Shown here one piece after another: positions 1 through 45,855 of a stretch of DNA of 45,855 nucleotides. Both the position numbers and the translations under genes were made by a program. Location of the stretch: contig CALLPT010000293.1 of the NCBI GenBank assembly GCA_938015575.1, positions 1 through 45,855 of the forward strand, written 5' to 3'. Source of the DNA: an uncultured Acidimicrobiales bacterium (lineage in GTDB: Bacteria > Actinomycetota > Acidimicrobiia > Acidimicrobiales > UBA10347). The stretch's first letter is position 1. The number at the start of each line of letters is the position of its first letter. The notes below the pieces were generated by a model that did no database searches, had not been told where the DNA came from, and worked only from the letters and a program-made list of their open reading frames with translations.

Positions 1-34
1 TCACCATCACAACGCCAAACGGCGAGACCGTCCG

Positions 35-433
35 ATGACCGGCCGCGAACCGCAATTGTTCGCGCCCGAACGACGCGACGCAGTCGTGCGAGACTCGAGT
101 ATGCGGTCCGTGGCGATGCTCTTGGTGACGTTGTCCTTGCTCGCGGCTGGTTGCAGCAGTGGACCGCCGGCCACACGCTCGCTGACTTCGTGCCGGTCAG
201 CCCCTGATCATCCCTTTCGAGTGGGTTGGTGTCCCCAGTCTTCGTTCTTGAGGCCGTTTGGGGGTCATGACGACCCCCAAACCACATCAATTTCGGAAGG
301 GGTTGGGCGTCAGGCCATCTCGATGTCGGCGACAGCTTCGAGGCCGAGGTCGGCGATCGACTTCTCGCGCATCTCGATCTTGCGGACCTTGCCGGTGACG
401 GTCATGGGGAACTCGTTCACAAAGGCGATGTAG
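35..433 (+). CDS. possible small lipoprotein ORF (lipobox LSLLAAGC), doubtful; 3' part runs through a palindromic element and into the acyl-CoA synthetase gene
   Basis: ORF MTGREP...[23 protein letters not shown] has a good signal peptide/lipobox. Its ATG overlaps (ATGA) the TGA of an upstream reading frame ending ...[10 protein letters not shown] at 38. The C-terminal half has no protein-like character. Confidence 0.3.
243..296. repeat. palindromic intergenic element, copy 1 (11-bp perfect stem GTTTGGGGGTC/GACCCCCAAAC); possible bidirectional terminator
   Basis: Stem 256-266 / 272-282. 24 nt (273-296, reverse complement CCGAAATTGATGTGGTTTGGGGGT) are identical to 36254-36277. Confidence 0.8.
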
Positions 434-1953
434 CGCGGCACCTTGAAGTGGGCGATCTTGCCCCGGCAGAACTCCTTGATCTCGTCTTCGGTCGCCTGCT
501 CGCCGTCGGCGAGCTGGACCCACGCCATGATCTCTTCGCCGTACTTCTCGTCGGGCACACCGATCACCTGGGCGTCAGCAACCTTGGGGTGGGTGTACAA
601 GAACTCTTCGATCTCCCGCGGGTACACGTTTTCGCCGCCGCGGATGATCATGTCCTTGATGCGACCGACGATGTTGATGAAGCCCTCATCGTCCATCGTG
701 GCCAGATCACCGGAGTGCATCCAGCCGTCTTCGTCGATGGCCATTGCCGTTTTCTCGGGGTCTTCCCAATAGCCGAGCATCACATGGAAGCCGCGGGTGC
801 AGTACTCGCCTTCTTTGCCGCGCTCGACGGTCTCACCCGTTTCGGGATCGACGATCTTGGCTTCGACATGGGGAAGCACCTGTCCGACGGTGGTGACCCG
901 CTTCTCGACCGAGTCGGTGGTGCGCGTCTGCGTCGACACGGGCGATGTCTCGGTCTGGCCGTAGGCGATCGTGACCTCGGACATGTTCATCTTGTCGATG
1001 ACGTCGCGCATGACCTCGATCGGACAAGGCGAGCCGGCCATGACACCAGTGCGCAGCTGAGAAAGATCGAACGACTCGAGCTCCGCATGACCGAGCTCGG
1101 CGATGAACATGGTCGGCACGCCGTAGAGCACCGTGCACTTCTCATCGGACACGGTTTGCAGTACCTCGCCGGGGTTGAAGGTCGGCGACGGAATGACCAT
1201 GGGCATGCCGAACACGCAACACGCCAAGTTGCCCATGACCATGCCGAAGCAGTGGTAGAAGGGCACCGGAATACACAGACGATCGTCGACGCTGAACGCC
1301 TGCATCTCGCCGACCATCTTGGCGTCGTTGATGAGCGCCATATGGCTAAGCGTGGCGCCTTTGGGGAAGCCGGTCGTACCGCTCGTGTACTGGATGTTGA
1401 TCGCATCGAGCGGTTGGCAACTGGCGTTGCGGGCGGCGAGCTCGTCGTCGCTGATCACGGCGCCCGCGTCGAGTAGCTCCTGCCAGTCGTCGGTGTCGAA
1501 GTAGATGGCGCGTTCGAGTCCTGGACAGTTCGGTGTCACCGACTCGACCATCTCTCGGTACATCGACGTCAAATACTCGGTGCGCGTCACGAGCACTTTC
1601 ATGCCCGACTGGTTGATCGCGTATTCGAGCTCACTGGTGCGATACGCCGGGTTCACGTTGACCTGGATCGCACCGATCTTGGCGGTAGCGAACTGGACGA
1701 ACACCCACTCGGCGTAGTTCGGGCTCCACATGCCGACGCGGTCTCCCTTGTCGATCCCATACGCCATGAGCCCTTTCGCGACCCGATCGACGATGTCGCC
1801 GAACTCGCTCCACGTCAGGCGGATGCCTTGGTGCGAGACGATCAGTGCTTCGCGATCGCCATGCTCGGCGACCGTTTGTGCAAGCAGATCGCCAATCGTC
1901 ATCTCGATGAGCGGTACATCGGTTGCGCCCGAATCGATTGCCAGTGCGGTCAC
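310..1953 (-). CDS. AMP-forming acyl-CoA synthetase / fatty-acyl-CoA ligase
   Basis: 547 aa; AMP-binding motif [25 protein letters not shown] and C-terminal TGKVRK lysine motif. Confidence 0.95.
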
Positions 1954-2039
1954 GCGTTCCCCTTTTGCCTCGTGCTCGCCAGACCCTACTTGATCGCAGA
2001 TTTTCCCGGCCAGGGGGCGAGCTGCGACGCTTTGGGTTG

Positions 2040-3632
2040 ATGCGATACGACGTGGTGATCGTGGGCGCCGGGTTCAACGGCCTCTATCAGCTGAAGCGCT
2101 TGCGCGAAGAAGGCTGGTCGGTCCGCCTGGTCGAGGCGGGCAGCGGGCTCGGCGGGGTCTGGCACCACAACCGGTATCCCGGTGCGCGAGTCGACTGCCA
2201 CATCCCGAACTACGAGTACTCGATGCGCGAGATCTGGGAGGACTGGAACTGGAAAGAGCGGTTCCCCGGACGCGAAGAACTGGTGGCCTATTTCGACCAC
2301 GTCGACGCCGTGTGGGACCTCTCCCCCGACATCGACCTCGAGACTCGCATCACGACCGCGCACTTCGACGACGACAACCACGAGTGGCATCTCACAAGCG
2401 ACGACGGCCGGCGCTACGACTGTCGCTGGCTGATCATGTGCACCGGGTTCGGCTCGGCACCCTATGTGCCCGATCTCCCTGGACTCGACGCATTCGAGGG
2501 CGAGTGTCACCACACTGCACGTTGGCCACTCGAGGGACTCGATCTTGACGGCAAACGTGTCGGCATCGTCGGGACCGGGGCCAGCGGTGTACAGGTCGCG
2601 CAAGAAGCGGCGGGTATCGCCTCGCACCTGACGATCTTCCAACGCACACCGAACATGGCGCTGCCGATGGAGCAGCGTCAGCTGACCCCCGAGCAGCAGG
2701 CCGACGACAAGCGAAGCTACGAAGAGGTATTCCGCGTCCGCAATGCGCCGCCGGGCAGTTTCCACGACATGATCCGCGACAACCGCTCCGCGCTCGATGT
2801 CAGCGACGAAGAACGGCTCGCCGTCTACGAGGACCGCTGGGCCAAGGGCGGCTTCCATTTCTGGGTCGGCGGGTTCAAGGACACGCTCGCCGACGAAACC
2901 GCGAACCGGCTCGCCTACGACTTCTGGCGAGACAAGACGCGTGCCCGCATCGCCGACGAGTCGCTCCACGAAAGCCTGGCGCCGACCGAACCGCCGTACC
3001 CCTTTGGTACGAAGCGGCCGTCGCTCGAACAGAACTTCTACGACATCTTTGGCCGCGACGACGTATCGCTCATCGACCTGAAGCGTGACCCGCTGGTCAC
3101 GATCACGCCGACCGGGATTCAGACCGAGGCCGGTCATGTCGAGCTCGACGTTCTGGTGCTCGCCACCGGGTTCGATGCCAACACCGGTGGCTTCACCCGC
3201 ATGGATTTTCGCGGGACCGGTGGACTCTGGATCGGCGACGCGTGGGCCGATGGCGTCGACACACACATCGGGATGGCGGCGCCCGGTTTTCCGAACATGA
3301 TCATGCTGTACGGACCGCAGAGCGCGGCCTCGTTCTGCAACGGCCCGGTGTGCGCCGAGATCCAAGGCGAGTGGACCGTTGACCTGCTCGAACACGTGCG
3401 CGCCAACGGCCTCACCCGTTTTGACACCCAACATGCGGCCGCCGAGCAGTGGTCCGAAGTCTTGGCGAACTGGGCAGAGATGACCCTGTTCGGCAAGGCA
3501 GACAGTTGGTACATGGGCGCCAACATTCCCGGCAAACGGCGCCAGCTGCTCAACCTGCCCAGCAGCGACGCGTATCGAGCGGCGCTCGCTGACTGTGCCG
3601 AAGCGGGCTATTCCGGCTTCGTGTTCGCCTGA
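2040..3632 (+). CDS. FAD-dependent monooxygenase (Baeyer-Villiger / cyclohexanone monooxygenase-like)
   Basis: Starts [15 protein letters not shown] (Rossmann GxGxxG); second dinucleotide motif [10 protein letters not shown] and a BVMO-like architecture. ATG at 2040 preferred over the 1923 upstream start. Confidence 0.88.
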
Positions 3633-4723
3633 ACGTCCTTGTGGGCCAAATCTGGCCGTGACAAATCAGACGGCACGACCGTGCCCTGGCCGAACCATTG
3701 ACCGCGGTCCAAGCCGAGCTCGTCGAACAGTCCGTGCAGCGCCGCGTCGTAGTTGACCCGCCAACCGCAGAAGTCGCGCCAAGCCTGTTCTCGATCCTCG
3801 ACCAGTGGGATTCGGCGGGCGGCGAGTTCATCGCACATCGCCTCGAAGTCCGCCCGCACAACCGAAATCGGCTGGGCCGGCCAGTGAGGGTCGACGGGAT
3901 GCGCGACGCCGACGGCATCCGCGATGTTGGCGAGTGTCGTAAAGCCGGAGCGCAGACACAGCGCGGCCCGAGGTGAGGCCTTGACGTCGACCGTCGACTC
4001 GATCAGCGCCGCCGTGTCGAGCACGGTGCCAGCAGCAACGAGCCAGTTGCGCGCCGGGTAGGCGGAACGGAAGTGGACCAGCGACGTGTGGGTGGTGTGG
4101 GTCTCCTCGATCTCGAGGAACCACTCTTCCCATTCTGCCCAGACCTCGTCCATCTGGTCGAGCCACCCGATGCGACTCGTTCGATCGAGGTAGGTCACGG
4201 GGTGCGGCGGGCGGCCCGCCCGAACCTCGAGACGAGCAACGGCCACCTCGCGGTGGATGTATGCCCCATAGATCGTCGGCAGGTAGCTGATCATGAGCGC
4301 GACGAGACCTAGGCCGATCAGTGCCTCGCCGATGACAAGCAGCAAGGTGACGGTGTCGTCGCTGTTGCGAATGCCGAGCGTCGTGAGCGAGGAGCCCGAC
4401 AAGACGATCGCATCGCGAAACGACGATTCGCTCAGGCCCCGAAACATGAGCGCAAACCCGACCGTGATGTGGACAGCCCACACGAACGGCAACGTGGAGA
4501 GCGCGAACGGGGCGAACCGAGACTCGAGCCGGTCTCGGCGTATCGGGTCACGCAGGCGACGGGCGAGCCACGACACGATGGCTCCGATGACCGCGAAGTG
4601 CCAACGAGTGATGTAGGGACGCTCGGATCGCGGCACGACGACCGTGAGCATTGCTGACCACAAGGTGCCAGCAACGAGCACGGCGCCGGCCACGATCGCT
4701 AGCGCTTCGAGTACGGCCGTCAT
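3608..4723 (-). CDS. multi-TM membrane protein with an ion-channel-like pore loop and a large C-terminal cytoplasmic domain
   Basis: Start at MTAVLEALAIVAGAVLVAG; hydrophobic helices flank SGSSLTTLGIRNSDD, resembling a degenerate two-TM K+ channel P-loop. Confidence 0.65.
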   Translation of the reverse strand: MTAVLEALAIVAGAVLVAGTLWSAMLTVVVPRSERPYITRWHFAVIGAIVSWLARRLRDPIRRDRLESRFAPFALSTLPFVWAVHITVGFALMFRGLSESSFRDAIVLSGSSLTTLGIRNSDDTVTLLLVIGEALIGLGLVALMISYLPTIYGAYIHREVAVARLEVRAGRPPHPVTYLDRTSRIGWLDQMDEVWAEWEEWFLEIEETHTTHTSLVHFRSAYPARNWLVAAGTVLDTAALIESTVDVKASPRAALCLRSGFTTLANIADAVGVAHPVDPHWPAQPISVVRADFEAMCDELAARRIPLVEDREQAWRDFCGWRVNYDAALHGLFDELGLDRGQWFGQGTVVPSDLSRPDLAHKDVQANTKPE

Positions 4724-4737
4724 CGGGCCGAATGTAG

Positions 4738-4959
4738 CTAGCCATGAAGCGCCCGAGAGAACGTCGCTGCAGGTTGACCGAGACTTGCCCGGCTCGCGGA
4801 GGGCGCAGTAGGTCGAGTCGACCACCACTGTTTCCAGCGTTGACGTTGTTCCAGGCGCTGTGTCCGTTGCACGGCACGGACTTGATGGACAAGGGCCGCA
4901 CGGGCCCGACGATGGTCGGCTTCACGCACGACGGCTTCTGACAAAAGTTGTTCCCACAT
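4738..4959 (-). CDS. small basic, Arg/Gln-rich helical protein (73 aa)
   Basis: MWEQLLSEAVVREADHRRARAALVHQVRAVQRTQRLEQRQRWKQWW...; SD-like GAAAGGA upstream; stop lies 14 nt before the channel-like gene start. Confidence 0.6.
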   Translation of the reverse strand: MWEQLLSEAVVREADHRRARAALVHQVRAVQRTQRLEQRQRWKQWWSTRPTAPSASRASLGQPAATFSRALHG

Positions 4960-4990
4960 GGGAATGGTCCTTTCGGGATAGGGGTGAGAT

Positions 4991-5044
4991 CGCAGGTAGC
5001 CCAAATACGGGCAGACAGCCCACAGAAAGGGCAGGCGACCTGCG
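4991..5044 (-). promoter_or_regulatory. candidate structured leader RNA: three-way junction
   Basis: Closing stem CGCAGGT 4991-4997 / ACCTGCG 5038-5044. It encloses two hairpins, GCCC-aaatac-GGGC (4999-5012) and GCCC-acagaaa-GGGC (5018-5032). Lies in the 5' region of the 4738-4959 gene. Confidence 0.55.
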
Positions 5045-5100
5045 AGCGCCGGTGGTAGCTAGCTCGACCGCAGCGTCAGCGCGTAGCGCGCGGACTTCGG

Positions 5101-5175
5101 TCAGCTGAGCTGGAGACGCGGAGGCGCCATTGCAGCCGAGCGGCCGTTTCCTTCGAAGAGAATCGAAATCATCAT
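5101..5175 (-). CDS. 24-aa leader/micro-ORF MMISILFEGNGRSAAMAPPRLQLS
   Basis: Near-consensus SD AAAGGAGG six nt before the ATG (reverse strand cgaaaggaggcaacccATG); upstream of the structured region and in the same direction as the small basic protein gene. Confidence 0.55.
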   Translation of the reverse strand: MMISILFEGNGRSAAMAPPRLQLS

Positions 5176-5350
5176 GGGTTGCCTCCTTTCGTCACCGGTC
5201 ATGCTTCCGCAGCGCCCCGCTCGCCGCAAGTGATTTTCCGCGCACACTTCGCTCGCCCCGACGCTCGACACAAGTTTCCCGGGAATTTCGATGCACCAGG
5301 TCGGGTTTGGGTAGCGGCTTCCAGTCCGGAAGCGCAGCGAGGAGAAACCC

Positions 5351-5761
5351 ATGAGCACCACCGTCGACATCACCACCGAGCAGTTCGAAGAGATTGTGAC
5401 TGCTGACGGCATCGTCTTGGTCGACTTCTGGGCCAGCTGGTGCGGCCCATGTCGCAGCTTCGCGCCCATCTACGAAGAGGCTGCCGGGCGTCACCCCGAT
5501 GTCACTTTTGCCAAGGTCGACACCGAGGCCGAGCAGCAGCTTTCGGCCCAGCTCGGCATTCAGTCCATTCCGACCGTGATGGCATTTCGCGACGGTGTGC
5601 AGGTATTCGCCCAGCCGGGCGCGCTCCCCCACGCCGCACTCGAAGACCTGGTCACGCAGATCGAAGCACTTGATATGGACGAGGTCCGCGCCGAAATCGA
5701 GCGCCACGAGGCCGCCCATGCAGCTGGTGACCACGAACACGGCCCCAACTGCAACCACTGA
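5351..5761 (+). CDS. thioredoxin
   Basis: WASWCGPC active site, thioredoxin fold motifs IQSIPTVMAFRDG; His-rich C-terminal tail. Confidence 0.95.
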   Translation: MSTTVDITTEQFEEIVTADGIVLVDFWASWCGPCRSFAPIYEEAAGRHPDVTFAKVDTEAEQQLSAQLGIQSIPTVMAFRDGVQVFAQPGALPHAALEDLVTQIEALDMDEVRAEIERHEAAHAAGDHEHGPNCNH

Positions 5762-5764
5762 GCT

Positions 5765-7603
5765 CTACGCAGACAGGGCGAGCCAAACCTTGAGGAGCTC
5801 CTCGGGGAGTGCCTCGACATCGTCGATGACCAGGTAGCGACGCTCGGGCGCCATGTCCCGTAGGTAGTCGTGACCGGCAGGGTCGATCGTCAAACAGAAG
5901 GTGTCAATGCCATCGGCCTGGGCGTCTGCCAGCGCCCGGGCGGTGTCATGCATGCCGTACTCGCGGTCGCGCACGTCGTCGCCGTAGTCGACGTCTTGGG
6001 GATAGCCGTCGGAGATCACGATGAGCAGCCGTGTTCGGGCACGGTCGGCTGCGAGCTTCGTGGTCGCATGGCGGATCGCTGGCCCCATGCGGGTGTAGCG
6101 CATGGGGCGCATCGCGTCGAGCGCTGACCACGTGACGGGCGAGACAGGGTCGTTGAGCTCCTTCGCCACCTGTACTTGGACGTTCTCGCGCCCGCTTCCC
6201 GAGAACCCATAGATGGCATGGCGATCGCCCAGCTCGGCGAGGGCATCGCTCAACAAGGCGACGGCGTCTTTCGCCACGTCGATCACTCGCCGAGGCGGCT
6301 CGGGTTCGGGCAGGTTCGGGTCCCAGATTGGCGCATACGACAGTGGCTCGTCTTCGGGATCCATCGGCGGTGACACCGGTTCGGGTTCGGTGACCGGCGA
6401 ACTGGTCGACGCGCTCAGGTCAACCAAGAAGACCGTGGCCACGTCGCGTTCAGCCCGGTCGCGACGGATCCGCAGACGATCGTCGGCTGGGGCGCCGCTG
6501 CGGCTGTCGATGATCGCTTCGATCGCCGCATCGAGATCCAACTCGTCACCGTCATCGGAGCGAGGAATCCTGACCATCTGTTCGGGCCGCAGCCGGGCGA
6601 GCCGTCGCCGGATATCGCTGCGGAGGTTGCGGTGCCGGTCACGCACGTCGGAGATGAACGAAGGGTCGTCGCCGACGAGACGTTGCTCAAGCACGCGACA
6701 CCACGCGGTCCGGTGTGCCTGCGCTCGGAAGTCCCACTCGTCGTACACGAACGTCCGCACATCGGGCGCCGCCGCTCGGCGACCGGTCGGAAGCACCAGC
6801 CCTCCGATTGGTTCTTCGTCGTCGTCCTCGTCTTCATCGTCGGCTTGGGCTCCGTACTCGCCGTCGAACTCGTCGTCGATTGGCTGGCCCCCGGCAACTC
6901 CGTCGCGGTCGCGCAACTCGTCGGGGCTCGTCGCCGAGTCGAGCGCCGAACCGGCGCCTTCGGACTCGATGCCCTCGGGGGCGTCGGTGTCGGCCTCGGT
7001 CGCGTCGGACCAGGTCGTGGCGACGACCCCGATTGTGTCGAGAAGCGCTACGGCTGCGTCGAGACTCGCCTGTCGAGTGGAACGGTCGCGCTCGACAATC
7101 GACACTGCGTGGCGGACCGCGTCGACCAATCCATCCTCGACGTAGGGCGGGGCCGCGAGCCCGAGGATTTCAGCCCGCAAGGTCGCCACGACCGGGGAGC
7201 GATCGACCCAGGGAGTCTTCACTGCTGCGGCCACGGCGAGGTCATCACTGGCGCCGGGATAGCGCCGGCGCGCTTGGGCGCCGATGCGGGCGTCTTCGAG
7301 CCAACCGAAGACTGCCGGCAACAACGGATGCTCGTCGTGGAGTGCCGCTCGATCGACGGGATCATCGTCGCCAAGATCTTCGTGGGCGACCAGTTGACGA
7401 AGTGCAACGGCGCGATAGTGGCGACGATCCCCGGCGGCGAGTTCGGCGGGCACGACGATGCGACGATCGGCGGCATCGATGGGGACACTGGGCCAACATC
7501 GCGCTGGCTCTGCGGCTTCAACCGGGACAGGCTCGCCGACAATCGCTTCGGCGAACAGACTCAAGGCCGCGTGTACCTCGGGCAGCGCAAGCGCTGCGGT
7601 CAC
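5765..7603 (-). CDS. VWA-domain protein, NorD/CobT/CbbO-like
   Basis: C-terminal [11 protein letters not shown] (MIDAS DxSxS) and [12 protein letters not shown]; acidic linker [10 protein letters not shown]; start overlaps the MoxR gene stop (ATGA, 7600-7603). Confidence 0.85.
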
Positions 7604-8373
7604 GGAAACACGACGTCGACGATGTCAGCGACCGCGGTTTGCAGATCGGCGTCGTCGCTCACGGCGCGCACGAGCGCCGCATCGCAGGCCCGCCGAGCGT
7701 CGATGCCTTGGCCGATGAGTTGACCGGCGTAGACGAGCAGACGAGTGCTGACGCCCTCTTCGAAGCCGCGCTCGCGGAGCTGTCGAGTCTTCTCGCCGAT
7801 CCGGGCCAACCGATGGGCGGTGTCGCCGTCGATCCCGGTCTCGGCGGCCACGATGGCGGCTTCGGCATCGACGCCGGGATAGTCGAACTCCAGGCTCACA
7901 AAGCGTTGACGCGTCGAGGGCTTGAGATCCTTGAGCACGCTCTGATAGCCCGGGTTGTACGAGATGACGAGCAGGAAGTCGGGGTGGGCCTGGACCTGTT
8001 CGGCCGTCTTGTCCACCGGCAGCACACGACGGTGGTCGGTGAGGGCGTGAATGATGACCGTCGTGTCCTTGCGGGCCTCGACGATCTCGTCGAGGTAGCA
8101 GATGGATCCCCCGCGTACGGCACGAGTGAGTGGGCCGTCCATCCAGACGGTCTCTTCGCCCGACAGCAGGTAGCGCCCGACCAGGTCGGTCGCGGTCAGA
8201 TCCTCGTGGCAGGCAACCGTGGCCAGCGGCTTGGTGAGTCGCCAGGCCATGTGCTCGACGAATCGCGTCTTCCCACACCCCGTTGGGCCTTTGAGCAGGA
8301 CCGGCAAACGGGCCGCGTAGGCGGCTTCGAAAACCTCGATCTCGTCGCCGACGGGAAGGTAGTAGGGCTCCAC
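7600..8373 (-). CDS. MoxR-family AAA+ ATPase (CbbQ/NirQ/NorQ type)
   Basis: Walker A GPTGCGKT, Walker [10 protein letters not shown], sensor region [12 protein letters not shown] start. Confidence 0.9.
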
Positions 8374-8382
8374 CGCTCTTTA

Positions 8383-9654
8383 CTAGCCGACGACCACCAG
8401 GTGACGTGCCTTTTTGCCGCGCTGCAGCAGCAGGAACCGGCCGTCGATCAGGTCCGAAGCAGCCACGGCCTCGGCCGCAGTTTTCGAGCCGTTCACGCTG
8501 ATCTGGTTCTCGCCCAGTTTCCGGCGCGCATCATTGCGCGAAGAGCACAGTCCGCTGTCGACCAGCAACCCGAGCAAGTTCTGTTCCTCGTCGAGCGCGC
8601 CCGCATCGATCGTGGTCTCCGGCACGATGCCGCGCAGCGACTCGGCCATTTCGCCGGTCAGGTCTCCCCCGCCGAACAATGCTTCGGCGGCAAGATTCGC
8701 CTGGCGCACGGCACCTTCGCCATGGATCTCGAGCAGACATTGATCGGCCAGGCGCCGCTGGGCGATGCGTTGACCGGGATCCTCGTTGTGGACCGCCATG
8801 ATCTCGTGGACCTCGGCGACCGGAAGCAACGTCAGCCAGAGCAGCATCTGCTCGACGTTCTCGTCGGGCACCCGCAGGAAGTACTGATGGAGTTCGTACG
8901 GAAGTGTTCGCTCGGCATCGAGCCAGAGCGCCCCGTCGGCGGTCTTGCCGAACTTTGCACCGTCGGCACGTAGCAACAACGGCCACGTCAAGGCATGCGC
9001 GCTGCCCTGGGACCGCTTGCGGATCAGATCCGTTCCGGCGGTGATGTTGCCCCACTGATCGCTGCCGCCCATCTGCAGCAGGCAGCTCTTGTTCTCGTAC
9101 AGCCACCAGAAGTCAAAGGCTTGGAGCAGCATGTAGCTGAACTCGGTGTACGAAATCCCGTGCTCGCTCTCGAGCCGACTGCGCACCGAGTCCTTGGCCA
9201 TCATCTGGTTGACAGTGATGTGTTTGCCGACGTCGCGCAAGAAATCGAGTGCGGTGACGTCGCCGGTCCAGTCGTAGTTGTTGACCAGCTCGGCCTCGTT
9301 CGCAGCACCGCTGTCGAAGTCGAGAAACCGGCTGAGCACGCCTTGGATCCCGATCAGGTTCTTGGCCAGTGTCGCTTCGTCAAGCAGGTTGCGCTCTTCG
9401 GACCGGCCACCCGGATCGCCGACCATGCCGGTGCTTCCTCCGGCGAGCGCCAGCGGCTTGTGCCCGGCGAGCTGGAATCGACGCAGCGCGAGAATGCCGA
9501 TGTAGTTGCCCAGGTGCAAGCAATCGGCGGTCGGATCGAAGCCCACATAGACGGTGACCATCCCGGCGTCGAGGGCCGCGCCGAGTGCGTCGCGGTCGGT
9601 CGTGTCGTGGATGAGCCCTCGGGCATCCAGATCGGCGAGAAGGTCAGTCGTCAC
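8383..9654 (-). CDS. tyrS: tyrosyl-tRNA synthetase
   Basis: YVGFDPTADCLHLGNYIG, class I HIGH-like and KFGKT (KMSKS-like) motifs; C-terminal S4-like domain; GTG start at 9654. Confidence 0.97.
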   Translation of the reverse strand: MTTDLLADLDARGLIHDTTDRDALGAALDAGMVTVYVGFDPTADCLHLGNYIGILALRRFQLAGHKPLALAGGSTGMVGDPGGRSEERNLLDEATLAKNLIGIQGVLSRFLDFDSGAANEAELVNNYDWTGDVTALDFLRDVGKHITVNQMMAKDSVRSRLESEHGISYTEFSYMLLQAFDFWWLYENKSCLLQMGGSDQWGNITAGTDLIRKRSQGSAHALTWPLLLRADGAKFGKTADGALWLDAERTLPYELHQYFLRVPDENVEQMLLWLTLLPVAEVHEIMAVHNEDPGQRIAQRRLADQCLLEIHGEGAVRQANLAAEALFGGGDLTGEMAESLRGIVPETTIDAGALDEEQNLLGLLVDSGLCSSRNDARRKLGENQISVNGSKTAAEAVAASDLIDGRFLLLQRGKKARHLVVVG

Positions 9655-9717
9655 AGGCGCAAGGCTAGGAGCGCGTCGGCTGTCGCACACGCAATTTCCG
9701 TGTGCACACTGTCATTG

Positions 9718-10272
9718 ATGAACGAGTCCGCCAAGCCTGATCTCGCCCACGCGGGTGAACGGCCACCGGTGCCGCTCTCGCTCGGCAGAGTGATAGGGAT
9801 CGTGGCGTTCCTTGCCCTGATCGTTTTCTGGATCTACGTGTTCGCGAATCGTGGTTCGATCGCCCACCCCGATGAGTTCGACGACCCGACGTGGTTGGCG
9901 GCTGCCGAGTCGCTCTGCGCAGAACGCCAAGCGGTCATCGCCTCGTTCCCCAACGCGGCGTCGGTCAGTGGCGCCGTTGAACGAGGTGAGCTGGTTGCCC
10001 TTGGCACCCTCGAACTCGAGGCCATGATCGACGGCCTGCACGAGCTCGGCCTGCCCGCCGATGCCAAAGGCGCCGAGACGGTTCCGAAATGGCTCGACGA
10101 CTACGAGCTGTACCTGCAGGACCGACGTAACTGGTCCGACATCTTGTTGACCGGCGAGGATCCGCCGTTCCTGATCTCGGGCAACGACCAACAGGTCCGG
10201 GTAACCGACTTGTTGACGACCTATGCCGAAGTCAACGACATGCCGAGCTGCGCACCCAGCGGCGACGTCTGA
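9718..10272 (+). CDS. single-TM membrane-anchored hypothetical protein
   Basis: 185-codon ORF MNESAKPDL... with one TM helix VIGIVAFLALIVFWIYVFA followed by a soluble domain. Confidence 0.7.
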   Translation: MNESAKPDLAHAGERPPVPLSLGRVIGIVAFLALIVFWIYVFANRGSIAHPDEFDDPTWLAAAESLCAERQAVIASFPNAASVSGAVERGELVALGTLELEAMIDGLHELGLPADAKGAETVPKWLDDYELYLQDRRNWSDILLTGEDPPFLISGNDQQVRVTDLLTTYAEVNDMPSCAPSGDV

Positions 10273-10310
10273 TCCCAGTCCCCTATCCCCCGGTGCTCTA
10301 GGGTCGCCCG

Positions 10311-10676
10311 ATGGCTGTACTCGGATGGATCGTCGGACTGCTCTTGATCGCCATGATGGCGATGACCGGAGTGATGAAACTCATCGGCCATGACATGGTC
10401 AAAGCGAACATGGCGCGTCTCGGGGTGAGTGATGGGCTCACGAAGTTCATCGGCGTTGCCGAAGTCGCGGCCGCCATTGGTGTGTTGATTGGCTTACTCG
10501 GCGATGGCGACAACGAGTGGATTGGTTTCCTGGCCGCACTCGGTGTGATCGCGCTGATGGTTGGTGCGATCGTGTACCACAACCGTGCCGACGACGAACC
10601 CAAGGAATCAGCACCGGCCGCCATGGCGATCGCACTCGCGATGCTCTACACGATCTTCGCCATCTTCGGCTCCTAG
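10311..10676 (+). CDS. DoxX-like four-TM membrane protein
   Basis: 121 aa, about four hydrophobic segments; MTGVMKLIGHDMVKANMARLGVSDGLTKFIGVAEVAAAIGVLIG resembles the DoxX-like family. Confidence 0.75.
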   Translation: MAVLGWIVGLLLIAMMAMTGVMKLIGHDMVKANMARLGVSDGLTKFIGVAEVAAAIGVLIGLLGDGDNEWIGFLAALGVIALMVGAIVYHNRADDEPKESAPAAMAIALAMLYTIFAIFGS

Positions 10677-10690
10677 AACGCCCGGGGCAC

Positions 10691-12235
10691 CTAGCCCCCG
10701 ACCGCGGCGGCCGTTCGGTCGAAGATCAGCACTCGTTGCGGTGTCGCATTGTGCGATGCCCAGAGGCGGGTGCCCACGTCATTCACCTGTATCCCGTACA
10801 GGTCGTCGAACCGGGCTGGTTCGCTGAACCCGGCAGCTCCGCCAATCCCATCGATCTGCCAGTCGTGATACGCCGACCACACGGTCTCGAGCAGCTCGCC
10901 GGTACGCGAGTACGCCCGGATCCAGTGATATTGGTCCGCCACGTAGAGCCGGCCGACCCGGTCGATGGCGATGCCGCTTGGACACTGGGAGGACCACGGA
11001 TGATTGCCGCCGGCGACCGACCACGCTCGCAAGAATGTGCCGTCGCGATGGAAGACCTGCACGCGTTCGTTCCGGCAGTCGGTCGCGTAGACCTCGTCGC
11101 CGAACACCACGAGCGAAGCGGTGCCGCAGTCGACATTGAACTGGCCCGATGCAGACCCGGTGGAGCCCCAGCCGCGCAGGTAGGCGCCTTGCTCGTCGAA
11201 GACCTGAATTCGATCGTTGTCGCCTTCGAAAACGAAGACTTCTCCGCCATCAACGTCGATCGAGTTGGGGCACTCGAACTCGCCCGGGCCGCTTCCCTGG
11301 GATCCGAACGACCGCAGTTCGGTGCCCGCAGCGTCAAAGACGTGCACTGAGTTGGTGCCGCGCGAGTCGGTGGCCCAAAACTCGCCGCTCGCGCCAAGGT
11401 CAAGCCCGTTGCCAAAGGTGAACGATCCGTACGTGCTGCGCGTTCCGTCAGCAGCGATGCGAACGACATGCGCGCTCGTATTGACGTGGATGGCGCCGTC
11501 GGGCGAGTGGACGATCTCTCGAGGCCAGGCGACGGCGTGTTCCTCGACGAACCTCCAGGCCGGCAGGGCCTGACACCGGGCGCCGGCGAGGCCCACGGTG
11601 CATCGGGCGGCCTCGAGTGCGTCGATGACGTCGATCGTCCCGTCGTTGTTGATGTCGCCACGTCCGGTGTGCATCTGTGTCGCCGGGTCGTCTGGGCACC
11701 CGTCGACCCCGGTACGGACACCGACCACCCACTGTGCGATCGCGAGTGCGTCGATGATGTCAAGCGTGCTGTCGCAGTTGACGTCGCCCCAGACGCCAAG
11801 GTCGTCGGGCTCGGCCGCGAACCGCAGCGCCACCTCGCACTCGCCAAGGCTTCCTGCCGCGAGGTCGGTCGAGATGTGTGTCGGTCGTGCACCCGGCGCC
11901 ACCCCACCGGTGGTACCCGTCGCCCCGTCGCCACAATGGATCCCGTCGACCGCCCAGCCCTGAGGAAGGTCGAAGTAGATCGAGGACGTGCCCGCGTCGA
12001 CGACGACGTCGTCGAGACCGGTCGTGAACACGGTGCCCATCAGCGTGCCGTCGCTGGTCTGGCGCACGTCGACTTCGCTCAGCGTGCCTGGATCCTCGCC
12101 GACGACGAAGATCCAGATGTTCAACCTGGCGAGCTCGTCCTGGGCCGCCGCAGGTGTACTCATCGTCACCCCTGCAACCGGGGCAAGCACCGCCACGGCA
12201 ATCAACAGTGCGACGGTTCGGAGCAACTGCGCCAT
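10691..12235 (-). CDS. secreted protein with two dockerin-type repeats and an NHL/beta-propeller C-terminal domain
   Basis: Signal peptide MAQLLRTVALLIAVAVLAPVAGVTMSTPAAAQ; GDVNCDSTLDIIDALAIAQ and GDINNDGTIDVIDALEAAR Ca-binding repeats; repeated NHL-like blades (GSGPGEFECPNSIDVDGGEVFVFEGDNDRIQVFDEQG). Confidence 0.88.
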   Translation of the reverse strand: MAQLLRTVALLIAVAVLAPVAGVTMSTPAAAQDELARLNIWIFVVGEDPGTLSEVDVRQTSDGTLMGTVFTTGLDDVVVDAGTSSIYFDLPQGWAVDGIHCGDGATGTTGGVAPGARPTHISTDLAAGSLGECEVALRFAAEPDDLGVWGDVNCDSTLDIIDALAIAQWVVGVRTGVDGCPDDPATQMHTGRGDINNDGTIDVIDALEAARCTVGLAGARCQALPAWRFVEEHAVAWPREIVHSPDGAIHVNTSAHVVRIAADGTRSTYGSFTFGNGLDLGASGEFWATDSRGTNSVHVFDAAGTELRSFGSQGSGPGEFECPNSIDVDGGEVFVFEGDNDRIQVFDEQGAYLRGWGSTGSASGQFNVDCGTASLVVFGDEVYATDCRNERVQVFHRDGTFLRAWSVAGGNHPWSSQCPSGIAIDRVGRLYVADQYHWIRAYSRTGELLETVWSAYHDWQIDGIGGAAGFSEPARFDDLYGIQVNDVGTRLWASHNATPQRVLIFDRTAAAVGG

Positions 12236-12275
12236 GGGGCGAGCGTAACCCTCGCACCTCGGCCGAAACGCCGAA

Positions 12276-12428
12276 GGAGCGTCCCTGCTACGAGGACGCT
12301 CCGTCGGTGTTCTGCACTTGTTACCCCCGGGTCTGGTGGAACCCCGTCACCCCTGACTGGTTCCGGACCCTTGGTAGGAAGCCTCTGTTGGAAGCAACCT
12401 CAACCTACGACGCAGCATGGTCGCTGCT
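12276..12428. ncRNA. candidate structured RNA region: four hairpins in one intergenic gap; strand undetermined
   Basis: GGAGCGTCC/GGACGCTCC (12276-12302). Long stem GGGTC-GGAACC-GTCA-cccc-TGAC-GGTTCC-GACCC (12329-12370). GTAGG...GTTG-gaag-CAAC...CCTAC (12374-12408). GCAGC-atggtc-GCTGC (12412-12427). Confidence 0.5.
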
Positions 12429-12526
12429 CAACTCCTGGCATCGTTGACGGGCGGAATCGCCCAAGCGTTCCGAGTCGTTTGGCCACGATCAGTGGCCATC
12501 GCGCCACATCTCGCCACTTCTGGTGG

Positions 12527-14212
12527 CTACGCCTCGCTCATGGCGTCGCGCAGCTCGCGCTTCATGATCTTGCCGCTGGCGTTTCGAGGAAGTGACTCCT
12601 CGACCACCGTGACAATGGTCGGGACCTTGAACTTCGCCAAGCGCTCACCCAAGAACTGCTGCAGTTCACCAGCGTCGAGCGTGCGTCCGGGCTTGACCAT
12701 GATGTGACAGGCGAGCTCTTCGCCCAGTCGCTCATGCGGCACGCCGTAGACGGCCGCCTCGTACACGTCGGGGTGCTCGTAGATCGCCGCTTCGACCTCG
12801 ATGCAGTAGATGTTCTCGCCGCCGCGCAAGACCATGTCCTTGGCCCGGTCGCTGACATAGACGAAACCTTCGTCGTCGAGGTGGCCGAGGTCACCGGAGC
12901 GAAGCCAGCCGTCGACCAGCGTCTCGGCGGTCGCCTCAGGTCGGTTCCAGTACTCGCTGATGAGCATCGGACCCTTGAACCAGATCTCACCGGTCTCACC
13001 GGTCGACAGCTCGTTGCCATCGGCGTCGGTGATCTTCACCTGCATGATCGGGATGCATTTGCCGGTCGAAGTCGGGTTGGCGACGAACATGTCGCCACCG
13101 TTCTGGGGTCCGTACGCGTTGGTCTCGGTCATGCCATACCCCAGGCCGGGGCGCCCCTGAGAGAAGTTGTCCTCGATCCGTTGTACGAGTTCAGGCGGCA
13201 TCGGTGCACCGCCGCCGCCGACCGACTGCAACGACGACGTATCGCGCTCATCGAACGTGTCGGCTTCGAGCAAGTCCCAGCTCATGGTGGGCACACCGAC
13301 GAAGTTCGTGACCTTTTCGCGTTCGATCAGTTCAAGCGCACGGTCCGGATCCCAGCGGTGGGTCATGACAAGCTTTGCTCCGGTCACGAACGAGCCGAGC
13401 ATGACGGGCACGAGACCGGTCACGTGGAACAACGGCACGGGCAACATGAACGTCGTCTGTGGCGCATCGGGGTCCGGCGGTGCAGTCGGATCGACGCCGT
13501 CCATGACGGCACCGACGGTTGCCCGGGCGGCGAACGCGAGCAGGGCGTTGATGACGGCCCGATGCGTCGAAACGGCGCCCTTGGGGCGACCCGTTGTCCC
13601 GCTGGTGTACAGGATGGTCATGTTGTCGTCGGGACCGATTTCGACCTCGGGCATCGTCGTGCCATCGACCAGCACGTCGTCGAGGCGAATGACCCCGTCG
13701 GCGCGTGTGTCCGAGGTTGATCGAATCGCGACGAGTCGGGTTTCTGCCGGAACTGTGCCCGCGAGAATTCGCTCCAGGCGCTCGTCGTCGGCGAGCACAA
13801 CCTTCGCGCCCGAGTCGGCGATGGCGAACTCGAGCTCGTCGGTCAACCACCACGCGTTCAGGGGCACGGCGACCGCGCCGGTCGAAACAATGGCGACGAA
13901 CGAGGCGATCCACTCCGGATAGTTGCGCGAGGCCAGCGCGACGCGATCGCCCCGCTCGATGCCCCACGTTTCCACGAGTGTGTGGCCGATGCGTCCGGCC
14001 AACTCGAGCACCTCGGTCATCGTCCAACGTTCGTCTTCGTAGACGATGAACTCGCCCTGGTTGGCAGCCGCAAGAGCGAAGACCGCCCGGATGTTCGGCG
14101 GGGCCATAGCGAACACGTTGCCGGTCGCCCCTCGGACCTCGGCTTCGGTGATCTCGAACATCGAACCTGGCGCGCATACCGCTGCGCAGGCCTGGTCCCA
14201 GGTCATCGCCAT
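12527..14212 (-). CDS. AMP-forming acyl-CoA synthetase
   Basis: 561 aa; YTSGTTGRPKG, YGMTETN, GWLRSGDLG, NASGKIMKREL. Confidence 0.95.
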   Translation of the reverse strand: MAMTWDQACAAVCAPGSMFEITEAEVRGATGNVFAMAPPNIRAVFALAAANQGEFIVYEDERWTMTEVLELAGRIGHTLVETWGIERGDRVALASRNYPEWIASFVAIVSTGAVAVPLNAWWLTDELEFAIADSGAKVVLADDERLERILAGTVPAETRLVAIRSTSDTRADGVIRLDDVLVDGTTMPEVEIGPDDNMTILYTSGTTGRPKGAVSTHRAVINALLAFAARATVGAVMDGVDPTAPPDPDAPQTTFMLPVPLFHVTGLVPVMLGSFVTGAKLVMTHRWDPDRALELIEREKVTNFVGVPTMSWDLLEADTFDERDTSSLQSVGGGGAPMPPELVQRIEDNFSQGRPGLGYGMTETNAYGPQNGGDMFVANPTSTGKCIPIMQVKITDADGNELSTGETGEIWFKGPMLISEYWNRPEATAETLVDGWLRSGDLGHLDDEGFVYVSDRAKDMVLRGGENIYCIEVEAAIYEHPDVYEAAVYGVPHERLGEELACHIMVKPGRTLDAGELQQFLGERLAKFKVPTIVTVVEESLPRNASGKIMKRELRDAMSEA

Positions 14213-14293
14213 GATTGCTTGCTCCCCAAAAGTTGTCCCCAGAAGTACGGCGTCAACTCAACCAGATTGCGTCGCTGGTTCCACCACCCGCGA

Positions 14294-15889
14294 TCAACTT
14301 TCAGACGTTCTGTTGACCAGGTCACGTAGCTGGTTCTTGGCGATCTTCTCCAGCGTCGAGCGCGGCAGTTCATCGACGACCCGGACCTCGCGCGGGACCT
14401 TGAAATCGGCCAATTTCTCGCCGCATTCCGCCAACACCTGCTGCGTCAGCTGATCGACATCAGGTGTGGTGCCGGCTGGGGGTAAGACGAAAACCACGGG
14501 GACCTCGTTGAGCATCGGGTCGCGTTTGGCCACAACCGCGCATTCGGCGATCCCGGGAACGGTCCTCACGACCCGTTCGATCTCGCTCGCGGCGACGTTC
14601 TCACCGCCGACCTTGAGCATGTCCTTGTCCCGATCGGCGAACCGGATGTCGCCGTTGGCCAACACGGTGACCAGATCGCCGGTGATCATGAAACCGTGCT
14701 CGTCGAAGGTGTCTTCGGTCGCTGTTGGGTTGCCCAGATACTCCTTGAACAACGAGAGGCCGGGGATGCCGCGGACCCGCAGCGCCCCGGTCTCTCCGGG
14801 ACCGACCGGCGTGGCGTCGTCGTGGATCACCGCGATCTCATAGGCGGGTGATGGGCGTCCGATTGCTCCCGGCGTTGTCGGCACTGCTGGGTCGCTCACG
14901 ATTGGTTGCGTCAACGTCTCGGTCATCCCCCACCAGCTGATCGTGCGCACACCGAAGTGCTGATCCCACGGCGGCACCTGCGCGCCCATGCCGAAGAACC
15001 GCAGCTGATGGTCAGGAACCGGTTCGTCGCGGTTGATCAGGGCGTTCGCGCAGAACGGCACCATCGACGTCCACGTGCACCGATTCCGCAGGGCGACGTC
15101 CCAGAATCGGCTGGCGGAGAATCGCGGTTGAATCACTGCGGTCGCCCCTGCCCACAGCGCGGCAAGGACCGAGTACGCCTGCGCGTTCGTGTGGAACAAC
15201 GGCAGGTGGGTGAGATGGACGTCATCGGCCGTCAGGTGCTCGTTGCGGGCGCACATGCGGGCCGCCCACAGGGCGTTTGCGTGGTTCCAGACCACGCCCT
15301 TGGGACGCGATGTGGTGCCCGAGGTGAACTGCACGCTGAAGTTCAGATCCGGGTCCGGGGCGCGTCGCTCCATCGGCGCACTCTCGAAGAGTCGGTCGAA
15401 CGAATCGCCCGGTTCCGGAGCGGTGCCGAGTCCGGGGGCAGCCCCATTGTCCGTGCTCGTGACGATGAGAAACCCGGGATCGGTCGCCGAGGACACGAGG
15501 TCGGCGAACCGTGGCTGGGTGATGGCGCCGACCACCTCGGCCGTCGCTGCGTAGTACTGGAGTTCATCGGCCACGGAGCGGGCGTTCGTGGTCACCGCTG
15601 AAGCGCCGGCCACGGCAGCACCGATCCATGCGAACACCGACTCGGGGCTGTTGTCCAGGTGCACGAGGAGTCGGTCCCCCTCGCGAACGCCGCGAGCGAT
15701 CAGCCCCGCCGCAACCCGGCGGGTCGCATCGGCGAACTCGGCATAGCTCCAAACCCGCCGCTCCCCCTCGAATGGCTCCCACACCAGAAACGGATGGCCG
15801 CCTCGTGCCGCCGCCCGATCTTCAATCAGTTGACCGATGTCGTAGTTCGAGAAGGGGTGCAAGTGCGAGTCACGCAGCTCAAGACGCAT
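14294..15889 (-). CDS. AMP-forming acyl-CoA ligase
   Basis: FTSGTTSRPKGVVWNH, WWGMTET, GFMITGDLV, lysine motif STLEKIAKNQLRD; likely start MRLELRDS at 15889. Confidence 0.93.
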   Translation of the reverse strand: MRLELRDSHLHPFSNYDIGQLIEDRAAARGGHPFLVWEPFEGERRVWSYAEFADATRRVAAGLIARGVREGDRLLVHLDNSPESVFAWIGAAVAGASAVTTNARSVADELQYYAATAEVVGAITQPRFADLVSSATDPGFLIVTSTDNGAAPGLGTAPEPGDSFDRLFESAPMERRAPDPDLNFSVQFTSGTTSRPKGVVWNHANALWAARMCARNEHLTADDVHLTHLPLFHTNAQAYSVLAALWAGATAVIQPRFSASRFWDVALRNRCTWTSMVPFCANALINRDEPVPDHQLRFFGMGAQVPPWDQHFGVRTISWWGMTETLTQPIVSDPAVPTTPGAIGRPSPAYEIAVIHDDATPVGPGETGALRVRGIPGLSLFKEYLGNPTATEDTFDEHGFMITGDLVTVLANGDIRFADRDKDMLKVGGENVAASEIERVVRTVPGIAECAVVAKRDPMLNEVPVVFVLPPAGTTPDVDQLTQQVLAECGEKLADFKVPREVRVVDELPRSTLEKIAKNQLRDLVNRTSES

Positions 15890-15914
15890 CCTCCGAACGT
15901 ACTCTTGGGTGGCC

Positions 15915-17069
15915 ATGAGTATCCAAGGCCTCGCCGACGGCATCTCGGACTTCTTCTTCGACCAGGTCGAAGTTGTCGGCGCCGAGCAGATCCCCGCCGA
16001 CCGACCCGTGATCTTCGCCGCGAATCATCACAGTGGGCTGATCGACGCGCTGTTGCTCTACTCGGCAACGCCTCGACCGATCCGCGCCGTCGGCAAGTCG
16101 ACCTTGTGGGACATCCTCCCGCTGCGGCCGTTCCTGAGCGCCGCCCAGGTCATTCCGATCAAACGAGTCCGCGATGGCGGCGGATCGAACGACGAGGCGT
16201 TCTCCGAAGTCAGCCGGGCTCTCAGCGAGGGCGATGCCATCGTCATCTTCGTCGAGGGGACCAGCCACGACAATCCCGGGCTCGTTCCGATCAAGACCGG
16301 TGCGGCCCGCATGGCCTTCGACGCCATGTCGCTCGGCGCTCAACCGCTCGTCGTGCCCGTCGGCATCGTGTTCGAGGATCGGGAACGGTTCCGCTCGAAC
16401 GCGCTTGTCCGGTTCGGTGAGCCCATCGATGTCGCCCGCGCCTACCCGCAGGCGACGACCGATGATCGGGATCAGGTGCGGGCGCTCACGGGTCGGATCG
16501 AAGCCGGCCTGGCCGTGGTTGCCCCCGTCTGGGAAAGCGAAGCCCAGCGGGCGGCAGCGCGCACCTCCGCCATCGAAGAACTGCCGATCGGCGCCCCGCT
16601 GTCGCGGATCGAAGCCCGAGCCGAGCAACTCGCCGAATTGCGGCCAGCATCACTGCTCGCACCGAACCCGGATCTTGTCGGGCAACGAGGCGAGGCGAAC
16701 CTGCTTGTGCCGCCGGATCAGATCGACACCCTGGCCGGACTGGTGCTCGCCCCATTCGCGTTCGTCGGCAAGTGGAGCAACCGGCCGCCGTTCATCGCCG
16801 TGCGCGAGATCGCCAAACGAGCCGATCTCAACATTCGAGCAACGCTCAAGGTCGCCGCCGGCATGGTCCTGTTCCCGATCTGGTGGATCGTGATCGCGAT
16901 CACCGCGGCGCAACTGGGCGCGCCCTTCTGGTGGGCATTCGGCATCGCCGCCGCAACTGCCGTGCTCGGCCTGCTCGCCGCTCGAGAGTTACCCAAGGCG
17001 CGAGCGGAACGCCGGACACGTCGTCACTTACGCCAGCGGCAACGGCACCGATCTGTTCGCCCTGGCTAG
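15915..17069 (+). CDS. 1-acylglycerol-3-phosphate acyltransferase-like (PlsC) membrane protein
   Basis: AANHHSGLIDALLL (NHxxxxD variant), FVEGTSHDNPGLVPIKTGAARMA (acyltransferase block), C-terminal TM helices. Confidence 0.85.
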   Translation: MSIQGLADGISDFFFDQVEVVGAEQIPADRPVIFAANHHSGLIDALLLYSATPRPIRAVGKSTLWDILPLRPFLSAAQVIPIKRVRDGGGSNDEAFSEVSRALSEGDAIVIFVEGTSHDNPGLVPIKTGAARMAFDAMSLGAQPLVVPVGIVFEDRERFRSNALVRFGEPIDVARAYPQATTDDRDQVRALTGRIEAGLAVVAPVWESEAQRAAARTSAIEELPIGAPLSRIEARAEQLAELRPASLLAPNPDLVGQRGEANLLVPPDQIDTLAGLVLAPFAFVGKWSNRPPFIAVREIAKRADLNIRATLKVAAGMVLFPIWWIVIAITAAQLGAPFWWAFGIAAATAVLGLLAARELPKARAERRTRRHLRQRQRHRSVRPG

Positions 17070-17080
17070 GCTCCCCGCTC

Positions 17081-17668
17081 GTGGACTTCGCCGTTATCGA
17101 TGACCCAACCGACCTCTTGCCGAGCGAGGACCGGAACATGGCTCGGCGATTCCTTGGCGCCGCGCACGGCACCGGATTCGACCAGGACCGAGCGCGCATC
17201 CTCGAACTCGTTGATGCGCACGACGACATTGCCGTTCGCACGTGTCGACCTGGCCATCTGACCGGCAGCGCGTTCGTGGTCGACGCGTCGCGCAATGCGG
17301 GCTTGTTGTTGTTCCACACCAAGTTGCAGAAGTGGCTGCAGCCGGGCGGGCACGCCGACGGCGACACGAACCTTGCCGCGGTCGCCCTGAAAGAAGCGAC
17401 CGAGGAAACCGGCATCGAGGGGCTGCGGGTCGTCGGTCCCGCCATCGACGTCGACATTCACGAGGTGGACCCACCTGCCGAAGATGCGCATTTGCATCTC
17501 GACGTGCGTTTCCTCGTGCTCGCGCCAGCCGGAGCCGAACCCGTCGGGAACCATGAAAGCCAGGGTTTCCGATGGCTCGACGCGGTCGAACTCGAGGCTG
17601 GCGACTACGAAGCTGGTCTCAAGCGCATGGCCCGAGCTGCATTCCCGCTCGCTCGCCAGCTGAGCTAG
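17081..17668 (+). CDS. NUDIX hydrolase
   Basis: Nudix box GGHADGDTNLAAVALKEATEETGI (G...A...REATEETG-like); GTG start. Confidence 0.88.
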   Translation: MDFAVIDDPTDLLPSEDRNMARRFLGAAHGTGFDQDRARILELVDAHDDIAVRTCRPGHLTGSAFVVDASRNAGLLLFHTKLQKWLQPGGHADGDTNLAAVALKEATEETGIEGLRVVGPAIDVDIHEVDPPAEDAHLHLDVRFLVLAPAGAEPVGNHESQGFRWLDAVELEAGDYEAGLKRMARAAFPLARQLS

Positions 17669-17716
17669 CCACTCAACTGCTCAACCACTTACTTCCTCAG
17701 CCACTCACTTGCTCAG
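17669..17716. repeat. 3 x 16-bp imperfect tandem repeat between convergent genes
   Basis: CCACTCAACTGCTCAA / CCACTTACTTCCTCAG / CCACTCACTTGCTCAG. Confidence 0.8.
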
Positions 17717-18657
17717 CCAGTGAGGCCGCTCACGATCTCGAGCAGCGTGGTGCCACAAATCTCTTGGGTCAGGATCGCGGGATCTTGGCTCGCGGTGAGT
17801 TCGGGCAGCTTCTCGAACAGACACGCCTGCAGGTCGGGGTCGAGACCGAGTTGGCCGAGCAGTAGCGCGGCTTCTTCGGGGCCGATACTGCCGAGCGCCG
17901 CCAGGGCGTCTTCGTCGAGACCAAGTGCGGGGATGTCGTCGGCGTCAAGCTCTGGGGCGTCGAAGTCTTCGCCGGCCGCGGCCTCGATGCCGCATGCCTC
18001 GCTCAGGTAGGCCTCGATGCGGACGGCGGCCTGGTCGATACCTCCGCTGTCGAGCGACTGCATGACCTCGCCAAATGCCGGATCGGTGAAGTCATAGTCG
18101 ATGGCCTCGAGCTGCTCGCTGATGTCACTCAGCTCGTCACGGACGGCTTCGATGTCGTCGCGGATCGCGTCGGGTGCGATCGCCACCAACGAGTCGTAAA
18201 TGTCGCCTGCGGCCTCAAAGAACTCGGGGCTGAAGGGATCGAGCTCTGCGTCTTCGAACGGATCATTCTCGTCGAGCTCACGGGCTACGCGGCAGAAGTC
18301 CTCGTCGCTGGCAAAGCCCGACGACGAGCTCTCCGGCTCCTCGGGCGGCTCTGCGGTTGGTGCCGGCGCCGCGGTTGCGGTGGGTGCTGCCGTGGGAACA
18401 GGCGTCTCTGTCGGTTCCGAATCGGCACCGCCCTCGGCACCGCCCTCGGCATCCTCCGAGCCAGCCCCTTCGGTATCGGTCTCCTCGGTCGCCTCGGTCG
18501 CTGGCTGATCGTCGCTGACGGACGCTGACGTCGTGGTTGTTGTCGCCGTCGACGAGCTACACGCCGTGGCCACAAACGCAACCACGACGGCAAGCACGAC
18601 GGCCAGCACGGGAAGGCGATTGCGCGACGGCCTCTCGATGTTCACAAGTGCGGTCAT
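17713..18657 (-). CDS. putative lipoprotein with acidic/Ala/Thr-rich linker and Cys-containing C-terminal domain
   Basis: MTALVNIERPSRNRLPVLAVVLAVVVAFVATACSSS lipobox; C-terminus ACLFEKLPELTASQ...ICGTTLLEIVSGLTG. Confidence 0.72.
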   Translation of the reverse strand: MTALVNIERPSRNRLPVLAVVLAVVVAFVATACSSSTATTTTTSASVSDDQPATEATEETDTEGAGSEDAEGGAEGGADSEPTETPVPTAAPTATAAPAPTAEPPEEPESSSSGFASDEDFCRVARELDENDPFEDAELDPFSPEFFEAAGDIYDSLVAIAPDAIRDDIEAVRDELSDISEQLEAIDYDFTDPAFGEVMQSLDSGGIDQAAVRIEAYLSEACGIEAAAGEDFDAPELDADDIPALGLDEDALAALGSIGPEEAALLLGQLGLDPDLQACLFEKLPELTASQDPAILTQEICGTTLLEIVSGLTG

Positions 18658-18742
18658 GTTCGGATCGTGCCACAGCACGGCGAAATCTCAACATCACGTC
18701 CCCCATTTGTGACAGAGGACCCATCGACTCGCTCCACGGCCA

Positions 18743-19438
18743 CTAGCCGCCGTCGGTGATGATCGCCAGCAGGCTCGTGCCGCACACCTGACGCGCTCGC
18801 AACGTTGCGTCGGTCACCGCAGCCGCAAGATCACCGAACTCGTCGATAAGACACTGCTCGACCTCGGGCGACAACTCGTACTGTCCCAAGAACGCCTGGT
18901 TCGAAATCGACGTGATGTCTTCGACCGTCGCTGGCGCGCTGTCGGCGGGTGCCGGATCCGCAGCGTCGTCGCCGCGGAGGAACAAGAACCAAACGAGGAG
19001 CACCGCAAGTACGGCCCCGAGTAGTCCCAACACGATGCGCTGGTCGATCGCCATGGAACGTTCATCGACCGAAGCCGGCGGTTGCCAGCCTTCGACCGGG
19101 CCGGAATCGCGGACGGTCTCCTGAGCCGAAGGGCTCGGCGAGGTTGCGCCGATCGTCACCACGTTGTCGGTCGTGGCGGTGGCAACGGGCTCGGACTGTT
19201 GTGCGATCGTCCACTTGCGCACCTTGTTGAGCATCGCCGCCGCGGACTTGCGCGACTCGTTCGGAAACGCGGACATCACGGCCCGCGCCTCGTCTTTGGC
19301 CATCGTGGTGACATCGATCGTCGCGTGCTCCGAGGCCCGGACCTTGCGCCACACGTCGGCGACCGCTTGGGTCTCGTCATCATCGAACTCGTCACGATGG
19401 GCCCGTCCCCAAGCCTCGATCGCATCCACCAGTTGCAT
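18743..19438 (-). CDS. membrane protein (internal TM) with C-terminal Cys domain resembling that of the adjacent lipoprotein
   Basis: MQLVDAIEAWGRAHRDEF... TM VLGLLGAVLAVLLVWFLFL; C-terminus QCLIDEFGDLAAAV...VCGTSLLAIITDGG. Confidence 0.72.
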   Translation of the reverse strand: MQLVDAIEAWGRAHRDEFDDDETQAVADVWRKVRASEHATIDVTTMAKDEARAVMSAFPNESRKSAAAMLNKVRKWTIAQQSEPVATATTDNVVTIGATSPSPSAQETVRDSGPVEGWQPPASVDERSMAIDQRIVLGLLGAVLAVLLVWFLFLRGDDAADPAPADSAPATVEDITSISNQAFLGQYELSPEVEQCLIDEFGDLAAAVTDATLRARQVCGTSLLAIITDGG

Positions 19439-19498
19439 CGGCGAATGATGGCAGACCAACACATGCAGCTCAACCCGGCCTGCTCTAGAGTCCGGCCC

Positions 19499-20251
19499 AT
19501 GACGCTCGACCGGCCACAGATCGAAGAAGCAGCCGCCTACCTCTTCCATCTTCGGGTGCAGCGCGAGACGGCAGCCGCGCTGCCGTTCGAGATTCGCCCG
19601 AAGAACGTCGAGGACGCCTACGCAATCCAAGATGCGATGCACGCGACTGCGGGTTGGCCGATCGGCGTACTCAAGGTCGGATGCACCAGCGAGATCGCCC
19701 AGGAGATTCTCGGGATCCCTCACCCGATCGGCGGTCGAGTACCAGCGGAGGGCGTCTTCGCCTCTGGCGCCGAGATTCCCGCGTCGTACTTCGCCAACGC
19801 CCCCGCAATCGAATGCGAGTTCGCGATCCAGGTCGATGAAGCCGGTGAGCCGGTGGCCGTCGCTCCGGCGCTCGAACTCGTCGACCCTCGTGTTACCTCG
19901 TCGGCGGGTTTCGGCGGCATGACCACGATCGCCGACAACTCGGCCGGCTGCGGTGTCGTCCTCGGAACGGCGACGCCGATCGAGGCCGCCGGAGACTTGG
20001 TCAGCCACGATGTCGAACTTCGCTCGGGCACTGGCGAGGTGCTCGCCACCGGATCGGCGGCCGCCGTGCTCGGTGGCCCGGCCGCATCGGTCGACTGGAC
20101 CAAGACGCACGAGGCGTCGCGCGGTCGCGACCTGGCCGGTGGCGCGTGGATCATCACCGGCACTTGCACCGGGCTCACGCCGACCCAGGTTGGCGGTGCG
20201 TACCTGGCCGACTTCGGTGGATTGGGCCAGGTCTCGTTCAGCCTCGCCTAG
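19499..20251 (+). CDS. 2-keto-4-pentenoate hydratase / fumarylacetoacetase-related (MhpD-like)
   Basis: 251-codon ORF; GVLKVGCTSEIAQEILGIPHPIGGRV and AIECEFAIQV typical of MhpD-like hydratases. Confidence 0.85.
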   Translation: MTLDRPQIEEAAAYLFHLRVQRETAAALPFEIRPKNVEDAYAIQDAMHATAGWPIGVLKVGCTSEIAQEILGIPHPIGGRVPAEGVFASGAEIPASYFANAPAIECEFAIQVDEAGEPVAVAPALELVDPRVTSSAGFGGMTTIADNSAGCGVVLGTATPIEAAGDLVSHDVELRSGTGEVLATGSAAAVLGGPAASVDWTKTHEASRGRDLAGGAWIITGTCTGLTPTQVGGAYLADFGGLGQVSFSLA

Positions 20252-20634
20252 CTCGCGTCGTCGAGCACGGCATAGGCCTCGATCTCAACCGTCATCCGAG
20301 GATCGATCAACCGACTCACCTCGACCAGCGTCGACGCCGGCTTGATCGCCCCGAAAACCGCGTGATGGGCCTTGGCGACCTCGGGCATCTCGTCGATGTT
20401 CGTCACATAGGTAATGGTGCGCACGACATCGCTCGCGGACGCGCCTGCCTCGGCCAGCGCGTCTTGGATGATCCCCAGGGCCGACACACTCTGGTCATAG
20501 GTCGAGGTGCCATCAAGGCAATCTTGGGCGGCACATGTGCCGGCGACATGGACGGTGTTTCCGACTCGGACGGCGCGGCAATAGCCGAACACCTCTTCGT
20601 ACGGGCTTCCGCTGGAAACGTTCTGGCGTGGCAT
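20248..20634 (-). CDS. RidA/YjgF-family protein
   Basis: MPRQNVSSGSPYEEVFGYCRAVRVGNTVHVAGTCA... and DVVRTITYVTNIDEM, EIEAYAV. Confidence 0.9.
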   Translation of the reverse strand: MPRQNVSSGSPYEEVFGYCRAVRVGNTVHVAGTCAAQDCLDGTSTYDQSVSALGIIQDALAEAGASASDVVRTITYVTNIDEMPEVAKAHHAVFGAIKPASTLVEVSRLIDPRMTVEIEAYAVLDDAS

Positions 20635-20638
20635 GGGT

Positions 20639-21964
20639 CTAATCCAACCAGCTCGCGGGTCCGCCGCGCTGCACTTTGTTGAACCGGGCCGCAAAGGACG
20701 GGGTCTCGAACATCTCGTTGTCGACGCCGTAACCGAACAAGTACTGGCCGACGCGCCGCATCTGCATCTCTTCGGCACCTTCGGTGATGCGGTAGCGACG
20801 GTGATGCCGGAAGATGTGCTCGAACGGCATATGCCGGCTATAGCCGATGCCGCCGTGGGTCTGGATGGCACGATCCGCTGCCTGCCCGACCAACCGGTTC
20901 GCTCGGTAGTTACACATTGCGACCTTGTCTGAGATCTCGGTCGCGTCGTCGATCTTGTCGAGCTGCCACGCGGTCTTGCGGATGAGTTCGCGCAGCATGG
21001 CGGCCTCGGTGTGCAGCTCGATCAGCGGCCACTGGATCGCCTGGTTGGCGGACAGCGGCTTGTTGTGGATCTGGCGTTCTCGCGAGTACTTGACCGCCTC
21101 GTTGATGCAGTACTGGGCCGCTCCGAGAGACGACGCCGCTTGACGGATGCGATTCTCGTGCACGAACAACTGCGCTGTCGCCAGACCGTGACCCTCAGGC
21201 CCGAGCAGATCGCTGTCCTTGACGCGAACATCGGTGAGTGTGACTTCGGCGTGGTCGGTCGGCATGTTGTAGGTCCACCACATGAACTCGACCTTGAAGC
21301 CAGGTGTGTCGACAGGGACGATGAAGTTGCTGATGCCGGCCGCCTCGCCGGGCTTGCCCGACGTGCGACAGAAGATGTAGTCGTGGGTCGCCGCGTGCAT
21401 GCCGGTGTTCCAGCGTTTGGCACCATTGATGATCCACTCGTCACCGTCGCGGTAGGCGGTGGTCTCCATGCGGGTGGCATCGGTGCCTGCCATTGGTTCG
21501 GTCAAGCCGAACCCGATGCGAGCCTCGCCGGCCAGCATCTTGGGGATCCAGTACTCCTGCTGTTCTTGGGAGCCGTACTTCTCCATCATCAGCACGGTCG
21601 GGAAGTTTCCGACGATCGATGACTCATTCTGCAGATCGTTGTGCAGACCCAACCCCTTGGCCGCCAGGTGCTCGCGGATGATGGCCATCGCCAGGTTCGA
21701 GCCGTCTTGGCCGCCAAACCGCTCCGGCAAGTGATAGCGGAGGAAGCCGGCCGCGTCGGCGCGACGGCGCATCTCCTTGAGGAGCGCCTCCCACTCGGCA
21801 TTGGGCCAACCGTCGCGATCCCAGTCGGTGCGACTGTCTTCGCGGCGGTGATCGAAGAACCGGATGTTGTCGTTCTCGCGCTCGAGCGGCTTGATCTCGT
21901 CCTCGATGAACTGGTCGAGACGATCGAGCAGGTCCTGGATGTCGGCCGGGATATCGAAGTCCAT
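20639..21964 (-). CDS. acyl-CoA dehydrogenase
   Basis: GFGLTEPMAGTDAT, INGAKRWNTGMHAATH, RAIQTHGGIGYSRHMPFEHIFRHHRRYRITEGAEEMQMRRVGQYLFGYG. Confidence 0.96.
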   Translation of the reverse strand: MDFDIPADIQDLLDRLDQFIEDEIKPLERENDNIRFFDHRREDSRTDWDRDGWPNAEWEALLKEMRRRADAAGFLRYHLPERFGGQDGSNLAMAIIREHLAAKGLGLHNDLQNESSIVGNFPTVLMMEKYGSQEQQEYWIPKMLAGEARIGFGLTEPMAGTDATRMETTAYRDGDEWIINGAKRWNTGMHAATHDYIFCRTSGKPGEAAGISNFIVPVDTPGFKVEFMWWTYNMPTDHAEVTLTDVRVKDSDLLGPEGHGLATAQLFVHENRIRQAASSLGAAQYCINEAVKYSRERQIHNKPLSANQAIQWPLIELHTEAAMLRELIRKTAWQLDKIDDATEISDKVAMCNYRANRLVGQAADRAIQTHGGIGYSRHMPFEHIFRHHRRYRITEGAEEMQMRRVGQYLFGYGVDNEMFETPSFAARFNKVQRGGPASWLD

Positions 21965-21981
21965 GGGCCGACCCTAGGTGC

Positions 21982-22437
21982 CTACATCAACAGCGTGAGC
22001 ATTTCGTAGAGCACTGCTGGCTTCTCGTTGCCCACGACATGGATGGTGGCCTCGCTCGTGATCAAGGTGCCGGGGCCTTTGGCCTCGGCCTTGAGGATGC
22101 GGGAGCGACCGTGGAGGGTGGACGGCACCGGTACCGGCGACAGGAACCGCAGCTTGTTTGCGCCGTAGTTGACACCGTTCGACACGCCCTCGAACTCGCC
22201 GATACTCACGATGCCCGACGCCATCAGACTCAGCGTGAAGAAGCCGTGCGCGATCGGACCGCCGAAGGGTCCGGCATTGGCCCGCTCGATGTCCACGTGG
22301 ATCCATTGATGGTCGCCGGTGATCTCGGCGAACGTGTTGACCTTGTCCTGGGTCATCTCGAAGGTCGAGCCGAACGGCCCGTACTCATCGGAGACCGATG
22401 CGTTGATTGCGTCGATGTCATCGAAACGAATTGCCAT
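21982..22437 (-). CDS. MaoC-like (R)-specific enoyl-CoA hydratase
   Basis: FAEITGDHQWIHVDIERANAGPFGGPIAHGFFTLSL. Confidence 0.95.
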   Translation of the reverse strand: MAIRFDDIDAINASVSDEYGPFGSTFEMTQDKVNTFAEITGDHQWIHVDIERANAGPFGGPIAHGFFTLSLMASGIVSIGEFEGVSNGVNYGANKLRFLSPVPVPSTLHGRSRILKAEAKGPGTLITSEATIHVVGNEKPAVLYEMLTLLM

Positions 22438-22458
22438 GACGACGACGCTAGTGCAGGG

Positions 22459-23217
22459 CTACTTGTTCTTCGAAGAGATGCGGGCCTTGAGGTCCGACAC
22501 CCACTGCTTGAACTCGTCCTGCTGCATTGCCCAGAACTGTGGCGCAGTCTCGAGGTCGACGGCTGCCTGGCTGTCTTCGACGGCGGCAAGCGAGCCAAAC
22601 GTCGCCTTGGTCTTGGCGACCAAACCCTTGGGCGCGGCGGCCGCCTTTTGGGCGTATTCGATGGCCACGTTGAGCAGCTCATCGTCAGGCACGCACTTGT
22701 AGGCGATACCGACATCGGCCGCCTGCTGCCCATTGAGCCGTTCGCCGAACAGGACCATCGCCTTTGCGGTCTGCAGATTCGTGATGTTGGCGAGGCGCCA
22801 GGTGTGGCCGCCGCCGGAGTGGATGGCGATCTGGTGGAAACGAGAATCGAAGCGTGCGGACTCACCGGCCAGGATCATGTCGGCGGCCAACGCCAGGTTC
22901 ATCCCCGCGCCAACGGCCGGACCGTTCACGGCGGCGATGGTCGGCAGGCCCGAGTGCGCCACGGCCAAGAAGCCGCGATAGATCGAGCTGAGTTCGGCTT
23001 CACTACCGGCACCGAGCAGGTCGTCGAGCAGGGCGCCGGCGCAAAATGCGCTTCCTGCACCAGTGAGCACAAGCGCGCCGATGCCATCGTCAGCTTCGGC
23101 CTGGGCAACGGCCTCGATCATGGCGTCGTTCATCGCTGACGTCACGGTGTTGCGGCGGTCGGGGTCGTTCAAGGTGATAACTGCGACCCGATCGTGGGTC
23201 TCGACGAGGATGCTCAT
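22459..23217 (-). CDS. enoyl-CoA hydratase/isomerase
   Basis: LTGAGSAFCAGALLDDLL, GLPTIAAVNGPAVGAGMNLALAADMILA. Confidence 0.94.
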   Translation of the reverse strand: MSILVETHDRVAVITLNDPDRRNTVTSAMNDAMIEAVAQAEADDGIGALVLTGAGSAFCAGALLDDLLGAGSEAELSSIYRGFLAVAHSGLPTIAAVNGPAVGAGMNLALAADMILAGESARFDSRFHQIAIHSGGGHTWRLANITNLQTAKAMVLFGERLNGQQAADVGIAYKCVPDDELLNVAIEYAQKAAAAPKGLVAKTKATFGSLAAVEDSQAAVDLETAPQFWAMQQDEFKQWVSDLKARISSKNK

Positions 23218-23450
23218 GAGCGCTGAACCTATCGGCCCGACCGTCGCTGGGCAGAATTGCTGGCACGTCGGCCACCGGTTTCTCGTCACCACGTCATGCC
23301 CGCCTCAAACGACACCGTTGGCTGTGTCAAGGGACCGGACCGGTGGGTGTACCCGCCCAGGCCATATGGCCCACTCCTACCGATTCGTGCGGCGATGCCT
23401 CATCTACGGCTTCCCGGGGCCGAAATAGGGACGGAGGAGGAGAGAGCGCA

Positions 23451-25175
23451 ATGGCAGACATCAACGAAAACAACGATGGCATCGAGATCACACCCGAACC
23501 GGGTGATCACCTGTCGGGCGCGATCCCGATGAATTTCGACAACGTGACCCCTGAAGACGTGGCGCCTGAACTCGCCGAGCTGCTTGGCGACCTGCCAATG
23601 CCACCGGCGCCGCCCGAGATCCCCGACGGCGTCGCCGCGGCTCACTTCGAGGCGCCGAACGACCTGATCGCCGACATGTTGCAGAGCGCCGAAGCGCTCG
23701 AAGGCTCGATCGCCGACAGCCTCGCCGCCCCACCGGCACCGCACGCAAACTCGACCGAGGCCATGCGTTCCGCTCAGGCGTCGTACTCCGACATGAGCGA
23801 TGCGGTCGACGAGGCCAGCATGATGCGCTCCCGTGCCGCCGAGGTGCTGAACCAAAGCCAGGTTCAGGCACAGGCGCTACTGCAGGGCGCTCAACAGCGG
23901 GCATCGACCACGATCTCCGACGCCGACAAGCAGGCCGCAGGCATCGTCGAGGGCGCCCGCGAGCGTGCCGTCGCCATCGTCAGCGCCGCCCAAGACCGCG
24001 CCGATGACCTGATCGCCAACATCAGCGACGAGGTCAACCGGATCGAAGAAGAGGCTCGCGTCGCCGCACGTAAGGCCATCGAAAAGGCCCGCGAAGACGC
24101 AAAGGCCAAGGCCACCGAGATCACCGCCGAAGCGCTGACCGAGTCACAGTCGATCATTGCTCGCGGCGAGTCTGAGGCCTACGACGCCATCGAGGCAGCA
24201 AACGCCAAGGCCGCAGACATCATCACGAGCGCGCAGGCCAGCGCTGCCGAAGACGAAGCTGTCGGCGCAGCCAAGCTGAAAACCGCGATCGAGAAGTCCG
24301 AGGCCCTCATCGAAGAGGGCGAAGCACAGGGCCGCGAAATCGTCGCTCGGTGCAAGGCCGAGGCGACCAAGCTCGAAGAGCTCTCCGAGACCAAGGCTCA
24401 GGAGACCCGAGACGCAAGCAAGGCCGAAGCCGAGCAGATGATCGCCGAGGCTACGGCCGAAGCCGAGCAGATGCGTGAGCACGCCAACGAGATGCTCGCG
24501 ACGATCGAAGAGATCAAATCAAACGCTCAGCGCGATGTCGCCGAGGCTGCCGAAAAAGCCGCCACCGAGGCCGCCGAAGAAGCCCGCCGCGCCGCAGAGA
24601 TCAAGCTCGCCGGCGTGCGCGAAGAAGCCGACCGCCTCGAGGCCGCATCCAAGGGCATCCTCGACGAAGCCGAGAGCGAAGCCAACCGAGTGCGCCGCGA
24701 GGCAATGGAAGAAGCAAACGGCGTGCTGGCCAAGGCCAATACCCGAGCTTCGGACATCACCGAGCAGGCGATGAACGATGCCAACGGCATTCGCTCGACG
24801 GCACAGACCCAGATCGACGAATTGCTCGTCTCCGGCCGGAACCGCTCCACCGAGCTGGTCACGAGTGCCGAAGAGCGAGTCGAATCGATGCTCGCGTCAG
24901 CTCAGGCCGAAGCGGAGCAGATTCGGACCGAGGCACGCGAAGCCGCACAGCGCATGATCATGGAAGCCCGAACGCAGACCTCGGGCGCTCCGGTTGAACC
25001 TGCTGCCGAAGACATCGTGCCGGCACCGCCGGTCGAGGAACAAGCCGACGTTGCTCCGACGCCGAGTCAGAGCCAGGCCTTCTCCGAGATGTGGGCCGCC
25101 TCGGACCCGGTCGATGCCGACGAGTTCTTTGCTGGCATGGCCGATCGTGACGCCACCGACGTCTTCAAGGCCTAA
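23451..25175 (+). CDS. long Ala/Glu-rich coiled-coil protein with hendecad periodicity (cytoskeletal/scaffold-like)
   Basis: RBS GGAGGAGGAGAG before ATG at 23451; about 575 codons; extended A/E/R coiled coil between a Pro-rich N-terminal region and an acidic C-terminal tail. Confidence 0.9.
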   Translation: MADINENNDGIEITPEPGDHLSGAIPMNFDNVTPEDVAPELAELLGDLPMPPAPPEIPDGVAAAHFEAPNDLIADMLQSAEALEGSIADSLAAPPAPHANSTEAMRSAQASYSDMSDAVDEASMMRSRAAEVLNQSQVQAQALLQGAQQRASTTISDADKQAAGIVEGARERAVAIVSAAQDRADDLIANISDEVNRIEEEARVAARKAIEKAREDAKAKATEITAEALTESQSIIARGESEAYDAIEAANAKAADIITSAQASAAEDEAVGAAKLKTAIEKSEALIEEGEAQGREIVARCKAEATKLEELSETKAQETRDASKAEAEQMIAEATAEAEQMREHANEMLATIEEIKSNAQRDVAEAAEKAATEAAEEARRAAEIKLAGVREEADRLEAASKGILDEAESEANRVRREAMEEANGVLAKANTRASDITEQAMNDANGIRSTAQTQIDELLVSGRNRSTELVTSAEERVESMLASAQAEAEQIRTEAREAAQRMIMEARTQTSGAPVEPAAEDIVPAPPVEEQADVAPTPSQSQAFSEMWAASDPVDADEFFAGMADRDATDVFKA

Positions 25176-26395
25176 CGCTCGAACCGAGTGACGACCTCGA
25201 TACGGCTCGTGTCGGGAAACATGTCGATGACGACGCTGCCCGCGTGAGCCCAGCCGGCTTCCACAAGTAGTCCGCTGTCGCGGCCAAGCGATGCCGGGTC
25301 ACAGCTCACCAACACCAACTCATCGGCTCCCGCCGCGTTGACGACGGCGACGCCATCGGCGCCGAGACCGGCCCGGGCAGGGTCGGCGATCACCGCTCCG
25401 TAGCGCACGGTCGGGGACCAATCTTCGACCCGGGCTTCGACCACCTCGACGTTGGGGCCCAGATTATGGACGGCGTCGCGTACGGCGTGCGGATGGGATT
25501 CGACGGCCGTAGCAACCCGATCGGGCGCCGCTCCCCCGCCAAGCAGTCCAACGCCGGCGTACAGGTCGAGCACCGGGCCCTCGCCCGGCCCAAGTGATTC
25601 GCGCACCGAGCGCACCAGGGCCTCGGCGCCTCGATCCGACGTCTGAAAGAACGCCGAGGCAGACACCCGCCAGTCGCGCCCCGCGATCGCCGTGGTGTAG
25701 GACGCATCGCCCGGCTCGGCTGCGTCGACGACGAGCACATCGTCGGGGAGTTCGGCCACCGCGTCGGCGTGTGCGTCTGCGGCAACGACAGCCATGCGGT
25801 CGCCAGAGCCTGTTCCCAACCGAAACGTCACCTCGTCGACGCCGCTAAACCGGCCGACGCGGACGAGCGCTTCGAGGTCGGGATGCAGGGCCTGGCAACT
25901 GTCGGCGGCGAACCGATGATCGGATCGGCGTCGCCGGTAGCCGGCACGCCCGTCGATCACGGCACATCGGGTCGTCACCCGATGGCCGCCCGGGGTCGGA
26001 TCGTGCGTGACCTGGGGTTCGGGAATGCCGCCAAGGCGAATGAGCTGGTCGCGCACGATCTGGGCCTTGAACGATCGAGCATCGCCGGGCGCCACATGCA
26101 GCCAATCGCAACCGCCGCAGACGCCCGACAGGGCGTGATCGCAGAGCAGCGGCGCTCGGGCCGGGCCGGCTTCGATGATCTCGATCAGGTCACCGCGCGC
26201 CCACCGCTTCTTCGACGCCGACAATTGGATTCGCACCCGCTCTTCGGGCACCGCACCGTGGACAAAAGCGACCCGCCCGTCCCCGAGCCTCGCGACGGCT
26301 TCGCCGCCGGTGGCCATTCGTTCGGTTCGGACCTCCTCGATGTCGCCGATGGCGGCTCGAGCGAGCTGCGGTTGCGATCGATCTGGGTTGTCCAC
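25172..26395 (-). CDS. TrmA/RumA-family class I SAM-dependent RNA methyltransferase with TRAM-like N-terminus
   Basis: CDHALSGVCGGCDWLH Cys cluster, FFQTSDRGAEALVRSV, VLDLYAGVGLLGG, LVLVSCDPASLGRD. Confidence 0.9.
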   Translation of the reverse strand: MDNPDRSQPQLARAAIGDIEEVRTERMATGGEAVARLGDGRVAFVHGAVPEERVRIQLSASKKRWARGDLIEIIEAGPARAPLLCDHALSGVCGGCDWLHVAPGDARSFKAQIVRDQLIRLGGIPEPQVTHDPTPGGHRVTTRCAVIDGRAGYRRRRSDHRFAADSCQALHPDLEALVRVGRFSGVDEVTFRLGTGSGDRMAVVAADAHADAVAELPDDVLVVDAAEPGDASYTTAIAGRDWRVSASAFFQTSDRGAEALVRSVRESLGPGEGPVLDLYAGVGLLGGGAAPDRVATAVESHPHAVRDAVHNLGPNVEVVEARVEDWSPTVRYGAVIADPARAGLGADGVAVVNAAGADELVLVSCDPASLGRDSGLLVEAGWAHAGSVVIDMFPDTSRIEVVTRFER

Positions 26396-26454
26396 GACCC
26401 GAGGGTATGGCCTGTGCCACCGCTGCCCTGCCTTCGCGCACTACGTTCGCTTTC

Positions 26455-27144
26455 GTGTCCTCTGCGCGCCCGCTCTCCATTGTCCCGTCCGTGCTCCCCG
26501 CCGACTTCAGTCGCCTTGGCGACGAAGTTGTCGCCCTGTGCGAAGCGGGCGTCGACCGCTTCCAATTCGATGTCATGGACGGCCGATTCGTTCCGAACCT
26601 GACCTTTGGCCCCGACGTCATCGCGTCGGTGCGTGACCGCACCGAAAAGCCGTTCGAGGCCCACCTGATGGTCGAAGCACCCGATGAACTCGCTCACCGC
26701 TATGTCGAGGCGGGTTGCGAGATGCTCATCGTCCACGCCGAGGCGTGCCCTCACCTGCACCGCACGTTGGGTCACATCCGCGAACTCGGCGCTCAGCCAG
26801 CGGTTGCCCTGAACCCCTCGACCCCGGCCAGTGCGGTAGCCCACGTGCTTGACCTGCTCGACATGGTGTTGGTCATGACCGTCAACCCGGGCTGGGGCGG
26901 CCAGCCGTACATTCCGACGATGGAACCAAAGGTGGCCGAGATTCGTGCCATGGTCGACGCTGGCGGCCATGACATCGACATCGAAGTCGACGGCGGCATT
27001 GGTCCGGCAACCATCGCCGGGGCCGCATCGGCAGGGGCGAACTTCTTGGTGGCCGGAAGTGCGCTGTACCGCGACCCTGAGGGACTCGGCCACGCCGTTG
27101 CCGACTTGCGCGAGCGCGCCACCAACGCCGTTAACGGCGCCTGA
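26455..27144 (+). CDS. rpe: ribulose-phosphate 3-epimerase
   Basis: IVPSVLPADFSRLGDEV, FDVMDGRFVPNLTFGP, MTVNPGWGGQ, IEVDGGI; GTG at 26455 favoured, alternative ATG at 26407. Confidence 0.95.
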   Translation: MSSARPLSIVPSVLPADFSRLGDEVVALCEAGVDRFQFDVMDGRFVPNLTFGPDVIASVRDRTEKPFEAHLMVEAPDELAHRYVEAGCEMLIVHAEACPHLHRTLGHIRELGAQPAVALNPSTPASAVAHVLDLLDMVLVMTVNPGWGGQPYIPTMEPKVAEIRAMVDAGGHDIDIEVDGGIGPATIAGAASAGANFLVAGSALYRDPEGLGHAVADLRERATNAVNGA

Positions 27145-27153
27145 GCCTCGCTC

Positions 27154-27603
27154 GTGCAACACCCTGGAATCGCCTCGCTCATCGCGGCAGTTGCCGCATG
27201 CATGGCGATGCTCGGGCTCGCCGCCTGCTCATCGACGGATCGCTCTCCGCAGGCATTCTGTGAGCAGCTCCAAGTCGTCACGGGACCCAGTGGTGCCGAA
27301 GTCGCCCTGGTCCCGGGAGACGCCGGACGCGTCGATGCGATCGTCGACGAATTGCGGTTGCTGCTTGAGCGCGCCCCCGATGACATCTCGACCACGGTGT
27401 CCTCGCTCATCGACTTCTTCGAGGCGTATCAACTTGAACCGCGGGAGAGCCGTCGAGACCTACTCGTCGAGCGTCAAGACGAGCTGGCCCGAACCTCGAA
27501 GCGGCTCGACGAGTACGCGCTCGCCGAATGTGGCCTGTTCCTGCAGCGGGCGGTTCCCACCCCCATCGCGACCTCGGATCCCGGCATCGAAGCTACCGAA
27601 TAG
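27154..27603 (+). CDS. putative lipoprotein
   Basis: Signal peptide with lipobox MAMLGLAACSSTD; follows rpe on the same strand. Confidence 0.7.
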   Translation: MQHPGIASLIAAVAACMAMLGLAACSSTDRSPQAFCEQLQVVTGPSGAEVALVPGDAGRVDAIVDELRLLLERAPDDISTTVSSLIDFFEAYQLEPRESRRDLLVERQDELARTSKRLDEYALAECGLFLQRAVPTPIATSDPGIEATE

Positions 27604-27624
27604 GACCTTTGCCGAGCTGCCGTT

Positions 27625-28731
27625 TCAGGTCTCGGCGCCCGGCTGATCGGGAAGCTCGGGTGGCGGCAGTTCTGCGGTCTGGGCTGGTTCGCCGTCGAAC
27701 CAGGCCGGGTACCGCACCATGAGCCAATCCGCGTCGAGCGAAGGATCGTGCACAGGCGTATACGTGCCGTTGTGGACGGTTTGGGGATCTTCGAGGTGCT
27801 GCTCGAACGTGCGGATCGCTGCGGCCGGGACGTCGGCCTCTTCGAAGATCGTCTCCCACTCCAGCGCACTGCGGGCGCGCAGGGCCGGTCGAATCGCGTC
27901 GAAGTAGACCTGCATAGTCTCGGAACGGTCGGCTTCCATGACCGTCGCAAACGTCTCACCGATACCCGCCGCTTCGAGCGACCGTCGCAGCTGCGCACCG
28001 CTCACCGGCGACAGCGTGAGGTAACCCTCGGCCGTCTCGAGCATCAGGCTGCCCGCAGCTTGGGCGCCGACGCTCAGATCCGGCTCCCGGCCCGCGACCC
28101 GATGGCCCGAGGCGATGTCGGCCCCGTAGAAGTACGCCATCGAGTCGACCATTGCGACGTCGCACACCGTTCCCGTGCCGGTGCGACTGCGTTGGTGCAG
28201 GGCTGCGGTGATGGTCTGGGCCGCGAACATCGCACTCACCTTGTCGGCGATGTTGTTGTTGGTATTCATCGGCTCGTCCACACCGGAGAGCTGACTGCCG
28301 GAGCGGGCTTGCACGATCCCGTCATAGGCGGGCAGCTCCGAGCGAGGCCCGTCGGGCCCGTAGCCGGAGACCCGCACCCAGATCAGCTGCGGGAAGTCGG
28401 CCCGCACGGACTCGGCGGTCAGCCCCATGCGCTCGGCCACCGCTGGTCGCCAGTTGGTGATGAGGACGTCGGCGTCGGCGAGCAGTTCACGAAACGCAGC
28501 GAGGCCGTCGTCGGACTTGAGGTTGAGCACGACGTTGCGCTTGTTCTGGTTCGCGGCCCGGAACTGGAGCGACGAGCCACCATAGGAACGGCCGACACGG
28601 CGGTACGGATCCCCTCGGGGTGGTTCGACCTTGATGACGTCGGCGCCGAGGTCGGCCATCATCAGCCCGGCCATGGGGCCGGCAAGGTAGTTGGCGGCCT
28701 CGACGACGGTGAGTCCTTCTAGGGGCGCCAT
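27625..28731 (-). CDS. CaiB/BaiF family (class III) CoA-transferase
   Basis: MAPLEGLTVVEAANYLAGPMAGLMMADLGADVIKVEPPRGDPYR; NQNKRNVVLNLKSDDG. Confidence 0.95.
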   Translation of the reverse strand: MAPLEGLTVVEAANYLAGPMAGLMMADLGADVIKVEPPRGDPYRRVGRSYGGSSLQFRAANQNKRNVVLNLKSDDGLAAFRELLADADVLITNWRPAVAERMGLTAESVRADFPQLIWVRVSGYGPDGPRSELPAYDGIVQARSGSQLSGVDEPMNTNNNIADKVSAMFAAQTITAALHQRSRTGTGTVCDVAMVDSMAYFYGADIASGHRVAGREPDLSVGAQAAGSLMLETAEGYLTLSPVSGAQLRRSLEAAGIGETFATVMEADRSETMQVYFDAIRPALRARSALEWETIFEEADVPAAAIRTFEQHLEDPQTVHNGTYTPVHDPSLDADWLMVRYPAWFDGEPAQTAELPPPELPDQPGAET

Positions 28732-28936
28732 CGTTCTGTCTCCTTGTGTCGGCTGGCTGACCAAGGGCCACGTCGTCGCGGCCCCGGGCAGGCGTGCGAA
28801 ATTGACCCTAGATGCCTGGGTGAGCGAAGAAAAAGTTGCCCTCATCTGAAGAAATTGGCCCCGACACCCACATTGGCAACACAAACAACAAGATGGGCTT
28901 GAGGGTGTCACACCCGGCGAATACCGTGCACAGTTC

Positions 28937-29155
28937 ATGTCTTGGTCCGCCGTGCTCGTCGCCTGCTTCATCGCTTCCCAAGCGGTGTGCATGGCCATGC
29001 TGGTGACCAGCGGCATGTACAGCGAGCTGTTTGGTCGCCACCGACGCGTTGCCCGCGCCGTTGCGGCCGCTCAGGCCCAGGCCCAAACCAGCAGCGACTG
29101 GGTTGAGAACCACGAGTTCTGGGAGATCACCGACCTCGAAGAAGTCGCGTTCTAG
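28937..29155 (+). CDS. small single-TM membrane protein (72 aa)
   Basis: MSWSAVLVACFIASQAVCMAMLVTSGMYSELFG...; ORF fits the gap before menB. Confidence 0.5.
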   Translation: MSWSAVLVACFIASQAVCMAMLVTSGMYSELFGRHRRVARAVAAAQAQAQTSSDWVENHEFWEITDLEEVAF

Positions 29156-29230
29156 GCACCTGGCTTCACGCCTGCCATCCGGCACCGGACTGGCACCCAA
29201 CTGGCACCGTCCAACCCGTAGGGTTGCGAC

Positions 29231-30136
29231 ATGGTTTCCGAGATCTTCGACGCGTCGCTCTGGACAGAGGTCCCCGGGTTCGACTTCAGCGACATCACGT
29301 ACCACCGCGCCAACGATGTGGCGGCCGTGCGGATCGCGTTCAACCGACCCGAGATTCGCAACGCGTTTCGCCCCCACACCGTCGACGAGCTGTACCGGGC
29401 GCTCGACCATGCTCGCCAAAGCAGCGACGTTGGCTGTGTTCTGTTGACCGGGAACGGACCCTCACCCCGTGACGGTGGCTGGGCGTTCTGCTCGGGCGGC
29501 GATCAACGCATCCGCGGTAAGGACGGCTACCGCTACACCGAGGGCAATGCCGAGACCGCCGACGCAATCGACCCAGGACGCAGCGGCCGCCTCCACATCC
29601 TCGAGTGTCAGCGACTGATCCGATTCATGCCCAAGGTCGTCATCGCCGTCGTGCCCGGTTGGGCCGCTGGTGGCGGACACAGCCTGCACGTGGTCTGCGA
29701 TCTCACGATCGCGAGCGAAGAGCACGCTCGTTTCAAGCAGACCGACACCGACGTCGCCAGCTTCGATGGCGGTTTCGGTTCGGCCTTGTTGGCCCGCCAG
29801 GTCGGCCAGAAGTTCGCCCGCGAAATCTTCTTTCTCGGCCGCACCTACACCGCGGCCGAAGCGCATGCCCAAGGCGTGGTCAACGCGGTCGTGCCGCACG
29901 CCGATCTCGAAACGGAAGCGCTGCAGTGGGCACGCGAAATCTGCGGCAAGAGCCCGACCGCCCAGCGCATGGCCAAGTTCGCCCTCAACCTCATCGACGA
30001 CGGACTCGTCGGCCAGCAGGTATTCGCTGGCGAAGCGACCCGCCTGGCTTACATGACCGAAGAAGCCCAGGAGGGGCGGGACGCCTTCTTGGAAAAGCGT
30101 GACCCGGATTGGTCTGGATTCCCCTACCACTTCTGA
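29231..30136 (+). CDS. menB: 1,4-dihydroxy-2-naphthoyl-CoA synthase
   Basis: AFCSGGDQRIRGKDGY, GWAAGGGHSLHVVCDLTIAS, FKQTDTDVASFDGGFGSALLARQVGQKFAREIFFLGR, MTEEAQEGRDAFLEKRDPDWSGFPYHF: MenB family signature. Confidence 0.96.
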   Translation: MVSEIFDASLWTEVPGFDFSDITYHRANDVAAVRIAFNRPEIRNAFRPHTVDELYRALDHARQSSDVGCVLLTGNGPSPRDGGWAFCSGGDQRIRGKDGYRYTEGNAETADAIDPGRSGRLHILECQRLIRFMPKVVIAVVPGWAAGGGHSLHVVCDLTIASEEHARFKQTDTDVASFDGGFGSALLARQVGQKFAREIFFLGRTYTAAEAHAQGVVNAVVPHADLETEALQWAREICGKSPTAQRMAKFALNLIDDGLVGQQVFAGEATRLAYMTEEAQEGRDAFLEKRDPDWSGFPYHF

Positions 30137-30198
30137 AGCCGGTGGGCACCGGGCTCACGAGAGGGCCGAATCCGAGCGAGTAGATTGTTCCTGCACTC

Positions 30199-31035
30199 AT
30201 GGGCACCTTTGAACTCCTCATCGTCTTCGCTGCACTGATGGCGGTCATCTCCTTGGTGGCGATCGCTATCGATTGGGTGGGGCGACCGTTGAAGAACCGC
30301 CGGTTCATCCCGCGCATCTACCGCTACGAAGACGAAGTCAGCCCCCTCGACGTCGCCCCGCTGCCGTCGCCACTCGTCGCTGCCGGTCCGCCGCTCTCTG
30401 CCGCGCCGCCGGTCTCAGTCACGCCGCCCGTGCTCGCTGCTCCGGCCTCGATGGCGCCCGCCGTCTCGATGCCACCGCTCGCACCACCGCCGGCCTCGAT
30501 GGCTCCCGCGAGCCCGCCCATCGTCAAGCCGTCGACGACGACGGTCGCCGCCAGCCTCGCTCCCCGGCCGCCAAGCGCGACCGGCCCGGTCGCTCCGGCG
30601 ACGACCACGTCGGCGTTTCAGGACAATGTCGGCCTCAACAGCGATGCCGGCGACGCCGGCGAAATCACCGGCGACACCGGCGACACCGGCGACTCAGCGC
30701 GTCCACGCGGCATCGCCGAAACCGTCCGCTCACAGAGCGCGACCGCGTGGACGCCGGACATGCCGCTCGACGCCCGCGTCGACGACGCCAATCCCACGCC
30801 CGACGAAAAGGCGCAGCGCTATTGGATGGCCACGGCGCACGGCGTCGGCGCGACGACACACTTCGACGACGTCAACCTCGCTCGTATGGCCCTTGGCAAG
30901 GCGCCCACACGGCGCAACCCCCGCACCGGCGATGTCGAAGCCATGGAGCTGGTTGGTTTGCGAGCAAGTTCGCACCGCAGCGACGTGCGCATGAAATGGC
31001 CCGATGAGACGGTCGACCCGTGGAGCTCGTCATGA
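30199..31035 (+). CDS. N-terminally membrane-anchored Pro/Ala-rich hypothetical protein
   Basis: TM MGTFELLIVFAALMAVISLVAIAI, about 100-aa P/A/S/T-rich linker, conserved-looking C-terminal segment. Confidence 0.72.
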   Translation: MGTFELLIVFAALMAVISLVAIAIDWVGRPLKNRRFIPRIYRYEDEVSPLDVAPLPSPLVAAGPPLSAAPPVSVTPPVLAAPASMAPAVSMPPLAPPPASMAPASPPIVKPSTTTVAASLAPRPPSATGPVAPATTTSAFQDNVGLNSDAGDAGEITGDTGDTGDSARPRGIAETVRSQSATAWTPDMPLDARVDDANPTPDEKAQRYWMATAHGVGATTHFDDVNLARMALGKAPTRRNPRTGDVEAMELVGLRASSHRSDVRMKWPDETVDPWSSS

Positions 31036-31481
31036 GTCTGGCCCAGTCATTCGCCAAGGGCAGCGGGCGGCGCACCAAGTGGCAGGGATCAACGGTGCAC
31101 TCGGTCCTCAAGGTCGACGTCAGCGCCGGAGACCGGATCGTGGTCGAACGAGTGCGATCGTCGCGGGTGCGGGCCCAGGCACTCAAGCTTGCCGTCGATC
31201 GTGGAGACCTGCGCGCGAACGGCATCGCCGTTCCCGTCGTGTCCATCTGGAGTCACACCGCACCCGAGCGAGTCGAGATCCAGGTCGTTGGCCGGCGAGC
31301 GAAGTCGATTGACATCTGGAACGCATGGTCCTACGAAGGTGTCGACTCTTCATGGATCGGCAACGCGGCCATGCTCGTCGAGCGCGAAGGCCGAGGGCAA
31401 CTTCTGCGCTGTAGCGACGGGCTCGGCGATCCAACGTTCGACGATCTCGTCGTGCGCCTCGAGGTGATTCCTGGTGAGTGA
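31032..31481 (+). CDS. hypothetical protein, translationally coupled to upstream gene
   Basis: ATG at 31032 overlaps upstream TGA (ATGA); 149 aa MSLAQSFAKGSGRRTKWQGSTVHSVLKVDVSAGDRI. Confidence 0.7.
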   Translation: MSLAQSFAKGSGRRTKWQGSTVHSVLKVDVSAGDRIVVERVRSSRVRAQALKLAVDRGDLRANGIAVPVVSIWSHTAPERVEIQVVGRRAKSIDIWNAWSYEGVDSSWIGNAAMLVEREGRGQLLRCSDGLGDPTFDDLVVRLEVIPGE

Positions 31482-32127
31482 ACGACCGACCAATCCCCTG
31501 CTGTTGCCCGAGGAGCTGAACGCCTTTCGCTCCGTGGGTGTCGAACGCCACTTCGCTCCCGGTGAACGTGTCGTGAGCATCGGCGCCCAATCGAGCGAGG
31601 TTTTCTACCTGATCGAAGGGCTCGTCAAGATCGTCGTGATCTCGACAACGGGAACTGAATCGGTGTTCGGCCTGCGAGCACCCGGTGAGTTCGTAGGCGA
31701 AATGAGCACCCTGAACAACGAGCGGCGTTCGGCCGACGTGGTCGCCATCGAATCGACGCTGGCTGTGATGGTCACGGCTTCTCGTTTCACGGAGTACCTC
31801 GAACGGTTCCCGGCCGTGGCCCTCGCGCTCCTGCGCATGCAAAGCCGTCGGCTCAACGAGATGACCGTGCGCAGCATGCTCGGCGCTCGCTCCGTCCGGG
31901 CACGAGTCGCCCAGCGACTCCTCGAGCTCTCCGGTGGTCTAGCGGCCGATCCCGGCAGTGTCGTCGAACTCACCCAAGGGGACCTGGCCCAGTACATCGA
32001 TGCGAGCCGCGAATGGACCTCCAAGGCGCTCGGCGAACTGCGTCGGGCCGGCGCGATCCGCACGGCGCGCGGGCGAGTGGTCGTGCTCGATCCGATTGCC
32101 TTGCAACAGGCCGCTCTCGAGGACTGA
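31474..32127 (+). CDS. Crp/Fnr-family transcriptional regulator
   Basis: GTG start; cNMP-binding-like FAPGERVVSIGAQSSEVFYLIEGLVKI, GEFVGEMSTL; C-terminal HTH TQGDLAQYIDASREWTSKALGEL. Confidence 0.93.
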   Translation: MSERPTNPLLLPEELNAFRSVGVERHFAPGERVVSIGAQSSEVFYLIEGLVKIVVISTTGTESVFGLRAPGEFVGEMSTLNNERRSADVVAIESTLAVMVTASRFTEYLERFPAVALALLRMQSRRLNEMTVRSMLGARSVRARVAQRLLELSGGLAADPGSVVELTQGDLAQYIDASREWTSKALGELRRAGAIRTARGRVVVLDPIALQQAALED

Positions 32128-32141
32128 GCGACCCGACCCCG

Positions 32142-32181
32142 CAGCCGAGCAGCCGAGCAGCCGAACAGCCGAACAGCCGAG
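32142..32181. repeat. 5 x 8-bp tandem repeat (CAGCCGAG/A)
   Basis: cagccgag cagccgag cagccgaa cagccgaa cagccgag just after the Crp gene stop. Confidence 0.85.
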
Positions 32182-32186
32182 CGAGT

Positions 32187-32675
32187 TCAGCCCGCTGACG
32201 ACACCTGCGCCACCCAGCGGTCATCAGTGGGCACCTCGGCGAGCGCCCGAGCGGCATCGAGGGCAAAGTCCAAGACGTCGGCGGTCGGCGTCGCTGGGTG
32301 GATGGCGAGCAGCAGGCCTCGTTTGGAGTGATCGCCGATCTTGTGCCAGGTGGCCGGGACAGCCACGCCGCGTTCCTGGAGGCGTTCGAATGCCTGTGCG
32401 CCCGTCGCATGCAGAACACCGATCTGCGCCGGCTCACCGTCTTGGGGCGGCACCCACGTGACCTCCGGGACCTTGGAGGCTCGGGCGGAGAACAACCGGT
32501 GCAACACGCTCCGCACGGGCAGATGCTCGGCATCGACCCATGGCGAGATCGTCAACCATTCGCTTCCGTCGCCAAGAGCAGAGATCCGATCGATCTCGTC
32601 GACGACTTCGGCTGGGTCATCGTCGCGGAAGTGGACCATGCGGTGTTCGATCGCCACCGCGTCATGTAACCACAA
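32187..32675 (-). CDS. hypothetical protein
   Basis: 162-codon ORF, convergent with the Crp gene; start uncertain (a GTG at 32657 is also possible). Confidence 0.6.
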   Translation of the reverse strand: MWLHDAVAIEHRMVHFRDDDPAEVVDEIDRISALGDGSEWLTISPWVDAEHLPVRSVLHRLFSARASKVPEVTWVPPQDGEPAQIGVLHATGAQAFERLQERGVAVPATWHKIGDHSKRGLLLAIHPATPTADVLDFALDAARALAEVPTDDRWVAQVSSAG

Positions 32676-32713
32676 TCAGGGCCGGATGCGGCGCCGCGAG
32701 TAGCTTCGTTGCG

Positions 32714-33433
32714 ATGACAGATCTCCGGGCCCGCTTCGACGCGTGGATGGCCGAGCACGACAGCGGCGACGAACCGGCCACACCTGCGGCAACCGTCTTG
32801 GTGCTTCGCGATGGCGACGCTGGCCTCGAAGTCCTCATGGTGCAACGCAACAGCAAGGGCACCTTTGCCAGCAACTGGGTGTTCCCCGGCGGCAAGGTCG
32901 ACCCCGAGGACTTCGACGGCGACGACGACATCGTCGCTGCCAGCCGTCGAGCAGCAAGCCGCGAGGCCGTCGAAGAAGCGGATGTCGTGATCGACGCCGA
33001 TCGGCTAATCCCATTCTCACACTGGATGCCGCCCACCGTCATACCCCGCCGATTCGCGACCTGGTTCTATGCGACCGAGGCCCCGGCCGGGGTCGATGGT
33101 GACGTGACCATCGACGGGGGCGAAATCGTCGATCATCTTTGGGTCACCCCGACCGAGGCGCTTGCTCGTCACAAGGCGGGCGAAGTCGGGTTGGTGCCCC
33201 CGACCTGGATCACCCTCCACCATCTCGAGGCGCATGGATCTGCCGCGGCTGCGCTCGCCGCGATTGCTGATCGGGAGCCGCCGTTCTACTTGACTCGCCA
33301 AATCTCTACCGACCCGCCCACCGTTGCCTGGCACGGCGACGCCGGCTATGAAAGCGGCGACCTCGATGCGCCCGGCGGGCGCCATCGCCTCACGATGCTG
33401 GCGGGCGGCTGGATCTTCGAAGAGCCGAGTTAG
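32714..33433 (+). CDS. NUDIX hydrolase
   Basis: GGKVDPEDFDGDDDIVAASRRAASREAVEEADV Nudix box; ATG 32714. Confidence 0.88.
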   Translation: MTDLRARFDAWMAEHDSGDEPATPAATVLVLRDGDAGLEVLMVQRNSKGTFASNWVFPGGKVDPEDFDGDDDIVAASRRAASREAVEEADVVIDADRLIPFSHWMPPTVIPRRFATWFYATEAPAGVDGDVTIDGGEIVDHLWVTPTEALARHKAGEVGLVPPTWITLHHLEAHGSAAAALAAIADREPPFYLTRQISTDPPTVAWHGDAGYESGDLDAPGGRHRLTMLAGGWIFEEPS

Positions 33434-33442
33434 AAAAGCGAA

Positions 33443-33466
33443 ACGGACCGCCCGAAGGCGGTCCGT
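33443..33466. terminator. hairpin terminator, probably bidirectional
   Basis: Perfect 10-bp stem ACGGACCGCC-cgaa-GGCGGTCCGT between convergent genes; T-rich TTTCGCTTTTC follows on the minus strand. Confidence 0.85.
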
Positions 33467-33519
33467 CATGAGCTTTGTCTGGACCGAGCGAACTCGGTCA
33501 GAGGTCAGCGAGCGCTGGT

Positions 33520-33699
33520 TCAGCCCTCGTCAGCTTGCTGGTCGAGGATGTCTTCGGCCTTGTCCTGCGCCATGTCGACCTTGTCAGCGAACTTGCCGTC
33601 CGTCTTCTCGTCGATCATGTCGCCGGCCTTTTCGACGCCGGCCTTGGCCTTGTCGGCATTGCCCTTGAGCATGCCCTTGATGGTGTCCAGAAGACCCAT
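33520..33699 (-). CDS. 59-aa Rv0909/MT0933-like 'antitoxin' family protein
   Basis: MGLLDTIKGMLKGNADKAKAGVEKAGDMIDEKTDGKFADKVDMAQDKAEDILDQQADEG*, with SD GAAAGGAG upstream; absent from the ORF track (under 60 aa). Confidence 0.82.
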   Translation of the reverse strand: MGLLDTIKGMLKGNADKAKAGVEKAGDMIDEKTDGKFADKVDMAQDKAEDILDQQADEG

Positions 33700-33830
33700 G
33701 GGTGGCTCCTTTCGTGGTTGTTTGAGATTCGGCGTTCAAGGCTAGGGCCGAAGGCTCGGACTTCCGGTCATCGCAGGCCGATCAAACCCGTGTGATGCGG
33801 CACCTACACTCTGCGCCGAGGAGGATGCGT

Positions 33831-36248
33831 ATGACTGCAGACGATCGCCCAGACGCCGACAAGAGCGGCCACTTCTATCTGGGACGAAACGGCGAGAACG
33901 ACAACATCCAGTACGAGGCTGGCGACCTGACCACCCATGGGGTGATCGTCGGCATGACAGGTTCGGGCAAGACCGGCCTGGGTGTGATCATGCTCGAAGA
34001 GGCCCTGCTCGAAGGGATCCCGACGCTGATCATCGATCCCAAGGGCGACATGGGCAACCTCATGCTCACCTTCCCAGACCTGGCTGCATCGGACTTCGCT
34101 CCTTGGGTCGACGACGAGACCGACCCGGCGGCCACTGCCGACCTGTGGCGTTCCGGTTTGGAGCGCAGCGGCATCGGTCCTGAACGCATCGGGCGCCTTC
34201 GCTCCGGCTGCGACATGACCATCTATACGCCCGGCTCGGCGGCCGGCGTGCCGCTCAACGTCATCGGTTCGATGTCGGCACCGGGTCGCAGTGACGGCGA
34301 CGACGACATCACCTTCGCCGAGACCAAGCACGACGAGATCGAGGGCCTGGTCAGTTCACTGCTGGGCCTGATCGGTGTGAACAGCGACCCGCTGAGCGGG
34401 CGCGAGCACATCTTGTTGGCGAACATCGTCGACCATTACTGGACTCGCGGCCAGGCGCTGAGCATCGAGTCGCTCATCGAGAACGTCATGCAGCCACCGT
34501 TCCGCAAGCTCGGTGTCATGCAACTCGACACGCTCTTCCCCGAGGGCGACCGCACCAAGCTCGCCATGAAACTCAACGGCCTGGCCGCCTCGCCGGCCTT
34601 CGCTGCCTGGAGCCAGGGCGTTCCCCTCGACATCGACTCGATGCTCTTCCAAGCCAACGGCGACCCGAGAGCTGCGATCGTCAACATCGCTCACTTGGCC
34701 GACGAGGAACGCCAGTTCGTGGTCACGCTGCTGCTGTCCAAGGTCGTCACGTGGATGCGGAGCCAACCGGGCAGCTCGGATCTGCGTGTCCTCGTGTACA
34801 TGGACGAGGTGTACGGCTACTGCCCCCCGACGGCGATGCCGCCATCGAAGAAGCCGATCCTGACGATCCTGAAGCAGGCGCGAGCTTTTGGTGTCGGCCT
34901 GGTGCTGTCGACGCAGAACCCGGTCGACATCGACTACAAGGCAATCTCCAATGCGGGCACCTGGATGATCGGTCGCCTCCAGACCGAACGCGACAAGGCA
35001 CGCCTGCTCGAAGGCATGCAACGAAGCGACGGCGGGGCCGACGTCAAGGAGCTCGACGAGACGATCTCGAGCCTCGACAAGCGCGAGTTCGTCTTGCACT
35101 CGACCCGATCCAACCCCCAGACCTTCTCAACCCGATGGGCCATGTCCTATCTGCCGGGACCGTTGAGCCGTCACCAGATCACGGAACTGATGCAGGATCG
35201 GGACAAGACGGCGACGGCCGCTACGTCCGCCGCGACGTCGCCAACCGCGGCTGCGCCCGCCACGGCACCGGCCGATGACACCCCCGAACTCGCCGAAGAC
35301 GAGAGCACGCTGGCCCCGTCGGTGGCCAAGGGCATCCCGGTCCGCTATGTGCGTCGTGACGCTCCCTGGGCCGACGAAGCCGGCCTGGATCTGACCAGCA
35401 CCCGTCTTGTGCCGGCGCTGGCTGTGCGCATGAACCTGCTCTACGACGACACCAAGGCCGATCTTCGGCACGAGGCCGAGTGGGAAGCCATCGTGCGCAT
35501 CGACGACGATCGCATCGACCCCGACGACGCGACGATCGTCGACTTCGACGATCGCGACTTCACCGATGTCGCGCCCGACGGCGCCGTCTACGTGCTGCCC
35601 CAGGCCGACATCGACTCGTCTCCGCTGTTCACCCAGGCCAAGGCTGCGTTCAAGGACCATCTGTACCGCAGCGAGATGCTTCAGCTCTTCGCCAACAAGG
35701 AACTCGACCTGTACAGCCGCATCGGTGAAACCGAAGAAGAGTTCACGCGTCGATGCGAGCGCTACGCCGACGAGCTGGCCGACGAAGAACTCGAAGATCT
35801 CATGAAGCGCCGCGAGCGCGACGTCGAGAAGCAGCGTGACATGTTGCGCAAACTCGAGCTCGAGGTCGAGCAGCTCGAAGACCAGAAAGAAGACGCCAGC
35901 CGCGACGCCAAGCTCGGCATGCTGATGGATGTCGGCGAGACGGTGTTCGGGATGCTTGGAGGCGGCCGTCGCCGCCGCCGCTCCGTCGCTGCGGCTGGCC
36001 GTCGCGTGCTTCGTGATAGCCGGTCGGGCAGTCGCCTCGATCAGCGGCTCGAAGCAAAAGACCAGAAGCTCTCCGAAGAAGAAGAGGACCTGGCCGAGAT
36101 GCTCGAAGAGTTCGAGTCCAAGGAACTCGAGATCGTCTCCGAGTTCAACGACAAAGCCCAAGAGGTCGAGTCGTTCGAGGTCGGGCTAGAAAAGGCCGAC
36201 ATCTCTATCGACGACATCATGCTCGTCTGGCTGCCCTCCATCACCTGA
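33831..36248 (+). CDS. HerA/VirB4-like P-loop ATPase with C-terminal coiled coil
   Basis: Walker A GMTGSGKTGLG, IIDPKGDMGNL, VYMDEVYGYCPP Walker B, STQNPVDIDYKAISNAGTW; Lys/Glu coiled coil near the C-terminus; RBS GAGGAGG. Confidence 0.9.
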   Translation: MTADDRPDADKSGHFYLGRNGENDNIQYEAGDLTTHGVIVGMTGSGKTGLGVIMLEEALLEGIPTLIIDPKGDMGNLMLTFPDLAASDFAPWVDDETDPAATADLWRSGLERSGIGPERIGRLRSGCDMTIYTPGSAAGVPLNVIGSMSAPGRSDGDDDITFAETKHDEIEGLVSSLLGLIGVNSDPLSGREHILLANIVDHYWTRGQALSIESLIENVMQPPFRKLGVMQLDTLFPEGDRTKLAMKLNGLAASPAFAAWSQGVPLDIDSMLFQANGDPRAAIVNIAHLADEERQFVVTLLLSKVVTWMRSQPGSSDLRVLVYMDEVYGYCPPTAMPPSKKPILTILKQARAFGVGLVLSTQNPVDIDYKAISNAGTWMIGRLQTERDKARLLEGMQRSDGGADVKELDETISSLDKREFVLHSTRSNPQTFSTRWAMSYLPGPLSRHQITELMQDRDKTATAATSAATSPTAAAPATAPADDTPELAEDESTLAPSVAKGIPVRYVRRDAPWADEAGLDLTSTRLVPALAVRMNLLYDDTKADLRHEAEWEAIVRIDDDRIDPDDATIVDFDDRDFTDVAPDGAVYVLPQADIDSSPLFTQAKAAFKDHLYRSEMLQLFANKELDLYSRIGETEEEFTRRCERYADELADEELEDLMKRRERDVEKQRDMLRKLELEVEQLEDQKEDASRDAKLGMLMDVGETVFGMLGGGRRRRRSVAAAGRRVLRDSRSGSRLDQRLEAKDQKLSEEEEDLAEMLEEFESKELEIVSEFNDKAQEVESFEVGLEKADISIDDIMLVWLPSIT

Positions 36249-36253
36249 CCTCT

Positions 36254-36308
36254 CCGAAATTGATGTGGTTTGGGGGTGCCCGGCACCTCCAAACTGCCTC
36301 AATTTCGG
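36254..36308. repeat. palindromic intergenic element, copy 2; probable bidirectional terminator
   Basis: Outer stem CCGAAATTGA/TCAATTTCGG, internal loop, inner stem TTTGGGGGTGCC/GGCACCTCCAAA; shares 24 nt with the copy at 273-296. Confidence 0.85.
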
Positions 36309-36315
36309 CAGAGGG

Positions 36316-37818
36316 CTATTCGTTGGGGACTTCTTCGGGGTTGTCGAGGTCGATCGGTTCCTCGTCGGCGGCTGCTTCTGACGAGGTCGACGACGCGGCA
36401 ACGGGCAACTCGAGGCCCTGATTGCGGGTCGCGGTAAGGCCGTAGAGATTGTCGCCGGCGCAATCGAGATCGCGTGGAGGTTGCGGGTGTGCCTGCACCC
36501 ATCGCCCGCCCTCGACCACCATCAACGCGAAGCAGCTCGTTGGTTGGCGACCGCCCGGATTGGTGAGCGGCAGCATGCCGTTGGCGTTGAAGCCGTCGAT
36601 CGAGCGGGCGGCCGTCACCAGCGCTTCGCGAGTCGGCTGTTCGGGTTCGACCTCGAGCATCTTGTTGAACGAAGCTTCGAACAAGCGCCCCGCCATCCAA
36701 GTCTGAATACCAACTTCGCTCCACCCGACATCGGGGGCGAACTGCTTGAGGTAGAAGCGATAGTCGATGAACTCGTCGTCGGCGGTTGGTGAGTCGATCG
36801 GCACGTGCGGAATCCAGGTGTAGACCCCCTCGACGGCCAGGCCACCATCGTCGAGGAACTGCTGGGAGTAACACGTGAACTCGCACAGCACCCAGGTCAG
36901 GTCGAGCTCGCTGCTACGAAACTCGCGCAGCAATTCGATGAGCCGATCCGGGTCCGCGTTCCAGACAATGGCCTCGCTCTCAAGTTCGGTGAAGCGGGTG
37001 AGGATTCGTTCCGATGGCCCTTCGTCGAGATCGGTATCGATCGTGCGCACCGTGTAGCCGAGACCATCGAGCATTTCGAAGAGCCGTTCGGTTTCATTGC
37101 GAAGCTGAAGCTCCTCGAACCAGAAGGTCGTGACATTGTCAACGGTGTCGGGGTATTCCTGGGCCAACCATGCGGCCGGACCGGCCTGGCGCAGGTCGTT
37201 GTAGATCGGATTCGGAATGAAGGTGTTCGCCGATTCGGCCCGTAGTGCCCCATGGACATCGCCGGAGAAATCGGCGATGTTGCAGTCTTCGGTGCCCAGC
37301 AGTTCCGCGCCTGCGTAGTCGTTCAGGCTCTGGGCCCCGACGATGGCGAAGTACGCGCCGCTGCAAACGACCTCGAGCACCGCTCGGTGGTTCGTGAGCG
37401 ACGTGTCGAACGTCGAAACGATCACATCGCGACCGCCGAGTCCGCCCCGGTCGTTGATTTCGAGCTCCCAGGCCTTGGCCGCACTCCAGGCGTCGCGGAA
37501 GAGCCCATCGGCGGTTCCGCCGGTTTCGACGTCGGCGATAACGGCGACCCGCACCGACGATTCGTTGAGTCCCGGCACCCGCTCGGGACGGACCGTGGGG
37601 ACCGGTGTCGCACCTTGGCGCGGCGTCGGCGATGGGGTTGGCGTGATGGTCGGCGACGGGGTCGGCGGTGCTGGCGTCGGCGTCGCGGTCACCAAAGCGT
37701 TCGGCGCCGAAGATGCAGCGATCGGCGGCCGAGGCTCGCCACACGCACCCACGAGCAGGGCCAAGGCGACGACGACGGCAATTGCGGCAGACGTCAGCCG
37801 AGACGCTCGGGTAGGCAC
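36316..37818 (-). CDS. ABC-type branched-chain amino acid (LivK-like) substrate-binding lipoprotein
   Basis: Lipoprotein signal ALALLVGACGEPRPP, Thr/Pro linker, then VRVAVIADVETGGTADGLFRDAWSAAKAWELEINDRGGLGGRDVIVSTFDT, periplasmic-binding type 1 fold. Confidence 0.82.
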   Translation of the reverse strand: MPTRASRLTSAAIAVVVALALLVGACGEPRPPIAASSAPNALVTATPTPAPPTPSPTITPTPSPTPRQGATPVPTVRPERVPGLNESSVRVAVIADVETGGTADGLFRDAWSAAKAWELEINDRGGLGGRDVIVSTFDTSLTNHRAVLEVVCSGAYFAIVGAQSLNDYAGAELLGTEDCNIADFSGDVHGALRAESANTFIPNPIYNDLRQAGPAAWLAQEYPDTVDNVTTFWFEELQLRNETERLFEMLDGLGYTVRTIDTDLDEGPSERILTRFTELESEAIVWNADPDRLIELLREFRSSELDLTWVLCEFTCYSQQFLDDGGLAVEGVYTWIPHVPIDSPTADDEFIDYRFYLKQFAPDVGWSEVGIQTWMAGRLFEASFNKMLEVEPEQPTREALVTAARSIDGFNANGMLPLTNPGGRQPTSCFALMVVEGGRWVQAHPQPPRDLDCAGDNLYGLTATRNQGLELPVAASSTSSEAAADEEPIDLDNPEEVPNE

Positions 37819-37843
37819 GGCAGAACTCTATTGCAGCGAGCGA

Positions 37844-37902
37844 GTGAAACGGGTTAGGTCCGACCCCGCTGAAACACCGGGGTCGGACCTGAAGCGTTTC
37901 AC
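37844..37902. repeat. large composite palindrome (8-bp outer, 13-bp inner stem); REP-like or terminator
   Basis: GTGAAACG 37844-37851 / CGTTTCAC 37895-37902; AGGTCCGACCCCG 37856-37868 / CGGGGTCGGACCT 37878-37890. Confidence 0.85.
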
Positions 37903-37909
37903 TGCCCCG

Positions 37910-38428
37910 CTAGGCCGTTGGGTCGACCTTGACCAATTCACTCAGCGCAATCTTGCCGGTGCGCTGCATCTCGACGATGCCGTAGCGGCCGAGCAGCGCC
38001 TCGAAATCGTCGAGCCGACGAGGCGAACCCGCAACCGACACCATGAGCTCCTTGAAGCCGACGTTGAGCACCTGGGCATCGAAGATCTGCACGAGGTCGA
38101 TGATCTCGCGACGCGACTCTGGCGTTGCCGCGGCAACCGTGACCATGAGCAGTTCTCGTTCGACCGAGGTAGCCGGGTCCAGCTCGCGAATCTCGAGCAC
38201 GTTCACCAGCTTGTCGAGCTGTTTCACGACCTGGTCGATCGAGGTCGAGCTCACGTCGACGACGATGGTGATCCGGCTGAATCGTTCGTCGTCGGTTGGT
38301 GCGACGGCGAGCGACTCGATGTTGAAGCCGCGGCGAGAGAACAGACCGGCGATGCGGGCAAGCACGCCGGACTTGTTCTCGACCAGAACGACGATGGTAT
38401 GGAGGTCGCAGTTCTCTGGAGCGCTCAT
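37910..38428 (-). CDS. ilvN: acetolactate synthase small (regulatory) subunit
   Basis: HTIVVLVENKSGVLARIAGLFSRRGFNIESLAVAPTDD ACT domain; adjacent to ilvB. Confidence 0.96.
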   Translation of the reverse strand: MSAPENCDLHTIVVLVENKSGVLARIAGLFSRRGFNIESLAVAPTDDERFSRITIVVDVSSTSIDQVVKQLDKLVNVLEIRELDPATSVERELLMVTVAAATPESRREIIDLVQIFDAQVLNVGFKELMVSVAGSPRRLDDFEALLGRYGIVEMQRTGKIALSELVKVDPTA

Positions 38429-38430
38429 GA

Positions 38431-40152
38431 TCAGCCCTCTCGCTGTGATGGGTCAACGAGCAGTTCGCTATTGCTCGCGCCGGCCGGGACCATCGGATAC
38501 ACCTTTTCGTCTTCGAGGGTCCGGAAGTCAACAACGACCGGTCGATCGTCGACCTCGTTGGCCTTTTGAATGGTGGCCTCGACCTCTTCGGGCGAGTCGA
38601 CGCGGAACCCAACGCAGCCCATGGACTCGGCCATCATCTTGAAGTCGGGCAGCGTGTCCAGGTGGGTCTCGCTGTAACGCTCGTCGTAGAACAGCTCCTG
38701 CCATTGGCGGACCATGCCCAGGTAGCTGTTGTTGAGGATCGCGATCTTGACCGGGATCTTCTCGAGCGCTGCGGTGGTCAGTTCCTGACAGGTCATCTGG
38801 AAGCAGCCGTCGCCGTCGACGGCCCAGACCATGCGATCGGGCTGACCGACCTGGGCGCCGATCGCTGCGGGAACGGCGTAACCCATCGTGCCCAGACCGC
38901 CGGAGTTGATCCAGGTGTACGGGTGGTTGAACTTCCAATACTGGCTGGCCCACATCTGGTGCTGGCCCACACCGGCGACCACGATCGTGTCATCGGGTGT
39001 GTTGTCGCGCAGCTGCTCGACGACTGCCTGCGGCTTCAGCCGCTCGCCAGGCTGGTGTTCTTCGTAGGTCAGCGGGTACTTCTCTTGCCAGCCGCTCAAC
39101 GTGGTCCGCCACGCGGTGCGATCAGGCTGTGCCTCGGCCCCACCGAGCGAACGAATCGCGCCGTTGAGCCCGGCAATGATCGACTTGGCATCGCCGGCGA
39201 TCGGGACGTGCGCGTGGCGCACCTTGCCGAGCTCGGCCGGGTCGATGTCGACGTGAATGACCTTGGCGTCGGGCGCGAACGAGCCGCGATCGCCGGTGAC
39301 ACGGTCGTCGAATCGAGAACCGAGTGCGATCAACAGGTCGGCTTCTTGCATCGCCATGACGGCGGTGTAGTTGCCGTGCATGCCAGGCATGCCCAAGCAG
39401 AGCTCGTGATCGTCGGGGAAGCCTCCCCGGTTCATCAGGGTCGTGACAACGGGGATACCGGTCATCTCGGCGAGCTCGAGGAGCACCTCGGCGGCGCGCG
39501 AGCGCAAGATGCCGCCGCCGCTGTAGATCACCGGACGCTCGGCTTCGCAGATCATGCGGGCGGCCTGGGCGATTGCGGCCGGGTCGCCGTCCATCACCGG
39601 GTTGTAGCCGGGCAGATCGTGACCGGTCGGCGTGTACCACTCGAGCTCGGCGCTCGGAAGCACGAGGTCCTTGGGAATGTCGACGAGCACCGGACCGGGT
39701 CGACCCGTGGTCGCCAGATGGAAGGCGTCGTGGATGATCTGGGGGATGTCGTTGACATCGGTGACGAGGTAGTTGTGCTTCGTCGCCGACATCGTGATAC
39801 CGGTCGTGTCGGCTTCCTGGAACGCATCGGTGCCGATCGCGGGAAGTGCGACCTGGCCGGTGATGCACACCATGGGGATCGAATCCATGTAGGCGTCGAG
39901 CAACGGCGTGACCATGTTGGTCGCCGCGGGGCCGCTCGTCACGACAGCAACACCTGGACGGCCCGTGGCGTGGGCGTAGCCCGATGCCATGTGGCCGGCC
40001 CCTTGCTCATGGCGTACGAGGATGTGCCGGATGCTGGACTCGATCAGCGGGTCGTATACCGGCAGGATCGCACCACCAGGCATGCCGAATACGGTGTCGA
40101 CTCCCTCATGCTCGAGGGCTTTAAGAACCGCTTGGGCTCCATTCAACTGCAT
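38431..40152 (-). CDS. ilvB: acetolactate synthase large subunit
   Basis: MQLNGAQAVLKALEHEGVDTVFGMPGGAILPVYDPL; GDGCFQMTCQELTTA ThDP motif; DRPVVVDFR. Confidence 0.97.
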   Translation of the reverse strand: MQLNGAQAVLKALEHEGVDTVFGMPGGAILPVYDPLIESSIRHILVRHEQGAGHMASGYAHATGRPGVAVVTSGPAATNMVTPLLDAYMDSIPMVCITGQVALPAIGTDAFQEADTTGITMSATKHNYLVTDVNDIPQIIHDAFHLATTGRPGPVLVDIPKDLVLPSAELEWYTPTGHDLPGYNPVMDGDPAAIAQAARMICEAERPVIYSGGGILRSRAAEVLLELAEMTGIPVVTTLMNRGGFPDDHELCLGMPGMHGNYTAVMAMQEADLLIALGSRFDDRVTGDRGSFAPDAKVIHVDIDPAELGKVRHAHVPIAGDAKSIIAGLNGAIRSLGGAEAQPDRTAWRTTLSGWQEKYPLTYEEHQPGERLKPQAVVEQLRDNTPDDTIVVAGVGQHQMWASQYWKFNHPYTWINSGGLGTMGYAVPAAIGAQVGQPDRMVWAVDGDGCFQMTCQELTTAALEKIPVKIAILNNSYLGMVRQWQELFYDERYSETHLDTLPDFKMMAESMGCVGFRVDSPEEVEATIQKANEVDDRPVVVDFRTLEDEKVYPMVPAGASNSELLVDPSQREG

Positions 40153-40246
40153 GGTTCACCTACCTGGCCGGTTGGACAGCTTCTCAGTCTGGGGTGTCAT
40201 TGGCGGAATCGCTTCGTTCTGGCGAAAGTTGGCTCGAAAACTGAAA

Positions 40247-40268
40247 CGACCTCCCGGGTGGGAGGTCG
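40247..40268 (-). terminator. ilvBN attenuator terminator hairpin
   Basis: Minus strand CGACCTCCC-accc-GGGAGGTCG followed by TTTCAGTTTTC. Confidence 0.82.
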
Positions 40269-40294
40269 AACGCGCGCAGGGGATGGCCTGCGCG

Positions 40295-40336
40295 CTACAC
40301 AAGTACGAGTACGTCGAGAACGAAGCGATGCGACAT
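40295..40336 (-). CDS. ilvBN leader peptide MSHRFVLDVLVLV
   Basis: atgtcgcatcgcttcgttctcgacgtactcgtacttgtgtag: 7 of 13 residues Val/Leu; directly followed by hairpins and upstream of ilvB. Confidence 0.82.
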   Translation of the reverse strand: MSHRFVLDVLVLV

Positions 40337-40892
40337 GACTGAGCAAGTATGCCAAGACCAGCGCGCTGGTGTCTACCCAGGATCGTTTGATCCTCCGACG
40401 ATCGCCCATTTGGCGATCGCGGTCATGGCTCGACGGGCAGCGGCCTTGGACCGCGTTGACCTCGTCGTGAGCCGCCAGGCGTTGGCCAAGGAAGACGCGG
40501 ACAATGCGCCCTTTGACCTGCGGCTCCAGGTGATCGAAGCCAGCATCGCTCATGCGCCGTGGATGCAGGTCGTGGTGACCGAGGATCAGCTCATCGCTGA
40601 TATCGCCCAGGGCTACGACGCCGTCATCCTCGGTTCCGACAAATGGGCACAGGTTGTGGATCCTGCGTTCTATGACGATGAAGCAGCTCGCGACGCAGCG
40701 CTCGCTCGGCTTCCCCAGGTCGTTGGTCCGAACCGACCCGACACTCCCCCGCTGCCCGAGTCCGCGATGTTACTCGAGCTGCCGGCCAGGCTGCAGCTGG
40801 TGTCCTCGACCGAAGCGCGAACCTCGCGACCGGACTGGATGACACCCCCGGCCCGCAAGACGGCAGAGGCCAAGAACCTCTGGGGCCTCTGA
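40335..40892 (+). CDS. NadD/CoaD-like nucleotidyltransferase family protein
   Basis: AGVYPGSFDPPTIAHLAIAVMARR (GSFDPxxxxH nucleotidyltransferase motif), C-terminal SSTEARTS. Confidence 0.82.
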   Translation: MTEQVCQDQRAGVYPGSFDPPTIAHLAIAVMARRAAALDRVDLVVSRQALAKEDADNAPFDLRLQVIEASIAHAPWMQVVVTEDQLIADIAQGYDAVILGSDKWAQVVDPAFYDDEAARDAALARLPQVVGPNRPDTPPLPESAMLLELPARLQLVSSTEARTSRPDWMTPPARKTAEAKNLWGL

Positions 40893-40899
40893 GCCCTGC

Positions 40900-40977
40900 C
40901 GTTCTCACCGACTCCAGACCCGGAATCCGGGTGCCAGATCGGTGAGAACGCGACAGCGGGTGCCAGATCGGTGAGAA
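40900..40977. repeat. palindrome plus direct repeat element (21-bp CGGGTGCCAGATCGGTGAGAA twice, with an inverted arm)
   Basis: Direct copies 40928-40948 and 40957-40977; inverted arm CGTTCTCACCGA 40900-40911 pairs with 40939-40950; inner CCCGGA/TCCGGG. Confidence 0.85.
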
Positions 40978-40989
40978 TGCCGGATTTGG

Positions 40990-41145
40990 TCAAGCGAAGA
41001 GGGCAAGCGCGGCGATGACGAGCACGATGCCGGCGATCAGAGCAAGGGCGGCGATCCCGTTCGCTCGCCGAGTGCGCCATTGGTGCGAGCGTCGGTGCAC
41101 TGACGGATAGCGGTCTACCGCGCTCGGTCCCTCGACGTCGTCCAT
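40990..41145 (-). CDS. small single-TM membrane protein (51 aa)
   Basis: MDDVEGPSAVDRYPSVHRRSHQWRTRRANGIAALALIAGIVLVIAALALFA*: basic stretch then TM; below ORF-track cutoff. Confidence 0.5.
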   Translation of the reverse strand: MDDVEGPSAVDRYPSVHRRSHQWRTRRANGIAALALIAGIVLVIAALALFA

Positions 41146-41172
41146 GACCGGGAACCTAGTACGTTGTTGCTT

Positions 41173-41859
41173 ATGGGGCTGCTGAGAAAGTCACCGGAAA
41201 CGGGCGTCATCTGCGAAGCGCCGCGCATCGAGGTGCACGATGCGTTTGCCACGCCCGAGGAATGCGCCCACATCATCGAGCTTGCCCGCAACAACATGGA
41301 CTCGGCGTCGATCATCAACGCCGAGGGTGAGAGCGTCGAAAACAACCTGCGCCGCACCGCCGACATCGGCTGGGTGTACACCGACGAAACGGCCATCGTC
41401 GGCAAGCTCGTCGGCCGGGTCGCCGAGCTCGCGGGCATGCCAGCCAAGAACTGCGAACGCATCCAGGTCGTCCACTACGACGTGGGCGGGAAGTACACGC
41501 CGCACTTGGACACGTTCAAGCCCGACCCGTCGAATGCGCACTACCGGCGCTCAGGTCAACGGCTCAAAACCGGGCTGCTCTATCTGCACGAACCCGGCAA
41601 GGGAGGATCGACGAGCTTCCCCAAGGCCAAGGCCAAAGTGAAGCCCAAGGTCGGCCGTCTTGCCCTCTTCGAGCTGGTGCATCCCGGTACGACCGAACCG
41701 AATCTCGACTCGGTGCATGCCGGAACCCCGGTGTGGAGCGGCGAGAAATGGGCGTGCAACTTCTGGTTCTGCGAACGCAGTGTCAAGGGCAACAGCAAGA
41801 AGCACGCGCCCAAACCGAAACCGACCGCGTCGGCCAAACGCAAGCGGAAGAAGCGCTGA
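41173..41859 (+). CDS. prolyl 4-hydroxylase-like 2-oxoglutarate/Fe(II) dioxygenase with basic C-terminal tail
   Basis: QVVHYDVGGKYTPHLDTF (HxD), TGLLYLHEPGKGGSTSFP, HAGTPVWSGEKWACNFWF (distal H and K); tail KHAPKPKPTASAKRKRKKR. Confidence 0.87.
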   Translation: MGLLRKSPETGVICEAPRIEVHDAFATPEECAHIIELARNNMDSASIINAEGESVENNLRRTADIGWVYTDETAIVGKLVGRVAELAGMPAKNCERIQVVHYDVGGKYTPHLDTFKPDPSNAHYRRSGQRLKTGLLYLHEPGKGGSTSFPKAKAKVKPKVGRLALFELVHPGTTEPNLDSVHAGTPVWSGEKWACNFWFCERSVKGNSKKHAPKPKPTASAKRKRKKR

Positions 41860-41923
41860 GAACTCACACAACATTTCGCCCTAGCGTGGCAGCGGTCACA
41901 ACGACCTTCTAAGGTGTGCGGCC

Positions 41924-43114
41924 ATGTCGCATGTGACGTTCAGCTCGGTGGGTAAGCGGTATCCGAACGGTTTCGAAGCCGTCAAGGATCTCAATCTGGA
42001 AATCGAACAAGGCGAGTTCCTCGTCATGGTCGGTCCGTCCGGTTGTGGCAAGTCGACCACATTGCGGATGATCGCCGGTCTCGAAGAGATCACGGGCGGC
42101 GAGATCGCGATCGGCGACCGGGTCGTCAACGACCTCCCGCCCAAGGATCGCGACATCGCGATGGTGTTCCAGAACTACGCGCTCTATCCCCACATGACGG
42201 TGTTCGACAACATCGCTTTTGCCCTGAAGCTGCAGAAGATGCCCAAGAGCGAGATCCGTGAGCGCGTCGAAAACGCCGCTCGCATTTTGGAACTGAACGA
42301 ACTGCTCGATCGCAAGCCGGCCAAGCTCTCGGGCGGTCAACGCCAACGCGTCGCCATGGGCCGAGCCATCGTGCGTCGTCCCCAGCTGTTCTTGCTCGAC
42401 GAGCCGCTCTCGAACCTCGACGCCAAACTCCGCGTGCAGATGCGTAGCGAGATCACCGAATTGCAGCGCGAAGTCGGCGTGACCACGTTCTATGTCACCC
42501 ACGACCAGGTCGAGGCCATGACGATGGCGGACCGTGTCGCGGTCATCAACCGTGGCGTTCTGCAACAGGTTGCTCCGCCGCAGATCCTCTTCGACGAGCC
42601 AGAGAACCTCTTCGTCGCAGCGTTCATTGGCTCGCCGTCGATGAACCTCATGGAAGCGACATTGTCGCCAGACTCGGTCGGCGAAGAACTCAGCCTCAAC
42701 GTCGGCCCCAACCGGTTGCGGGTCACGTCAGAATTGCTGAGCAAGCGCCCGGCGCTTCGCAACTACTTCAATCGCACGGTCGTTGTCGGGCTGCGGCCCA
42801 AGGACTTCGAAGACGCGGCGATCGCCGATGCCGGGGCCCAAACCATCTCGGCCGAAGTCGCCAATATCGAGGCACTCGGCTACGAGGTGATCGCCTACTT
42901 CAACGTCGATGCCAAGCGTGTCGTCTCCGAAGACGCGCTCGACCTCGACGCCGACGAGGCGCTCGCGAGTGTCGGCGACCTCGACTCGACGATGGTCGCT
43001 GCTCGCTTCGATCCTCGCACTCGGGTACGCGTCGGCGACCAGATTCAGGTCGCCGTCGATGTGAACAACGCTCACTTCTTCGACCCGGACACGGGCCTGG
43101 CGATTCGAGACTGA
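41924..43114 (+). CDS. carbohydrate ABC transporter ATPase (UgpC/MsmK/MalK type)
   Basis: [90 protein letters not shown]-type regulatory C-terminus. Confidence 0.96.
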
Positions 43115-43117
43115 CGA

Positions 43118-44143
43118 TTAGGCGCCAGCGACGGCGCTAAATCCACCACCACCAAAGGGCGCCGACGTTCGGCGCGCCACGAGCCGCACGCCGTGCTCGA
43201 CCGTTTCGGGCGGGCAGCCCGCTTGTTGGGCGGCCGCGATGACCATCGCGGTCGCGAGCTCTCCCATGGCTTCGGGCTCTTGGGCGACGGTGGTCAAGCC
43301 CACAGCCCCGGCGAGCGGATGATCGTCGACGCCGATCACCGACACCGCTTCGGGAACGGGGCGGCCGGCATCTCGCAGCGTCGCCACGGTCTCGATGGCG
43401 AGCGCATCGGTGGCACAGAACACCGCCGACACGTCGCGCAGCGCCTCGAGGATCGATTCTCGACGAAGTTCGCTTGACCCCGTCGGAACCCGTTGACGAC
43501 GGGTCCGATGGGGACCGAACGTAGCCGCGAACGCGTCGGCCCGGACCAACGCGTTGTCATACGCCAGCGGACTGGGATTCTGCGGCCACAACACGGCGGC
43601 CCGGCGATGGCCAAGCGACTCCAGATGCTCGGCAGCCAGTCGAGCGATCTCGACGTTGTCGACGAGTACGGCGCTGACATCGGCGGCCTTGCAGCCGATC
43701 GTGACGACGGGGACGCCCAGCGCGGCGAGCAGTTCCTCGAGCAGCTCACCCTCTTGGATATCGATGACCAGCGCGCCGTCGACCCGTTGACCAAGGCGCC
43801 GTGCCCGCTGAATCAGCACGTCGCGGTCGATCCCGCCAACCGCGTTCATCACGACGAAGTCATAGTCATGCGCGGCAGCAATGCGATCAGCTCCCGACGC
43901 AACGGCTCCGGAATACCAATACGACATGACCGCAATGAGCCCGATGCTGGAGGTCTGGCCCCGCTTCAGGCCCGACGCCACCGGGTTGACCGAGTAGCCC
44001 ATCTCGCGAGCCGCATCGACGACGCGCTTGCGAGTCGCCGCAGATACCGACTTCGAGCCCGCGAGCGCTCGGCTCACGGTCGAAGGGGCGACGTTGAGAC
44101 GCTCGGCTAGATCGACCAGGCGTGGCCGGGGACGCGGATTCAT
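43118..44143 (-). CDS. LacI-family transcriptional regulator
   Basis: RLVDLAERLNVAPSTVSRALAGSKSVSAATRKRVVDAAREMGYSVNPVA HTH/hinge; periplasmic-binding-like core. Confidence 0.96.
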   Translation of the reverse strand: MNPRPRPRLVDLAERLNVAPSTVSRALAGSKSVSAATRKRVVDAAREMGYSVNPVASGLKRGQTSSIGLIAVMSYWYSGAVASGADRIAAAHDYDFVVMNAVGGIDRDVLIQRARRLGQRVDGALVIDIQEGELLEELLAALGVPVVTIGCKAADVSAVLVDNVEIARLAAEHLESLGHRRAAVLWPQNPSPLAYDNALVRADAFAATFGPHRTRRQRVPTGSSELRRESILEALRDVSAVFCATDALAIETVATLRDAGRPVPEAVSVIGVDDHPLAGAVGLTTVAQEPEAMGELATAMVIAAAQQAGCPPETVEHGVRLVARRTSAPFGGGGFSAVAGA

Positions 44144-44176
44144 CGGGGGCGAAGGTAGACCGCGGAAACGTGCCGT

Positions 44177-44190
44177 TGCAAACGTTTGCA
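44177..44190. promoter_or_regulatory. LacI-type operator, 14-bp perfect palindrome
   Basis: TGCAAACGTTTGCA with central CG, between divergent lacI-type gene and solute-binding protein gene. Confidence 0.85.
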
Positions 44191-44255
44191 CAAGGGGCGC
44201 GAGTTCGCTAACGTTCGCTGAACATATTTGTAACTTCACCCTGGAGGGGAACCCT

Positions 44256-45806
44256 GTGAAGAAGCTTTCCAAGCTGCTCGCGGCTGTCCTGGCACTTTCG
44301 CTGCTCGCAGCAGCATGTGGTGGCAGCGATGGCGGCACAGCAACGGTCGACACGTCGGCCGTCGATGATGCTCTCGCCGAGGCCGAGGCCGCACGCGCCG
44401 AAGCCGATGCTGCCAAGGCTGCTGCCGACGCCGCCAAGGCCGAAGCCGAAGCTGCTCAGGCAGCAATCGACGATGCTGAGGCCGCCAAGGCTGCAGCCGA
44501 AGACGCTGCTGCGGCCGCATCTGCTGATGCTGACGCAGCCCGTGCCGAGGCCGAAGATGCAGCAGCCGCTGCCTCGGCCCAGCCTGCTGTCACGACGGTG
44601 ACCATCTCGGGCTCCGAGCGCAGCGAGGCTGAGGCCGGTGCACTGAACTTCGCTCTCGAGCAGTTCGGTCTCGAGAACGGCATCAACATCGTGTACAAGG
44701 GCTCGGCCAACTGGGAGACCGACATCGGCCTCCAGCTCGCCGCAGGCGCCAACCCCGACATCGGCATCTACCCACAGCCCGGCGGTCTCGCCACCGCTGT
44801 TGGTGACGGCCACGTCGAGCAGGTTCCTGCCGAGGTCCTCGACGCCATCACCCCACACTGGTCCGCCGGTGCACTCGGGTTCGGCAACGTCGACGGTGTC
44901 CAGTACGGCGTGCCAAACAAGAACGACCTCAAGTCGCTCGTCTGGTACCAGCCGGCACGCTTCGAAGCAGCGGGCTACGACATTCCGACCACCCTCGATG
45001 ACCTGTGGACGCTCGCCGATCAGATGATCGCCGATGGCAACACCCCATGGTGTGTCGGTGTCGAATCCGGCAACGCCACCGGTTGGGCCTTCACCGACTG
45101 GGTCGAAGACATGATGCTTCGCACCACCACGCCCGAGAACTACGACGCATGGGTTGACGGGTCGCTGACCTTCTCCAGCCCCGAGGTCAGCTCGGTCATG
45201 GAAGCCATCCTCGAGCAGTGGAACAAGGAAGGCGCCGTGTTCGCCGCCGGTGGCAGCATCGCCACCACCTTCTTCGGCGCCAACGGTGAGCCCCTCGTGA
45301 ACGGCGACTGCTTCATGCACCGCCAGGCCAGCTTCTTCAGCTCGTTCTTCCCCGAAGGCACGCCAATCGCTGACGGCAGCGAAGGCGCCGTCGACGTCTT
45401 CTACTTCCCGTCGAACAGCGACGAGAAGCCAGTGCTCGGCGCCGGCACCCTCGCCGCCGCATTCGAGGATCGTCCCGAGGTTTGGGCCGTCATGGAATAC
45501 CTCGGTTCGCCCGAGTTCGCGAACGCTCGCCAGCAGAAGCAGGCCGAGCTGAAGCAGGGCGACAGCGAATCGCAGGTCGCTTCGGGCTTCATCACCGCCA
45601 ACCGCAGCGTTGATCCCAGCAACTGGCTGCCGATCGAACAATCGTTCATCGCCATCATGCAGGAAGCTGAAATCTTCCGCTTCGACGGTTCCGACCTCAT
45701 GACCAAGGAACGCAACCGTGCGTTCTGGGACGAGGGCACCGCAATGGTCAACGGCGACAAGTCCGTCGCCGAAGGTGCAGCCGCCATCGATGCGGCTGCT
45801 GGCTGA
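44256..45806 (+). CDS. carbohydrate ABC transporter solute-binding lipoprotein with Ala-rich coiled-coil stalk
   Basis: GTG start, GGAGGGG RBS; lipobox LSLLAAACGG; about 75-aa A/E/D repeat; then family-1 SBP domain (NIVYKGSANWETDIGLQLAAGANPDIGIYPQPG). Confidence 0.92.
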   Translation: MKKLSKLLAAVLALSLLAAACGGSDGGTATVDTSAVDDALAEAEAARAEADAAKAAADAAKAEAEAAQAAIDDAEAAKAAAEDAAAAASADADAARAEAEDAAAAASAQPAVTTVTISGSERSEAEAGALNFALEQFGLENGINIVYKGSANWETDIGLQLAAGANPDIGIYPQPGGLATAVGDGHVEQVPAEVLDAITPHWSAGALGFGNVDGVQYGVPNKNDLKSLVWYQPARFEAAGYDIPTTLDDLWTLADQMIADGNTPWCVGVESGNATGWAFTDWVEDMMLRTTTPENYDAWVDGSLTFSSPEVSSVMEAILEQWNKEGAVFAAGGSIATTFFGANGEPLVNGDCFMHRQASFFSSFFPEGTPIADGSEGAVDVFYFPSNSDEKPVLGAGTLAAAFEDRPEVWAVMEYLGSPEFANARQQKQAELKQGDSESQVASGFITANRSVDPSNWLPIEQSFIAIMQEAEIFRFDGSDLMTKERNRAFWDEGTAMVNGDKSVAEGAAAIDAAAG

Positions 45807-45855
45807 TACAACGTCGGTAACGACACACTGATGACGTGAATCGTGGGGTCGGCGT

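Follow-up and report, generated by a model that had tools for sequence, protein, structure and literature searches.

A genus-restricted quasi-palindrome around an ordinary ilvB attenuator and overlapping divergent start codons in an Acidimicrobiales bacterium

In this work we have analysed the leader region of the ilvBN operon in a window of 45,855 nucleotides, the whole stretch of DNA considered here, from an uncultured Acidimicrobiales bacterium (contig CALLPT010000293.1). The operon lies on the minus strand, with the large subunit of acetolactate synthase encoded by ilvB (38431-40152, NCBIfam) and the small subunit by ilvN (37910-38428). Just past ilvN, at 37856-37890, 13 bp pair perfectly around a 9-nt loop to form a hairpin, possibly the terminator of the operon. 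In front of ilvB and on the same strand lies a reading frame for a leader peptide, MSHRFVLDVLVLV (40295-40336; ATG at 40336-40334, TAG at 40297-40295), which has aligned counterparts in related loci and whose pattern CTCGTAGTA-stop is conserved among them. Immediately 3' of its stop codon the fold and the related loci place a hairpin, H1 (40272-40295, minus strand), and beyond it stands the terminator CGACCTCCC-ACCC-GGGAGGTCG with a T tract (40237-40268, minus strand), whose stem at 40268-40247 is followed by TTTCAGTTTT. Two marks of an ilvB attenuator are present, namely an upstream reading frame rich in BCAA codons and an intrinsic terminator between leader and gene; judged from its sequence, the element in front of ilvB is an ordinary leader-peptide attenuator of a known kind, for which BCAA-dependent termination is predicted. 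The consensus fold of 72 attenuators gives the terminator only, no clear mutually exclusive antiterminator was found in a non-exhaustive search of alternative pairings, and no Rfam covariance model matched at E ≤ 1 within 38000-42500. The ilvB Shine-Dalgarno sequence (about 40161-40156) is outside the 13-bp stem discussed below and outside the predicted ilv stem. The sole promoter-like site found near the leader is TAGACA-18-CATACT (40346-40375, minus strand), the -10 of which ends 10 nt upstream of the leader ATG, and transcription would start 0-3 nt before that codon. Since 45 of 87 related loci have, under a strict pattern, a -10 of the CATACT/CAGACT type 12-17 nt upstream of the leader start, a spacing common order-wide, we infer that the ilv leader peptide is leaderless or nearly so, and the same spacing suggests leaderless ilv leader peptides across the Acidimicrobiales.

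On the plus strand a divergent gene (40335-40892) encodes a nadD/coaD-like nucleotidyltransferase, which passes the cut-off for Pfam PF01467 and falls short of those for nadD in NCBIfam. The ATG of this gene (40335-40337) and that of the leader (40336-40334) overlap within the tetranucleotide CATG (40334-40337). Each of the four species of the genus with this locus shows the exact overlap of start codons, which is clear in no other locus; in the nine loci elsewhere with such a divergent gene, that gene in most cases has its start 34-108 nt upstream of the leader, the choice of start being ambiguous in two. Just past the nadD-like gene, at 40893-40985, there is a dispersed, partly palindromic repeat; a search that included this segment gave about 65 matches in the same genome, many of those listed hitting this stretch, and many were also seen in the congener G005.

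The sequence-only reading had drawn attention to a perfect 13-bp inverted repeat which brackets the attenuator, and the arms are exactly as it described: ATCGCTTCGTTCT at 40208-40220 and its perfect reverse complement at 40317-40329, with a gap of 96 nt. In the ilv-strand RNA the 5' arm, 5'-AUCGCUUCGUUCU-3' (40317-40329, minus strand), lies by the start codon and runs from the second base of leader codon 3 to the second base of codon 7, and the 3' arm, 5'-AGAACGAAGCGAU-3' (40208-40220, minus strand), lies in the spacer beyond the terminator, 56-68 nt ahead of the ilvB ATG at 40152. Because the terminator is transcribed before the 3' arm, the stem takes no part in the decision to terminate. We rejected a dispersed repeat or the terminus of a mobile element, as the 13-mer occurs only three times in the 4.2-Mb genome, and also a pair of transcription-factor sites, as the letters of the arms differ from congener to congener. 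A second perfect 13-bp inverted repeat is present in the window, at 34460-34472 and 34634-34646 with a loop of 161 nt. Could the match then be a matter of chance? We counted mismatch-free 13-bp inverted repeats with 20-200 nt between their arms in the window and in 0.75 Mb of related loci. A dinucleotide Markov model gives 0.2 per window and the empirical rate in the related loci is 0.55 per window length, and two are found; the exact 13-mer alone is therefore, window-wide, not beyond chance.

However, the 13-nt arms belong, as its core, to a longer and imperfect inverted repeat, which in alignments extends over approximately 40164-40225 and 40314-40361. The leader-side arm of this longer repeat (40314-40361, assigned to neither strand) covers the leader start codon, the start of the divergent nadD-like gene and the ilv -10. 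Its counterpart in the spacer (40164-40225, likewise) is indicated by alignments, shuffles and the fold of the nadD strand. The complementarity of the leader-side arm exceeds that obtained with dinucleotide-shuffled spacers (p = 0.0004, and 0.0004-0.0006 for the own leader against the post-terminator spacer), where regions and scoring schemes were fixed after the sequences had been seen and several schemes were tried. The region folds with z = -5.8, part of which is due to the attenuator's own two hairpins, and the opposite (nadD) strand folds as a single long hairpin bearing two side hairpins.

For comparison we used ilvB loci taken from 80 GTDB contigs and 58 further genomes of the order. 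Across the Acidimicrobiales, most of these loci have a recognisable attenuator, with an LVV-type leader end, a hairpin and a GACCTCCC/GGGAGGTC terminator. The complementarity is another matter: outside the genus there is no excess of leader-spacer duplex energy (mean z +0.13, 71 loci), the long-range pairs number 11.4 observed against 11.1 with shuffled spacers (65 loci), and the own-pair fold residual averages +0.35 to +0.40 (65 loci, chimera matrix). With all three measures lacking an excess, we rejected order-wide conservation. A 12-bp match in locus L084 was set aside as low complexity, being formed by the terminator T tract (TTTTACTTTTCA) and an A-rich leader. The claim that the pairing adds a second control layer to the ilv attenuator is thus not established, for 65-71 loci outside the genus keep leader, hairpin and terminator without excess complementarity. 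Homologous leaders that keep the attenuator and lack complementary arms are just what had been named beforehand as speaking against the claim. As a conserved long-range RNA element of ilv leaders, the arms are kept in two of the three congeners (on the nadD strand) and show no excess in the 65 other loci.

Within the genus the picture is different, and any claim at this level rests on three congener loci besides the window, L003, L004 and L005 (IlvB 83-86% identical); the locus is absent from two further members, G002 and G005. The leaders and spacers of all three differ from those of the window, and matched arms of different sequence are found among them, so the expectation that homologous leaders would carry such arms holds in two of the three congeners and fails beyond the genus. 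The inverted repeat is accordingly restricted to the one genus whose two starts overlap. Complementarity to the own spacer exceeds that to shuffled ones in the window (p 0.0004), in L003 (p <0.0002) and in L004 (p 0.009); for L005 the DNA alignment of the arms gives p 0.7. In L003 the match AGAGATCATGACCGAACA with AGAGACCAGGACCGAACA, 16 of 18 bases, reaches six bases past the inferred ilv start site, and complementarity upstream of that site is formed by TGTTCGGTC/GACCGAACA. We also folded every combination of leader and spacer in a 69 × 69 chimera matrix from which the main effects of leader and spacer were removed. On the nadD strand, the own-pair residuals were -14.3 (z -4.6) for the window, -19.5 (z -6.3) for L003 and -20.6 (z -6.7) for L004, and weak for L005 (z -1.0); none of 4692 mismatched chimeras was as good as the true pair for L003, nor for L004. 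These two loci are partly non-independent, as the L003 spacer also fits the L004 leader. The signal in the congeners depends on some 30 nt of sequence that precede the leader ATG, and without that stretch it is seen for the own pair and weakly for L005 only. That the whole pattern is chance, with one 13-bp match singled out in 46 kb and coincidental weaker matches in the congeners, would agree with the two repeats found where 0.2-0.5 are expected, with the weakness of L005 and with the post hoc choice of regions and scoring. Yet L003 and L004 are independent of the choice of the window's own repeat and still reach 0/4692 on the nadD strand, and we regard chance as improbable.

Is the repeat, then, an RNA element? 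The read-through ilv mRNA certainly contains both arms, and its 5' end and leader start might pair with the post-terminator spacer, halting further translation of the leader or shielding the 5' end. The 5'-terminal GUC is predicted to pair with GAC of the spacer in all four congeners. In ilv RNA from the inferred start, the own leader and spacer fit each other best (z -3.8, empirical p 0.003), L005 follows (z -2.2, p 0.03), and identity is the best of 24 leader/spacer assignments. But L003 (z -0.8, p 0.18) and L004 (z -1.1, p 0.13) are unremarkable in this RNA, and the pairing is absent outside the genus. As the sequence-only reading had expected, the read-through RNA folded in silico includes the long-range stem. 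In the genus loci shuffled spacers already yield some 15 long-range pairs, leader and spacer being the sole free partners, and the mere presence of such a stem in a fold therefore proves nothing. What does not hold is the restriction of the pairing to ilv read-through transcripts. The signal is not specific to them because it continues upstream of the inferred start into codons that belong to the divergent gene, the nadD strand gives the stronger values and G-U wobbles show no strand bias (21 v 17, p 0.63). We therefore consider selection on the ilv mRNA quite unlikely.

The stem could instead be a selected element of the nadD-like mRNA. A transcript starting upstream of the spacer, and hence antisense to the attenuator, could fold so that the stem buries the start codon and controls translation. 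The nadD strand carries the strongest residuals, those of the chimera matrix above; the predicted stem on this strand covers the shared start-codon bases in L003, L004 and L005, and it is only the genus with overlapping starts that shows the repeat. Against this, we found no promoter on the nadD strand between ilvB and the nadD-like gene, so that the mRNA may not include the spacer, and G-U pairs are not in excess on that strand. This reading, too, we hold to be unlikely. A function of the RNA on either strand, taken jointly, is possible, only slightly less probable than the explanation favoured below. Could both transcripts take part in one switch? Here the nadD-like mRNA would have, at its start, an antisense partner in the terminated ilv leader RNA, and the read-through RNA would capture this antisense segment in cis with its spacer arm; the supply of BCAA would then set the translation of an NAD/CoA-type nucleotidyltransferase via the attenuator RNA. 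Such a joint switch seems to us very improbable.

The explanation that we favour, tentatively and at somewhat under an even chance, is that a genus-specific quasi-palindrome around an ordinary attenuator was created, and has been re-matched, mainly by inverted copying, i.e. template switching, a process described as creating and maintaining hairpins (PMC8794818). One arm spans the place where the divergent start codons of the ilv leader and the nadD-like gene overlap, and the other lies within the spacer between terminator and ilvB. In single-stranded DNA, H1 and the terminator would bring the arms together, template switching could take place between them, and inverted copying at the DNA level would have re-matched the arms separately in each lineage. 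Three observations favour it over selection on the ilv read-through RNA: the lack of G-U bias, since equal numbers of wobbles on both strands are expected of a DNA process, the course of the repeat through the ilv -10, and the extra length of the leader, which exceeds those of L003 and L004 by 9 nt adjoining the perfect arm. The 13-bp core of this species would fit a single event, in which spacer sequence was copied into the leader as an in-frame insertion of 9 nt (three codons). The heptamer GCATCGC is common to the own leader and the leader of L005, and the L004 spacer has CAACGACGC at the position of GAACGAAGC in the own spacer. Lineage-specific matched arms and the 9-nt difference in leader length, which a template switch might have left, come from a set of only four species. 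Both the cause and the direction of copying are inferred, and what counts against the model is that just these four species carry the locus, too few for ancestral reconstruction, that the matching in L005 is weak and that the 9-nt difference is of uncertain polarity. It would also be surprising if re-matching had been repeated in several lineages without some selection. The flanking inverted repeat is real and probably no part of the switch, although the long stem could fold in any transcript that holds both arms. A functional stem would link two divergent genes through the overlap of their start codons and would put a step after attenuation into a well-known switch. A mutational origin would make the repeat a natural case of arms re-matching across a 100-nt gap, in coding as well as noncoding DNA, and a caution that congruent complementarity among a few relatives does not have to reflect a regulatory RNA.

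The known part of the locus is the attenuator. Leader-peptide attenuators of ilvB have been described in Corynebacterium, Mycobacterium and Streptomyces (PMC1262725, PMC11857589, PMC10272879, PMC13236596), and the present one resembles them in its BCAA-rich leader, its intrinsic terminator and the near absence of a 5' UTR before the leader ATG; in C. glutamicum the +1 of ilvB is one nucleotide from the leader ATG (PMC11857589). The leader codons are of the LVV type, compared with LVVI in M. tuberculosis. In contrast to those systems, no clear alternative antiterminator and no match to an Rfam family were found here, and the attenuator is flanked by a genus-specific inverted repeat. This flanking quasi-palindrome is the new part. 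A related long-range pairing is already known from the LEU element of leuA, where the Leu codons of the leader pair with the Shine-Dalgarno box of leuA and a pseudoknot is conserved in most Actinobacteria (PMC1262725). As in that element, codons of a leader peptide here enter a long-range pairing with sequence near the structural gene; unlike it, the pairing of the core joins codons 3-7 to a site that precedes ilvB by 56-68 nt, and in one genus only. With the quasi-palindromes produced by template switching (PMC8794818) the repeat would share stretches of perfect complementarity altered jointly on the two arms and a putative insertion adjoining the inverted homology. It differs from them in that its arms stand 96 nt apart, with two hairpins between them.
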